Made by a program: the position numbers and the translations under genes
Shown here: positions 1 through 64,000 of the stretch, one piece after another
Numbering within the stretch: position 1 is the stretch's first letter
Layout of the letters: every line of letters begins with the position of its first letter
Notes under the pieces: model-generated
What the model was told of the DNA's origin: nothing
The model's database searches: none
What the model saw: only the letters and a program-made list of their open reading frames with translations
NCBI RefSeq assembly: GCF_002381345.1
Contig: NZ_CP020663.1
Span: 248,001-312,000 of the forward strand
Length of the DNA stretch: 64,000 bases
Direction of reading: 5' to 3'
Source of the DNA: Candidatus Enterovibrio altilux
GTDB lineage: Bacteria > Pseudomonadota > Gammaproteobacteria > Enterobacterales > Vibrionaceae

Positions 1-1054
1 TAAGCAATTCATATGAACCTGAATAGATAGAGATGACTGATCCTTTGCATTCCGTTTGTAGTTGCACACTCAACCGAGTATACAGTGTAATTAAGTCAGA
101 TATTGTACCATGGCGGTCGCCATATGACGGGTTAAAAATGACATGACCCGTTTTAAAACCGTCTAGTTTCATCAGCTCGGCAACATCACGTAGTGCAAAT
201 AAGATCAAGTCATAGACACCAGTATAGTATACATTTGATTTAGCAATTTCAAGTATACGGACATCATTGTCATAATCAAAGAGATGCATTTTACATGTAG
301 CTGGTCCATTTTTCGATTTGAACGTTACTCCAGCATACACTTCCATCCACAGCTCACAGTTAAATGAACGCAATGATTCAAAACTTCAATGTTTACGTTT
401 TAGACCTAGTGCAACTTGAGCTGCCATCATTGCGGCTTCTGTCAATACAGTAGCTAAACCATACATTGGATTAAACAATGACAGCTCCAATGTCCAACCG
501 CTTTCTATTACAAGTGCAGCGGCATTGGTTACGCGTAATGATACTAGACCAATTTCAGCACAATAGACACGTTGGTGCAAGCTACTACCAACCATATCAA
601 TACCTCACATACCCGTCTTTCTCGATAAACGCACATGCATACGAAGATCAAGCAGTTCACAATCGATGCTTGGGCGATCTCAATCCGTTTTCACGAAACA
701 GCTAACAATAGCACCTGTAACTTTTAGTATGCCGTTCTGGCTGTTTCGGATTTCGTTATTTCTACCATTAAAATTGACAAAAATACGCTTATTTTCACTA
801 AAATATGTAGGCCAGTTAATAGCAGTTACGCCCAGATACAGATCCATGTCATCACATACATCAGATTCACTAAGAACAAGAATGAAGCGTAATGCAGTGC
901 GGTTCCAAAGATAGCAAGTCTACAGTCTCTTTTCATCAGTACGAAAATGAACACCAGCATTAATCACTTTACTGTTGCTTGCACCACATTGCTCAAGTTC
1001 TATTTCAAATAAATTTTCAATGCCACGAGGGGTCATTGCTAAATATTGATTCAT
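1..1054 (-). pseudogene. rlmL: RlmL (23S rRNA m2G2445 methyltransferase), decayed and cut by window edge
   Basis: Read from an ATG at 1054 downwards, the translation begins MNQYLAMTPRGIENLFEIEL and follows the RlmL family: THUMP region, then the methyltransferase core (GWTLELSLFNPMYG, where the family has D-P-M-C-G, then LTEAAMMAAQVALGLKRKH), then a segment equivalent to the catalytic N-P-P-Y motif that now reads NPSYGD. The frame is broken by several stops and shifts (after about codon 44, near 590, near 385). The longest open piece is under 70 codons. The rest lies outside the window. RlmL methylates G2445 of 23S rRNA. Loss is tolerated in other bacteria (family knowledge). The assignment is secure from collinear similarity along about 350 residues. 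Inactivity is inferred from the multiple lesions. Confidence 0.85.
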
Positions 1055-1164
1055 GGGAAGGGATTCGGAGGGATATTATGCGCGATTATAACCAAATTAA
1101 TTGAGCTTTGCTCAACTCTACATAAGACATAATCCGATTTTTTAGCTAATAAAAATAACAATAG

Positions 1165-1361
1165 TTCGGGTTAAAAACTACTAAAAAGGACGCTGAACCT
1201 AAGGGATTACAATGCTCAGATTAAAAAATTTATAGCATGCTACAAGCGTTAAATTAGCTAACAGGGCTAAGTATACTTAAAACGAAAACGATTGTTTAAT
1301 CATTAATTATGTTGAAACATGCCATCTGAACTCAAATTAAGAAACAAAGCCAACCAAATAT
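1165..1361 (+). mobile_element. IS5-family (IS903 group) right-end fragment
   Basis: This is the last ~200 nt of the window's dominant IS. It carries the transposase C-terminal coding remnant and then the right terminus ending GAAACAAAGCC. The 5' part of the element is absent. Confidence 0.7.
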
Positions 1362-1531
1362 TGTATATTTAACACATTGAGACAGTGAATCTAATCCTTT
1401 GTACTCCCTTAGGGAGGTTCAATTAAAAAACAACCAAATCCTAAAAATTAGCAGGAATATATAATAAAATGCCCGACACACTCCTTGCATACAAAGCTAG
1501 AGAATTAAAATTTCTTGATTTTTGAATTTGA

Positions 1532-1608
1532 TGGCACGCCCTACAGGATTCGAACCTGTGACCTACGACTTAGAAGATCGTTGCTCTATCCATCTGAGCT
1601 AAGAGCGC
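1532..1608 (-). tRNA. tRNA-Arg(TCT)
   Basis: Reverse complement folds as a 77-nt cloverleaf: acceptor GCGCTCT pairs with AGGGCGT (G-T at the first pair), D arm AGCTCAGATGGATAGAGC, anticodon loop CTTCTAA giving anticodon TCT, T arm ACAGG-TTCGAAT-CCTGT, discriminator G and encoded CCA. It reads AGA codons, which should be frequent in an AT-rich genome. All stems are intact, so it looks functional although its upstream neighbour (rlmL) is dead. Confidence 0.95.
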
Positions 1609-1861
1609 ATTTAGTTCAAGTTTAATACAGATATAATACTAAATTATAAAGTGAGAAGATGCCACGTCAATGATTTTTATTGACCTCCCCAATTAAAGGG
1701 GGTAATAAACATTCGCATATTCAATAATCCGTCGGCTATTATTCATATTTCAACAACTAAGAATCTTTAACTAATAAGGACTTTAGTTCCCTAATTTAGG
1801 AAGTAAAGCTTTTCCCGTCTTACGCAGATAATGCGCATATATTGGTGTTGTATGTCGGCTA

Positions 1862-2098
1862 TCACTTGCAAAGATCATGTATGCGATTGATTAAACCGAG
1901 TGTAGTATACTGCTTTTCTTTTGAATAATTATCACAGTGGCCACCGTTAACTTTCAGAGGAAAATATAAACTATAATGAAGTTTATATAATTTATCGTAA
2001 TATTTTGTTTCAAATTCCGCTTTACAGAGTAGTTCTTCACCTGATTTAATCCAAGTGTGAATCATTTCAGTGTAATGAAAATTATGAAGCAAAGACAA
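1862..2098 (-). CDS. Small unidentified ORF, 78 aa
   Basis: An open frame of 78 codons runs antisense to the sstT leader and ends [14 protein letters not shown]. The composition (aromatic, mixed charge) looks more protein-like than the surrounding noise, and it could be the surviving tail of a conserved gene. I do not recognise the family, see no signal peptide or known motif, and its ATG overlaps the first codons of sstT by about 15 nt. It may be chance. No good ribosome-binding site was seen. Confidence 0.2.
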
Positions 2099-3322
2099 TT
2101 TACTTTAGCACGTGTGACGAATACCAGTCTAGTAGCACAAATACTGGTCAGTATTGGAGCTGGTATTGTTCTAGCTAGTTTTTTTCCTGACAGCGCAAAA
2201 GCCATAGGCTTTCTTGGTGATTTATTCATTAACGCATTAAAAGCAGTCGCACCAATTTTAGTTTTCGTATTGGTCGCAGCATCAATCGCTAACCAAAAAA
2301 AAGGTCAACATACCCATCTTCGGCCTGTTATCACTCTTTACTTTATTGGCACATTTGCAGCAGCGCTCACTGCTGTACTCATGAGCTTTTTGTTCCCGAC
2401 AGAATTAACGCTAATAACGTCAAAAATAATCAATTCCCCACCCGAAGGGATTGTACAAGTTATTTCAATTCTGCTTCTTAATGTAGTTGATAACCCAATC
2501 AACGCATTAATAACGGGTAACTTCATCGGAATTCTGGCTTGGGCCGTGGGTTTGGGTATTGCTCTCCACCATGCATCAGATACAACAAAAACAGTGTTTG
2601 GTGACATCGCAGAAAGTGTCTCATTTATCGTTTGTTTTATTATTAAATTGGCACCTATTGGTATTATTGGTCTAGTTGCTGACACTTTCGCTGACATTGG
2701 ATTTGATGCCCTAGTTGGCTATGCTCACTTACTGGTTGTACTTTTGGGTAGCATGATGCTCATTGCTTTGGTGGTGAACCCACTGATTGTTTACTTAAAA
2801 ACGCATACCAACCCTTACCCACTGGTATTTCAATGCATACGAGAGAGCGGCGTAACCGCATTTTTTACGCGCAGTTCAGCGGCTAATATTCCTGTTAACA
2901 TGCAGCTTTGTAACAAACTAAAACTAGATAAAAACACGTATTTAATATCAATTCCGTTAGGTGCAACCATTAATATGGAAGGTGCTGCAATTACCATTAC
3001 GGTGCTAACACTGGCAGCCGTACACACACTGGGCATTCAAATAGACCTTGCAACTGCTATTCTTTTAAGTATTATTGCTGCAGTATCTGCATGTGGTGTA
3101 TCTGGTATTGCTGGTGGTTCTCTCCTATTGATCCCGCTTTCCTGTAAACTGTTTGGTATTCCAAATGATATTACAATGCAGGTTGTTGCTGTTGGTTTCA
3201 TCATTAGTGTAATTCAAGATTCTGCAGAGACTGCATTGAACAGTTCTACTGATGTGCTTTTTACCGCTGCTGCATGCCGCGCAAAGGAAGCAAAAGCTTT
3301 GCAAACATCTGAGGTGAAATAA
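2084..3322 (+). CDS. sstT: Na+/serine-threonine symporter SstT
   Basis: About 412 residues, the normal length for SstT, a DAACS-family (SLC1-like) inner-membrane carrier that imports serine and threonine with Na+. Visible family signatures include the TM2 segment ending [20 protein letters not shown], the serine-rich re-entrant loop [13 protein letters not shown], the transport core [16 protein letters not shown], and the C-terminal [16 protein letters not shown]. Three in-frame ATGs exist (2057, 2075, 2084). I chose 2084 because the product then starts [11 protein letters not shown], matching relatives; none has a strong Shine-Dalgarno. It is a single gene between a tRNA and an IS relic. In a decaying genome its full length suggests amino-acid import from the host is selected, which is inference. 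Confidence 0.95.
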
Positions 3323-3333
3323 ATTTTATGTTC

Positions 3334-4459
3334 GAGCTTTATTGTCTCATTCGAATTCAAGTAATAAGTTTCAACATGATTAACTATTCGACGATTGCTT
3401 TCGTTTCTAGCATACCTATAGCTCGGTCAGCTTATTTAATGTTTTTATCATGACATAAGTTTTGATTTTATTTCCTAAATCAGAGAACTCAGTGTTCAAT
3501 GTACGCTCTAAATAGCTAGCTAAAAGCAGTATTATCAAGTTTTAATCAATCGTGGTCACTAAGATTTTGAATTGATGAAAAAGCTATTTCACTATGAAAT
3601 CAAACTAAGCAGAATAATCATGAAAGACCTAGTTTCTTTAGCGATCTAGCCACTACGACAACCCTCATAGTTACATGCGTATTTTCAATATCATTGAAAG
3701 ATCTGCAAGGATTCATTAATTCTGTTTTTTAGCTTACTCAACTACCATTGTCATGTCCTCACTATTCACGCATTAGTAAACGAACCAAAACGGTTAATGT
3801 CACGTTCAAAACAAAAAATATAGGGATCATCCAGCACTTAACTATTGATTCTACCGAATTCAAAATCTATGGTGAAAGCGAATGAAAAGCACAAAAGATA
3901 GTCGTGGTGAAAAACAGCAAATCTAGCGCAAGTTACATTTAGTGGTAAATATAGATACGCATGAAATCATTGCTGCTAAGTTAAGTGCATTAAATGTGGC
4001 TGGCGGTGAAGTGCTATCTAGCTTACTCAAACAGGCCTGCTAAAAAATCAATGAAACATCAGCCGATGGTGCTTACGACACCAAACAATATTACGAACCC
4101 ATTCGCATTAAACGAACGGTTCCACTCATCCCACTAAAAAAAGGAGCCACTATTTGAAAATGCGACCATCCGCGCAATTTAATAGTCAGTTACCAGAAGT
4201 TATACGGTTCCAATCAACATTAGAAAATAAAATATGCTTACCATAAACATTCTCTATCAGAGACAACAATGTTTTGAATTAAACAACTCCTCGGTGAAAC
4301 GTTTAACTTAAGAGATCACAATGCTCAGATTAGTGAAACTTATGCCATGATAAAGCGTTAAATAAGCTGACAAGGTTAGGTATGTCTAAAATAAACATAA
4401 TTATTTAATCGTTAGTCATTTTGGAATTTGCTATCTGACTCCAATTAGAAAGTAAAGTT
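3334..4459 (+). mobile_element. IS5-family copy with inverted right-end segment at its 5' side, decayed
   Basis: From 3334 to about 3462 the sequence is the inverted right end of the element. From about 3463 a left end (GATTTTATTTCC) starts a plus-oriented body whose broken frames still show DSTEFKIYGE and the DTKQYYEPIRIKR-type region. It ends near 4459. Transposase frames carry many stops. Here the inverted piece is shorter than in the recurrent chimera described under 8301-9531. Confidence 0.8.
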
Positions 4460-4469
4460 AGTCTATCTA

Positions 4470-5689
4470 CAAAAACGGCGGTGCGTATCTAGCACATGGT
4501 TTCATCAATATCAGTATTTTCGTCGTTAAAAAAACATTATATAATATTAAATAATGCTATCGGTGAGGCATGACCAAGAACCATATTGTGAGAAAGGCTT
4601 CCCACGAGATTATTCGTAGTAACAGCACAAATAAATGTCTACATGGAGTCTTTTGCACATGCATTAAAATTTGTCATATCTACATGAACGCGCACAGGGA
4701 TAGAACCTTTAGAATGGTGAAACTTTCACTGAAACTCTGATTTCAATATTAGTTTCGAGAGTACTTTTTGCGCCTGATTTTTTTGCAGGTCACTGCCTCT
4801 GAAAAATACAAAGCCATCAATGCTGCACGAAAATTGGTTGATGGTTTCAGTGGATGACATACATACAAAATCTTTGTCTTCAATTTTATTGGCTGTTAAA
4901 AATTTACCTTTCACCCAATCTCCCGTCATTTGCATTGTGGCCTACCGTTAATCTGGAAAATATGAGTCTGCATACTGTTTGATGCGGTGTATAATGAATA
5001 GATTTTTTAGCACATGTCGCTTACCAGCACATTAAAATTTTATTTTATAAATGCTTTTATGAATGCCTCCGACCGACCCCATTGAGGCTAGGCCGATTAC
5101 TTCAAATGATGTTGTTTCCTGTCAAAGTTCTCTTCCTAAGGTGAGTGGGATATAACCTGCTGCCTTAACCTTATCTGCAGCAATGAAAAAATCCTCTAAT
5201 GTTTGGAGATAATTCTATGCCCGCTTTTTGAAGATGTCTGAATTTGCTAAAAATAAATTAACACGGTGAATATTAACAAGGACAGTAACACACGGATCAT
5301 TAACCTTCAGGTAACCAGCTACTGTGTAGAGTGTTAATTCTTCTCAATATTATTCTGCGACTGCATCATCCAATGGAGCAAGAAAGTCAGTACGCCACCA
5401 TTATTAAACTTCAGAACTTTTTATCTGCTATACGTTTGGAAGGTTGCCAGAAAGAACACGTATTCGAAGAGCATTAATAACTTTTTGCCTACAAAACCTG
5501 AAATAACAGAATCTTCCAATGATGACTTTTTGCCTATATTTTTTTCAACAAGCTTAAAGCTAGTGCTTCTCCATAATTTGTCCACCAGTGAAGGACTTCA
5601 ACGCCGTTATTGAAATCTATATTGTTGTTTATATTCGCTACGACAAGGAACGACAGTAAAGCCGCAAGAAAAAGTGGTACATATTTCAT
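4470..5689 (-). pseudogene. Sugar ABC-transporter substrate-binding protein (GtsA-like), decayed
   Basis: Starting at the ATG at 5689 (which overlaps the stop of the sensor kinase by one base, TAATG) the translation is a signal peptide MKYVPLFLAALLSFLVVANI followed by VEVLHWWTNYGEA, the hallmark N-terminus of glucose/carbohydrate solute-binding proteins. After several stops the gene resumes as MTGDWVKGKFLTANKIEDKD (equivalent to family QFMGDWAKGEF) and ends with KGSIPVRVHVDM and HNMVLGHASPIALFNI. A family protein is ~410-420 aa, and this footprint fits. Its place directly after a response regulator/sensor pair is the gltR-gltS-gtsA arrangement known from glucose ABC systems. The permease and ATPase genes are not seen; an IS relic replaces them. 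Confidence 0.8.
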
Positions 5690-7128
5690 TATTCTACCTT
5701 GGGGAAAGAAATATTGATTTGGAGTCCACCGGATGAACGATTAGATAAAATTATGTCACCACCATGAGCGTGAATAATATTTTTAGCAATGCCTAGGCCA
5801 AGTCCAGTGCCATGTAAGTCAGTATGAAGGCGGAAATAGGGATCGAACACCTTCTTCAAATATTTTTGTGGAATTCCCGGACCGTTATCACAAAGTGTAA
5901 TTTCGAAAAACTTTTCGTTGTCATGGATATATATGGTGACTTCATCTCCATATTGCACGCCGTTATCAATAATATTAGTGAGACAACGTTTGAAGGCAAG
6001 GTGCTTACCGCTAAATGGCAGTGTTTGTTTTCCACTAATCAATACTCGTTGATGCCGTTGATTATGGATTTCAGCAATACTTATGAGAATATTAAGTACA
6101 TCTATTTGAGTAATATTTTCATGGATATCCGTTTCTTTTACTGTTTGAATAGCTCCTTTTACCATAATTTCCAGTTCATCAAGGTCTCTATTGATTTTAA
6201 TTGCTTGCGTTTTATCATCAATTAATTCTGCGCGTAGGCGTAAGCGAGTAATAGGTGTTTTTAAATCATGTGAAATTGCACCAAACAGTTTTTTTCGATC
6301 ATCCATATAACACTGAAGACGCTTTTGCATCAAATTAAAAGCACGCGTTACCGCAATAATCTCTGCGGCACCTTCTTCAACAAGCTCAGGTTGTTCAATA
6401 TCTGTACTGAAACGGTTAGCAGCTTGCGCTAAACGTTTAAGCGGACGTGTTTGATTACGTATCAAAATGAAAGAAAAAACCAGCAGTAGTGTAGTAATTG
6501 TAATGAAAAAAACAAATTGTTCTGCATTTACAATTTCGTTTTCAAGAGTGATGTAGGGCGCTGAAAGCACAGTAGCGATGTAAACCCACTGATTTTTCAT
6601 TAATTCAATTTGAATGACAAGAATGGCTGAGTTCAGTGGTTCTAAGCTTAAGGTGTGGTATGCCCATGATTTGGGTAAATAAGTTAGGAACAAGTGGTTG
6701 TTGAGAACGCGTGAGGTTTCAGGCCGAGAGAAGTTCACCTTAATGGTTTGAACGTTGAGCAATTTTTTCTGTAATACCTTTTGGATGGTGGAAACCGCTT
6801 CGCGCTTTTCAATAGTATCAGGAAGCGGCTCAATATGAATTTCTTCGGTATTAAATGAAACAAAGAAACGAGCACCACCCATATTTCGTAGTTGATCTAA
6901 CGCAATATGCCGATATTCAACAGGTAGTGATTGGAAAAAAGAAGTGGTTGAGGCAAACATTTGCGCTATACTTTCTGACGCAGCTTTTAAGCCTTCAACT
7001 TTTCGCTGCTTCGATTGTGTGTACCAAAACATACTTGCAACTGTCTGTGCGATAAACACAGACAGTACAGTAAGAATCAGAGTTCGCGAAAGAAGTGAAC
7101 GAGGCCAAAAATATTGCTTAAGGTTCAT
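5689..7128 (-). CDS. Two-component sensor histidine kinase (glucose-transport type)
   Basis: 479 residues. TM1 lies near residues 10-32 and TM2 near 206-224 (FVFFITITTLLLVFSFILI) with a periplasmic sensor domain between. Then comes a HAMP linker (RNQTRPLKRLAQAANRF), a dimerisation/H-box AISHDLKTPITRLRLRAE with the phospho-accepting His, and an HATPase_c domain (N box NIIDNGVQYG, G1 DNGPGIP, G2 GTGLGLGIAKN). I chose the ATG at 7128, which overlaps the response-regulator stop by 11 nt; a longer reading to 7164 would add 12 residues before the conserved start. All catalytic motifs are present, yet its partner is split and its target operon is dead. It is probably a still-open remnant of a module that recently lost function. 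Confidence 0.85.
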   Translation of the reverse strand: MNLKQYFWPRSLLSRTLILTVLSVFIAQTVASMFWYTQSKQRKVEGLKAASESIAQMFASTTSFFQSLPVEYRHIALDQLRNMGGARFFVSFNTEEIHIEPLPDTIEKREAVSTIQKVLQKKLLNVQTIKVNFSRPETSRVLNNHLFLTYLPKSWAYHTLSLEPLNSAILVIQIELMKNQWVYIATVLSAPYITLENEIVNAEQFVFFITITTLLLVFSFILIRNQTRPLKRLAQAANRFSTDIEQPELVEEGAAEIIAVTRAFNLMQKRLQCYMDDRKKLFGAISHDLKTPITRLRLRAELIDDKTQAIKINRDLDELEIMVKGAIQTVKETDIHENITQIDVLNILISIAEIHNQRHQRVLISGKQTLPFSGKHLAFKRCLTNIIDNGVQYGDEVTIYIHDNEKFFEITLCDNGPGIPQKYLKKVFDPYFRLHTDLHGTGLGLGIAKNIIHAHGGDIILSNRSSGGLQINISFPKVE

Positions 7129-7839
7129 AAGTAATATCTGCAATAAAAATGTAGCCATTGCCACGTACTATTTTAATAATGGTTGATTGGCGACCATTAT
7201 CTTTGAGTCGCTGGCGTAGTCGGCTCACTTGTACATCAATACCGCGTTCTTGCCGTTTTGTTTCACGACCACGCGTTGCATTTGATATAGCATTCCTCTC
7301 CATCAATTGTTGTGGATTTTCTATGAATAACATAAATAAAGCAAAATCAGATGATGTCATTTCAACATCTTGGCCTGTCACTTGATGATTTAAAGACTGT
7401 GTACTGGTATCCAAACGCCACCGAGCAAAACGAATGGCTTTAGGTTTAGACATGGTAGTTTCTTGCAGTTGCTGTGTGCGCCGTAACAAAGCTCGAATGC
7501 GTGCAACTAGTTGACGTGGGCTAAATGGCTTTGCTATATAGTCATCCGCACCAAGTTCCAAACCAACAATTTGATCTGTCTCATCTGATACTGCCGTTAA
7601 CATGATGATAGGCACACTGGAGTATTGGCAAATATATTTACACAGCGTAAATCCGTGATCGCCTAGTAGCATGACATCGAGCAAGATAAGCTCCGGATAT
7701 TGCACGGCTAACTTTGCTTTCATTTCTGGTCCGCTCTGGCGGTACTTAGATTATAACCCGCTTTAGACAAGTACTCTTGAAGCAGCTCACGGATTTCAAA
7801 ATCGTCATCCACCACTAGGATCCGCTTCTGATTAACCAT
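7118..7839 (-). pseudogene. OmpR-family response regulator, split by a frameshift in the receiver domain
   Basis: The gene starts at 7839: MVNQKRILVVDDDFEIRELL with the acidic pocket, through AGYNLSTARADQK, then TGA at 7720-7722. The remaining receiver (LILLDVMLLGDHGF with phospho-acceptor Asp; ELGADDYIAKPFSP with the conserved Lys) and the winged-helix DNA-binding domain (RRTQQ...; VDVQVSRLRQRLKD...; IKIVRGNGYIF) continue in the -1 frame from an ATG at 7721-7723. Stop and start overlap as ATGA. A single indel near 7725-7745 would restore a ~240-aa protein of normal length. Both halves are otherwise intact, so decay is recent, or two polypeptides are made by coupled re-initiation. Family context suggests GltR-like control of glucose uptake. 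Confidence 0.8.
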
Positions 7840-8300
7840 GCAAAATTTTCCTCTTATTCTTGAAATTAATTGTAATATTATCTTAGATAATGTATGTAAA
7901 CGTTAACGATGAGCAAATTTTTTGTCTTGTGGAGAAGAGTGAATAGTTCAGATTATTGCTCCCTTGATCAAGAACATCATCCCAGAGGAAACGTGGGGTT
8001 TTATTTGAGCAAGGAGTTAGATATAACTATTTAATCTAAACTGCACGTAAGATATGAGATAAATGCCAAAGTCATACACTAACTATTATTTTAAAAATTT
8101 ATTAACTGCACAAAGATTCTAGCATGAATAACTTAACCACTTTTTTTACTGATGTTAACTATTTCAACTAAATTTATCTCCCACCGTAGAAATAACACCT
8201 AACTCCTTTCAGTGTCAAACAAAGAAATAAACCTTATCTCCTCTCCGTTCGCAAAGTAATAACAATGGGAATAGTTCTCCATCATTCAGGATATTAAAAC
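7840..8300. other. Non-coding stretch upstream of the regulator gene
   Basis: About 460 bases with stops in all frames. I see no recognisable gene relic, RNA or IS sequence. It presumably contains the promoter of the two-component genes and degraded DNA. Confidence 0.4.
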
Positions 8301-9531
8301 GGCTTTGTTGCTTGATTGGAGTTTAGATAGCCAATTCAAAGCATGATTAACTATTAGATGAGCGCTTTCATTGTAGGCATACTTCATTCTGTCAACGTAT
8401 TTAACGCTTTTGTTCTGGTTAGGCTTCGCTAATATGAACTTTACGATCCCTTAGGATCAATGTTCCTTCCAGTAGTTTTTTGACTCAAAGCATTGCTGCC
8501 TCTGCTCAGAAACATTTATCGTAACCAGCTCTATTTCTTAAATCAGGGAATTACATTTTCAATCAATACTCTAAACAACTAATTGGAAGCAATATAACCA
8601 AGCGGTAATCAATCGTGGCTCACTAACATTCTAAATTGATAAAAAAGCTATCCAGTTATGGAATCAAACTGAATAAGGCAATCATCGAGGACCTCATTTA
8701 TTTAGTGACTGAACCATTACAGAGGCTTTCATGGCTAAACACATATTTTCAATACCATTGAGATGTCTTCAAGGATTCATTAATTTTGTTTTCAAATTTG
8801 TTCAACATCCGTTGTCATGTCCTCATTGTTCATGCATTAGCAAGTGAGCCAAAATAGTTCACGTTACGCTCAAAACGAAGAATAAAAGAATCATCTCGCA
8901 CTTAGCCACTAATTTTACGGTGCTAAAAGTCTACGGTGCAAAAAAATAGAAAGCAAAAAAGCAGGATACTGATGTGAAACGGCAAAATTTAGCGCAAGTT
9001 GCACATCTAGCTATAGATATAAATACGTATGAAATCATTGCTGTGAAGTTAAGTGCATCAAATGTGACTAACGATGAATGTTACCTAATTTATTCAAACA
9101 GCCCCGCTAAAAAATCAATGAAATATCAGCCAATGGTCAATGGTGCTTGCGACACCAAACAATCTTACGAAACCGTTCGTATTAAACGCGCGGTGTCATT
9201 CATATCACCAAGAAAAGGAGCAACTTTTTGAAACAAGAGCATTCACGTAATTTAGTGGTAATCTACCAAAAGCTATATGGTTCCAATCAGCATTGAAAAA
9301 CAAGACATGGTTATCATAAGCATTCCCTAGCAGAGACGGTCATGTTTCGAGTCAAAAAATTCATCAAAGGAACAATTAGCCTAAGAGATGACCATTCTTA
9401 AATTAACGAAACCTGCGCAATATTAGCATTAAATAAGTTGACAAAATTAGGTATGCATAAAATGAAAGTACTTATCTAATAGTGAATAATGTTGGGATTT
9501 GCTTTTTAAACTAGAATTATGAAACAAAGCC
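8301..9531 (+). mobile_element. IS5-family chimeric unit (inverted right end + full-length decayed copy)
   Basis: It starts at 8301 with an inverted right end (GGCTTTGTTG) that runs ~225 nt to the internal point GTAACCAG, then joins at about 8527 to a left end (CTCTATTTCTTAAATCAGG) of a plus-oriented body ending GAAACAAAGCC. The body encodes the remains of an IS903-group DDE transposase: HLAIDINTYEIIAVKLSASN and YETVRIKRAVSFISP are readable, and the rest is frameshifted. Both outer ends are right-end-type termini. The same junction recurs at five other places in the window. Confidence 0.85.
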
Positions 9532-9564
9532 TCTTGATTCATAGTTATTCCGGTGAAAAAGGTA

Positions 9565-11322
9565 CTATGTTAAAGTATGTGGCTGGTTGACATGTGGGGT
9601 GATGAATTGTTTACCAATAAGCTGGGCATAATGACCACCTGCTGCTTTTAGTGTTTGGTGAGAGCCTTTTTCGATGATCTTACCTTCATCCATTAAACAA
9701 ACTACATCCATTTCTTTTAAACCAACTAGCCGGTGCGTAATGAATAGCACGGTCTTTTTTTTGCTGTGCTCTAACAATAAGAAAAGAATGTTTTGCTCAG
9801 TTTGCACATCTAATCCTTCTGTTGGTTCATCAAGCAGCAAGATAGGTGCATCACGTAAAAGAACCCGGGCTATGCCTAAACGACGGCGTTCTCCACCAGA
9901 AAGCTGACGTCCGCCATCACCTAACCAAATATTTAGTCCAGTGCCTTTGAGTAGGACAGATAAACCGACTTGCTTAATAACATCTGATAATTCTTCATCT
10001 TTTGCTAGTGGCTTAGCTATTGAAAGATTATTTCGGAGCGTCCCATTGAACACATCAACTCGTTGGCTTACAACAGCAACAGATGAGCGAAGTGCAGATT
10101 CTCGCCATGCTGATAGAGGCACACTATCAAATTCAATATGACCTTGGCTTGGATCCCATGAGCGAGTTAGCAATTTCAGCAATGTAGATTTACCACTACC
10201 TGTTCGTCCAAGCAACGCTACTTTTTCGCCTGCTTTAATGTGTAGAGAGATATTATCAACTGCTGGTTGCTCATGACCATCGTAATAGTAACTCACACTA
10301 TGAAACACAATATCACCTTTTGCGGTATTGCTGTAGCCGTTTGGATTAAATTGCGTTTCTGGCGTTGTTTCAATAATTTCATTGAGACGTTTTGCTGATG
10401 TGACTGTTTGACTAAGGTATTGGAAAGCTCCAGCTACTGGTATCATCAACTCAAAGCTAGCTATTGTAGCGAATGTTACCATTGCAACCATCTGGTTAGG
10501 GTAGTTACCACTAATACCATCAGCCGCAATCCAAAGTATTAAGACTAAGGTTAATCCATTGGCAGTCAGTAATACGCCATTTGCAAGCCCAGTAATAGCT
10601 GCCATTCGACGTTGTGCATTCAATAAATTCGTTTCGTCACGGTGTGCTTGTTCACGATAGCGATTTGCCGCACCAAATATTTGTAATTCAGCATGGCCTT
10701 GTAACCAATCCAATATAGAAATACGCAGGCATGCTTTTGCTTGAGTGATTTCTATACCATGAGGTCTACCAAGGACAAAAAATATAATCGGTAAAATAAA
10801 CATTAATAATAGCAGGATAATGCCAAGTATTAAGCCAATTTTTAGATCAAACCAGCACAAGAATGCGCTGATGCTAAAAAGACCAAGTATACCTACAATC
10901 ATAGGACTAACCAAGCGTAAATATACGTGATCCATGGCATCAACGTCGGCAATTAAACGGTTTAGGATGTCAGCGTCTCGGAGATTTCCAATTTTTCCCG
11001 GGATGAGCGGTGTTAGCTTGTCGAAGAAGAAAATACGAAGGTCCGCTAGTAACTTCAACGTCGTATTGTGGCTAAGAACTCGTTCTCCCCAGCGACCAGC
11101 AGTTCTAGTAATAGAAAATGCGCGCACTCCAGCAGCAGGCAACATATAATTAAAATTTTGGATTGTGGCAAAACCAGCAACCGCTGAAGCTGCGATAAAC
11201 CAGCCAGAAAGAGTTAATAGTCCGATTGCTGCAGCCAATGTCACAAACGATAACAACATACCAATGGTTAAGCCAAACCAATGTTTTTGATAAAGTTTAA
11301 TAAATGGAATAAGATCACGCAT
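9565..11322 (-). CDS. cydC: Glutathione/cysteine ABC exporter subunit CydC
   Basis: 585 residues, start MRDLIPFIKLYQKHWFGL at 11322, overlapping the cydD stop by 8 nt. An earlier ATG at 11331 adds three residues that relatives lack. Type-1 ABC exporter half: six TM helices in residues ~15-300, then the nucleotide-binding domain with Walker A LLGRTGSGKSTL, signature LSGGERRR, Walker B ILLLDEPT and switch His in FITHR. With CydD it forms the heterodimer that moves reduced thiols to the periplasm and binds haem, needed to assemble cytochrome bd oxidase. Intact cydDC implies that bd-type respiration at low oxygen is retained, although cydAB are not in the window. Confidence 0.96.
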   Translation of the reverse strand: MRDLIPFIKLYQKHWFGLTIGMLLSFVTLAAAIGLLTLSGWFIAASAVAGFATIQNFNYMLPAAGVRAFSITRTAGRWGERVLSHNTTLKLLADLRIFFFDKLTPLIPGKIGNLRDADILNRLIADVDAMDHVYLRLVSPMIVGILGLFSISAFLCWFDLKIGLILGIILLLLMFILPIIFFVLGRPHGIEITQAKACLRISILDWLQGHAELQIFGAANRYREQAHRDETNLLNAQRRMAAITGLANGVLLTANGLTLVLILWIAADGISGNYPNQMVAMVTFATIASFELMIPVAGAFQYLSQTVTSAKRLNEIIETTPETQFNPNGYSNTAKGDIVFHSVSYYYDGHEQPAVDNISLHIKAGEKVALLGRTGSGKSTLLKLLTRSWDPSQGHIEFDSVPLSAWRESALRSSVAVVSQRVDVFNGTLRNNLSIAKPLAKDEELSDVIKQVGLSVLLKGTGLNIWLGDGGRQLSGGERRRLGIARVLLRDAPILLLDEPTEGLDVQTEQNILFLLLEHSKKKTVLFITHRLVGLKEMDVVCLMDEGKIIEKGSHQTLKAAGGHYAQLIGKQFITPHVNQPHTLT

Positions 11323-13084
11323 CAAGATCATTCTTGTTAACAGTTTGCATCATATCTGCAAATACGCCTGTTAGTTGTAATTCTTCGTAGGTGCCCACTT
11401 GAATCAATTTTCCTTTTTTCATTACAAGTATCTGATCACAAAAGCCAAGTTGATCAATATTATGGCTAATTAGCAGTGCTGTGGTGTCTTTAGTGGCATG
11501 CTCTAAGCTTGCCATAATTAGTTTCTCACTTGGCACATCTAAACTGGCCGTTGGCTCGTCAAGAAGCCAAAAGTTACCATCTTGTAGCAAGGCACGCGCT
11601 ACGGCAATACGCTGAGCTTGGCCAACTGATAATCCACTGGCACGATCGCCAATATGATGGTCGTAGCCATGATCTAATCCGGAAATGAATTCATCCGCAT
11701 AAGCAGCTTTAGCAACGCATTGCATCTGATGAACAGTGGTCAAGGAAGAGGCTAAACAGATATTATCCTTGATTGACCCATGGAAAAGCTGTGGGTTTTG
11801 ACCTACCCAACTTACTTGTTTTCTCCAATATCTCAAATCGGCATCCTTAAGTTCAACACCGTTGACACAGAGGCTACCTCGGTAAGGCAGGAAACCTAGT
11901 ATGGTGTTAATCAGACTAGTTTTACCTGCTCCACTTTGACCTACCAAGCCAACGCGTTGACCAGCTTTAACTGAAAAACTAAGAGGACCAACGATAACTA
12001 TGCCGTCAGGACTGAGAATTTCTATGTCTTGTGCTTTAATTGTAACAGCTTTTACTGGAATTTTCATTTCCCCAGAAGTATGGTGTTCGGGGAAGGCTTC
12101 TAGAAAATTTACAATAGACTCAGCAGCACCTATTGCTTGTGCCTTAGCATGGTAATAAGTGCCAAGATCACGCAGCGGTTGATAAAATTCTGGTGCCAAC
12201 ATGAGTACAAATACACCTATAAATAATGTAATTTCGATATCATAATGGCCGAAATTAAGTTCACCGATGTAACTAAAACCAAAGTAGACAGCTGTAACCG
12301 CAATGGATAAGGATGTAAAAAATTCAAGTACGGCTGATGAAAGAAATGCTAGACGTAACACTTCCATGGTGCGTTTTCGAAAATCTTCTGAGGCTACCCG
12401 TAGATGCTTGCTCTCAGACTCAGTCTGATCAAACAAACGAAGCGTCGACAAGCCACGCAGGCGGTCATAGAAATGGCCAGATAAACGCTGAAGTGCTTTG
12501 AAATTTCGACGGTTAGCATCTGCAGCACCCATACCAACCATAGCCATAAATAATGGAACTAAGGGTGCAGTAACAAGAAATATTAAGCCTGCAGCCCAGT
12601 TCATCGGAAAAACAACACTCAAAATAACAAAAGGAATCAGTACAGCTATTGTCATTTGAGGTAAATATCGCGAGTAGAAATCCTGCATTTCTTCGACTTG
12701 TTCGAGAACAAGACTCGCCCAAGTACCTGCAGGTTTACTTTGGATTATAGCCGGACCTAAAAATTGGAGTTTGTCTAAAATAAGTTGTCTGATGTGGAGA
12801 CGAACAGCATCGCCAGCACGATAACCTGCTTGTTCTTTTCCCCAACTGCAAAGTGCCCGTAAGCAGACAATGCCAGCGAGACCGATAAATGAAAGCCAAA
12901 GGTTAAATTTATTGGTTTTCAACATAATTATTTCGTGCAAAATATTAGCTAACATAGCCGCTTGAGCAACTAAAAATATAACTGACAGCAATGCTAAACC
13001 AATGGAGGTTATGAGCCATATTTTGCCTAATTTGCTCTGTACTTTTAGCCACTGGGCAAGTAATCGATGTTTTTTTTTATCCAT
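11315..13084 (-). CDS. cydD: Glutathione/cysteine ABC exporter subunit CydD
   Basis: 589 residues from MDKKKHRLLAQWLKVQSK; an upstream start at 13105 would add MFTLIKY and lies in a repeat-like sequence, so I prefer 13084. Six-helix transmembrane domain, then the NBD: Walker A LVGQSGAGKTSL, signature LSVGQAQRIAVARALL, Walker B FWLLDEPT, switch LLISHN. It is the partner of CydC and first gene of the pair, translationally coupled by an 8-nt overlap. Nothing indicates inactivation. The region upstream is an IS630 relic, so the native promoter may have been altered. Confidence 0.96.
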   Translation of the reverse strand: MDKKKHRLLAQWLKVQSKLGKIWLITSIGLALLSVIFLVAQAAMLANILHEIIMLKTNKFNLWLSFIGLAGIVCLRALCSWGKEQAGYRAGDAVRLHIRQLILDKLQFLGPAIIQSKPAGTWASLVLEQVEEMQDFYSRYLPQMTIAVLIPFVILSVVFPMNWAAGLIFLVTAPLVPLFMAMVGMGAADANRRNFKALQRLSGHFYDRLRGLSTLRLFDQTESESKHLRVASEDFRKRTMEVLRLAFLSSAVLEFFTSLSIAVTAVYFGFSYIGELNFGHYDIEITLFIGVFVLMLAPEFYQPLRDLGTYYHAKAQAIGAAESIVNFLEAFPEHHTSGEMKIPVKAVTIKAQDIEILSPDGIVIVGPLSFSVKAGQRVGLVGQSGAGKTSLINTILGFLPYRGSLCVNGVELKDADLRYWRKQVSWVGQNPQLFHGSIKDNICLASSLTTVHQMQCVAKAAYADEFISGLDHGYDHHIGDRASGLSVGQAQRIAVARALLQDGNFWLLDEPTASLDVPSEKLIMASLEHATKDTTALLISHNIDQLGFCDQILVMKKGKLIQVGTYEELQLTGVFADMMQTVNKNDLDA

Positions 13085-13085
13085 A

Positions 13086-13140
13086 TACTTAATCAACGTG
13101 AACATGCAGGCTTGAGCACCTGAAACTTATCATGTATTCG
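13086..13140. repeat. Dispersed repeat shared with 52498-52560
   Basis: About 50 nt upstream of cydD match, with ~10 differences, the segment upstream of galE. The shared core includes AGCACCTGAAACTTAT here and AGCACTTGAAACTTAT there. Both copies abut a gene start on the minus strand. It could be an IS630-type terminus or a small non-autonomous element. Confidence 0.5.
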
Positions 13141-14060
13141 GAAGGTAAAAGAGTCTGTAATCTCTGATAAAATAACAGTAATAAAATTGATTGATAGATT
13201 TTTTGAAAAACTGTTTACTTTTGAAGCAACAGTTGTTTATTGACAGTTCATTCCTCACCTTCCATAAAGGCTCTAACGAATTAAAATTTGTGGTATACGG
13301 AGGAAAGTAGTGCAGCTCAACATTGGCAACGAATGCCGGCTCTTTGCCAAAGCTACTACAATGATATCCTGCTCCATTTAAAACCATATAAAACTGATAA
13401 ATTAACTCTCTCAGTTTACAGGAAGCACGCAAAATTTTTTCGTTATTTATTGTTCCATACTCACTGGCCACAGTACCCATAATATAGTAACGGTTTAGGG
13501 CATCAATAAAATTAAAATTACTACGACTATCCGTTATTTCTAAGATCTGATTCTGGTCTTTGCGTATCCAGAGAGTCTTAAGTGTTGTTTTGGCCACATT
13601 TTCTGCATGACTAACATAATACGTAAAATAGATGCATACGTGATATAAGCGGCTGTCATTGCACCACAGAGATGAACAAAATTTTTTATTTTTTAGCATG
13701 AAACTTGTGGTGAACCCATTGCTAAATTTTATAACTGCATGCATTATAATGAAGTCACTTACGCATTTTCTCTACCGTGTATTTAGCTCTAAACTACTGA
13801 CCAATATAGGTAACAACTTGGTATGCAATAATTATGTTAGTATTGAAAAAAATTGTTTGAGCCTAGTTTTTCAGACTGTTTGTAATCTTTGAAGTAACGT
13901 AGAACCATGGTTGCATGGATACGTTGAGCCTGAAAAATCATGTTAGCATTCCAACCTTTTGAAGCAAATAGTACTACTTTTATCCGATCACACACTCGAC
14001 TATCACACGTGATATCGTGCTTATTTTTAAGCTTTTGCTTTTAATATAGAATCAACGTCA
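13140..14060 (-). mobile_element. IS630-family element, decayed transposase
   Basis: On the minus strand the N-terminal part reads KHDITCDSRVCDRIKVVLFA and KGWNANMIFQAQRIHATMVL, an IS630-type helix-turn-helix. The C-terminal part (13130-13744) is one long frame with VLNGAGYHCSSF, ELHYFPPYTTNFNSLEPLWK and NNCCFKSKQFFKKSI, the classic IS630 D-x-A-x-x-H ... PPYSPxLNPIE catalytic end. The middle is missing or frameshifted. An apparent 204-codon ORF here is this C-terminal remnant, not a novel gene. Confidence 0.85.
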
Positions 14061-14142
14061 TTTTCATAACACGTAGCTTGATCCTCCTTTTGCTTAAAAT
14101 CAAGCATCTTTGTTGCTCGCAAGTATAAAACTTCAATGGTGT

Positions 14143-15416
14143 ATGCTTTGTTTCCTAATTTAAATTCAGACAGCAAATACCAACATGATAAGCTATTATG
14201 ATCATTGGCGTTGTAAGAATACCTAACCCAATCAACTTATTTAATGCTTTTATCATAGCGGTGGTTTCCCTAATCTAAGCAGTGTGATCCCTTAGGCTCA
14301 ATGTCCCTCCAAGTAGTTTTTCGACTCGAAGCATTGCTGTCTATGCTAGGGAACATTTATGATAACAGGCTTTATTTCCTAAATTAGAGAACTAACTTAT
14401 CAGTCTACGCTCTCAACAGTTAGGCTCACTTAAATATTCAGGTCCATGAACAAGCTTCCCTACAAAACAACTCACTGGGAGCAGCATCATTAAGCTTTAA
14501 TCAGTCGTGGCTCACTAACATTCTGAATTAATGAAAAAGCCATTCAGCCATCGTAATGACTAAGCCGGATAATGATAGGAAAGCTCGTTTATTTAGCGAC
14601 TTAGTCATTACGATGGCTCTCATTATTCAACGCGTATCTTCAATACCATTGAGAAGTCTGCAAGAATTCATTAATTTTGTTTTCAAACTTGCTCAACTGC
14701 TGTTGTCATGCCTTCACTACTCATGCATTGGCCAGCGAGCCAAAATGGTTAGCGTCAAGTTCAAACCGAAGAATAAGGGAACCTTTCAACACTTAGTTAA
14801 TGATTCTATGGGGCTCAAAGCCTACTGTGTAGGCAAATGTGAAGTTAAAAAACATGCCGCTGATGGAAAACGGCTAGTCTGACACAAGCCACATTTAGCT
14901 GTAAACATAAACACGAATTCAATCGTTCCTGCTGAGTTAAGTGCATCACATGTGACTGACGATGCTGTACTACTTAACTTACTCAAACAAACCCGCCGAA
15001 GAATCAATGAAATATCAAGCAATAATGCTTACAACACCAGACAATATTACGAAACTGTTCGCATTAAGCGAGTGGTTCCAATCATCCCACCAAGACAAAA
15101 AAATACTGTTGGGGAACGAAGTCATCCGTATCCTTTAGTGGTCAATTATCAGAAGTTTTAGCGTTCAAATAAGAATTGAAAAACGAGGTTCAATTACCAT
15201 AAGCGTTCCCTAGCAGAGACGGCAATACTTCAAATTAAAAATTTTAAGAGAAGCATTCAGCTTAAAAAATTACAATACTCAGCTTAAAGAAACGTGCACC
15301 ATGATAAAAGTATTAAATAAGCTAACAACTCATAAGTATGTCTAACACGAAAACGGTTGTCTACTTGTGAATCATGTTAGGATTTTTTATCTTAATTCTA
15401 AGTAAGAAACAAAGCC
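14143..15416 (+). mobile_element. IS5-family chimeric unit, decayed
   Basis: Same architecture as 8301-9531: inverted right end from 14143 (GCTTTGTTTCC), internal junction GATAACAG/GCTTTATTTCC at about 14368, then a full plus body ending AAAGCC at 15416. Transposase pieces such as RLFSDLVITMALIIQRVSSI and RIKRVVPIIPPR survive between stops. Confidence 0.85.
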
Positions 15417-16450
15417 TAAATTGGGGAGCTAAGTTATTAATCTACGCTCTAAACAACTAGGTTAACTTAAATATGCAGGCTATTAACAAGCTTCCCTACA
15501 AACAACTAATTGGAAGCAATATAATCAAACCTTAATCAATCATCACTCACTAATATTTTGAATTAATAAAGAAGTCATCCAGCTATGGAATCAAACCAAA
15601 CGGGGTAATCATGGAAGACCTCGTTTATCTAGCGACTTAGCCATTAGGACGGCCCTCATGGTTCAATGCGTATTTTCAATGCCATTTAGAAGTCTGCAAG
15701 AATTCATTTATTCTTTTTGTAAATTTTCTCAACGGCCATTGTCCTGCCCTCACTATTGATGTATTAGCCAGCGAGCCAAAACGGTTAACGTCACGTTCAG
15801 AACGAATAGTAAGGGAAACATTCAGCACTTAACCATTGATTCTACGGGGCAGAGAGTCTATGTTAAAGGAAAATGGAGCGTGGAAAAGCATGGTGCTGAT
15901 GGAAAACGGCTAGTTTGATGCAAGTCGCATTTAACAGTAAATATAAATATTAATGAAATCATTGCTGCTAAGTTAACTGCATCAAATGTAACTAACGGTG
16001 AATATTACCTAGCTTATTCAAACAGCCCCGCCGAAAAATCAATGAAATATCAGCCAACGGTGCTTGTGACACCAGACAATGCTACGAAACCGTTCATATT
16101 AAACGATCGATTTCACTCATACCACCAAGAAAAGGAGCACTTTTTGAAAACGATATCATCCACGTGATTTAGTGGTCAGTAACCAAAAGTTACACAGTTC
16201 CAATCAGTATTGGCAAATGAAGTATGGTTATCATAAACATTCCCTATTAGAGGTGGTAATGTTTCGAGTCAAAAAACTACTTGAAGGGACATTGAGCTTA
16301 AAAGATCACAATGCTCAAATTAACGAAATTTACGACATAATGAAAGCGTTAAATGAGCTGACCGATCTAGGTATGCCTAACACGAAAGTAATTGTCTCAT
16401 AGTGTATCATGTTGCCATTTGCTTTCTGACTTCAAACTCAGAAACAAGTC
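15415..16450 (+). mobile_element. IS5-family copy, decayed, abutting the previous one
   Basis: The left end CCTAAATTGGGGAGC begins exactly where the preceding copy's right terminus stops, so the two share a terminal repeat. The body is near full length and ends near 16450. Readable remnants include HLTVNININ-type and SLKDHNAQINEIYDIMKALN segments. Many stops. Confidence 0.8.
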
Positions 16451-17250
16451 GGTTAAACGCGTATTTTCAATGTCATTAAGAAGTTTGCAAAGATTCATTC
16501 TGTACTCAACTGACGTTATCAAGCACTGACTATTCGTGGATTAGCAAACGAGCCAAAACGATTAACGTCGCATTCAAGGCAAGGACTAAAGAAATTATCT
16601 AGCACTGAACCATTAGTTCTATGGAGTTCAAAATTTACGGTGACGGCGAATGGAAAGTAAAAAAAACATGGCACTGATGAAAAACATGAAGTTTAGCGTA
16701 AGTTAGACTTAGCGGTAAACATAAATGCGCACGAAATCATTGCGGCTCAGTTAAATACATCAAATATAACTGACGGTGAAGTGCTACCTAACTTGCTCAA
16801 ATAGACCCGCCTAAGAATCAATGAAATATCAGGTGATGGCACTTATGATACCAGACATGTTACAAAATAGTTTATATTAAACAAGCAGACCACCCATCCC
16901 ACCAAGAAAAGGAACAACTTGTTGGAAACGAGATCATTCGCGTAACGTAATATGGTGGTTAGTTACCAGAAGTTAGACGATTCTAATAAGCCTTGAAAAA
17001 TGAGGTATAGAAAAATGAGGTATAATTACCATAGATGTTCCCTATCAGAGACAAGCAATCTTTTGAATCAAAAAATTTCTCGGAGAGACATTGAGTCTAA
17101 CGGGTTACAGTGCCTAGATTGGAGCAACCTACGTCATGATAGAAACGTTGAATAATCTTACTATGTTAAGTATGTCTAACACGAAAGCAATCGTCTCATA
17201 GTTAATCATGTTGAAATTTGCTGTTTAAACGTGAATTGAAAAACAGCATC
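16451..17250 (+). mobile_element. IS5-family copy, 5'-truncated, decayed
   Basis: It starts inside the transposase gene (equivalent of VKRVFSMSLRSLQ) directly after the previous copy's right end and runs to a right terminus near 17250. It contains a ~17-nt local duplication near 17010 (GAAAAATGAGGTATA repeated). It lies 85 bp before sppA. Confidence 0.75.
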
Positions 17251-17334
17251 TCAATAAAACTACGCTAATCAAAAACATATAGTCTCTAGTATGATATATT
17301 AAGGTTATGTCTAGGGAAGTTACTGGAATTACCC

Positions 17335-19191
17335 ATGAAAAAGTTTTTTAAATTTTTAAGCATTTTTTTTAAATGGTGCTGGACAATATTGAGTTTTTCA
17401 CGTCAATTACTCCTCAACTTACTCTTTATTGGTGTACTTATTGCTATTTATTTCAACTTTATCATGAAGGATACGGAATATTCCAATTATATGGAGCAAC
17501 ATGCTCACGCACTTTTAGTAGATCTTTCAGGCCCAATCGTTGAAAAAGCATATTCTCATACTCCTTACGATCTAGCAATACGTGCCCTAAGCGGGCGAAC
17601 TAATGTAACAGAAACAGTTTTATTTGATGTGGTCGCTAAAATTCGAACTGCAGCAAACGATAACAATATCAACGGTATGGTACTGAACCTTGATTACATG
17701 TCAAAGACTAGCCTGACAACATTGCAATATATTGCCAAAGCCATCAAGGAATTCAAAGCAACAGGTAAACCTGTTATCGCGTTTGGCGATAACTATAGTC
17801 AGAGCCAATATTACCTCGCAAGTTATGCGGATGAAGTTATAATGATACCGGAGGGCCTAGTCTCATTGAAGGGTTATGGCGTCTACAACTTGTATTACAA
17901 AAACTTACTGAAAAGCCTTAATATTAACACACACATATTTCGCGGTGGTGCTTATAAATCTTATGTTGAACCTTATATCCGCACAGACATGTCTCAAAAA
18001 GCACGTGAAAACAACTCAATATGGCTAAAGCAACTTTGGAGCACGTATATAAATGATATAGCGACGAATCGTGGCGTAACTGCAGAATCGTTATCACTGG
18101 ACACTGAAAGGCTGCTAGATGCCATCAAAATTGAAAATGGAGACTATGCCGCAGTAGCACAAAATTTGGGCCTCGTTGACGTATTGCTAACTCGTCAACA
18201 AACTCACACCAGACTCGCTGAGATCTTTGGCAGTGATGGCCAAGATAGTTACAACTATACCAGCATCTACGGCTATCACGCTAAAGATTTGACACCATCT
18301 AAAACCGATCAAATCGCTGTTGTTGTAGCAAGTGGCACGATCATTGATGGTTCTGCGGGGGAAGGCACCGTGGGAGGGGATACTACTGCTGCAATCTTGC
18401 GAACCGCACGCTTTAATGACGCTATAAAAGCCGTCATCTTACGTGTTGACAGTTCAGGAGGCAGCGCTTATGCATCTGAGATAATTCATCATGAAGTTAA
18501 CGCACTGGTAAATGCAGGCAAACCTGTTGTCGTATCCATGTCCGAGGTGGCCGCATCTGGCGGATACTCGATCTCCTCCAGCGCCAACCGTATTTTGGCG
18601 CAAGCAGCCACAATAACAGGCTCTATTGGTGTGATCTCTATTTACAACACCATTGAAGACGCCTTGGCGAAATGTGGTATTTACAGTGATGGCATTGGTA
18701 CCACCCCATTCGTTGGCCTACAAACAACACGTCCCATGCCTGAAAAAATTAGCGAAATCCTGCAGCTTAGTACCGATCATTCCTATCAGCACTTTATCGA
18801 ACAGGTTGCAAATGACCGCCACATTTCTGTTGCTGATGTTCAGCTGATTGCTCAAGGTCAAGTCTGGACAGGTCATGATGCAATGAAATACGGATTAGTT
18901 GATCAAATAGGTGACTTTGATGATGCTATTGTGATTGCAGCAGAATTGGCCAACATTTCTGAGTACTCATTAAATTGGATGCACGAACCATTAACACCCA
19001 TTCAGCAATTATTTTATGATATAATTGCTCAAGTTATGACCACTGTTAGTATTGATACACAATTTGAACGACCATCAATAATTAAACGGTTAGCCACGTC
19101 CGCAATATCTGAGATAAATAACTTAAATAATCTCAATGATCCTAACGGGCGCTATACATTATGCCAAAATTGTAGTTATTTTGATAACTAA
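17335..19191 (+). CDS. sppA: Signal peptide peptidase SppA (protease IV), 67K form
   Basis: 618 residues, the same length as the E. coli enzyme. One N-terminal TM helix (about residues 25-45) anchors two tandem protease-fold domains in the periplasm. The catalytic dyad is visible: Lys208 in FRGGAYKSYV (N-terminal domain) and Ser408 in SEVAASGGYS (C-terminal domain), 200 residues apart as in E. coli (K209/S409). It degrades cleaved signal peptides in the inner membrane. The ATG at 17335 is preceded by AGGGAAG. It is a lone intact gene flanked on both sides by IS5 debris; the tail NDPNGRYTLCQNC is family-typical, so there is no truncation. Confidence 0.96.
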   Translation: MKKFFKFLSIFFKWCWTILSFSRQLLLNLLFIGVLIAIYFNFIMKDTEYSNYMEQHAHALLVDLSGPIVEKAYSHTPYDLAIRALSGRTNVTETVLFDVVAKIRTAANDNNINGMVLNLDYMSKTSLTTLQYIAKAIKEFKATGKPVIAFGDNYSQSQYYLASYADEVIMIPEGLVSLKGYGVYNLYYKNLLKSLNINTHIFRGGAYKSYVEPYIRTDMSQKARENNSIWLKQLWSTYINDIATNRGVTAESLSLDTERLLDAIKIENGDYAAVAQNLGLVDVLLTRQQTHTRLAEIFGSDGQDSYNYTSIYGYHAKDLTPSKTDQIAVVVASGTIIDGSAGEGTVGGDTTAAILRTARFNDAIKAVILRVDSSGGSAYASEIIHHEVNALVNAGKPVVVSMSEVAASGGYSISSSANRILAQAATITGSIGVISIYNTIEDALAKCGIYSDGIGTTPFVGLQTTRPMPEKISEILQLSTDHSYQHFIEQVANDRHISVADVQLIAQGQVWTGHDAMKYGLVDQIGDFDDAIVIAAELANISEYSLNWMHEPLTPIQQLFYDIIAQVMTTVSIDTQFERPSIIKRLATSAISEINNLNNLNDPNGRYTLCQNCSYFDN

Positions 19192-19278
19192 AAATATTTC
19201 AGCAAGCGCCTAAAACCTCTCGCTTCAGAACGAATATTTTATTATTTTTTATTTTCATTGGGTATTGTGTTGCTCTCC

Positions 19279-19306
19279 TTAACACATGCCCTAGGACATG
19301 TGTTAA
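19279..19306. terminator. 28-nt near-perfect palindrome downstream of sppA
   Basis: Ten-base arms TTAACACATG / CATGTGTTAA surround a central CCTAGG with one mismatch pair. It lies 88 nt after the sppA stop. It could act as an RNA hairpin (3'-end protection or terminator), but no U-run follows; the symmetry would equally suit a dimeric DNA-binding protein. Confidence 0.4.
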
Positions 19307-19387
19307 TTATCTTTAACCTAACGTAACATACCTGTTCTTTTGGAGTTATTACTGTATCTACCGTTGACATTAAGTACGATTTTTGTT

Positions 19388-20439
19388 GACTTTATTTTTA
19401 AATTTAAACTCAGATGATAAATTCTAGCATGATTCACTATTAAATAATTACTTTTGCTTTAGGCATACTTGGCTCTATCAGCTTATTTAACCTTTTTATC
19501 ATAGAGTAAGTCTCGCTAATCTGAGTATTGGGATTTCTTAAATTCAATGTCCCTTCAAAGAGTTTTTTAATTCGAAACATTATCACCTCTGATAAGGAAT
19601 ATTTGTAGTAACCATACCTCTTTTCATAATGCTTATTTGGACCATATAATTTTTGATAACTGACCGCTAAATTACACAGATAACTTCGTTCCTAATAAGT
19701 TGCTTTTTTGGGTGGGATGATTGGAACCACTCATTTAATACGAATGGTTTCGTTATATTTTTGGATGTAATAACTTCCATTACCTGATATATCATTGATT
19801 CTTCGGCGAGTCTGTTTGAGTAAATTAGGCAGCACTTCACCATCAGTCATATTTGATGCACTTAACTCAACAGCAATAATTTCATGCGTATTCACAGCTA
19901 CTACTAAATGTAATTTGTGCCAAATTTTTCATTTCCCACTAGTGCCGTGCTTCTTTACTTTCCATTTGCCGTTACCGCAGATTTTGAAGCCCATAAAAGC
20001 AACAGCTAAGTGCTAAGTGAGTTCTATTTAATCTTATCCTTAAACACAACGTTAACTGCTTTGGCTCGTTTGCTAATGCATGAACAGTGAAGGCATAACA
20101 AGAACAGTTGAGTAAGTTTAACAACAGAATTAATTCATCCTTTCAGACCTCTCAACAGCATTGAAAATACGCGTTTCACCATAAGGGCCATCGTAATGGC
20201 TAAATCGCTAAATAAACGAAATCTTCCATAATTACCTTGCTTTTAGTTCGATTCCATAGCTAAATGGCTTCTTCATCAATCCAGAATGCAAGTGAGTCAC
20301 TATTAATTAAAACTTTATTATACTGCTCCCAGTTAATTGCTTTGTAGCACAGCTTATTCATAGACTTGAATATTTCAGTTAGCCTAACTGTATAGAAAAT
20401 AAATTAATAATTTAGTTCGTTGATTTAGAAAACGAAGTC
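19388..20439 (-). mobile_element. IS5-family copy, near full length, decayed
   Basis: It runs from the right terminus at 19388 (GACTTTATTTTTAAATTTA) to the left terminus near 20439 (AACGAAGTC), in minus orientation, without the extra inverted segment seen elsewhere. Transposase remnants are split by many stops. Confidence 0.8.
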
Positions 20440-20532
20440 TACCAGACGAAAACATGGCATATAAAACTCACACACTCTTAAGCAAATGCTTTATACATAT
20501 CCAAATCGTTTTTTTGTTAAAAATTTGTTTTT

Positions 20533-21339
20533 TTAGACGATATTACAGCGGAAGCGGCGGTCAAGAGAGGACGCAGTAACATGGCTTTCTATCAAACGTT
20601 GCGTCAATAAATGCTGAGGCGCAGAAAAAACAACAGCCACTGGCCCAACCTCAACGACTTTACCTTTTTGCATCACCATTACTTTATCAGCTATATGTTT
20701 AACCACGCCCACATGTTGTGACACATATACATATGATAATCCCAACAATTCTTGGAGCTCTAACAGAAGATTGAGAATTTGCGACCGCATAGACATATCT
20801 AATCCATTAAATGCTTCGTCTGCAACAATAACACTAGGCTGCAGTATTATTGCTCTGGCGAGTGATACACGTTGTTTTTGGCCAGTAGCAAGCATCTGAG
20901 GATAAAAATATGCGTGCTCTGGTAAAAGTCCTACTTGCCTCAGAGTATTCATTACCCTGCGTTCACATTCTTGTAAGGTCATGTTGGTATTTCGTTTTAA
21001 AGGACTTGCTAAAATTTGTCCAATTTGATTCCGTGGATTCAGAGAGGTATTCGGGTCTTGAAAAATCATACGGATCACTTTACAACGCATCTTATAGTCA
21101 CGAGGCCGCATGATCTCATTATTTATGCGTATTTCACCGCCTGAAGGCTCAATGACACCAGCCAACATTTTAGCCAACGTTGATTTTCCTGAACTATTTT
21201 CACCAATAATGGCAAGAGTTTGCCCTGCATCTAAAGAGAAAGCAACAGGTTTTACAGCTTCTACGACACGTTTAGTAAACAGGCCTGTTCGGTACTGATA
21301 GTTTTTACATAAGCCATCCACTTCAAGCAGTGAAGTCAC
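20533..21339 (-). CDS. sapF: Peptide ABC transporter ATPase SapF
   Basis: 268 residues, the OppF-like second ATPase of the Sap system. Walker [12 protein letters not shown] (a Ser where many have Gly, as in E. coli SapF), degenerate signature [14 protein letters not shown] (family-typical), Walker B VIVADEAF, and LDMSMRSQ as in SapF orthologues. Last gene of sapABCDF; its start overlaps sapD by 17 nt. With SapD it powers uptake of peptides, including host antimicrobial peptides destined for degradation. SapD also supports Trk potassium uptake in E. coli. Confidence 0.95.
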
Positions 21340-22333
21340 GTTTTTTGACCCTCATATTCAGAGGAAAATGACAGGCAAATTTATGATTTTTCACTTTTCG
21401 TGTACGAGGTACTTCTACACATTTTCGCTGAGCATAAGGACAACGAGGACCAAGACGGCAGCCAATTGGTAAGTGCTGTAGGGGTGGAATAGCACCAGGT
21501 AGAGCTTCGAGCTTACTTTTATGTGGGATGTTCTTGCTAAAATCTGGCATCGCACGTAAAAGTGCTTCCGTATAAGGATGATACGGTGTTTTAAGGATCT
21601 GTTTTTTATCCGCAGATTCTACAGATTGTCCACAATACATTACCGTTATACGATCAGCCCACTGAATTACAGTAGTTAAATCGTGGCTAATTAATAGTAT
21701 AGTGGTATTGGACAGTTGGTTCGCCCTGCTAAGAAGACGAAATATTTGTGCTTGTGTGATAAGGTCCAAATCATTAGTCGGTTCATCTGCAATCAATAAG
21801 CGAGGACGATTAGCAATTGCCATTGCAATCATTACCTTTTGACATTCACCATCCGTTAATGCATAAGGATAACTAGTCATGATACGTCTATGGTCTTTAA
21901 TACCAACTTTATGCAGCAAAGCGATTGATTGATTTTTACGCCAAGAGAGTCGTTGCCACCAAGTTCCACTAAAAGAATTTGGCGGGATTGCTTCTTCTAG
22001 CTGGTAGCCAACAACTTCTGAGGGATCTAAACAAGTAGAAGGCTCTTGGAAAACCATTGAAATGTCTTTACCAACAACGTGGCGACGATCGCGGGCTGGC
22101 AACGACAATAAATCAATGCTACCCAAACGAAGTCGATCGGCGGTTATACGACAATTATCTTTGGTAACACCACAAATAGCTCTAGCAACTAAGCTTTTTC
22201 CTGAACCTGATTCTCCCACTAAACCACGGATCTCACCTTCATTGATGGTTAAGCTCATTCGATCTACTGCTTTAACAAGACCGTGGGGAGTCTTAATTTC
22301 AATGGTCAAGTGTCGAATATCTAATAATGGCAT
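21323..22333 (-). CDS. sapD: Peptide ABC transporter ATPase SapD
   Basis: 336 residues. Walker [14 protein letters not shown]-loop MVFQEP, signature [12 protein letters not shown], Walker [10 protein letters not shown]-switch LISHD, plus the C-terminal oligopeptide/dipeptide transporter domain with the conserved [15 protein letters not shown] cysteines that bind an Fe-S cluster in some relatives. Start ATG overlaps the sapC stop by one base, so the genes are translationally coupled. Intact. Confidence 0.95.
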
Positions 22334-23220
22334 TATTCAGTTCCCGAGTTAATCGCTTGTGTTAACCCCTGACCAACAAGATTCACAACTAGCACACTTA
22401 TCATAATCGCTAACCCTGGTAATGTGACTGTCCATGGTGCAGTAAAAACAAATTCAATGGAATCACCTAACATTGCGCCCCATTCTGGAGAAGGCGCTTG
22501 TGCTCCTAAGCCCAAAAAACCGAGCGCCGCAATGTCCAAAATTGCCACTGAAATCGCACGCACCAATTCCGTATTTAATGTTACAAAAATATTTGGCAGC
22601 ACTGAATAATAGAGTAAATAAAAATTATTGGCACCGTCAAGTCGAGATGAAAGAATGTACTCTTTTTCCATTTCTGCGTGCACAGCAGTGTATACTGAGC
22701 GGATAAAGCGTGGGATTAGAGCTAACCAAATCGCTAGCATAATACTAAGTTCACCAGGACCATAAAACGCAACAACAATAATAGCAAGCAGTAGTGATGG
22801 AATAGATAGCACGGTATCAAGTAGATGGTGCAACAAACTAGATTTAAGCCCTGATGTCATACCAGCGAGAGCACCAATAAATACGCCAATAACCCCGGCG
22901 GCAAGAGCCACCAAAACTGCGTAACCAAAGGTTAAGCGTGCACCAGCAATTAAGCGAGATAGCATGTCACGTGTTAAATCATCAGTCCCTAAAAAATAAT
23001 CAACAGAACCAATAGTATCCCATGACGGAGGTAAAAGTAGTTGCCCAGTCTGAAATTGCGGTCCGTATGGCGAGATCCAGGGCGAAAAAAGAGTGATGAG
23101 TATTAATAAACATAAACACCAAAGACCAAACACTGAAATTGTGTTCTCTCGAAATGTTTTCCAACAACGTTCTAATTGGTTAGGAATGTGTTGCTCCAAA
23201 TAAATACTATTTGAGGACAT
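22333..23220 (-). CDS. sapC: Peptide ABC transporter permease SapC
   Basis: 295 residues with an N-terminal cytoplasmic lead, one TM near 30-50, a periplasmic loop, then five TM helices. The permease EAA motif region is [18 protein letters not shown]. It is DppC/OppC-like and forms the channel with SapB. Its start lies 14 nt inside sapB (overlap). Confidence 0.94.
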
Positions 23221-24169
23221 ACCATTCCTTTCTTGCTAAAGGGCTGATAGCAACTCCAGCTAAATCTGAAAAAATATTTGCAAAAAGCACGACACTGCCA
23301 ACGGTTAGTACACCAGCTTGAACTGCAATATAATCTTTAAAACTGAGAGCATCAAGTAACCATGTACCAATGCCTGGCCAGTTGAATATTGATTCAGTGA
23401 TGATGGCAAATGTTATCATTGTTGATATCTGAATACCAAATTTTGGGATGATAGGTAGAAGCGCATTTTTAAGGACATGACGCATTACAATTTCTGATTT
23501 AGAAAGCCCTTTCGTTGCGGCAACTTTAATATAATTTTGATCCATTACATCAGAAACTGAGTCGCGCAACAACGAGATTATCTCTGTGGTTGGTGCCACT
23601 GCAAGTACTACAATTGGCATCATCAAATGACGAATGATATCTTCCAATGCATGCGAACGTTGAGGGTGATTAGAAATGATCACATCTACTAAAGCAAAAC
23701 CAGTTATTTGCGGGATCTCAAAAAGCAAATTATAACGGCCAGACACTGGAAGCCAGCCAAGATAAAGCGAAAACACCATAATCATTAAAATAGCCATCCC
23801 AAAAATAGGCATTGAGAAAGTAAATAGCGTAATCGATGAAATGATAATATCAGCAGGTGAACCCCGGCGGACTCCAGCAAGAGTGCCAAGTGGGACACCA
23901 ATAATTAACGCGAGAATAAAAGCAAAAAAACACAATTCTAACGTTGCAGGAAAAACACGTGCTAATGATTCTGTTATTGGAGTTCCATTGGCTGCAAGAC
24001 CAAGATTTCCTTGCATAAGTTCTCTTAAATACTGAGTCCAACCTACCAAAAATTCTTGCTGGTTAAAAATAGATGATGTCTCAAGTCGAACAATATTGTA
24101 CCCAATCAACGTAAGGATCAACAAAGTGATAATAAATAGATTAAACTGACGAAGTGCATAAATCAACAT
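23207..24169 (-). CDS. sapB: Peptide ABC transporter permease SapB
   Basis: 320 residues, DppB/OppB-like, six TM helices. The EAA loop is KVAATKGLSKSEIVMRHVLK. The start MLIYALRQFNLFIITLLIL is three nucleotides after the sapA stop, consistent with one operon. Long helix-rich stretches remain open with no lesion. Confidence 0.94.
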   Translation of the reverse strand: MLIYALRQFNLFIITLLILTLIGYNIVRLETSSIFNQQEFLVGWTQYLRELMQGNLGLAANGTPITESLARVFPATLELCFFAFILALIIGVPLGTLAGVRRGSPADIIISSITLFTFSMPIFGMAILMIMVFSLYLGWLPVSGRYNLLFEIPQITGFALVDVIISNHPQRSHALEDIIRHLMMPIVVLAVAPTTEIISLLRDSVSDVMDQNYIKVAATKGLSKSEIVMRHVLKNALLPIIPKFGIQISTMITFAIITESIFNWPGIGTWLLDALSFKDYIAVQAGVLTVGSVVLFANIFSDLAGVAISPLARKEWYVLK

Positions 24170-24172
24170 GAC

Positions 24173-25792
24173 TCATCGGCTCCTGAATACTTCAGCAAAT
24201 GATTTATCCCCGAAAGGGCTGAATTGAATACCCTCCAGTGTCACATCTCTTGCTTGATAATGAACGCCATAAGCGAGAGGAATAATTGGCATGCGTTCAC
24301 GCAAGATTCCTTGCGCTTGCAAATAAAGATCACGACGGTCAAAACGATCATCAGTGATAATAGCGGCATCGAGCAAACGGTCAAAATAACGATTACACCA
24401 GTTTGATAAATTCCATCCAGTAAATTTAGCATTGCATGAAAGCAAAGGGCGCAAGAAGTTATCGGGATCGCCGTTATCTGCAATCCATCCTGTTAACACC
24501 ATACCTAAACTATCTAGTTTTTCTAGAAGTTGCTTCCGGTTCATATCTTCTTGAAGAATAAGATTCACGGTTATTCCGATGGCTTTTAGGTTGGATTGGA
24601 TCAGTTCTGCTGTTTTCCTGGGGCTTGGGTTGTATAGTTTTGGCGTCATCGGCACTAAAAGGTCAACAGAAAAACCATGTCTATAGCCAGCTTTGGCCAT
24701 TAATTCGATAGCCAATTCCGGGTCAAAGTGAATTTTATTCTTCTCGTTAAACGCCCACGACATTGGCGGTAACATACCTATTGCTGGTGTACCCGTACCA
24801 TAGTAAACAGATTGAATCAATGCATCACGGTTGATTGCTAAGCTTATTGCTTGTCTTACTTCAAGTTCAGAGAGAGCAGAATGTCGCGTGTTCAGTGAAA
24901 GAAAAGCAACATTCATTCCTGTTTGTGACGCTAAAATAAAATTTGAGTTTTTCTCTATGACGGAAAGCTGACTAGCAATAGGAGAGGAAAGAATATCACA
25001 CTCGCGAGTAATTAATTTGGCTAATGTGCCAGTTCCACGGATGCTTACATCATAAGCGATTTGTTCCATCGATGCCGCACCATTCCAATATCCCCAGTGG
25101 CGTTTTAAGCGAATGATTTGATGCGGCTTGTATTCATCTAAATAAAACGCTCCAGATCCTACTGGTTGAGTATCGATACGTGCGTGAGCATTTTCGCGAC
25201 TTAATTTGTCTGCATACTCCGCAGAGTGAATAACAGCATATCTAGTAGCAAGTATAGAAAGAAATGAAACATCAGGTCGGGAAAGCGTAAAAATAACAGT
25301 GTAATCGTCAATGGCTTCAACGCTCTTTACAAGGCCGTAAAAATCCATGCTATCAAACCAAGGGTATTCACCACCTGATACATTATGAAAAGAATGCTCC
25401 GAATCAATAAGACGATTAAAGCTAAATACAACGTCAGCTGAGGTGACACCGCGATGAGGAATAAACCACTTTGTTACTTGAAATTTCACATTTTGTCTCA
25501 ATGTAAATGTATATTGCTTACCATCAGGACTCACAGTCCAGCTTTGAGCAAGCATAGAGATCGGTTGATATGTATCCGAATCAAGTTGAAGAAGCCTATC
25601 AAAAATTTGACTAGAGAGAGCACCAGCTGTTAGCCCACCATCCGCCAACTGTGGATTAAATGTATTAGGTTGACCAAGACCGCAGTAAATAAAGCCGCGG
25701 TTTCGAACTGAGTTATCTGAAAACGGATCTTCACATCCTGCTAAAAGGAGGATGGTCACGCCTACAAATAGTAAACAGCATAAAGATCTCAT
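24173..25792 (-). CDS. sapA: Peptide-binding protein SapA (lipoprotein-like)
   Basis: 539 residues. N-terminal signal ending LLLAGC is a lipobox, so Cys19 is probably lipidated (inference; E. coli SapA is described as periplasmic). The rest is a family-5 solute-binding protein (DppA/OppA type): GLGQPNTFNPQL, QSWTVSPDGKQYTFTLRQNV, AISLAINRDALI. It captures peptides for the SapBCDF transporter; in pathogens and squid symbionts Sap confers resistance to antimicrobial peptides or growth in host. First gene of the operon. All five genes are intact, which stands out against the surrounding decay and suggests selection. Confidence 0.94.
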   Translation of the reverse strand: MRSLCCLLFVGVTILLLAGCEDPFSDNSVRNRGFIYCGLGQPNTFNPQLADGGLTAGALSSQIFDRLLQLDSDTYQPISMLAQSWTVSPDGKQYTFTLRQNVKFQVTKWFIPHRGVTSADVVFSFNRLIDSEHSFHNVSGGEYPWFDSMDFYGLVKSVEAIDDYTVIFTLSRPDVSFLSILATRYAVIHSAEYADKLSRENAHARIDTQPVGSGAFYLDEYKPHQIIRLKRHWGYWNGAASMEQIAYDVSIRGTGTLAKLITRECDILSSPIASQLSVIEKNSNFILASQTGMNVAFLSLNTRHSALSELEVRQAISLAINRDALIQSVYYGTGTPAIGMLPPMSWAFNEKNKIHFDPELAIELMAKAGYRHGFSVDLLVPMTPKLYNPSPRKTAELIQSNLKAIGITVNLILQEDMNRKQLLEKLDSLGMVLTGWIADNGDPDNFLRPLLSCNAKFTGWNLSNWCNRYFDRLLDAAIITDDRFDRRDLYLQAQGILRERMPIIPLAYGVHYQARDVTLEGIQFSPFGDKSFAEVFRSR

Positions 25793-26108
25793 AAGCCAAT
25801 AAATATATAATAAAGTTAAGTGAATTACTGTACCACTTAAGATACGCCATCACCTAGTGGCTACGTGAGCATCCAATAAAAATCAATATATCTGATGGCA
25901 TTACTACCTTCATTTATCTTTTGTATCATCTACTAAGTTATACTTTCACAGTAATCACCTTATTTGATAGCAACTTAACTCTAGTTGCTCTGCGAATTAT
26001 CTTCGCTTGTGCCATCATAAATTAAACAACTTCTTTTTTGCATCTATTACCATCGTTTAAAATTTATCGGAAGCCAGGAACGAGCGATAATATCATCTTG
26101 AATATCAT
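25793..26108. other. Intergenic stretch upstream of sapA
   Basis: About 315 bases, presumably with the sap promoter. In Vibrio a divergent pspF often lies near here, but I see no convincing pspF relic and no other feature. Confidence 0.35.
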
Positions 26109-26426
26109 TTAATGGGTTCCAAGAACTTTTAAGCGAGTTAAGGTGAACCACATCAACAAGGCATCTTCGTCTGCATCATGATATCGAATTAATTCAATCC
26201 GATTGTCAGTATTTAACATTATTTTTTCCGTCAAAGTGAATCCCATAAAATATTTATATTCGTATTCACAAAATATTTTTAAGGCGTAATATTCTGCAAG
26301 CAGCAAAATACCTCCGCAATATTTACGAACGGAAAATAGATGGACCAAGTTAAATGCCAATCGATCGAGCGAGTCGGCTCAAAATATTTTTGATTTAACA
26401 AATGCGGGTAAATCTGCATTAGTCAT
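26109..26426 (-). pseudogene. Unidentified small gene with an in-frame TGA
   Basis: From ATG at 26426 the frame reads MTNADLPAFVKSKIF, then TGA, then stays open for 89 more codons (LVHLFSVRKYCGG ... YHDADEDALLMWFTLTRLKV) to TAA at 26109. The continuity of the frame on both sides of a single TGA suggests a ~105-codon gene with one nonsense mutation. I do not recognise the family. It lies between sapA and matP, on their strand. Confidence 0.4.
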
Positions 26427-26429
26427 ACT

Positions 26430-26662
26430 AATTTAGATATGGAATCAAACTAAGCAGAATAATCATGGAGAATTTCATTTATTTAGCAACTGAGCAATCA
26501 CGATGGCTCTCATGATCAAACTTCTATTTTTAATACCATTGAGAGGTCTGCAAAAATTCATTAATTCTGTTTACAGACTTACTCAAATGCCATTGTCATG
26601 AACTCACTATTCATACATTAATAAGCGAGCCAAAATAGTTAACGTTACGTTCAAAAGACTAT
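26430..26662 (+). mobile_element. IS5-family internal fragment
   Basis: About 230 nt corresponding to the region encoding LWNQTKQGNHG through the KRAKTVNVTF segment of the transposase. Neither terminus is present. Confidence 0.7.
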
Positions 26663-26745
26663 TGAATGATTTTTAACTGTGACTATTTCAAAAATTGCAA
26701 ATTTTTTAACGGCTAAAATAAATAATAAGTTGCAGATACTCAAAC

Positions 26746-27210
26746 CTACACCTTCACATTTATTGAGTATAATAAACTATTCAAATCTTTTTTAAGTGCA
26801 TTTACTTTTTTATTGGCATTCTGAGCTCGGTTCGCTTCACTAAGTAAATACTCAATCGTATCGGATAAGGTAGCATCCAGATCTTGTGCTTTCATTGAAA
26901 GTTTTTCCCATACACAAAAATTTAAATCAATTGACTTCTTACGCGTGTATTCCTGCTCAGCATTGAAATAACGTTTACGCTTGGCACGAATAGCCTGCTT
27001 AAGCTTATTATCAAGATCAAGAGACATATGCTCTCTAATCCACTCAATGATTTTCGCAGGTTCATTCTCTAGCGATAATAAACCATTAATTGCAATTTGT
27101 GCCTCACAAATGTCAATATATCGTGTAACATTTCTACCTTCTTTGTATTTTTTAACGACATAGTCCCACTTCCAACGAGCTTCTACATTTTTAAATTGTT
27201 GATATTTCAT
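26746..27210 (-). CDS. matP: Macrodomain Ter protein MatP
   Basis: 154 residues matching MatP end to end: MKYQQFKNVEARWKWDYVVK, RYIDICEAQIAINGLLSLEN, the basic DNA-contact segment AIRAKRKRYFNAEQEYTRKK, the ribbon-helix-helix SIDLNFCVWEKLS, and a C-terminal coiled coil from about residue 120. MatP binds matS (GTGACRNYGTCAC) and organises the replication-terminus macrodomain. It is divergent from lonH, as in E. coli, and a perfect matS lies 550 bp away in lonH. Its intactness suggests Ter organisation is retained in this shrinking genome. Confidence 0.96.
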   Translation of the reverse strand: MKYQQFKNVEARWKWDYVVKKYKEGRNVTRYIDICEAQIAINGLLSLENEPAKIIEWIREHMSLDLDNKLKQAIRAKRKRYFNAEQEYTRKKSIDLNFCVWEKLSMKAQDLDATLSDTIEYLLSEANRAQNANKKVNALKKDLNSLLYSINVKV

Positions 27211-27450
27211 ATCTTTTATGTATTTTATTTAAAATAACAAATTAAAACAATTACAGCCTAACAGTAGCTAATTTTTTAATCAAATGTTACTTAACAGCCC
27301 TAAACGTTAAAAAAATTTGCACTACACCATTTCTTATTTTGATAAACATATTTGTTGTTGTTCTCTAAGCCACTATCTTAGCTACTTTGGGTGACCGTAT
27401 TCATTTATACTCTGAGTGAGTTACCCATTTAAAGTTGAATCTTAAACTGT

Positions 27451-29166
27451 ATGCAAGAATTAACCTGGCAGTCCGTTATTCCTCGATTTTCAAATGTTGA
27501 GCAACAAATTAACAACTACGCAGCTTTAGTCTCAATGCCACCTTGTGCATTACAGCCTAGACTGAAAAATAGTATTCAGCGACTCATGAATAATTCTAGC
27601 TCTTCTCGCCTACTGTTGGTCACAGCACCAGACATTCATGATTATTACTCACTTATTAAAAATATCGTCGCAAACTTTTTACCGCACAAAAACATTCCTG
27701 TTCTATTGTGTGAAAATTTTGATGAAACTACACTGTTTGGAGGGGTGTATTCCAACCCAGCCGATGTGACAACGTCACGCATAGTGGAAGGATTAGTGCA
27801 TCAAGCTAATGGTGGCGTGCTTCTTATCTCTCTTACTGTCATGATTAGCCAGCCTAATTTATGGATCCGCTTAAAGCACGTTTTGGCTACCCACTCCCTC
27901 GCATGGAAAAGAATGAAACAAGAGTTTTATTGTGAACTTCCAAAGCCTAATGAAATATCGCTGCGTATTATTGTCATCGGTGATCGTTCGCTGATGTCTG
28001 ATTTCGAAACAGAAGAACCTGAACTGCACCGAATCAGTATCTATACAGAATACGAACAAGACGTGTTTTTAACAATAGAAAATGTCGACACTTACTTGTC
28101 TATCCTTAAAGGCTTCCAAACGTATTACGGCGTGAAACCATTAACAGCAAATGCCGTAAAACGCATCATGCAAGAAGGTGTGAGATTTACCGAAGATCAA
28201 GACCGTATGCCACTTTGCCCACTTTGGATTAAATCACTTATGCAAGAAGCTAATTATCAATCTCAACACGATGAGATTTCTGCTTATGACGTTGAAATGG
28301 CTATTAGCCAAAAATACTTCCGAGAATCTTACCTTCCATTGCGAGCGGTTGATTATATCCATAAAGGACAAGTTTTTATAGATACTAAAGGAGAACATAT
28401 TGGGCAGGTAAATGGCCTTACTGTTGTTGAAAGGTTAGGACATCCTATTGCTTACGGTGAACCAACACGAATTTCATGTGTTGTTCATTTTGGCGATGGC
28501 GATATTTCAGATGTAGAACGTAAAGTTGATTTAGCGGGTAACATTCACGCTAAAGGCATGATGATCATGCAAGCCTTCGTAAATGCCGCGCTAAATCTAT
28601 TTGAACCTCTTCCCTATTCTGCCTCTATCGTGTTCGAGCAATCCTACTGTGAAGTCGACGGTGACAGTGCCTCTCTTGCCGAACTTTGTGCTTTTGTGAG
28701 CGCATTGGCACAACAGCCAATCAATCAGAGTATTGCTATCACAGGTGCGGTCGACCAATTTGGTCGCGTACAAGCAGTAGGCGGTATTAATGAAAAAATT
28801 GAAGGTTTTTATTACATCTGTGAAAACAGAGGATTATCTGGCGACCAAGGCATAATTTTACCTAAAACAAACTTGAACGCACTATGTTTAAATCATAATG
28901 TTGCTAATGCTATTAAAGAAAAAAATTTTTATCTTTGGGCAATAGAGCATGTTGAAGAAGCTTTCCCACTAATCACTGGTCTTCGATTCAGTGATACAAA
29001 AGAAACGAAACAACGACAAGCAAACGTAAATAAACTGGCTAACAAGAAACAAAAAGAGCAAGAAACCATTTTAGGCAAAATTGCCGACCGTATTGATGCT
29101 TTTCATCATGGTGAACAGCGTCATACATCCTTAATGTATAAACTTAGAAATTGGCTCGCACACTGA
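27451..29166 (+). CDS. lonH: Lon-like protease LonH (YcbZ)
   Basis: 571 residues, close to E. coli YcbZ (586), in the conserved matP-ycbZ-fabA order. The N-terminal AAA-like part lacks a classic P-loop but keeps VLLCENFDETTLFGGVYSNP-type sequence. The C-terminal Lon protease domain (about 340-530) has the Ser-Lys dyad: Ser406 in EVDGDSAS and Lys449 in GGINEKIEG, with the same 43-residue spacing as Lon S679/K722. It probably acts as a membrane- or ribosome-associated protease; its physiological substrate is not established. Its stop overlaps the FadR-type operator of fabA. Confidence 0.92.
   Translation: MQELTWQSVIPRFSNVEQQINNYAALVSMPPCALQPRLKNSIQRLMNNSSSSRLLLVTAPDIHDYYSLIKNIVANFLPHKNIPVLLCENFDETTLFGGVYSNPADVTTSRIVEGLVHQANGGVLLISLTVMISQPNLWIRLKHVLATHSLAWKRMKQEFYCELPKPNEISLRIIVIGDRSLMSDFETEEPELHRISIYTEYEQDVFLTIENVDTYLSILKGFQTYYGVKPLTANAVKRIMQEGVRFTEDQDRMPLCPLWIKSLMQEANYQSQHDEISAYDVEMAISQKYFRESYLPLRAVDYIHKGQVFIDTKGEHIGQVNGLTVVERLGHPIAYGEPTRISCVVHFGDGDISDVERKVDLAGNIHAKGMMIMQAFVNAALNLFEPLPYSASIVFEQSYCEVDGDSASLAELCAFVSALAQQPINQSIAITGAVDQFGRVQAVGGINEKIEGFYYICENRGLSGDQGIILPKTNLNALCLNHNVANAIKEKNFYLWAIEHVEEAFPLITGLRFSDTKETKQRQANVNKLANKKQKEQETILGKIADRIDAFHHGEQRHTSLMYKLRNWLAH
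27766..27778. promoter_or_regulatory. matS site (MatP-binding)
   Basis: GTGACAACGTCAC fits the consensus GTGACRNYGTCAC at every position. It lies inside lonH, near its own binding protein's gene. It is the only perfect site I found by eye in the window. Confidence 0.85.
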
Positions 29167-29177
29167 TCCGAGTTGTT
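29161..29177. promoter_or_regulatory. FadR-type operator of fabA
   Basis: CACTGATCCGAGTTGTT resembles the FadR-activated site upstream of E. coli fabA (CTGATCGGACTTGTT region), placed immediately before the FabR palindrome as in E. coli. FadR bound here activates unsaturated-fatty-acid synthesis. It overlaps the lonH stop codon. Confidence 0.7.
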
Positions 29178-29201
29178 TAGCGTACACGTGTACGCTAAAG
29201 T
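29173..29201 (+). promoter_or_regulatory. fabA promoter with perfect FabR palindrome
   Basis: A 24-nt perfect inverted repeat spans 29176-29199; its core AGCGTACACGTGTACGCT differs by one base from the E. coli FabR site and is more symmetric. It fills the spacer between a -35-like TTGTTT (29173-29178) and a -10-like TAAAGT (29196-29201), so a repressor would occlude RNA polymerase. Strong sequence match; promoter hexamers are weaker inference. Confidence 0.8.
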
Positions 29202-29229
29202 GCAACTATATTTTTAAAGGAATAGTATA

Positions 29230-29748
29230 ATGCTAATGAAACGTCACTCTTACACTAGGGAAGACTTACTCGCATCAAGTCAAGGAGAATTATTTGGGCC
29301 AGGTCGTCCACAGCTCCCAGCGCCTAATATGCTAATGATGGACCGTATTGCTAAGATTACCGATAAAGGTGGCAATTTCGATAGAGGTGTAATTATTGCT
29401 GAATTAGATATAAGCCCCGATTTGTGGTTCTTCAATTGTCACTTTCCAGGTGACCCTGTCATGCCTGGTTGTTTAGGCCTAGATGCTATGTGGCAACTTC
29501 TTGGCTTTTTTTTAGGCTGGATGGGAGGCAAAGGAAAAGGCCGAGCACTAGGTGTTGGTGAAGTAAAGTTCACTGGACAAGTGCTAGCAACAGCGAAGAA
29601 AGTAACGTATGAAATTCATATGCGGCGTGTGATTAATCGTAAACTCGTTATGGGTGTTGCGGACGGTCATATGTTAGTTGATGGTAAAGAGATTTACGTA
29701 GCAAAAGATTTAAAAGTTGGTCTTTTTATTAATATTTCTACATTCTAA
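29230..29748 (+). CDS. fabA: 3-hydroxydecanoyl-ACP dehydratase/isomerase FabA
   Basis: 172 residues. The hot-dog-fold active site is intact: His71 in [13 protein letters not shown] and Asp85 in [10 protein letters not shown]. It dehydrates 3-hydroxydecanoyl-ACP and isomerises trans-2 to cis-3-decenoyl-ACP, the branch point to unsaturated fatty acids; the next step needs FabB. Start at 29230 is supported by AAAGGA eight bases upstream (29236 is an alternative). Operators for FadR and FabR precede it. With fabF destroyed at 43.7-45.4 kb, FabA plus FabB would carry the whole unsaturated pathway. Confidence 0.97.
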
Positions 29749-29878
29749 ATCAGCCTCATCAATGATGATTAAAAACTGGATCCTGTATTCAATAGTTTAT
29801 TCTGCGTATAAAATACCAATTTCCCATGGTAATCATTATAGTCACTTCTAGCCTTAAATGTTGTTTTACCAACACATA

Positions 29879-30972
29879 AGACTTTGTTTCCTAATTTTAG
29901 CTCAGGTAGTAAATCCCAATATAATGCACCATTAAACGATCGCTTTCATTTTAAGTATATTGAAGCCTATAAACTTATTTAGCACTTTAATCATGACATA
30001 AATTTTCGCTAATCTAAATATTATTATCCTCTAGGTTTAATGTTCTTACGAGCATTTTTTGATTTAAAAACTATCGTATCTGATAGAGGACGTGTATTAT
30101 AGCCATACTTCATTTTTCAAAATTAATTTGAGCCGTATAACTTCTAGCAACTGAAAGCAATATAATTAAATTATAATCAATCGTAATGTACTAACATTCT
30201 GAATTGTTTAAAAATTAATTTAATTATGGCATCAAACCAGGCAGGGTAATTGGGAGAGACCTCGTTTATTTCGCTACTTAACCATTACGACAGCTCTCAT
30301 AATCAAACGTGCATTTTCAATGCCATCGAGAGATCTCTATAAACCCATTAATTCTGTGTTCAAACTTGCTCGACTACCGTTACATTCACTATTAATACAT
30401 TAGTAAGCGAGCCAAAACAGTTAACGTCATGTTCAAGATGAAGACAAAAATAGTCATGCAGCACTTTACTATTGACTTTATAACTTAAAGTCTGCGGTGA
30501 AGGCAAATAGAAAGTAAAAAAGCATGACATTGACTACAGACCTATAATATGGCACAAGTTATATTGAGTGGTAAATATAAATATACATGAATTATTGTTA
30601 AGACGTTAAACTCGTCGAATGTGGTTACAGTGAAAAGCAACCTAACTTGTTCAAGCAGACTACTGCAGAATCAATCAAATATCAGAACATTAATGCGTAT
30701 GGAACCGTTGGTATTAAACAAGAAGTTCCACTCATAGCTCCCCGAAAAAAAGAGCAACTTTCAGGAAGAAAGTCCCGGCGCACTGAGCGGTTAGTTCTCA
30801 GCAGTTATACGGTTCAAATCAGCACTGACAACAGGGTATGGTTATCAGAAACGTTCCCTAACAGAAATAACAATGGTTCGAATCAAAAAACTACTTGAAG
30901 GGACATTGAGTCTACAAAATTACAATGCCCAGGTTAGCGAAACCTACGCCATAATAAAAGTGCTCATATAAA
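29879..30972 (+). mobile_element. IS5-family chimera, decayed (different internal junction)
   Basis: An inverted right-end piece begins at 29879 (GACTTTGTTTCC) and runs ~275 nt, past the recurrent junction point, to about 30155, where it meets plus-oriented internal sequence (GCAATATAATTAAATTATAA). The body runs to about 30972 and has lost its right terminus. Frames are ruined. Confidence 0.75.
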
Positions 30973-30977
30973 GCCAA

Positions 30978-31223
30978 TTATAATCCTTTGCGAATTAAAT
31001 AACGGTATGGTTTTTTGTCTAATTTTTGAGCAATTAGTGTGTGTTCCATAAAACGACAGAAACTGGGGATATCTCTTATCGTTGAAGGGTCATCGGCAAT
31101 AATGAGCAAAGCTTCTCCATTTTGCATATTACGCATTGTTTTTCTTACCATCATCACTGGCTCTGGACAACGAAGCCCTTCTGCATCTAAATAATAATCA
31201 GGATTTTCAAATTCTACACTCAT
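30978..31223 (-). CDS. tusA: Sulfur carrier protein TusA
   Basis: 81 residues, exactly the E. coli length. The persulfide-carrying Cys19 sits in the signature [17 protein letters not shown], and the tail [13 protein letters not shown] is diagnostic. It passes sulfur from IscS to the TusBCD/E relay for 2-thiolation of tRNA wobble uridines (MnmA). It is squeezed between two IS5 relics: one ends ~6 bp after its stop, the other starts 14 bp before its ATG, so its native promoter is probably gone or lies in IS sequence. Confidence 0.95.
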
Positions 31224-31236
31224 AGCCTTTCGTAGC

Positions 31237-32410
31237 GGTTTTGCTTCCTAATTTGAGTTAAGATAAGAAGTCCCAACATGATTAATAATCAAATGATCAT
31301 TTTAATTTTAAGTACATATAGAACGGTCAGCTTATTTCATGCTTTTATCATTGTGTAAGTTTCGCTAACCTGAGCATTGTAATCCCTTAGCCCAGTGTCT
31401 CTCCCAGTATTTTTTGAATCGAACCACTGCTGTCGCTGCTAAAAAACGTTTATAGTAACCGGTTTTATTTTTTTAATCAGGTAACTAAATTTTAATCACT
31501 AGTGATTCACTAACATTCTGGATTGATGAAAAATCCATTCAATTGTGAAATCAAACTAAATAGGGTAACCATGAGAGACCTCGTGTATTGAGCGACTTAA
31601 CCATTATGATGGCCCTCATGGTTAAACATGTATTTTCAATGTCATTGAAAGATCTACAAGGATTCATTAATTCTGTTGTCAAACTTGCTCCACTACCGTT
31701 ACCATGCCCTAACTACTCATGCATTAAGAAAGTGAATCAAAATGGTCAATGTCATATTCAAGACAAAGACACACAGAACCATCCAGCACTTAGCAATTAA
31801 TTCTACAGAGCTCAAAATCTACAGTGAAGGAGAATGGCAAGTAAAAAAGAATGGGACACTTATGAAAAACAATGAATCTGGTTACAAATTACACTTAGCA
31901 GTAGATATAAACACGCATGAAATCATTGCTGCTACGTTAAATACTTTAAATATTACTAACGGGGGAAGTATTACCTAATTTGCTCAAGCAAACACACCGG
32001 AGAATCAACAAAATATCAGGCAATAGTGTTTACGACACCAGATAATATTACGAAACTATTCGTATTAAACAAGCTGTTTCACTCATTCCATCAAAAAAAA
32101 TCAACTTGTTGGGAACAAAGACATCCGCATAATTTAACGGCTCATTACCAAAAATTCTACGGTTCAAATCAACATTGGAAAACGAGATATAGTTACTATA
32201 AACGTTCCCTATTAGAGATAGCAATATTTTTAAGTCTAAAACTCCTTAGATAGGCATCAAACTTCAGAAATCACAATGCGCATATTACAGAAATCAACGC
32301 CATGATAAAAGCGTTAAATAAGCTAACCTAGTTAAGCCTAAAATAAAAACAATTGTTTAATCGTTAATCATTTTGAAATTTATTCTGTGAACTCGAATTA
32401 GGAAATAAAA
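31237..32410 (+). mobile_element. IS5-family chimeric unit, decayed
   Basis: Inverted right end from 31237 (GGTTTTGCTTCCTAATTTG) to the recurrent junction GTAACC/GGTTTTATTT at about 31460, then a plus body with a ~90-nt deletion just inside its left end, running to about 32410. Readable: MALMVKHVFSMSLKDLQGF, KLHLAVDINTHEIIAATLN. Confidence 0.8.
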
Positions 32411-33111
32411 GTTCCTTATGCCCAAACTTCAGCCTAATACAATAATTATGGCCAGCAATAAATAATTGAAAAATAATTTTTACTTGAAAAGTAAATAATA
32501 TGTCAAAGATACTAAACTTTAATTTTTTCAGTATTGGTAAACGTATTCAACCAATTTATTATAAAGTATCACTATTTTTGACTAATTATAGTAGTAAAAA
32601 GTATATTACATTTTAAATTAGCTATAATTTCCTCATTTATCTTGTTGCTCATGGTCATGTTCAAAACCCACAATGACTCTAGCTGATGCAGTGATTCAGA
32701 TCAAAAAATTATGGCTATTATAGACAATTATCCACTCTGCTAGCCCGTATTTATGCTCATTATATTGACAAAAATTTTAGTTAAATGTTATTTTTATTAT
32801 CACACTGAAAAATTCCCAGCATAAACATACTAAACATAGTTATAGTATGCATCATGTTTCCATATTGAATCAATAATTTTAGATAATGATAAAAAATTAT
32901 GCAGTAATAAATGTGCTTTTATGGAAATGGGATTTATTAGGTTCAGATCAGTTCGATACTCATTATCATCAAATATTCTAACGACACGAGTGGCAGAAGA
33001 CATCCCCTAATGCTGCAAGTGGATACAATACACACAAGGCGCGATCAATGGTAAGAGCATAATAATAGCTATTGAGTAAGCATAAAAACAAAATGAATAA
33101 AGCTTTGCAAA
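32411..33111. other. Non-coding AT-rich stretch
   Basis: About 700 bases with stops in every frame. I could not align any part to a gene, RNA or the local IS families. By position it could hold unrecognisable remains of the rRNA operon whose end lies at 33.76-34.07 kb, but nothing in the sequence shows that. Confidence 0.3.
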
Positions 33112-33365
33112 CCTATTAACTGCATTAAAAATACCTGTTTAACCATGAGAACCGTCATAATGACTAAGTTTTTAAATAAACGGTGGCACTTACTATGATT
33201 CTGCTTAGCTTTATATTCATCAATTTAAATGTTAGTGAGCCACTATTGATTCAAGCTTAATGATACTGCTTCCAAATGTTATCTTATAAAGATGTTTACC
33301 GATAGATCTAAGTATTTAAATAAACTTAGCTATTTAAACCAAAGGATCATATTTTAGTCTCCGGA
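33112..33365 (-). mobile_element. IS5-family left-end fragment
   Basis: About 250 nt: minus-oriented N-terminal coding region and left leader of the IS (ACCATGAGAACCGTCATAAT, TTAGTGAGCCACTATTGATT). No right part. Confidence 0.75.
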
Positions 33366-33446
33366 TCTAAAAACTAAAACCGTTTAAATTAATAAAAGAC
33401 TTATTCCAGTTTTTGTATTAAATGTTATTAACTTACACAATTAATA

Positions 33447-33518
33447 CTTTTTATGCTTTTTATGCTTTTTATGCTTTTTATGCTTTTTATGCTTTTTATG
33501 CTTTTTATGCTTTTTATA
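33447..33518. repeat. Eight tandem copies of a 9-bp unit
   Basis: CTTTTTATG is repeated seven times perfectly and once as CTTTTTATA. No spacer, so not CRISPR. It is a classic slippage-prone microsatellite in non-coding DNA. Confidence 0.95.
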
Positions 33519-33761
33519 ATATTTATCACCATAATCCTTTGCTAAGATCTGAATCGTACTTATAATCATTAGTTATTATTAATGTAGTGTCTTACTTATA
33601 TAGCACAGGATAATAAATCAGTATACCGTATCATCAATAACGAAATAATTTAAAATAATCACTTGCGGATATGTTTGTATCAGTATTATACTTCAGTATT
33701 GTGATGAAAAGTTTAGTGTCTCATGTGGCTAAAAAATAAGTAATAACTTATAATAAAATTA

Positions 33762-33832
33762 TTTTGGTGCTGATAGTAGTGTGGGAAGTGCTTCCATATA
33801 AAAGGAAGAGATCAGCTGACTTGAAATTATAA
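33762..33832 (+). pseudogene. rrf: 5S rRNA 3'-half relic
   Basis: GGTGCTGATAGTAGTGTGGG matches the 5S segment AGCGCCGATGGTAGTGTGGG at 17 of 20 positions, followed by GCTTCC and GATCAGCTGACTT, corresponding to the 3' strand ending CATCGCCAGGCTT. The 5' half is barely recognisable. It sits 50 nt before a tRNA-Asp relic and 170 nt before tRNA-Trp, the known distal order of some gammaproteobacterial rRNA operons. Confidence 0.65.
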
Positions 33833-33885
33833 ATATATGTCTTTAACTATATATATTAAACAAAAATAAAGATGTTGATCACCAT

Positions 33886-33963
33886 GGTAGGTGGTAATTC
33901 AGTCGATTAAAATACCGATCCTGTTACGCCGGAATCGTAGATCTTAACTCAACGTCTCGTCGT
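33886..33963 (+). pseudogene. tRNA-Asp relic
   Basis: TAATTCAGTCGATTAAAATA and CTGTTACGCCGG align with the D arm and anticodon arm of tRNA-Asp, but the anticodon would read GTT, the anticodon stem has lost most pairs, and the acceptor strands no longer match. It is not foldable as a working tRNA. Confidence 0.65.
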
Positions 33964-33999
33964 TTATTTCAAATAAAGTTGCGTCTTCAAAATAGCTAA

Positions 34000-34073
34000 A
34001 GGGGTGTAGCTCTAACTGGCAGAGCAGCGGATTCCAAATCCGCGTGTTGGGAGTTCGAATCTCTCCACCCCTG
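34000..34073 (+). tRNA. tRNA-Trp(CCA)
   Basis: Acceptor AGGGGTG / CACCCCT, D stem GCTC/GAGC, anticodon arm GCGGA-TTCCAAA-TCCGC with anticodon CCA, variable GTGTT, T arm GGGAG-TTCGAAT-CTCTC, discriminator G. The next bases are CCCC, so the 3' CCA is not fully encoded and would need nucleotidyltransferase. All stems pair. It is the sole surviving member of the 5S/tRNA-Asp/tRNA-Trp group. Confidence 0.93.
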
Positions 34074-34076
34074 CCC

Positions 34077-34460
34077 CATATTTAACTACATAATTATGTA
34101 GTCAAATAAATTAGATCGAATATAAAACTTTTTAAAAAACTAATAGTTCAATAGTTGCATACATAATATTTATTATTGTTAAAATTTTTGCGGCTTAATC
34201 TTCGTAGTGGGTGATCTTTTTTCTTCATCACTTTCTGCCTTACATTTATACTTTTTTGCAATTTACCATCTGTTTTTAAACTCACTTAAGTGATCATAAC
34301 TCATCTTGTTGATACAATATACGTGTTAGTTTGAGTACGAATCACAGCATAATTAATAAATTTAGGATTATCTATCATCCTATCACATACCTGAAGTTAA
34401 TGATTCTAAAATAAAAAACTGAGTTAAACTATTTATTAAGATAATTTTCATAATAAGACA
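34077..34460. other. Non-coding stretch between tRNA-Trp and ychF
   Basis: About 380 bases without an identifiable gene. A basic reading on the minus strand (KKKDHPLRRLSRKN, near 34190-34240) may be the tail of a lost gene, but I cannot assign it. Confidence 0.3.
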
Positions 34461-35552
34461 TTATACGTTAAAGCGAAAGTGGACAATATCACCATTTTTA
34501 ATAATGTAATCTTTACCTTCCAGACGCCATTTACCAGCACTTTTTGCGCCTGCTTCGCCTTTATTATCGATGAAATCATTATAACCAATAATTTCAGCAC
34601 GAATAAAGCCCTTCTCAAAGTCAGTATGAATTTTACCTGCTGCTTGGGGAGCAGTTGTACCCACAGGCACAGTCCACGCACGTACTTCTTTTATACCGAC
34701 GGTGAAATAGGTATGAAGGGTTAGCAACTCATAACCAGAACGGATAACACGATTTAGACCTGGTTCTTCAAGATCCATGTCTTCAAAAAATAAACCAGCT
34801 GCATCAGCTTCTAATTCTGCAAGCTCGGCTTCTAGTTCAGCACAAACAGCAACAACCATTGCATTTTCAGCTGCTGCAATCTTATGAATAATATCTAGGT
34901 AGTGGTTGTTTTTAAAGCCGTCATCATTGACGTTCGCGATATACATGATTGGCTTCAATGTTAGGAAGTTCAGGTAATCAATCGCAGCTTTTTCGTCTTT
35001 AGTCAGTTCAACTGAGCGAAGCATATTGCCATCTCCCAATACAGACATAAGCTTTTCTAGCACTGCAATTTCAATTTTAACACCACGATAGCCACTTTTT
35101 GCTTTCTTCGTTTGGTGGTAAATTGCACGCTCACACGTTTCTAAATCTGCTAACGCCAGTTCAGTATTAATAACTGTAATATCATCTACCGGATTAACTT
35201 TACCCGCGACATGGATAATATTATTGTTTTCAAAACAGCGAACAACATGACCAATCGCATCAGCTTCACGAATGTTAGCAAGAAACTTATTCCCCAAACC
35301 TTCACCTTTGGACGCGCCCGCAACCAAGCCAGCAATGTCCACGAATTCCATAGCAGTTGGCATAATACGCTTAGGATTCACAATTTTTGCAAGAGCATCT
35401 AAACGAAAATCTGGTACAGGCACTATACCAATGTTCGGTTCAATGGTAGAAAATGGGAAATTTGCCGCTTCAATACCGGCTTGCGTCAGAGCATTGAATA
35501 AAGTTGACTTACCAACGTTTGGCAGACCAATAATACCACATTTGAAACCCAT
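34461..35552 (-). CDS. ychF: Redox-regulated ATPase YchF (OLA1/Obg family)
   Basis: 363 residues, full length. P-loop [15 protein letters not shown], switch and G3 [20 protein letters not shown], the altered G4 NVND (NxxE-type, which gives ATP over GTP preference in this family), and the C-terminal TGS domain ([12 protein letters not shown] ... [13 protein letters not shown] ... GDIVHFRF). A ribosome-associated ATPase that modulates translation initiation and oxidative stress response. It lies 3' of pth as in other gammaproteobacteria, 36 nt apart, likely one transcript. Confidence 0.97.
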
Positions 35553-35588
35553 GAAATAGTAACCTTTCGTTAAAAAACAATATGGTGC

Positions 35589-36179
35589 TTATTGCGCTTT
35601 AAATGTATGCAAACTATTTTGCGCCTTAACCAAATTATTTTTAAGTAATATGTCTATACAACGGACTGCTTCATCAACAGCTTGTTCAATTTTATTTTGT
35701 TCATTTACTGGCGCTTTGGTTAAAACAAATCTTGAAACTTCATCTTTGTGACCTGGATGCCCAATACCAACCCTAAGACGATAAAATTCTTTATTGTTTC
35801 CCATTTTATTAATGATATCACGCAGGCCATTGTGACCACCGTGACCCCCACCTTTTTTAAACTTAGCAACACCTGATGGTAAATTTAATTCATCATGAGC
35901 AACCATAATTTTTTCTGGCTTAATTTGAAAAAAAGTTGCTAACGAAGTAACAGATTTACCTGATAGGTTCATGAATGTTCCAGGAATCAATAGACGCAAA
36001 TCTTCACCATATACACTAATTCTGGCAGTCAACCCGAAGTGCTTTTTGTCTTCTTTTAACGACACATTATGAATGCGTGCAAATTTTTCTACTACCCAAG
36101 CGCCAGTATTATGACGAGTTTTAGCATATTCCGGCCCTAAATTAGCCAATCCAACTAAAAGATGAATTTGATTGCTCAC
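35589..36179 (-). CDS. pth: Peptidyl-tRNA hydrolase
   Basis: 196 residues from the GTG at 36179, the usual Vibrio length; an upstream TTG would add 19 atypical residues. Active-site His in [11 protein letters not shown], Asp in [10 protein letters not shown], and the tRNA-binding [13 protein letters not shown] are present. One oddity: the N-terminal motif is GLANLGPEY where most have GLANPG; the catalytic Asn is kept. It recycles tRNA from drop-off peptidyl-tRNA and is essential in E. coli. Confidence 0.95.
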
Positions 36180-36343
36180 GATGAGGTTCTCATTGTTATT
36201 AATGTAATGAGTTAAACACTTTGAGTATTGGCTCAAACAAAACTACAAATTCACAAGATAACATATAGTACCATCACTCCTTATTAACATAAAAATTTAA
36301 CATTCACCATAAATGCCAACTGTTTTTACTCGAAAATACTCGG

Positions 36344-37288
36344 TTAGTCAAACATGGCAGAGATTGACTCTTCATTACTAATGCGACGAATTGCTTCAGC
36401 CAGCATACCAGACAAAGTCAACTGAGAAACACGATCTGTTGCTCGCATTCCAGCTGTGAGTGGAATTGAGTCAGTGACTATAACTTCATCAATTACTGAG
36501 TTTTTAATATTTTGTGCAGCGTTACCTGAAAATACGGCGTGTGTTGCGTAAGCAAATACACGCTTAGCACCGTGGTTCTTCAGTGCTTCAGCTGCTCTGC
36601 ACAGGGTGCCACCAGTATCAATCATGTCATCTACGATAATGCAATCACGACCTTCAACATCACCGATTAAATGCATAACTTGAGAAATATTTGCGCGTGG
36701 ACGACGCTTGTCGATAATCGCTATATCCGTGTCATCCAGCAATTTAGCTGTTGCACGAGCACGTACAACACCACCGATATCTGGAGAAACAACAACTGGA
36801 TCTTCTAATTTCTTTGCCAACATATCTTCCAACAAGACAGGGGTGCCAAAAATATTATCTACGGGTACATCAAAAAAGCCTTGAATTTGCTCAGCATGCA
36901 AGTCAAGAGTCAAAATACGGTCAACACCAACGTTAGATAGGAAGTCTGCGATAACTTTTGCAGTAATTGGCACACGTGCTGAACGAACACGACGATCCTG
37001 ACGAGCATAGCCAAAATAAGGAATAACAGCAGTGATTCTACCAGCAGATGCTCGACGCAGTGCATCGATCATCACAACCAATTCCATTAAGTTATCATTG
37101 GTTGGCGCGCACGTAGACTGAATAACGAATACATCACTACCTCGCACGTTTTCATTAATTTGTACACACACTTCCCCATCAGAAAAACGGCTAACTGTCG
37201 CGTCACCAAGTGACATGTATAAGCGATTAGCAATGTGTTGAGAGAGTACAGGCGTCGCATTACCAGCAAACAGCTTCATATCAGGCAC
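36344..37288 (-). CDS. prs: Ribose-phosphate pyrophosphokinase (PRPP synthetase)
   Basis: 314 residues starting at GTG 37288 ([13 protein letters not shown], as the GTG start of E. coli prs), with GAGG about nine bases upstream. ATP-binding flexible loop [24 protein letters not shown] loop [11 protein letters not shown], metal-site [11 protein letters not shown]. It makes PRPP for nucleotides, His, Trp and NAD. It sits between pth and ispE, matching the conserved lolB-ispE-prs-pth-ychF block. Confidence 0.97.
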
Positions 37289-37330
37289 AGTGAAGAACCT
37301 CGGAATTATATCCATTGATTTTTGTCAGTC

Positions 37331-38185
37331 TCACTGGAGTTGTTTATTCAACGTAATTACAAGCGGTGATGTATTCACACCGCGAGCAACAAATCCAGAA
37401 AGCCAATCGGGCAATTTATCTAATATTGAATGAGCCACTGCTTCATATTGAAATTCCGCAAAAATGCAAGCGCCAGTTCCGGTTAATCTTGATGGCGCAT
37501 ATTCTAGCAGCCATAAAATAGCCTTATCAACCTCTGGGAACAACTCTCTCACTATCTTTTCACAATCGTTTTCGTGTTTTTTTGTTAACAATACATTAAG
37601 TGACCGTTTTGACGTGTTACGTGTCAAATTAGGATGCTTAAAAATTTTTGCAGTTTCAATTGTCACATCAGGCTTAACAACTATATACCATTTTTCTTTA
37701 GCGTAAGCAGGTTGGAGTAGTTCACCAATCCCTTCTGCAAAGGCTGTCACCCCCAACACGAAAACAGGCACATCTGCACCAAGTGTTACACTTAATCTAA
37801 CCAATTCATCGGTAGTCAGTCTTGTGTTCCATAGGTAATTCAGTGCGATCAATGTAGTCGCAGCATTTGAAGATCCCCCACCTAAACCACCTCCCATGGG
37901 AAGAATTTTGTCAATGTGAATATGTGCGCCATTTGTGCTACCAGTTTTATCTTGCAATACCATTGCTGCACGATATATTAAATTATTTTTCACCGCAACG
38001 CCACCAATGGCTGGTGATATAGTGACTTTACCTGTTTGATTAGGGGAAATAGTCAATGTGTCACCATAATCAAGAAATTGGAATAATGTCTGTAAATCAT
38101 GATACCCATTTTCACGTTGTCCTGTGATATATAAAAAAAGATTAAGTTTGGCCGGCGAAGGCCAAACAGAACTATCCTTGGTCAT
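37331..38185 (-). CDS. ispE: 4-diphosphocytidyl-2-C-methyl-D-erythritol kinase
   Basis: 284 residues from [20 protein letters not shown] at 38185 (two nucleotides after the lolB stop; an earlier ATG at 38200 would overlap lolB). GHMP-kinase ATP loop [17 protein letters not shown], catalytic region GADVPVF. It is the fourth step of the MEP isoprenoid pathway. No lesion. Confidence 0.95.
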
Positions 38186-38187
38186 TA

Positions 38188-38793
38188 CTAGTATTTCCAA
38201 TTTGAAATAATTAAATTCACTTTTTGATGGTTATTGTTTATATTTATTTTTATTTTTGTAGGCAATAAGCTACAAATATTGGAGTCGTATGTTGGATATT
38301 CTAATTGCAAACTTAGCTGATTAGTTGATGAATCATCTGTGGACAAGAAAACTACACGATTGTCTGCGCTTAGCCGAAAATTATTATTCCCAGTAGGTAA
38401 ACCTTTAATCCATTGGGTCATTTCGTTTATTGGAAGAGTCATCCCTGTTAATTGTCTTAATAAGCTAGCTGCATTTTTACCTACGTATCGCTGGCCTTCA
38501 TTATCAATCAGTATTGCGTAATTGGGAGTTGCTTCCAGCCTTAATAAGGTTACACCGAAAAAATTTATTAGCTGTAATAATATTGCATTATGATTTTGCT
38601 CCCAAATAAAATTGGCTGAGATGCGTTGTTCAGGACCGATAAAAATAATTTTTCCTTTCGCCGTAAATTGAGTAATGTTCAATAGTGTTTGCTTATGAAT
38701 CTGCCATTCCATTTGCGGAGCAAGCTTATTTGAGCAACCCATTAAAATAAGTATAATAACGGCGAGAAAAAATCGGTCAATATTTTGAACCAT
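38188..38793 (-). CDS. lolB: Outer-membrane lipoprotein receptor LolB
   Basis: 201 residues. Signal with lipobox LILMGC (Cys20), then the LolB fold: [20 protein letters not shown], the protruding loop [10 protein letters not shown] with its membrane-active Leu, QWIKGLP. It accepts lipoproteins from LolA and inserts them in the outer membrane. In Vibrio hemA normally lies divergently upstream; here an IS5 relic and then holB follow, so the neighbourhood is rearranged. Confidence 0.92.
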
Positions 38794-38830
38794 AAATTAA
38801 CTCCATTTACCATTATTTTATATCACGAGA

Positions 38831-40100
38831 GGCTATGTTTCCTAATCCGAGTTTAGATAGCAAATTCCAACATGATTAAGGATTAAACAATTATTTTTGT
38901 TTTAAGCATACCTAGCTTGGTCAGCTTATTTAACGCTTTTATCATGACGTAAGTCTCGCTAATCTGAATATTACAACCTCTTACATTCAATATCCCTCCA
39001 AGTAGTTATTTGACTCGAAACATTGCTGCTCTGATAAAAAACGTTTATGGTAACCATACTTCATTTTTTCAATACTGATTTGAACTAAATAATTTCTGGT
39101 AACTGACCGCTAAACTATGCGGATAACCTCGTTTTCAAAAAATTGCTCCTTTTTTTGGTTGTATGAACGGAACCGCTCATTTAATACGAACGGTTTCGTA
39201 ACATTGTCTGGTGTCGTAAGCCCCATCTGTTAAAATCTTATCGATTTATCGGCGCGTCTATTTGAGTAAGCTAGGTAGCACCTTACCGTCTGTCACACTT
39301 GATGCACCTAACTCAGCAACAATGACTTCATATGTATTTATATCTACCGCTAAATGAAACTTACGCCAGACTCAACGTTTACCATCAGTATCATGCTTTT
39401 TTACCTTTTATTCTCCCTCACCGTAAACTTTGGACCCCGTAGAATCAATGACTAAGTGCTAAATACTTTTTTTATTCTTCGTCTTGAACGTGACGTTAAC
39501 GATTTTAACTCCTTACTCAGGCATGAATAATGCGGGCATACCAATGGCAGTTGAGAAAGTTTAAAAAAACCGAATTAATTAACCTTTGCAGACTTCTCAA
39601 TAACATTGAAAATACGCATATAACCATGCGGACCGTCGTAATGGCTAAGTCGCTAAATATGCAAGATCTTCCGTGATTATCCCGCTTCGTTTTATTCCAT
39701 AACTGAACCTCTTTTGCATCAACCCAGAATATTAGTGAACCACAATTAATTAAAGTTTAATTATACTGCGTCCAGTTAGTTGTTTTGTAATTAAGATTAT
39801 TTATAGACCTAAATATTTAAGTGAGCCTAACTATTCAAAATATTCATTAAAAATTTAGTTTTTTTACTTAGGAAATAAAGTCAGTTCCCATAAACATTCC
39901 CTGGAAGCGACAGCAATGGTTCGAGTCAAAAAACTAATAAGAGGAGCATTGAGCCTAAGGGATGCGCAACTCAAATTAGTGAAACCTACGTCATGATAAA
40001 AGCGTTAAATAAGCTGATAACAATAAATATTTTTTACAACACTCATCTAATAATTAATCATATCAAAATTTATTATTTGAACTCGAATTAGGGAACAAAA
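38831..40100 (-). mobile_element. IS5-family chimeric unit (minus orientation), decayed
   Basis: A full minus body from GGCTATGTTTCC (38831) to a left end GGAAATAAAGTC near 39881, which joins CCCATAAACATTCCC and runs ~220 nt as a plus-oriented right end to about 40100. This is the mirror image of the chimera at 8301, with the same internal junction. Confidence 0.85.
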
Positions 40101-40156
40101 TAAATACTAAGTTTCAAATATTTAAGCCTGCGTTTAAGTCGACTGAATATAAAACG

Positions 40157-41119
40157 TTACTGAAAATCACTTAACCAACGACTTAGCATAAGTTCATGAT
40201 TCAATCCTGAATTTTTTATCAAATCATTTTTGAGCCTATTCAAGGCAGTTAATTGACGCATAACAAGCGTAAATGATACTGAGTAACTGATTTGCTCTAC
40301 CAATATCATCGAATCACTATGAACTATGCCTTCAGTAGTACCTAGCTGTAACTTCATCACATCAAGCAATAAAAAGCTTAACCATTGCAAGGCATCACTC
40401 CCGGATTTAATTAATTTTTTAGTCACAATGAATAAGTTTTGCTTCAAAGCTACATATGCTGAAAATTCTGTTATCAACTCTTCATGCAGAGCTAAGCTAC
40501 CACGTTCAACAAATGCTTTTGCTGCAAGTGGAGCCCCTCGGTTAATACGAATTACTTGCAAAGGAACAGATTCAAAAAGTTCACTTTCAACCCAACATTT
40601 CACCACGCTTTCATGCGGCAATTTAAGGTGCCATTTATCACAACGGCTAACCACCGTTGTCAACATGTGATCTATAGAAGCAGTAAATAAAATAAAATAG
40701 CAATTTAATGGTGGCTCTTCGAGAGTTTTCAATACGGCGTTCGCCGCAGCCTCACCCATGCTATCAGCATTTTGTATTAAAATAATACACCGACCGCCTA
40801 AATGAGAGGTTTCCCATGCATATTTATTAACCGTTCTAACCGCGTCCACACTAATTTTTTTACCTTCAGTCTCTGGCTTAATAACGTGAAAATCAGGATG
40901 CGTTTCGGCCTCAAACAGTTGGCAGCTATGGCAGATACTACAAGGCTCAGTAACACTGTTTTCACACAAAAGAGTTTTGGCAAGCATCGCGGCAAGCGCC
41001 AAACGTCCGTTACCTTTTGGTGCCGTAAACAGCACTGCATGACACAAACGTTCTTGCCTCAACAATAGCTGCCAGTTCTGCCAAATCTCAGTTTGCCAAG
41101 GATATATGTTAGCCTTCAT
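40157..41119 (-). CDS. holB: DNA polymerase III subunit delta-prime
   Basis: 320 residues. AAA+ clamp-loader fold with [11 protein letters not shown] (degenerate P-loop, normal for delta-prime), zinc module C-x8-CSICHSC, and sensor SRC ([10 protein letters not shown]). Together with delta and gamma/tau it loads the beta clamp. It starts 11 nt inside tmk; the downstream tatD that usually follows is absent, replaced by IS debris. Confidence 0.93.
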
Positions 41120-41741
41120 AAATCAGATAGCTCTCCAATGCCTCTTGGATATCAATTGCTACTTTCCCAATGGACTGAGATGCATCAATAATCACAATAT
41201 TTTCTTCTACCGCTGCAAGCTCTAAATAGTATTTACGTGTTCGGCAGAAGAAATCTAGTTTCATTTGTTCAATACGATCTAACTCATTGCGAGCACGAGC
41301 ACGAGAAAGACCAAGCGTCGGATCAATATCCATGTAAAGCGTAAAGCTAGGACGAAAATCCCCAAGCACTATGTCACGCAAGTTCTGCATGAGCATTTTG
41401 CCAAAACCACGACCACCACCTTGATAAGCTTGAGAAGACATGTCATGACGATCACCTACCACTACTGCACCGCGACTCAATGCAGGTTTTATTACATTTT
41501 CAACTAACTGAATACGCGCAGCGTAAAGTAACAATAATTCTGCAATGTCAGTTAATGGTTCATTAGGATGACCGTTTTTTACCAATGTCCGTATTTGTTC
41601 AGCCAGAGGTGTACCCCCAGGCTCACGTGTAGTTTCAATATCATCAATACCATGTGCCTTTAAAGTATCAATTACCTTTTGGATGGCGCTGGTTTTACCT
41701 GCGCCCTCAAGACCTTCAACTACAATAAATTTTCCGTTCAT
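41109..41741 (-). CDS. tmk: Thymidylate kinase
   Basis: 210 residues. P-loop [13 protein letters not shown] motif [16 protein letters not shown], lid region [13 protein letters not shown]. It phosphorylates dTMP to dTDP and is essential. It overlaps mltG by 4 nt upstream and holB by 11 nt downstream, i.e. a coupled operon. Confidence 0.95.
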
Positions 41742-42759
41742 GGGCTTCTTGATTTTTTTAAATATTGTCGAACTGCATAATTATGTTCAGCGAGTGTTTT
41801 TGAAAACTGATGTCCACCATAACCGCTCGCAACAAAATAAAAATACGTTGTTTGGTCAGGGTTCGCTGCTGCAAAAATGGAAGCACTCCCCGGCATAGCA
41901 ATCGGCGTTGGCGGCAATCCCGAAATCACATACGTATTGTACGGTGTTGGCGTACGTAAATCTTCCTCCCTAATATTACCTTTGTATTTATCACCCATCC
42001 CATAAATAACAGTTGGGTCTGTTTGCAAACGCATACGCTTTTTTAAGCGGTTTACAAAAACAGACGCCACTTTTCCGCGTTCAATATCAACTGCTGTTTC
42101 TTTTTCGATGATGGATGCGAGCGTTAACAAATCATAAGGCGACTTTATAGGAAGGTTAGCTTCGCGAGCTTTCCACGCGGAATCTAGCACCACTTGCAGC
42201 TGATTGGATGCGCGCCGAAAAATCGACATATCACTTTCACCCGCCACAAAATAATACGTTTCAGGTAGTAACATTCCTTCTACTTTATTTGAAGACAAAT
42301 CCAGTTTTGTTGCGATTTCCTTTTCACTAAGTAAACTCGAATCATGTTTTAAAAATTGAAATTGGTTTATAATTGCTCGCCACTCTTTAAAGGTACTTCC
42401 TTCAACAAAAGTAATAGCGAATTGATGCTCTTTACCCACGCTGAAAATGTTAAAAGCATCAGCCAGTGATATATGAGGGGTTAACTGATAAGTGCCTGCT
42501 TTTATTTGAGTCAATTCAGGGTGTGTTTTTGCAGCCCAACGCACCCACCGAGACGGATTTATAATATTTTGTTCAACGAGATCCTGAGTTAAAGAATGGT
42601 AGTTTGCGCCATAAGGGACTGTAAAAAAAATTTTTTTTTAATCTTTATTGGTGCGTAGACATAGCGTTCAATTTCCAAATATGCACTACCTAAAGCAGCT
42701 AATGCAGCTAATGCAGTTAATGCAAGACTAATAACTAAAAAGTTATTTTTTTTAATCAC
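41738..42759 (-). pseudogene. mltG: Endolytic murein transglycosylase MltG, frameshifted at an A9T8 tract
   Basis: It starts at GTG 42759 (sharing a base with the pabC stop, TAAGG upstream): VIKKNNFLVISLALTALAAL is the membrane anchor, then IERYVYAPIKIKK. At 42623-42639 the coding strand has nine A then eight T, after which this frame dies. The -1 frame continues FFTVPYGANYHSLTQDLVEQ and runs through the YceG domain to the stop at 41738, including GMLLPETYYF, the catalytic Glu in ASIIEKETA, and RLQTDPTVIYG. One extra base, or a -1 slip at T-TTT-TTA, restores a ~340-aa protein. All motifs are intact otherwise, so it may still be expressed. MltG cleaves nascent glycan strands and sets their length. 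Confidence 0.85.
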
Positions 42760-43565
42760 TAATTTAACCTTAATGCTATTGCTGTACATGCATCAAAAGC
42801 GCTGTATGGTGTGTTCTCAATCCTATTAACGGGTATAAGACCCATTATTGCATTTGTTATAAATATTTCATCGGCATCCCAAAGCACATCAGAGGCAGAC
42901 GTTATTTCTACTACGCTATACCCAAAATCATGGGCGATTTCCATTACTTGAGCACGCATCGTGCCTTTCACGCCAGCATACTGCAAATTTGGTGTATACA
43001 ATGTATTTTGCTTTCGCCAAAATAAATTAGAGGCTGAAGTCTCTATCATGTATCCATTCATATCGCAGGCAATGCCATCTTCTGCGTTAGATGCATCTAC
43101 TTCATGCTTCAGCATCACTTGTTCCAAACGGTTTAGGTGCTTTAGTCCCGCAAAAGGGGATATTCCCATTTTTTGAGTTAACAGTATAAGTGCAATACCT
43201 TCATCACGCCAAACATCATACTGAACTGGATAGTCATGCGTGAATACCACTACATTAGGCGAATGGCAGCCTGCTGGGCTATAGCTTCGATCACCTGTCC
43301 CACGGGTAATAATAACTTTTAAAATTGTTTTTTCTTTATTTTTTACCGTATCCGCCATTTGTTGAACCCAACGTTTCAACTGCTTCCAATCAATCAAAAC
43401 TATAAACAACTGAGCAGTATTATCACGTAAACGAGCCTCATGACGATCCCACGCAGATACTATACCATGCTGTACCAAAACGGTGGTAAAACATCCGTCA
43501 CCATACTGCAGACCACGATCTGAAATCGCAATAGCTGTAGTCTCTTGCCCGTTTAGCAAAATCAT
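42759..43565 (-). CDS. pabC: Aminodeoxychorismate lyase
   Basis: 268 residues from MILLNGQETTAIAISDRGLQ at 43565 (preceding codons to 43586 are not family-like). Fold-IV PLP enzyme: YGDGCFTT, catalytic Lys in GLKHLNRLEQV, ETSASNLFWRK. It makes p-aminobenzoate for folate. It sits in its normal place after fabF, although fabF is now destroyed. Confidence 0.93.
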   Translation of the reverse strand: MILLNGQETTAIAISDRGLQYGDGCFTTVLVQHGIVSAWDRHEARLRDNTAQLFIVLIDWKQLKRWVQQMADTVKNKEKTILKVIITRGTGDRSYSPAGCHSPNVVVFTHDYPVQYDVWRDEGIALILLTQKMGISPFAGLKHLNRLEQVMLKHEVDASNAEDGIACDMNGYMIETSASNLFWRKQNTLYTPNLQYAGVKGTMRAQVMEIAHDFGYSVVEITSASDVLWDADEIFITNAIMGLIPVNRIENTPYSAFDACTAIALRLN

Positions 43566-43669
43566 TACATATTCCTGATGGTACAAATAAAAAATGATCT
43601 CATACAGGGTATTCCACTACCTTAATCTAACAAAAACCCAAATTTTAAAAACTTAAAAGACTCTTTATT

Positions 43670-45387
43670 TCACCAATCAAAAAATTTATATAGTGCATAC
43701 TCCATATTCATTTGACACATATCATGAAGCACCCGATACCAATCACAACCATACTCAAAATTATTTAAATAAATGGTGATGCAACAGTCTCATCAACCAA
43801 TGGCATAATAATACATTCAGCAGAACCAACTGCACCTGAAAGATGTCCTATCATTGACTTGGTAGACGAAACCATCGTCTTATCAGCAGCAGCATCTATC
43901 ATCAAACAGATACTTTTCGTTTCCATAAGGTCACCACTAGTGTAAACATACCATGAGCATCAATATATTCGATTTATTCTAATATGATACCCGCATCGTG
44001 AATAGCAGCTTTCATTGCCCATGCACCACAAGTGCGTTGATGACAAAACCATCACAGGCTTTATCCCAAGGCTGAGAAGCTCTTTATGGACTGTCATTAC
44101 GCGTAGAGAGCGCTTTTACAGTAGTAAACCCCCCCAATACCAAGTTCAGTCAATGCTATTTTCAATGCTGCATTGTTTCCTAATTCAAGTGTCGAGAAAA
44201 AATATTAACATGATTCGCTATTAGACAATCGCTTTCGTATTAGGCATACCTAGTTTTATCCGCTTATTTTACGCTTTTATCATGGCGGCGGTTTCACTAA
44301 TATGAGTTGTATGATCCCTTAAAATCAATGTCCCTACCAGTCCTTGTTATTTCCTGAATAAGAGAACTAAATTTTCACTCAATACTCAAAATAATTAGGC
44401 TTACTTAAATATTCAGATCCATGAACAATCTTCGCTACAATTCAACTCACTAGAAGCAGTATAATCAAGCTTTAACTAATCGTTGCTAACTAATATTCTG
44501 GATTGATAAAGAACCTATTCAGCTATGGAATCAAACTAAGCCAGGTAATCATAGGAGACATCATTTATTTAACGACTGAGCCATTACGACAGCCCTCATG
44601 GTTAAATGCATATTTTCAATGCGCTTAAGAGGTCTGCAAAGATTCATCAATTCTATTTTCAAACTTGAACTTTATTTCCTAATTTGAAATCAAGTTAGCA
44701 AAATTTATGTCATGATCAAAGCGTTAAATAAACTAACTGGGCTAAGTATGCCTAAAATAAAAGCAATTGTTTAATGGTTAATGATGTGGAGATTTGCTAT
44801 CTGAACTCAAATTAGGGAACAAAGCCTTTTAATATCACCAGTAACCTGCATCTATGTCACCACATGCAATCATACGTATTGCATGGCCAATATTATGCAA
44901 GCCAATGATACACGCAGTTGAAATAGCAATATTTAGCACAAGAGGGCCGTAATAGATCGAAATATAACCGACGATCATGTTAACAATGATTGACGATACA
45001 ACAATGGACTGATTTTTATGGACTTTTTTAACATACGTACAGTGATTTATTTCAATCAAACCAAGACAACCGATGCTCGAATCAATAGCAATACCTATGC
45101 GCTCAGCATGTTCTTCTATGATTCCCAAACCAGAATTTTTCAATGCTTGCACACTTGCTGCGATCCCGTACTAAATAAAAAAAACCATTTTATGAGCGTC
45201 CTTTTTAAAAATTTAATCTTCACCGTTAAAATTATTTACTAAACCCACAATCCTTATCACGAATTCTGTAGTATCGCAATAATTAATAGTTTGAATACCT
45301 CTCTGGCCAGATAACAGCACTTTCCAAGAAAATACAACAGTCTGGTGATAACATCCACATGTCTGTAACAACACGACGTTTAGACAT
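43670..45387 (-). pseudogene. fabF: FabF (3-oxoacyl-ACP synthase II), destroyed, with IS5 insertion
   Basis: Start ATG 45387 after GGAG: SKRRVVVTDMWMLSPD (family VVVTGMGMLSPVGNT). Open piece 45152-44835 has EEHAERIGIAIDSSIGCLGL, TIVNMI-type sequence and NIAISTACIIGLHNIGHAIR (catalytic Cys in STAC). After the IS (44170-44826) the gene resumes: LRVMTVHKE/SQPWDKACDGFV, the active-site His region YIDAHG, VSSTKSMIGHLSGAVGSAEC, and the end MEYALYKFFDW near 43670 (family MEYALCNSFGFGG). Numerous stops and shifts make rescue impossible. FabF elongates palmitoleate to cis-vaccenate. It lies between acpP and pabC as in Vibrio. Confidence 0.9.
44170..44826 (+). mobile_element. IS5-family chimeric remnant inside fabF
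   Basis: Inverted right end from 44170 (GCATTGTTTCCTAATTC) to about 44345, a left-end stretch to ~44670, then a right end to AAAGCC at 44826; the middle of the transposase is deleted. No flanking direct repeat is obvious. Confidence 0.8.
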
Positions 45388-45430
45388 AATGAGATTCTCC
45401 TAAAAAAATCAAGTCTTAAATATTTCAGGG

Positions 45431-45467
45431 CACTAAAAATAACTCAGGCGGCCAAATCGACCGCCTG
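45431..45467 (-). terminator. Hairpin terminator/attenuator after acpP
   Basis: On the minus strand CAGGCGG - 9-nt loop - CCGCCTG is followed by AGTTATTTTTAG. It lies 17 nt after the acpP stop, and explains how acpP mRNA can be abundant relative to downstream genes. Confidence 0.75.
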
Positions 45468-45483
45468 GAAAAATTTTTCATGA

Positions 45484-45720
45484 TTACTCAGACGCACCAA
45501 CAACATAGTCAATAGCGGCTTGAACGGTAGTAATCTTCTCTGCTTCTTCGTCTGGAATCTCGGTGTCGAACTCTTCTTCCAAAGCCATGACTAACTCAAC
45601 TGTGTCTAGTGAGTCAGCGCCAAGGTCATCAACAAAAGATGCTTCATTCTTAACTTCAGCTTCGTTTACACCTAGTTGCTCGATGATTATTTTTTTTACT
45701 CGTTTTTCAATGTTGCTCAT
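45484..45720 (-). CDS. acpP: Acyl carrier protein
   Basis: 78 residues ([17 protein letters not shown]); the phosphopantetheine site is Ser37 in [14 protein letters not shown]. Nearly identical to other Vibrio ACPs. It carries acyl intermediates for all Fab enzymes here. An upstream in-frame start at 45747 would add nine residues foreign to the family. Confidence 0.98.
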
Positions 45721-45878
45721 GTTAATACGATTCCTTACAAGATTCACAGATGCAATATGTGCAGTAGTTTATTCAATAACGTAGAAGTTGCAATACCCTT
45801 AATGATAATCAAACCACGATTTACTGTATAAGTAAGTCGGAGTTTGACCTGTATTATTTCATGTTGCAACTATGATGT

Positions 45879-46616
45879 TCAAATCATATACATGCCGCCA
45901 TTGACATGCAGTGTTTCACCTGTAATATACGCTGCATCATCAGAGGCTAAAAAAGCTACAGTTGCTGCAATTTCACGCGGATAGCCTAAACGTCCAGTAG
46001 GTACTTGAGCCAAAATTACCGAGTACTGATCATCATCCAACGCTCTTGTCATATCAGTTTCGATGAAACCGGGAGCAACAGTATTTACGGTAATGCCGCG
46101 CGATGCGACTTCACGTGCCAGAGATTTAGTAAAGCCTACAATTCCAGCTTTAGCCGCTGAATAATTTGCTTGCCCTGGGTTACCCATTGTACCCACAACA
46201 GAACCAACATTAATAATACGTCCATTGCGTTTTTTCATCATTGTACTCAGCACGACTTTAGACATACGGAAGATAGATGTTAAATTAGTATCTATGATGT
46301 ATTGCCAGTCATCCTCTTTCATACGTATCAACAAGTTATCACGCGTAGTACCTGCATTGTTTACTAAAATATCGATATCACCAAATTCTTCTTTAATAGA
46401 TTTTAGTACTGTGTCAATGAACTCAGCAGAAGTAACATTTAGCACGTATCCTTTACCGTTTTCACCCAATAAATAGTCACTGATTACTGCTGCTCCGCTT
46501 TCCGCTGTTGCTGTACCAACAACCGTCGCCCCACGCTCAGCCAAAAGTTCAGCAATTGCACGTCCTATACCGCGACTTGCACCCGTGATAAGAGCAATTT
46601 TACCGTTCAGGTCCAT
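45879..46616 (-). CDS. fabG: 3-oxoacyl-ACP reductase FabG
   Basis: 245 residues from MDLNGKIALITGASRGIGRA (start 46616; an earlier start at 46646 adds non-family sequence). SDR motifs: TGASRGIG (11-18), NNAG, Ser139, Tyr152 and Lys156 in YSAAKAG. NADPH-dependent second step of each elongation cycle. In the fab operon between fabD and acpP. Confidence 0.97.
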   Translation of the reverse strand: MDLNGKIALITGASRGIGRAIAELLAERGATVVGTATAESGAAVISDYLLGENGKGYVLNVTSAEFIDTVLKSIKEEFGDIDILVNNAGTTRDNLLIRMKEDDWQYIIDTNLTSIFRMSKVVLSTMMKKRNGRIINVGSVVGTMGNPGQANYSAAKAGIVGFTKSLAREVASRGITVNTVAPGFIETDMTRALDDDQYSVILAQVPTGRLGYPREIAATVAFLASDDAAYITGETLHVNGGMYMI

Positions 46617-46672
46617 TTTAGTTCGTTCCTTAATGATCACAGACATAAAAATTTAACCGCTGCTTCCAAAAA

Positions 46673-47596
46673 TTATTTTGCGGCTTCCAAAGAAGCTGGA
46701 TCGTTTACTACAACCGCGTTAAGTTTACGATCAATGCGCTTTGTTAGACCAGTCAACACTTTACTTGGACCCATTTCTAATAATAATTTAACACCCTTGC
46801 TTGCAATTTTTTCAATGCTTTCAGCCCAGCGTACTGGACCAAACAATTGACGTACTAATGCTGACTTAATTGCATCAGAAGATGTTTCGACTGCAATATC
46901 CGCATTATTAATGACAGGAATAGACGGCAAAGAAAATTCGATAGAGTCTAATGCCACAGCAAGCTTATCAGCTGCTGGTTTCATTAACGCGCAATGAGAC
47001 GGCACAGAAACAGGCAATAGTAATGCACGCTTAGCACCTGCGTCCTTACAAAGTTCGTTTGCACGCACTACCGCTTCTTTATTACCTGCAATAACAACTT
47101 GGCCCGGCGAATTAAAGTTTACAGGGGAAACAACTTGCCCCTGTGCTGCATATTCGCACATTTTAGAAATAAACTCGTTATCCAAGCCAATGATCGCAGA
47201 CATTGCACCAATACCAGCAGGAACAGCTTTTTGCATTAATTTGCCACGTAACTCAACAAGCTTAATGGCCTCTTTGAAATCAATCACACCTGCACACACA
47301 AGCGCAGAATATTCACCCAAACTGTGACCAGCCATTACTGAAGGTTGTGCACCACTTTCTTGTAACCATACACGCCAAATTGCTACTGATGCTGCCAGCA
47401 AAGCAGGTTGTGTACGGTGCGTTTGGTTTAAATCAGCGTCTGGGCCATTTTGAACCAGCGCCCAAAGATCATAACCCAGTACGTCAGATGCTTCAGCAAA
47501 TGTCCGTTGTACAACCTTAAATTTTTTTGCAAGTTCTGCCAACATACCTACTGTTTGTGAACCTTGTCCTGGAAAGATCACAGCAAAAATTGACAT
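46673..47596 (-). CDS. fabD: Malonyl-CoA:ACP transacylase FabD
   Basis: 307 residues. FPGQGSQ, nucleophile Ser92 in AGHSLGEYSA, PVSVPSHCALM with the catalytic His. It transfers malonyl to AcpP. Twelve nucleotides after fabH. Confidence 0.97.
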   Translation of the reverse strand: MSIFAVIFPGQGSQTVGMLAELAKKFKVVQRTFAEASDVLGYDLWALVQNGPDADLNQTHRTQPALLAASVAIWRVWLQESGAQPSVMAGHSLGEYSALVCAGVIDFKEAIKLVELRGKLMQKAVPAGIGAMSAIIGLDNEFISKMCEYAAQGQVVSPVNFNSPGQVVIAGNKEAVVRANELCKDAGAKRALLLPVSVPSHCALMKPAADKLAVALDSIEFSLPSIPVINNADIAVETSSDAIKSALVRQLFGPVRWAESIEKIASKGVKLLLEMGPSKVLTGLTKRIDRKLNAVVVNDPASLEAAK

Positions 47597-47608
47597 TGTA
47601 TTTCCTTG

Positions 47609-48574
47609 TTAAAATTTAATTAAAGCAGAACCCCATGTGAAACCACCGCCAAAAGCTTCTAGTAATATCGTTTGGCCACGTTGAATACGTCCATCTCGAA
47701 CAGCTTCATCAAGCGCGATAGGAACAGAAGCTGCAGACGTATTACCGTGTTTATCCAAAGTGATTACCACATGACCCATAGATATAGACAGTTTTTTCGC
47801 AGTGGCTTTAATAATACGATAGTTTGCTTGATGCGGAACAAGCCAATCAATTTCAGACTTATCCATTTCATTAGCATCTAACGTTTCAGAGACAATATTT
47901 ACCAGTTGCGTCACAGCAACCTTAAAGACATCATTCCCCGCCATTTCCAGCCAAGAATCTTCTTTTACTTGCGAACGAGCATTATTACGTGCAGGATGCT
48001 TTAAATTCAGAAGTTCACCGAATTTTCCATCAGCACGCAAGTGGGTAGAAATCACTCCAGGCTCTTCGCTGGCACCCAAAACCACCGCACCAGCACCATC
48101 ACCAAATAAGATAATAGTTGAACGATCTTTAGGATCGCAAGTATGAGAAAGACGATCTGCGCCAATAACTAGCGCATTGCACGCCATTCCTGCTTTCACG
48201 TACTGATCTGCAATACTAAGTGCATAAACAAAACCAGAACATGCTGCTGCAATATCAAACGCAGGACAACCTGAAATACCAAGCATTGCTTGCACATCAC
48301 ATGCAGCTGCTGGAAATGCACTCTCACCACTAGTAGTAGCAATAATGATAAGGTCAATGTCTTGCTTATCAATTCCAGCTATTTCAATAGCCTGACAAGC
48401 AGCATAATAAGCCATAGTTGTTACTGATTCATTTTCAGCAGCAATACGACGCTCTTTAATACCAGTTCGAGCGATAATCCACTCATCACTGGTATCTACC
48501 ATTTTAGCGAGATCCGCATTACTGCGAATTTGGGCTGGCAAAAAGCTGCCTGTACCTAGAATCTTACTGAACAT
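47609..48574 (-). CDS. fabH: 3-oxoacyl-ACP synthase III FabH
   Basis: 321 residues. Catalytic Cys112 in [10 protein letters not shown], His in VPHQANYRI, Asn in [10 protein letters not shown]-terminal [18 protein letters not shown]. It starts fatty-acid synthesis by condensing acetyl-CoA with malonyl-ACP. Five nucleotides after plsX. Intact, unlike the elongating synthase FabF of the same operon. Confidence 0.97.
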
Positions 48575-48579
48575 GAAGA

Positions 48580-49605
48580 CTAATATTGCCTCTCGAGTAG
48601 TGCGGCTTCTAAACGATCACATATTTTTTTAGGGAGTTGCCGTTCAACTTCTTGTACCGCTTCCTCGATAGCATGTTGAAAAGCAGAAACATCAGCACGT
48701 CCGTGACTTTTTACTACAATACCATGCAATCCTAATAGACTTGCACCATTATGCTGATCAGGGTTTAAATGATTTAGCATATTAAATAAGTCCCCAAACA
48801 GACATTTAGCCGCTAGCTTTTTGAAAGGATTAGCTGCAATATGTACATTCATACTACCTAAAAGTAATTTTGCAACACCTTCACTAGTTTTAAGGCTCAC
48901 ATTACCCACAAATCCATCACAGACAATCACGTTGGCTTTCCCTGTATAAAGTTGATCCCCTTCTACATAGCCGATGTAATTGACTACAGAGCACTGTTGA
49001 AGCATTTCAGAACAACGCTTAACTAAATCATTACCTTTTATCGCTTCTTCACCAATATTCAATAATCCTACAGAAGGTTTATATCCAAGCTGCGCTTCTG
49101 CTAATACTGACCCCATAACCGCGAATTGAAACAAAGTATCCGCATTAACAGAAACATTTGCACCAAGATCCAACAACCAACTCTGATGACATCCCAATGT
49201 AGGGAGCGCAGAAACCAATGCTGGTCTATTGATTCCTGGTAAAAGTTTTAATAATGAACGAGAAAGTGCCATTAGTGCGCCAGTATTTCCAGCACTAATA
49301 CAAGCATCAACACTGCCATCAGCAACAAGTTCTAACGCAATACGCATTGATGTTCCTCTGCTCGAACGAAGTGCTTGAGAAGGACTGATGTCATTGCCAA
49401 TAGAAGATTCCGCATGTACTATTGATATACGGGAAGCATTATTATAATTTAATGACACAAGCTGATGAGTAATATCAGGTTTATTACCGACAAGTACAAC
49501 TTTTAGCGAAGGAAAATACGATAATGCCTGCACGGTAGCAGGCACTGTAACCTTAGGACCAAAATCCCCACCCATCGCATCAAGTGCAATGGTCAAACCT
49601 GTCAA
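48580..49605 (-). CDS. plsX: Phosphate acyltransferase PlsX
   Basis: 341 residues. [68 protein letters not shown]. It makes acyl-phosphate for phospholipid synthesis. The start is a TTG at 49605 with AAGG eight bases upstream; E. coli plsX also begins with TTG. Ten nucleotides after rpmF. Confidence 0.95.
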
Positions 49606-49615
49606 AAACTCAACC

Positions 49616-49786
49616 TTACTTATTGATTACCTTACGGCCACGGTAAAAACCGTCAGCAGTTATATTATGACGCAGGTGAGTCTCACCAGACATTACATCT
49701 ACAGACAATGTACTTGCAGTGAGCGCATCATGCGAACGACGCATACCACGCATAGAACGTGTTTTCTTGCTCTTTTGTACGGCCAT
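49616..49786 (-). CDS. rpmF: Ribosomal protein bL32
   Basis: 56 residues: [20 protein letters not shown] ... SGETHLRHN ... [10 protein letters not shown], the Vibrio L32 form without zinc cysteines. First intact gene of the rpmF-plsX-fab operon. A clean Met start with the yceD relic just upstream. Confidence 0.96.
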
Positions 49787-49799
49787 TAACCCTAATCCT

Positions 49800-50330
49800 C
49801 ATTATTCTTACTGTAGATTTTTTAAACAACAAATAGATTCAAATGCTCATCAGTGAGACGTACTTATCCACTAATATATTATTAAAATCAACTTCGTAAT
49901 CAACCTCTTCGCACATAGTCACCATTAATTCGTCTTCAATACGCTAAAAAAAAATTAATATCACTATTTTCATCAACTACGTAGGCTCATCAACGTCGGG
50001 TACAGTACCAACCTAATCTTCATTAAAGGCAAGCCTATAACGAAACTCTGTGTCACCATAATACGAATAAACTTTTGCATGCAATACTAATATCAATAAT
50101 AGCAGTTACGTTTCAACGTTAAAAGAAAGTATAATATCTATACCAACAATGGCACATTCAATTACCTTTCAAAGCTCTGATTTATTACACTACCATCTTT
50201 ATTAAAATATTTTTATACACTCTTGAATGCATCAACTATTAATAAAAATCTCATCTTTTGTGTCAAACATAAATTCTAGCCCCCACAGTATCTAGAGTCA
50301 AAGAAATTTAACCTTGCATTTTTATGAATT
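49800..50330 (-). pseudogene. yceD: YceD (DUF177), decayed
   Basis: Upstream of rpmF, where yceD always lies in this group. Fragments on the minus strand fit YceD: IECAIVGIDIILSFNVET, LVLHAKV, VGTVPDVDEPT, RIEDELMVTM and an end LNLFVV (family NPFAVL). Stops and frame changes throughout. YceD affects 23S rRNA accumulation and is co-transcribed with rpmF. The alignment is patchy, so confidence is moderate. Confidence 0.55.
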
Positions 50331-50461
50331 AACATTAAAACACTAATTTACCCAGCAAACGGCTAGTTTCTGCGTAACAAGCACTTAATGAATTTGAAAC
50401 AAAATGAGCACTATGTGCCAAGAAATAAGTAATACCCACGCTTCTTCACAAGGATAAAATA

Positions 50462-50482
50462 GTATACGTCACTGACGTATAC
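50462..50482. repeat. 21-nt perfect palindrome
   Basis: Ten-base arms GTATACGTCA / TGACGTATAC around a single C. It abuts an IS5 right end by 3 bp. It may be a remnant terminator or operator. Confidence 0.5.
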
Positions 50483-50485
50483 ACA

Positions 50486-51390
50486 TGGCTTTTTTTCTTA
50501 ATTCGAGTTCAGGTAATCAATCCCAACAGAATTAACTATTAGACGCTCTCTTTTGTTTTAGGCATACCTAGTCCCGTCAATTTATTTAACATTTTTATCA
50601 TAGCGTAGGCTTCGCCAATCTGAGTTATGTGATCCCTTAGGCTCAATGTCCCTTCGAGTAGTTTTTTGACTCAAAACATTGCGCCTCTGATAGAGAAGGT
50701 TTATGGCAATCAAACTTCATTTTTCAATGCTGATTTCAACCGTGTAACTTCTGGTAACTCATCGCTAAACTACGCGAATGATCTCGTTCCTGACAAGTTG
50801 CTCCTTTTCTTTGCAGAATAAAAGGAACCGCTCGTTTAATACAAACAGCGTCGTAAGCATCATTGCCTTATATTTCATTGATTCTTCTACAAGTCTGTTT
50901 GAGCGAATTAGATAACACCTCACCGTAAGCTTCTAACCTCCTAGAATCTTTGGTTAAGAACTGGTTGAATCTTTTAGTTTTAGTTTTCGTCTTAAACGCA
51001 ACATTAACTGTTTTGGCTCGCTTACTAATGCATGAATAGTAAGGGCATGAGAATAGTAGTTGAATAAGTTAAAAAATAAAATTAATGAACCCTGCCATGC
51101 CTCTCAAGGCATTTAAAATACGTATTTACCATGAAAGCCCTCGTAATAATTAAGTCGCTAAATAAACGAAATTTTCCTTAATTCCCCTGCTTAGTTTGAT
51201 TCCATAGCTAAATGGCTTCTTCGTTCATCCAAAATGTTAGTGACCCGCCATTGCTTAAATCTTAATCACACTGTTTCCAGTTAGTTGTTTTGTAGCACAA
51301 CTAGTCCATAGACTTAAATATTTAAACGAACCTAGCTGTTTAGTGCATAGCTTAATAACTGAGTCCCCTGCTTTAGAGAACAAGACCTAC
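50486..51390 (-). mobile_element. IS5-family copy, decayed with internal deletion
   Basis: Right terminus GGCTTTTTTTCTTAATTCG at 50486; left terminus near 51390. About 100 nt are missing near 50915 inside the transposase gene. Confidence 0.8.
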
Positions 51391-51421
51391 GGTGCTTACA
51401 TATGACAGCCAAAGCCCGAAA

Positions 51422-52438
51422 TCAATTACCAGGATACCCACTTGGGTTATTTGACTGCCAACGCCACGTATCCATAACCATATCATCTAACGAATGAGTT
51501 GCTTCCCAACCTAGTTCAACGTAAGCCTTAGTCGGATCAGCCCAACATTCAGCAATATCACCTAAACGACGAAGAGCCACCTTATATGCAATTTCTTTAC
51601 CGCTTGCTTTGCTAAATGCTGCGACCATTTCAAACACACTCGTACCATCACCAGTTCCCAAATTATAAATATGAAGTCCCGACATTGTACTGACTTTACG
51701 GAGTGCAGCAAGATGACCATTCGCCAAATCAACAACATGGATATAATCGCGAATACCACTACCATCTGGGGTTGGATAATCATCGCCAAACACAGACAAA
51801 TACTTTCGGCGTCCTACCGCAACCTGAGAGATATACGGCATCAAATTATTCGGCACGCCTTGCGGATCTTCGCCTATTTCACCTGATTTGTGCGAGCCGA
51901 CTGGATTGAAATAACGCAATAGCGTAATACTCCAGCCGGGATTCGCTTTCTGAAAATCTGTTAAGCACTCTTCCACCATCAATTTACTTCGTCCATAAGG
52001 ATTCGTCGCAAAAGTAGGAAAGTCTTCACGAATCGGCACTGATGCAGAATCACCATAAACGGTTGCAGACGAACTGATGATAATGGATGTTATGCCTGCA
52101 TTGCGCATTGTATCCATCAGTACTAACGTACCATTAACGTTATTATCGTAGTACTCCAGTGGTTTCTCAACAGACTCACCCACGGCCTTAAGACCAGCAA
52201 AATGAATGACAGTATCAATCTTTTCTCTTGCAAATACGGAGAAAAGAAAGACTTTATTGCGAATATCACCTTGGTGAAATATTGGGCAAGTACCTACTAG
52301 TTTCTCAATACGCTCTAAAACCGCCAACTTACTATTATGTAAGTTATCGATAAGAATGGGATTCATACCTGCTTCAATCAGCTGTACACACGTGTGACTC
52401 CCAATGTATCCTAAGCCACCTGTCACTAATACATTCAT
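51422..52438 (-). CDS. galE: UDP-glucose 4-epimerase
   Basis: 338 residues from MNVLVTGGLGYIGSHTC at 52438, same length as E. coli GalE. NAD-binding GGLGYIG, SSSATVYG with the catalytic Ser, Tyr/Lys in YGRSKLMVEE, FNPVGSHKSGEIGEDPQGVP. It interconverts UDP-Glc and UDP-Gal. It is alone, without galTKM, so here it more likely supplies UDP-Gal for surface glycans than Leloir catabolism (inference). Confidence 0.96.
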   Translation of the reverse strand: MNVLVTGGLGYIGSHTCVQLIEAGMNPILIDNLHNSKLAVLERIEKLVGTCPIFHQGDIRNKVFLFSVFAREKIDTVIHFAGLKAVGESVEKPLEYYDNNVNGTLVLMDTMRNAGITSIIISSSATVYGDSASVPIREDFPTFATNPYGRSKLMVEECLTDFQKANPGWSITLLRYFNPVGSHKSGEIGEDPQGVPNNLMPYISQVAVGRRKYLSVFGDDYPTPDGSGIRDYIHVVDLANGHLAALRKVSTMSGLHIYNLGTGDGTSVFEMVAAFSKASGKEIAYKVALRRLGDIAECWADPTKAYVELGWEATHSLDDMVMDTWRWQSNNPSGYPGN

Positions 52439-52495
52439 GTTTATTCTCAATCAATTAAATCCACACACCATGAATAGTAGCCACAATTATACGGT

Positions 52496-52612
52496 TTATA
52501 CTCAATCAACTTGAAGATGAAGGCTTAAGCACTTGAAACTTATTATTTATTCTGGACGCCAAAAATCCTGCATTCTATATACAAATCAATTATGCTCAAT
52601 CAGTTGATTATG
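52496..52612. repeat. Candidate small non-autonomous element upstream of galE
   Basis: It begins TATACTCAATCAACTTGAAG and near its end has TGCTCAATCAGTTGATTATG, related direct copies. The first ~60 nt recur upstream of cydD (13086-13140). It could be a MITE or an IS630-terminus-derived repeat. Confidence 0.45.
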
Positions 52613-52954
52613 ATTTAGAGGGGCTTTGTTTCCTAAGTCAGAAGACTCAATGCTAAATAGGAAACAGATCTGATATTTATAATAAACTTTTTAAATACAT
52701 GATCTGATAATCAATCATCTCTTGAGAGTATCTGTTTTATTCGAGGCAATTGGCCACATGGATGACCTTTATGTATTAATGTGTCATTTCACTTCAAAAA
52801 AATTATTTATAATATAACTTACTGAAATTCATTGATAATTTAAACTATATCGATCTAAATGGTTAATTTAAAAGAACCTTATTAATATCTTTTAAATTAT
52901 TCGTCTAATATTAATTATTAGAAATCTATTTCAATTAATAGAGGGTAATGTCGT
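52613..52954. other. Spacer before the chemoreceptor gene with an IS5 end scrap
   Basis: GGCTTTGTTTCCTAAGTCAG at 52623 is a bare IS5 left end followed ~35 nt later by AGGAAACAGATC, resembling a right end: perhaps the scar of an internally deleted copy. The rest is AT-rich with no gene. Confidence 0.45.
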
Positions 52955-54520
52955 ATGCAAATCAATAATCCTGTAACGGATAAGGGAATCAGATTCCCTG
53001 TCGATTACAATTTACTATCCACGACTGATACTCGCGGGATCATTAAGTATGTTAGTGATGAATTCTGTGAAATTGCTGGATATACCCGCGATGAACTTAT
53101 TGGTCAGCCTCATAACATAGTTCGACATCCGTCAATGCCACCTGCAGCATTCGAAAATATGTGGAAGTATATAAAAAACGGTAAATCATGGATGGGCATG
53201 GTTAAAAATCGTGCTAAAAATGGCGATTATTACTGGGTAAATGCTTTTGCATCTCCAATTAAATCAAACGGTCAGATCGTTGAGTATCAGTCTGTTCGTA
53301 TGGTACCAAATCAAAAAATAATTGACAGAGCTGATAAATTGTATCAATTATTACTAGTGGGAAAGATACCGCTAGCACTTAAAATGCCAAGGAGTCGTAT
53401 ATGGCAACGCGCAGCAATGTGGTTTGTAGCTGGTGCTATTCTTGCTAGCGGCGTAGGTTTTTTCGCAGGTTTTGCCGCATCAATTGGCGTTCAGTTGCTT
53501 GTATCTATTGTGGTGATTCATCGATTAACTCGTAGATTAGAAAATATCACTAAGCTTGCGCGAAACGCGTATGATAACCCATTAATGGAATATATTTATA
53601 ATGGTACTATAGATGATATTTCCGAAATTGAACTAGCATTGCAAATGCGTGAAACGGAGCTAAATGCTGTAGTTGGCAGAATCATGGATGGTGGAGATCA
53701 AGTCCTTTCGGCAGCTAATTTGGCGCAAATAAATGGTCAGCAAACAGCGGATAACCTTGATAAGCAAAATATAGAAACAGATCAAATTGCTGCTGCAATT
53801 AATGAAATGTCTGCAACTGCTAACGATATGTCTGGTAACACGCAAGGTGCATCAGATGCAGCTACGAAAGCTCAAGAAACAACTCTTACTGGAATGGAAA
53901 CAGTAAAAAAAACTGTTGGGGCCATTCAGAATTTAGCTAAGCAACTTAACGCTGCTTCAAGTGTAATAGCTGAACTTGATGAACACGGTAAACGTATTGG
54001 CACTGTGTCTGATGTTATCCAAGGAATTGCAGAACAAACTAACTTACTTGCGCTCAACGCTGCGATTGAAGCAGCACGAGCTGGTGAGCAAGGTAGAGGT
54101 TTCGCCGTGGTGGCAGATGAAGTACGTGCACTCGCGCAGCGGACTCAAGAGTCAACATCTGAGATCCAAGATGTGATCTTACAAATTCAAAACGGAACCA
54201 AACAGGCTGTTGAATCCATGAAGCAAGGTATTGCACTGTCTGTTGACTGTGTATCCAGTGCGGAACTGGCGGGTGAAGTTCTTTGTAACTCTCAAGAGTT
54301 GGTGACTGACATCAATGATAGAAACCATCAAATTGCTGCTGCGGTGCAGGAACAAGCCGCTATTTTTAACGAAATGGACATAAATATCCAATCAGTATCT
54401 AATGTTTCACAAGAGACCATTGTTATCGCTAAAAAATCAGTGAATGAAGCTAAAGCACTTTATCAAGCGTTACAAGCGCAAAAATGTTTAGTGACTCAGT
54501 TCCGCCAAATAAATTCATGA
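52955..54520 (+). CDS. Aer-like PAS-domain methyl-accepting chemoreceptor
   Basis: 521 residues. N-terminal PAS domain (about 20-110): STTDTRGIIKYVSDEF, HNIVRHPSMPP, NGKSWMGMVKNRAKNGDYYW with the conserved Trp of Aer-type FAD pockets. Hydrophobic hairpin about 150-190 (two short TM helices, almost no periplasmic loop), a HAMP-like linker, then the coiled-coil signalling domain with the hairpin tip GIAEQTNLLALNAAIEAARA and GFAVVADEVRALAQRTQEST. It senses redox/energy and controls CheA. No C-terminal NWETF pentapeptide. Start has AGAGGG upstream. Full length, implying chemotaxis is not wholly lost. Confidence 0.9.
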   Translation: MQINNPVTDKGIRFPVDYNLLSTTDTRGIIKYVSDEFCEIAGYTRDELIGQPHNIVRHPSMPPAAFENMWKYIKNGKSWMGMVKNRAKNGDYYWVNAFASPIKSNGQIVEYQSVRMVPNQKIIDRADKLYQLLLVGKIPLALKMPRSRIWQRAAMWFVAGAILASGVGFFAGFAASIGVQLLVSIVVIHRLTRRLENITKLARNAYDNPLMEYIYNGTIDDISEIELALQMRETELNAVVGRIMDGGDQVLSAANLAQINGQQTADNLDKQNIETDQIAAAINEMSATANDMSGNTQGASDAATKAQETTLTGMETVKKTVGAIQNLAKQLNAASSVIAELDEHGKRIGTVSDVIQGIAEQTNLLALNAAIEAARAGEQGRGFAVVADEVRALAQRTQESTSEIQDVILQIQNGTKQAVESMKQGIALSVDCVSSAELAGEVLCNSQELVTDINDRNHQIAAAVQEQAAIFNEMDINIQSVSNVSQETIVIAKKSVNEAKALYQALQAQKCLVTQFRQINS

Positions 54521-54547
54521 ATCATTGACATACCCATATAATTAAGA

Positions 54548-55494
54548 TTCTAGATTTTCAATGTTAATTTGGGCCATATGACTGCTAATAACTGACCGCT
54601 AAGTTACGCGAGTAATCCCGTTTTAAAAAAAGTTGCTCCTTTCCTTGGTTGGATAAGTGAAACCGCTTTTTTAATACAAACGATTTCGTAATATTGTTAA
54701 TTCGTAAACACTATAGGCTGATATTGTATTGATTTTTAGCAAATTTGTTTGAGTAAGTTAGGTAGCACTGCACAGTCCATCACATTTAATGCACTTAACT
54801 AAGCAGCAATTATTTCCTGCGTATTTATATCTATCGCTAAATGTAACTTACACCTGACTCGCCGTTTCCCATCAGTGTTATGTTTTTACTTTCCATTCGC
54901 CTTCACCGTAGACGTTAAGCTCTGTAGAATCAAGGGATAAGTCCCTGATGGTTCTCTCAGTCTTCGTTTTGAACGCGGCATCAACCATTTTGGCTCGCTT
55001 GCTAATGCATAAATAGCGAGGACATAACAAAGGAATGAAAACAGAATTAATGAGTCCTTGCAGACCTCTCAGTGGCATTAAAAATACACATTTAACCATG
55101 AGGACCATCACAGTAGCTAAGTCACTAAATAAATGAGATCTCTCATGATTACCCTCCTTCCAGTTAGTTCTTTTGTAGCGAGGATCATTCATAAATCTGA
55201 ATGCTTACATGAGCCTAACTGGTTAGAGTTTTATTTAAAATTTAGTTCCTTTACTGAAAAAACACAGCCGGTTACCATAAACATTACCTAGCAGAAACAG
55301 CAATGGTCCTAATTAAAAATTTTTTAAATGGACATTGAATCTAAGAGATCATACAACTCAGGTTAACGGAACCTACACCATGATAAAAGCGTTAAATAAG
55401 CTGACAAAACTAGGTCTCCCTAGCACGAAAGCGATTGCCTACTAGCGAATTAGGTTGAAATTTATCATCTGAGCTCTAATTAGGAAAGAAAGCC
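54548..55494 (-). mobile_element. IS5-family chimeric unit (minus), right end truncated, decayed
   Basis: Minus body from ~54548 (truncated inside its C-terminus) to a left end AAACACAGCC at 55269, directly joined to GGTTACCATAAACATTACC and a plus right end to 55494. The join is the cleanest example of the recurrent chimera junction. Retains KRTNWKEGNHERSHLFSDLA and DSTELNVYGEGEWKVK. Confidence 0.85.
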
Positions 55495-55760
55495 TGCTTC
55501 ACCATGAGAACCGTCATAATGAGCAAACTGATACACAACAGAAGTTTCTCAGCTTTACTTGGCTTAGTTTAATTCCATAGCTGAATAGCTTATTCATCAA
55601 TCTAGAGTATTAGTCAACCATGATTAATTAAAGCTTACTTATATTCCTTCAAGTCGATTCTTTTATAGTTAAATTTATCCATAGACTTGAATATTTAAAT
55701 GAACCTGCCTGTTTAGAACATAAATGGATAATGTAGTTCCCTAATTTAGTAAACAAACCG
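55495..55760 (-). mobile_element. IS5-family left-end fragment
   Basis: About 265 nt of N-terminal coding region and left leader, abutting the previous unit's right end with no spacer. Confidence 0.75.
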
Positions 55761-55843
55761 AAGAAAAGTGTAAAATTTAATAAAAGTGGAGAGCTCAAAA
55801 CGGATGGATTTTTTATGTAAAAAGATATAGTAAGGCACAAAAT

Positions 55844-55876
55844 GGCCCAGTGGTCTGGGCCTCAGTATTTTTGTTT
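55844..55876. terminator. Hairpin between IS debris and the peroxiredoxin gene
   Basis: GGCCCAG TGGT CTGGGCC is a perfect 7-bp stem followed on the plus strand by TCAGTATTTTTGTTTT and on the minus strand by ATTTTGTG. It could terminate the minus-strand peroxiredoxin mRNA, 93 nt after its stop. Confidence 0.7.
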
Positions 55877-55953
55877 TAGCTGCCTTGAGCTTTACGTTAA
55901 TGCGTTAGGGGGAAGACACTTCGCTGCATTATTCATGTTTATTTGAAATCTGA

Positions 55954-56556
55954 TTACAAGTCTTCAGCATGCTCAGATAAATAGGCTATTACGCCTTTTG
56001 GTGATGCGTCCATACCTGCTTTGCCTTCTTCCCACTGTGCTGGGCAAACTTCGCCGTTTTTTTGGTGAAAGCTAAGTGCGTCAACCATACGGAGCATTTC
56101 GTCAATGTTACGACCTAGTGGCAAATCATTAATCACTTGGTGGCGGACTACACCGTCTTCATCGATCAAGAAAGAGCCACGGAATGCGACGCCTACTTCT
56201 GGGTGCTCAACATCGTATGCTCTACAGATCTCATGCTTAACATCAGCAACGAGCGGGTAAAAAATTTGACCAATACCACCAGCATTAATCGCAGTGTTAC
56301 GCCATGCATTATGAGAGAACTGAGAATCAATTGAAACACCTATTACTTCAACATCTTTCGTTTGAAAGTCTGCGTGACGCTTGTCAAATGCAATCAGCTC
56401 AGAAGGACATACGAAAGTAAAGTTCAGTGGGTAGAAAAACAAAACAGTTTTCTTATTTTTAATGAATTTTTTTAAGTTGAAATTTTCTACTATTTCACCA
56501 TTGCCCAGTACTGCTGCTGCAGTAAAATCTGGGGCTTCACGCCCAACTAATACCAT
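55954..56556 (-). CDS. Typical 2-Cys peroxiredoxin (AhpC/TsaA family)
   Basis: 200 residues. Peroxidatic Cys50 in PLNFTFVCPSE, resolving Cys171 in NGEVCPAQW, plus a GGIG motif and C-terminal helix (KGVIAYLSEH) like the GGLG/YF features linked to over-oxidation sensitivity in some family members. It reduces H2O2 and organic peroxides. Single gene; terminator-like hairpin follows. Good fit for an aerobic or luminous lifestyle, though that is inference. Confidence 0.95.
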   Translation of the reverse strand: MVLVGREAPDFTAAAVLGNGEIVENFNLKKFIKNKKTVLFFYPLNFTFVCPSELIAFDKRHADFQTKDVEVIGVSIDSQFSHNAWRNTAINAGGIGQIFYPLVADVKHEICRAYDVEHPEVGVAFRGSFLIDEDGVVRHQVINDLPLGRNIDEMLRMVDALSFHQKNGEVCPAQWEEGKAGMDASPKGVIAYLSEHAEDL

Positions 56557-57007
56557 TTTAAACTCCTACAATTTTTCAATATCCAGTATAAAACCAGCAT
56601 TCCTTAATTAACTAAGCATACTATAATGGAACAACTGAATTAAAAAAAGTGAATATGACAGATTAAACTAATCTGAAAAATCGATAATAAAATTAAAATT
56701 TCCCTCCTCGCTCGTAAACAGTTCCCTGCCTTAATCACACTGTATGAAACGCAACATACATATATGGCTAAGCAACTGAAGAGTATTTTATTAGTTAGTC
56801 TACACTAAGTTAAGCATTGAAAATATAGATGAGTGGGTTGGTTTTCAACTTATTAGCACAATAACAAAATGTTAATTCTTTAATCCATGAGTGAATATAT
56901 TATTTTACGAAATTTAGGGATTTTAGCACATCGCTAAAGCTTGACAGAACTGGCGTCCATGAACAAGAAACCAATGCATAGTACACTGCGGGTTGGGTGT
57001 CTACTGG
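56557..57007. other. Non-coding stretch upstream of the peroxiredoxin gene
   Basis: About 450 bases, AT-rich, holding the peroxiredoxin promoter. In V. cholerae a LysR-type regulator lies nearby, but no relic of one was recognised. Confidence 0.35.
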
Positions 57008-57695
57008 AACTTTATTTTTTAATTTGAGTTCAGATACTAAATCCCAACATGATTCACTATGAAATAAGCTCTTTCGTTTTAGGCATACCTAGCACTGCAG
57101 CTTATTTAAAGCTTTTTTCGTAGCATTAGTTTCGCTAATCTAAGTATTGTGATCCCTGCGACTCAACGTTCCTCCGAAATTTTTTGACTTAAAACATTAC
57201 CTTCTTTGATAGGAAACGTTTATGATAACCATACTTCATTTTCAAAAATTACTTCTTTTTTTGGTGGGATGAGTAGAATCTCTCGTTTAATACGAACGAT
57301 TTCGTAACATTGTCTTATGTCATAAGTTCCATTGCCTAATATTTTATGATTCTGCGGCAGGTATATTTGAATAGGTAGGTAGCATTTCACCGTCAGTCAC
57401 ATTTGATGAATTAAACTTAGCAGCAATGATGCCATGCATAGTGAGCAGCATGATAATGGCAGTTAAGTGAATTTAAAAACAGGTTAATAAATCTTTGCAG
57501 ACCTCTCAATGGCACTTTAAATATGTATTTAACCATGATAACCATCGTAATGGCTCAGTTACCAAATAAACGAGGTCTCCCATGATAACCCAGCCTAGTT
57601 TAATTCCGTAGCTGAATGGCCTCTTCGTCAATCCAGAATGTTAGTGAGCTTCGACTGATTAAAGTTCGGTTATACTGCTCCTAGTTAGTTGTTTT
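57008..57695 (-). mobile_element. IS5-family copy, decayed with deletions
   Basis: Right terminus at 57008 (GAACTTTATTTTTTAATTTG) and N-terminal coding region up to TTGTTTTGTAGC near 57693; about 300 nt of the middle and the left tip are lost. Confidence 0.8.
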
Positions 57696-57696
57696 G

Positions 57697-58932
57697 TAGC
57701 AAAAATCAGTTTCAAGTTCATATAGCAAATCCAAACATAATTCACTATTAAACAATCGTTTCGTTTTAGGTATACCTAGTCTGATCAACTGATTTAATGC
57801 TTTTATCATTGCGTAGGTCCCGCTAATCTGAGTTCGTGCTCCCTTAAGCTTAATATCCCCCCGAGTAGCTTTTTGACTCGAACCATTGCTGCCTCTACTA
57901 GGAAAAGCTTATGGTAACTAGCTTTGTTTCCTACATCAGGAAACTAAATTTTTAGATCTATAAATAATCTTTGCTGCAAAACAACTAACTGGAAGCAGTA
58001 TAATCGAGCTTTAATCAGTCGTGGCTCACTAACATTCTGAATTGACGAAGAGGCCATTCAACTAGGGAATTAAACTAAGCTAGGTCATCATGGGAGACCT
58101 CTTTTATTTAGCAACTTATCCATTGCGACGGTTTTTATAATCAGACGAATATTCTCAATGCAATTCATAGGTCTGTAAACATTCATTAATTCTATTTTTA
58201 CATTTGTTCCACTACCATTGTCATGCCCTCACTATCCATGTAGTAGCAAGCGAACCAAGATGATTAGCATCACGTTCAAGACAAAAAATATAGGAATCAT
58301 CCAGTTCTTAACTATTAATTCTGCGGGCGCAAAGTCTACGGCGATGGAGCATGGAAAGTAAAAAAATATTTCACTGATGGGAGACGCAAAGTTTAACATA
58401 AATAACATTGAATGGTAGACATTAATGCGTATGAAATCATTGCTGCTAAATTGAGTGCATTAAATGTAACTGGCGATAAAATACTACTTAACTTGCTCAA
58501 ACAAATCTACTAAAAAATCCATGAAGTATCAACCGATAGTGCTTATGATATCAGACAATGTTACGAAACTATTCTTATTAAACGAGAGGTTCCGCTCACC
58601 CAACCAAAAAAGAAGCAACTTTTAAAAACGAGGTACATCCGCGTAATTTAGCGGTCAGTTATTAGCAGTTATACGGTTCCAATCAGCATTGGGAAACAAG
58701 ATATGGTTACCATAAATATTCCCTGTCAGAGACGACAATGTTTAGAGTCAAAAAATCACTTGGGGGGGGACATTGAGCTTGAGAGATCGTAATGCTCAGA
58801 TTAACGAAGCTTACTCTATGACAAAAATGTTAAATAAGCTGACTGGGCTAGGTATTCCTAAAATAAAAGCGATTGTTTCATCGTTAACTATGTTGGGATT
58901 TGCTATCTGAATTTGAATTAGGAAACAAAGCC
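57697..58932 (+). mobile_element. IS5-family chimeric unit, decayed
   Basis: Inverted right end (its tip lost) from ~57697 to the recurrent junction GGTAACTA/GCTTTGTTTCC at about 57919, then a plus body to AAAGCC at 58932. Near full-length sequence but no transposase frame longer than a few dozen codons. Confidence 0.85.
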
Positions 58933-59049
58933 TGTAAATAAAAAATAGCTTACTTTTTAATTAATTAAATGTTAAAAAAATAAAGCTATTTTCAATGATA
59001 TTATTATATAACACTTAATCAAAACATTAAGTAACGAGAGGAAATTGGA

Positions 59050-59709
59050 ATGAATAAAGTTGCTGTTTTATTATCAGGAAATGGCGCTTTTGATGGCGCA
59101 GAGATCAACGAAGCAGTGTTGACATTACTTGCAATTGAAGAATCCGGGTTAGAATATCAAGTCTTTGCACCTAATCGTAATCAGCACCAAGTTATAAATC
59201 ATATAACAGGCAATGAAATGTTTGAAATTAGAAATATCATGGTTGAAGCAGCAAGAATTGCTAGAGGTAATATACAACCTGTAACGGAATGCAAAGCCAG
59301 TGATTTCTCTGCTTTATTCGTTGTAGGCGGTTTGGGTGTTGCAAAGAATTTTTCTAATTTTACACTCAAAGGTAGCAATTTATCAATACAACAGGACATT
59401 TCGTTTGTTTGTCATGATTTTAAAAATATCAAAAAACCAGTGGGTTACATGTGTATTGCTCCAGTATTATTACCTTTAATATACGGTGAAGGAGTGTTAG
59501 TTACAATAGGTCATGATAAAGATACTGCTGCCTGTATTGAGTCGTTTGGTGGTCAGCACAAATTTACTGATGTCGATCAGACTGTCACTGACTTTGAAAA
59601 TAAAGTAGTAACGACACCTGCTTACATGCTCGCTTCAAGTATATCAGAAGCTAAAAAAGGAATTGATAAACTTGTACGGGAGGTTAAGAAACTGATTTGC
59701 AAGGAGTGA
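59050..59709 (+). CDS. elbB: ElbB (glyoxalase / isoprenoid-linked DJ-1-like protein)
   Basis: 219 residues. DJ-1/PfpI-type amidotransferase-like fold: GAFDGAEINEAVLTLLAI, DFSALFVVGGLGVAKNFSNF, nucleophile Cys135 in GYMCIAPVLLPL, VVTTPAYMLASS. E. coli ElbB has glyoxalase III-like activity and was linked to isoprenoid synthesis. An odd change: the N-terminal LSGCGVYDG of relatives is LSGNGAFDG (Cys to Asn at 11). GAGG seven bases upstream supports the ATG. Intact between an IS unit and a decayed recombinase element. Confidence 0.93.
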   Translation: MNKVAVLLSGNGAFDGAEINEAVLTLLAIEESGLEYQVFAPNRNQHQVINHITGNEMFEIRNIMVEAARIARGNIQPVTECKASDFSALFVVGGLGVAKNFSNFTLKGSNLSIQQDISFVCHDFKNIKKPVGYMCIAPVLLPLIYGEGVLVTIGHDKDTAACIESFGGQHKFTDVDQTVTDFENKVVTTPAYMLASSISEAKKGIDKLVREVKKLICKE

Positions 59710-59779
59710 ATTTTATTTCTGTTTTTAGTTCTCTTTCTGTAAAATCATTGATTTTGTGACGTCTCCCCACTCTATCTAA

Positions 59780-59965
59780 CGATCCTTCTTGTTGTCTACG
59801 TAGTAATTAGTTTGTGATGATAATTGCATCATCCTCCGCAAGCAGTAACAACTTGCCTAGCCGCTTTTAATCCTAGGGTACCTTCATAACGGATATTCAA
59901 AGCGGCATCTTAATCTCTATCGCTATCTAAACATAAGATTACATTTGAATCGCCAACCCCGTTAT
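59780..59965 (-). mobile_element. IS200/IS605-family TnpB (OrfB) C-terminal remnant
   Basis: Minus-strand pieces read LDSDRD-DAALNIRYEGTLG and KAARQVVTACGG, fitting the TnpB end (family HDRDxNAAxNI ... VTACGG). Frames are broken and the rest of the gene is absent. Confidence 0.55.
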
Positions 59966-59994
59966 ACTTAGTGGTTAGTACCTTGTGGATACGT

Positions 59995-60377
59995 CTACAT
60001 AAAAGAGTCGTGAAATTTACCATATACAACTTGATGTTGTTTCTTTAACTCACTATTTGCAGTTTCTAGCTCTCTCACTTTAGCCTTTAATGTTGAGATT
60101 AATGCATCTTTTAATGAATCACTTGTTTTGGTCGATGCTTTAACTGCTACTATTTTTTGTCAGATGATTGATCTCGTATTCGCTTAATTCGCTCCGCAAC
60201 GTCACTCTCTTTGTAGAGCCACGCTTTAGATACGCCAGCCTCTTCCGCTACAGTGTTAAAGTTAATGACCTCTTTCTTCTTTATCAACCGCTTGGTAGCT
60301 TCATTGGTCTTCTTTAAAGCTTCTTCTTTTTTTTCCCAGCGTTGGACTTTAAGCCAGAAGTATTTTTTATGCGCCAT
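59995..60377 (-). pseudogene. TnpC-like small recombination accessory protein (DUF6262 type), frameshifted
   Basis: From 60377: AHKKYFWLKVQRWEKKEEAL ... NTVAEEAGVSKAWLYKESDV, a helix-turn-helix as in Tn554-type TnpC. At an A6 run (60150s) the frame stops, but the -1 frame continues STKTSDSLKDALISTLKAKV and a coiled coil ending KKQHQVVYGKF before TAG at 59995. About 127 aa if joined. It starts one nucleotide after the recombinase stop. Confidence 0.75.
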
Positions 60378-60378
60378 G

Positions 60379-61862
60379 TTATTTTACCTCTAGCGGTTCA
60401 ATTATGTTAACGAGTGATTGTTTAATTTTTTCGTTCATTTCTAGCTTCCTAGCCCAACCTTTGCTGGAGCATGTAGGAATGATCTCTTCTGTGCGGTTTA
60501 ACTGATCTTTATGTTGAGGTAAATACCTGTGGTCAGTTCTAAAGTTTGGGCAAGTTAGACAAGCATTAGCATGTAGACAACTTCCCTGCACAACTGGTAA
60601 CGAACACAAGCCATTAGGCAATGCTTGTACGGCGATATTCTTTTTAAGCCACTGAGAATCAATCGAGTCAGCATCACAGCCTTCACTGAAACTTTCTGCT
60701 ACATCTGCAACGTCATAGATAGCGCCTTTAATATCTGCCATCTTGTCATTGAATTTAGCGTATTCCTCTTTAAGAGTTTTATCCATAATATGAGCATAAA
60801 TACTAGTCATTGTTAGTGACTCATGACCTAAGTATCTCTGGACGATATGCTGTGCTACGCCATTATTAATCATTCGAGTTGCAGTTGTGTTCCTAAACAT
60901 ATGGAACGAAAAATGATAAATAGAGCCACTTTCACTAACAATATTGCGTTCTTGCGCCAGAGCGTTAATAATTTTTAATTAGCGTGCCCTTAGACCATGC
61001 CTTGCCAACTATGGGGTAAGGTCGCTTATTATCTTGTAACTTCGGGGGTTGGGAATAATAATTTCGTTGCCCCCATGAACTCTAAAATAACTTCATTTTG
61101 TTGTTCTTTGAGAACCTCTGCGGTCTCTTTGGTAATAGGGACAACATGTTCTTTCTTCATTTTGTATTGGTAATATTTTATGAAGTAATCACCTTGAGCG
61201 TCGGAGTAAATACAGTCATAAGGCAGACCGCAGCATTCACTGATCTTCATTCCGACCTCTTGGAGAACCAGAAAGAAGCGCATGACATGAGGGTGTAACC
61301 CATCAATATTAGCATTTAATTGGCTCATGACATATTCAGGAATGAACTTACGTAGGCTTTTCATTTCTTTGGGATAGTCTGAGTCTCTAATTAAACGAAT
61401 AGCCCCCCGAACTCGACCATAGCGGTGTCTTCGTACTATTCGATATATTGTCTGAAAAACGCAAGTCTTTTTTTATGCTTGTTTCTTTTAATTTTGTTGT
61501 CGACCAATTATAAAGCATATTCTCCATAACTGATCTATCAATTTCCTTTGGTGTGCAAGTCAAATTTATATCAAAAACGCTGCACCAAACATGCGAATTG
61601 ATTGAAGGTTTGCAACTCATGTTGCGCTTGATCTTGTTACATGACACGCTTTAATAAAGACTTTGGCTGAATCTATTAGCCAGTCAAATGGCAAATCACT
61701 AAAATTTAGTTTTATTGCGTCAGTCCCGCCCTTTAACTGAACTTCACCATCATTAAAAAACCATACATCATCACTTCCAAGCCTTTTTCTTGAAGTACAT
61801 TCCTTGCAAATATCCTTATGGTGTCGGTTAATCGTTGTTTCATGGATACCAAACTCTTCCAT
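60379..61862 (-). pseudogene. Tyrosine recombinase (TnpB/IntB-like), broken
   Basis: It starts at 61862 overlapping the previous stop (TAATG): N-terminal NRHHKDICKECTSRKRLG and WFF, core-binding region, then in another frame EVGMKISECCGLPYDC, YYQYKMKKEHVVPITKE, and in another FHMFRNTTATRMINNGVAQH, YLGHESLTMTSIYAHI with the nucleophile Tyr, and the C-terminal cysteine module CLHANACLTCPNFRTDH. Three or more frame breaks. The first catalytic Arg (family GMRISE) is Lys here. Organisation as in Tn554-type TnpB. Confidence 0.85.
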
Positions 61863-62640
61863 TAATTTTTTACGCTAAGATAGCCGCCAACAGGAATCGG
61901 ATTGGTATTTATTGATTTGCCAGACCTTAACCTTTCAAGTGCGCCTAAAAAGGCTATGCATTCATCTGAGCGAACTTCCTTTTTTTGCTCAACAATCACA
62001 TCCAAGATTGCGTTATGTACATCGGGGTAACTTTTGCGAACTACAACGTCGAAAGACTTATTCATCTCAACTTCGCGGCAAACATCTTTAACAGTAATCT
62101 TTTGACCCGACTCAACCAATCGATTAACAACTGCTACTAACTTGGCATTGGTTTTCTTATTTCCGAAAACTTCTGTTTCTGTTTGCTGTTTTGCAATTTC
62201 TTTTAGAACGTTAGGTAGTGCCTGATAGATATACGCATCATCAACCCCTGCCTCTTTTGCAACATTTACTGTATTTAATTTTGCAGAATTTGAGATGATA
62301 TATGTTGCTTTATTTACGATACGCTCAATGGCATCAAAGCATCGTTTTCTTGCATCAATGGCATGAACAGTGGTTCGATGGCTCGTACCTTTCCTCTTAA
62401 CCACTTCAACATAACTCATGACATCACGAAATTCACGATGAAGAACGGTAGAGGAAATACCAGCTTCTTTGACTATATTATTAAATATCAGTCTTGAGTT
62501 AGGCTCAATTTTAGTGGGACAACCCATCATAATACGATCAATAGCCTCAATAGCTAACTTGCGTGTGTCGCCAAGTAATTCGTTTGTTTTGCATCCAGAG
62601 CTGTATTCTAGGTACTAACGAGAGCAAGTTTACTGTTCAT
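61862..62640 (-). pseudogene. Element-encoded helix-turn-helix protein, frameshifted near codon 10
   Basis: ATG 62640 overlaps the upstream integrase stop (ATGA): MNSKLALVST then a shift, then SSGCKTNELLGDTRKLAIEA and an open run to 61862. Several HTH-like repeats: FNNIVKEAGISSTVLHREFR, TVNVAKEAGVDDAYIYQALP, TVKDVCREVEMNKSFDVVVR. About 258 aa when repaired. It occupies the second position between two tyrosine recombinases, where Tn6283-type elements carry a dedicated gene; I cannot name its function. Confidence 0.6.
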
Positions 62641-63715
62641 TGCTTATCCTTTTGAAAATTTTGGAATGTTTCCTTGAGATCTTGACCATTCAAATGAGCA
62701 TAAGTATTAATCGTGGTCTGTATATTTTTATGCCCGAGGCGTTTCTGAACATAGGACGCATCCCAGCCACTCATAAGCAACTCAGTAGCATGAGTATGCC
62801 TAAAGATATGAGGAGAGAATAGGATACCTTGTTTTTTAGCCACACGGCGAAATTTAGTGTAAATAGTGCTGTATGTTAATGGGCTGCCAATATTCTCACC
62901 TCATATATTGACGAACACATAGTCAGAATCAATCTCGTCAAAATCATAAACAACATAATCCGTGTATAGCTGTATTAACTCAGAACTAATATCAATACTT
63001 CTTTACTCGTTACTTTTAGCGCTAGCTCTGTTTTCGTTTCTTCTTGGGATAACCTGAATTACTTTGTCCCAGCTATGAATATCTGCATGCCTCAATCCAA
63101 GAGTCTCACCAATACGCATTCCTGTTTCATACAGTAGGCAAATTAGAAATTTATTCCTTTTATTTCCACTGGCAGCAACAAGAGCTTTAACATGTTCGGG
63201 TGTTAGGATTTTTGGGATTCGCTTAGGTTCTTTTATTTTGAGGATATTACATTTATTGTTTTCTTTTTTACTAATATGATGCAGAAACGATTTATAACTC
63301 TTGCCGCCAAAACTGTCTGTCTTGTGTATCTGTAATGGCTTGGTGTTATCTAGTCTTGCGTGATAGTCATAGAAAGAGCTTACGGCAGTTACTATGGAGT
63401 TTATCCTCTTTCTGAGCGCAATGAGGTGGTTTCGAAAAATGTAATAACGTTACCAGTATAACCAACCTTTAACCAGTTGATGAACTATGACATTTCAACC
63501 AAACTAATATCATCCCAGTCTAGCTGAGAATTATCCAAAAACAACCAGAACTCTTTTAGATGATAAGCATACGATCTAATCATGTTTGGTGACTTACCAG
63601 TAGAGTGTAAATATTTTAGATAAAGGTCTATTTGTTTGACAGGAAGGTAATCAGATCCAATAATAATCTAGAAGTCTTCACTTTGATTGTTGATCTTTAT
63701 CTTTGTGACCTGCAT
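62637..63715 (-). pseudogene. Tyrosine recombinase/integrase (TnpA/IntA-like), broken
   Basis: From ATG 63715 the translation gives a SAM-like core-binding domain (QIDLYLKYLHSTGKSPNMIR) and catalytic domain: ArgI in YETGMRIGETLGLRH, H-x-x-R in FSPHIFRHTHATELL, GHKNIQTTINTYAHL with the nucleophile Tyr. Four in-frame stops and one frameshift. All catalytic residues remain, so decay is later than insertion. First gene of the four-gene element. Confidence 0.88.
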
Positions 63716-63967
63716 AAACCCACTCTCTTACTTTGAATAACTGTAATAGATATGGATCTCTATGATGTATATATTTATATGTAAAGCATTTTTTATTTAC
63801 TATGTGGATTGGTTATTTTATGTAATAGATAACGATCTATACTCGTATAACATTGAAAATAGGTAAGTATGTATTTATCAGATTGCACCTAACACAAGAC
63901 ACTTCTTTTTCGAAGTTATTATTATCACTACCATTAATGTTAAATGCTGTTTTTTGTCAGCAAACAA

Positions 63968-64000
63968 CGACTTTATTTCCTAAGTAAGGGAACTAAATTT
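63968..64000 (+). mobile_element. IS5-family left end, running off the window
   Basis: GACTTTATTTCCTAAGTAAG followed by GGAACTAAATTT is the typical left terminus of the local IS; the body lies beyond the window. Confidence 0.7.

Follow-up and report, generated by a model that had tools for sequence, protein, structure and literature searches.

A decayed fabF within the fatty acid operon of the anglerfish symbiont Candidatus Enterovibrio luxaltus, and the lack of a detectable FabA in its sister symbiont

Our analyses show that Candidatus Enterovibrio luxaltus CC26 carries a pseudogene of fabF (KAS II) on the minus strand at 43673-45387 of the 64,000-nucleotide stretch of its genome analyzed here (the window, to which positions refer unless another contig is named), identified by its place between acpP and pabC and by its FabF-like sequence. 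The initial annotation had raised a deep-sea animal as a conceivable host, and the available text of PMC6020299 indeed describes this organism as the light-organ symbiont of the deep-sea anglerfish Cryptopsaras couesii. Our preferred reading, to which we give a probability of roughly three in four, is that fabF is a true pseudogene left by IS-driven genome reduction, that elongation is carried by FabB and that FabA and FabB, perhaps together with a desaturase, provide 16:1, selection on fabF being relaxed and mainly the cis-vaccenate step and its control being lost.

Mapping of the remnant by tblastn, with the intact FabF of the sister symbiont Ca. E. escacola as query, resolved six pieces spread over three frames; the frame changes at each of the five junctions, and four in-frame stops are present. 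The 5' block (44850-45387, minus strand) lies in two frames, residues 1-16 (45387-45343) being in another frame than residues 19-184 (45344-44850), which hold two of the stops. The 3' block (43673-44146, minus strand) runs through several frames and holds the other two, one in residues 197-232 (44146-44039) and one in residues 281-313 (44024-43926), followed by residues 311-363 (43935-43783) and 366-400 (43777-43673). Codons ~185-196, ~233-279 (~47 codons) and all those past ~400 have no tblastn alignment in the remnant, and a decayed IS-like repeat copy of ~700 bp (44147-44849, minus strand) sits between residues 184 and 197. Piece by piece, the remnant is 45-64% identical to E. escacola FabF and occupies the same acpP-pabC interval as in that organism; a 104-aa open piece inside the 5' block scores 29 bits to PF00109, and no single open frame holds full synthase domains. 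The six pieces, four stops, missing parts and insert bear out the initial annotation, which had described fabF as destroyed and had placed it correctly.

Eight of the nine neighbors tested by tblastn are clean, each in one frame with zero stops. These include plsX (48580-49605), fabH (47609-48574), fabD (46673-47596), fabG (45879-46646), acpP (45484-45720) and pabC (42759-43586), all open on the minus strand and all already described as intact, as well as tmk and holB; pabC is open but diverged, with an aminotransferase class IV domain at 147.9 bits. The alignment of the ninth neighbor, mltG, starts only at residue 43: the frame shifts at an A/T run (42560-42640, minus strand), with residues 43-334 in one frame and the start in another, which may reflect either a genuine frameshift or an error in the homopolymer. 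It could be argued that the fabF lesions are likewise assembly or sequencing errors, or are confined to CC26, the one specimen from which they are known, given a coverage of 14x (PMC6020299, Table 2) and the nearby frame shift of mltG at a homopolymer run. We consider this very improbable, because a single gene combines an insertion, a ~47-codon deletion, four stops and five frame-change junctions amid neighbors that are clean but for mltG. Measured against Grimontia hollisae, pN is 0.18-0.27 for the remnant pieces versus 0.077 for the intact fabF of E. escacola, and within E. luxaltus it is 0.025 for acpP, 0.046 for fabB and 0.08-0.10 for fabG, fabA, plsX, fabH and fabD. On its own, pN proves little, because the open pabC (0.30) and the open desaturase gene discussed below (0.153, versus a pS of 0.80) also score high; the pseudogene case rests on the lesions. 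Since synonymous sites are near saturation, we give no age for the loss.

Across the E. luxaltus genome (2,143,356 bases in four contigs), PF00109 matches three places only: FabB, the fabF remnant and a third that, from its sequence, we take to be FadI. A second fabF was sought genome-wide and was not found among these matches, so the claim of loss stands. No intact KAS I/II-type ketosynthase was found other than FabB, on which the organism had been proposed to rely. A PfaA-type ketosynthase would also carry PF00109 and has no such match in the genome; a Pfa-type backup for fabF was rejected on this ground. The FabB (KAS I) assignment is supported by 713.8 bits to NF005935 (cut-off 630), and the protein is 89.8-92.0% identical to those of 14 congeners. 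A comparison with 18 other genomes, which leaves out G002 (where the stretch carried FabF instead) and G014, revealed 11 differences private to E. luxaltus, at positions that, E. escacola apart, are invariant in the 17 others; no obvious compensating change was seen in this comparison, and a compensating adaptation of FabB was set aside. The fabA gene is intact at 29230-29748 on the plus strand (304.1 bits to NF003509, cut-off 124), and a second PF07977 match, on C1, is FabZ-like. Adjoining fabA is a LonB-like protease gene, called lonH here (27451-29166, plus strand) and absent in E. escacola, flanked in turn by a gene that we presume to be a matP homolog (26746-27210, minus strand), which E. 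escacola keeps at its fabA site.

Under our preferred reading, IS-driven genome reduction would have led to the decay of fabF under relaxed selection, FabB would take over chain elongation past the FabH step, and FabA and FabB would still produce 16:1, to which the putative oxygen-dependent desaturase may contribute. Selection on fabF would have been relaxed because FabF is not needed for unsaturation itself. According to the available text of PMC8319022, the role of FabF is to extend 16:1 to cis-vaccenate, and a fabF1 deletion in Pseudomonas putida left cells viable with 18:1 down and 16:1 up. From the gene states, we infer that what E. luxaltus lost is mainly the step from 16:1 to 18:1 (cis-vaccenate) together with its temperature and pressure control, and that its membrane is likely rich in 16:1 and poor in vaccenate; the cause of the relaxed selection is put forward on the same footing.

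A gammaproteobacterium without FabF is already known. For example, Haemophilus influenzae Rd has FabB only and no fabF, and a title cited in the same source, of which part was available, describes H. influenzae as being without thermal control of its membrane lipids (PMC8319022). E. luxaltus resembles it in being a gammaproteobacterium with FabB and without fabF, but H. influenzae is no deep-sea symbiont, and E. luxaltus still has a recognizable fabF pseudogene in its operon. On the other hand, Photobacterium profundum is cited as needing FabF for pressure control and for piezophilic growth (PMC8174602, in the part available), and a fabF substitute unseen in our searches is possible for that reason. 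The pathway of P. profundum SS9 is likewise a Vibrionaceae pathway with FabA, FabB and FabF plus an oxygen-dependent desaturase, the desaturases being likened here by role and not by orthology. However, the EPA synthase of SS9 can compensate, whereas E. luxaltus has no match to a PfaA-type ketosynthase. E. luxaltus is a deep-sea symbiont living without a protein cited as needed for pressure control in a deep-sea vibrio, and with no sign of an EPA route.

Within the Vibrionaceae, a survey gave, on our count of its rows, a FabF match at E 1.2e-189 or better in 318 of 329 genomes. Among the 11 without, an operon with intact neighbors and no usable fabF occurs in two, E. luxaltus and Paraphotobacterium marinum NSCS20N07D (G018; chromosomes of 1,426,504 and 1,161,949 bp). 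Four others (G347, G029, G126 and G122) carry a near full-length fabF in two to three frames, which may be draft error or real decay, and in G108 the contig ends after fabD. For fabD, G181 has no match, G274 a partial one, G085 a distant FabD-like one only and G321 two pieces; G181, G274 and G085 are uninformative on fabF loss. P. marinum is, like E. luxaltus, a small-genome member of the Vibrionaceae whose fab operon lacks fabF between acpP and pabC, but its fabF is cleanly deleted, with acpP followed directly by pabC (C1:74000-86000), and its second chromosome encodes a different KAS II-like protein (L027:5481-6773) that reaches 428 bits against NF005589, whose cut-off is 387, but stays below the FabF equivalog cut-off. 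Unlike both anglerfish symbionts, P. marinum has no match to a PF00487 desaturase. Nor do two tiny genomes of the family (1.0 and 1.1 Mb, a size that we associate with flashlight-fish symbionts), both of which keep FabF and FabA. The loss of fabF had been called unexpected, but it has precedents in H. influenzae and the P. marinum operon. Within the genus, all 17 other genomes surveyed keep FabF (E 5.4e-229 or better).

Ca. E. escacola MJ02, from the anglerfish Melanocetus johnsonii (assembly N50 of 113,883 bases; PMC6020299, in the text available), likewise inhabits an anglerfish light organ and has a reduced genome rich in IS elements, the same desaturase and no FadL or FadD match. A check of related symbionts for the same lesion had been proposed, and here the two part ways: E. 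escacola has retained a 416-aa FabF, which scores 788.2 bits to NF006434, alongside a second KAS II-like protein (L025:6860-8158 on its contig C1; 586 bits to NF004970, cut-off 525), but has no detectable FabA, the reverse of E. luxaltus for FabF and FabA. This bears on the idea that losing FabF is an adaptation for light production, in which elongation is slowed and more C14 acyl-ACP is left for the luciferase aldehyde. The aldehyde substrate of luciferase is linked to C14 acyl chains, and this general link is what speaks for the idea; E. escacola, likewise luminous, keeps FabF, and FabB is able to elongate C14, which makes such an adaptation hardly credible. In the FabA survey, the best E. 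escacola match has an E value of 7.6e-5, and PF07977 matches one place only in its genome. At its fabA site, on contig C35, matP (619-1068) is followed by ~2.4 kb of transposase remnants (1069-3451) and then by rmf-side DNA that corresponds to the DNA starting ~250 bases past fabA in G. hollisae; the site has no FabA match and only chance-level matches to lonH, whereas E. luxaltus aligns with the equivalent stretch of G. hollisae for 2.4 kb. From these alignments, the lonH-fabA segment appears to have been replaced by decayed transposase debris, although a fabA copy in an assembly gap is conceivable because the genome is a draft (~40 contigs, 99% completeness). We also observed that matP is inverted in E. 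escacola relative to G. hollisae. Besides E. escacola, the survey of 329 Vibrionaceae gave a weak or no FabA match in G070, G112, G122, G133 and G209; G070 (E 1.7e-4) and G133 (E 6.5e-39) both have 100% completeness, and their weak matches may reflect additional losses of FabA, frameshifts or gaps.

An open PF00487 desaturase gene is present once in each anglerfish symbiont and also in the three free-living congeners searched. The protein scores 67.8 bits to PF00487 (cut-off 29.7), as a membrane fatty-acid desaturase of the stearoyl-CoA-desaturase-like kind, and its PDB relatives are the solved acyl-CoA desaturases 4ymk (E 1.8e-47) and 4zyo (E 2.1e-46). Membrane desaturases carry three histidine boxes, and all three are conserved in the alignment. 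Scores to the DesA-family model NF049918 (56.5 bits for E. luxaltus and 48.7 for E. escacola) are far below its cut-off of 400, and the substrate is therefore not assignable to the DesA type; in both symbionts, we regard the protein as a putative oxygen-dependent acyl desaturase. DesA is cited as bypassing FabA and FabB in P. aeruginosa, and the authors of the SS9 study made a strain fully reliant on external MUFA by deleting fabA together with desA (PMC8174602, in the part available). A DesA-like bypass of this kind would allow E. escacola to live without FabA.

An alternative view is that the host supplies unsaturated fatty acids, making the symbiont's own chain elongation dispensable, which would fit the proposed reliance of the symbiont on host-derived glucose and amino acids (PMC6020299, in the text available). 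The gene content argues against this: FadL-family proteins have no match in either symbiont versus four to six in the three free-living congeners, and the sole full AMP-binding protein of each symbiont is MenE-like and not FadD (495 bits in E. escacola, against a cut-off of 494, and 447, below the cut-off, in E. luxaltus), whereas a true FadD, scoring 1092 bits, is present in G. hollisae. The search for AMP-binding proteins detected no FadD in E. luxaltus or E. escacola; an AMP-binding fragment of 79 aa on E. escacola contig C31 contains a stop. Uptake of host lipid through FadL and FadD was rejected as the main explanation because neither family was detected, and since E. luxaltus also retains FabA and FabB, we consider host supply unlikely. 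The same absence counts against our preferred reading, in that the supply of acyl-CoA to an acyl-CoA desaturase is questionable without FadD.

Our literature search, with subscription papers and supplements outside it, found no prior report of fabF or fabA loss in anglerfish symbionts, and neither fabF nor fatty acid occurs in the available main text of the papers found that name E. escacola. The complementary losses of FabF and FabA are the new and more interesting part. We see about even odds that the two symbionts are separately dismantling the oxygen-independent route to unsaturated fat, the affected step being FabF in E. luxaltus and FabA in E. escacola, after both had shed FadL and FadD and while both keep the oxygen-dependent desaturase; the pattern consists of two lineages and is beyond statistical testing. 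From the pair of losses, the membrane chemistry of E. escacola is predicted to depend on oxygen; if this is true, the organism could unsaturate its membrane lipid only in the presence of oxygen, for example in a light organ oxygenated for luciferase. Together with free-living congeners that retain the complete pathway, the symbiont pair offers a natural comparison of unsaturation routes for cold, high-pressure life.

The repeat inserted in fabF is one of a large family with inverted ends, for which 145 matches were listed across the E. luxaltus genome, a number that counts the insert itself and partial pieces. The ends of the insert are inverted but imperfectly matched (115 bp at 71%), and it contains no open transposase. 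Plasmid matches to it, from a search covering at most 24% of the query, are annotated as IS5 family transposase, and a related copy (L209) carries an IS5-like transposase fragment at 53.6 bits versus a curated cut-off of 140. The copies inspected (L207-L210) hold decayed transposase pieces only.
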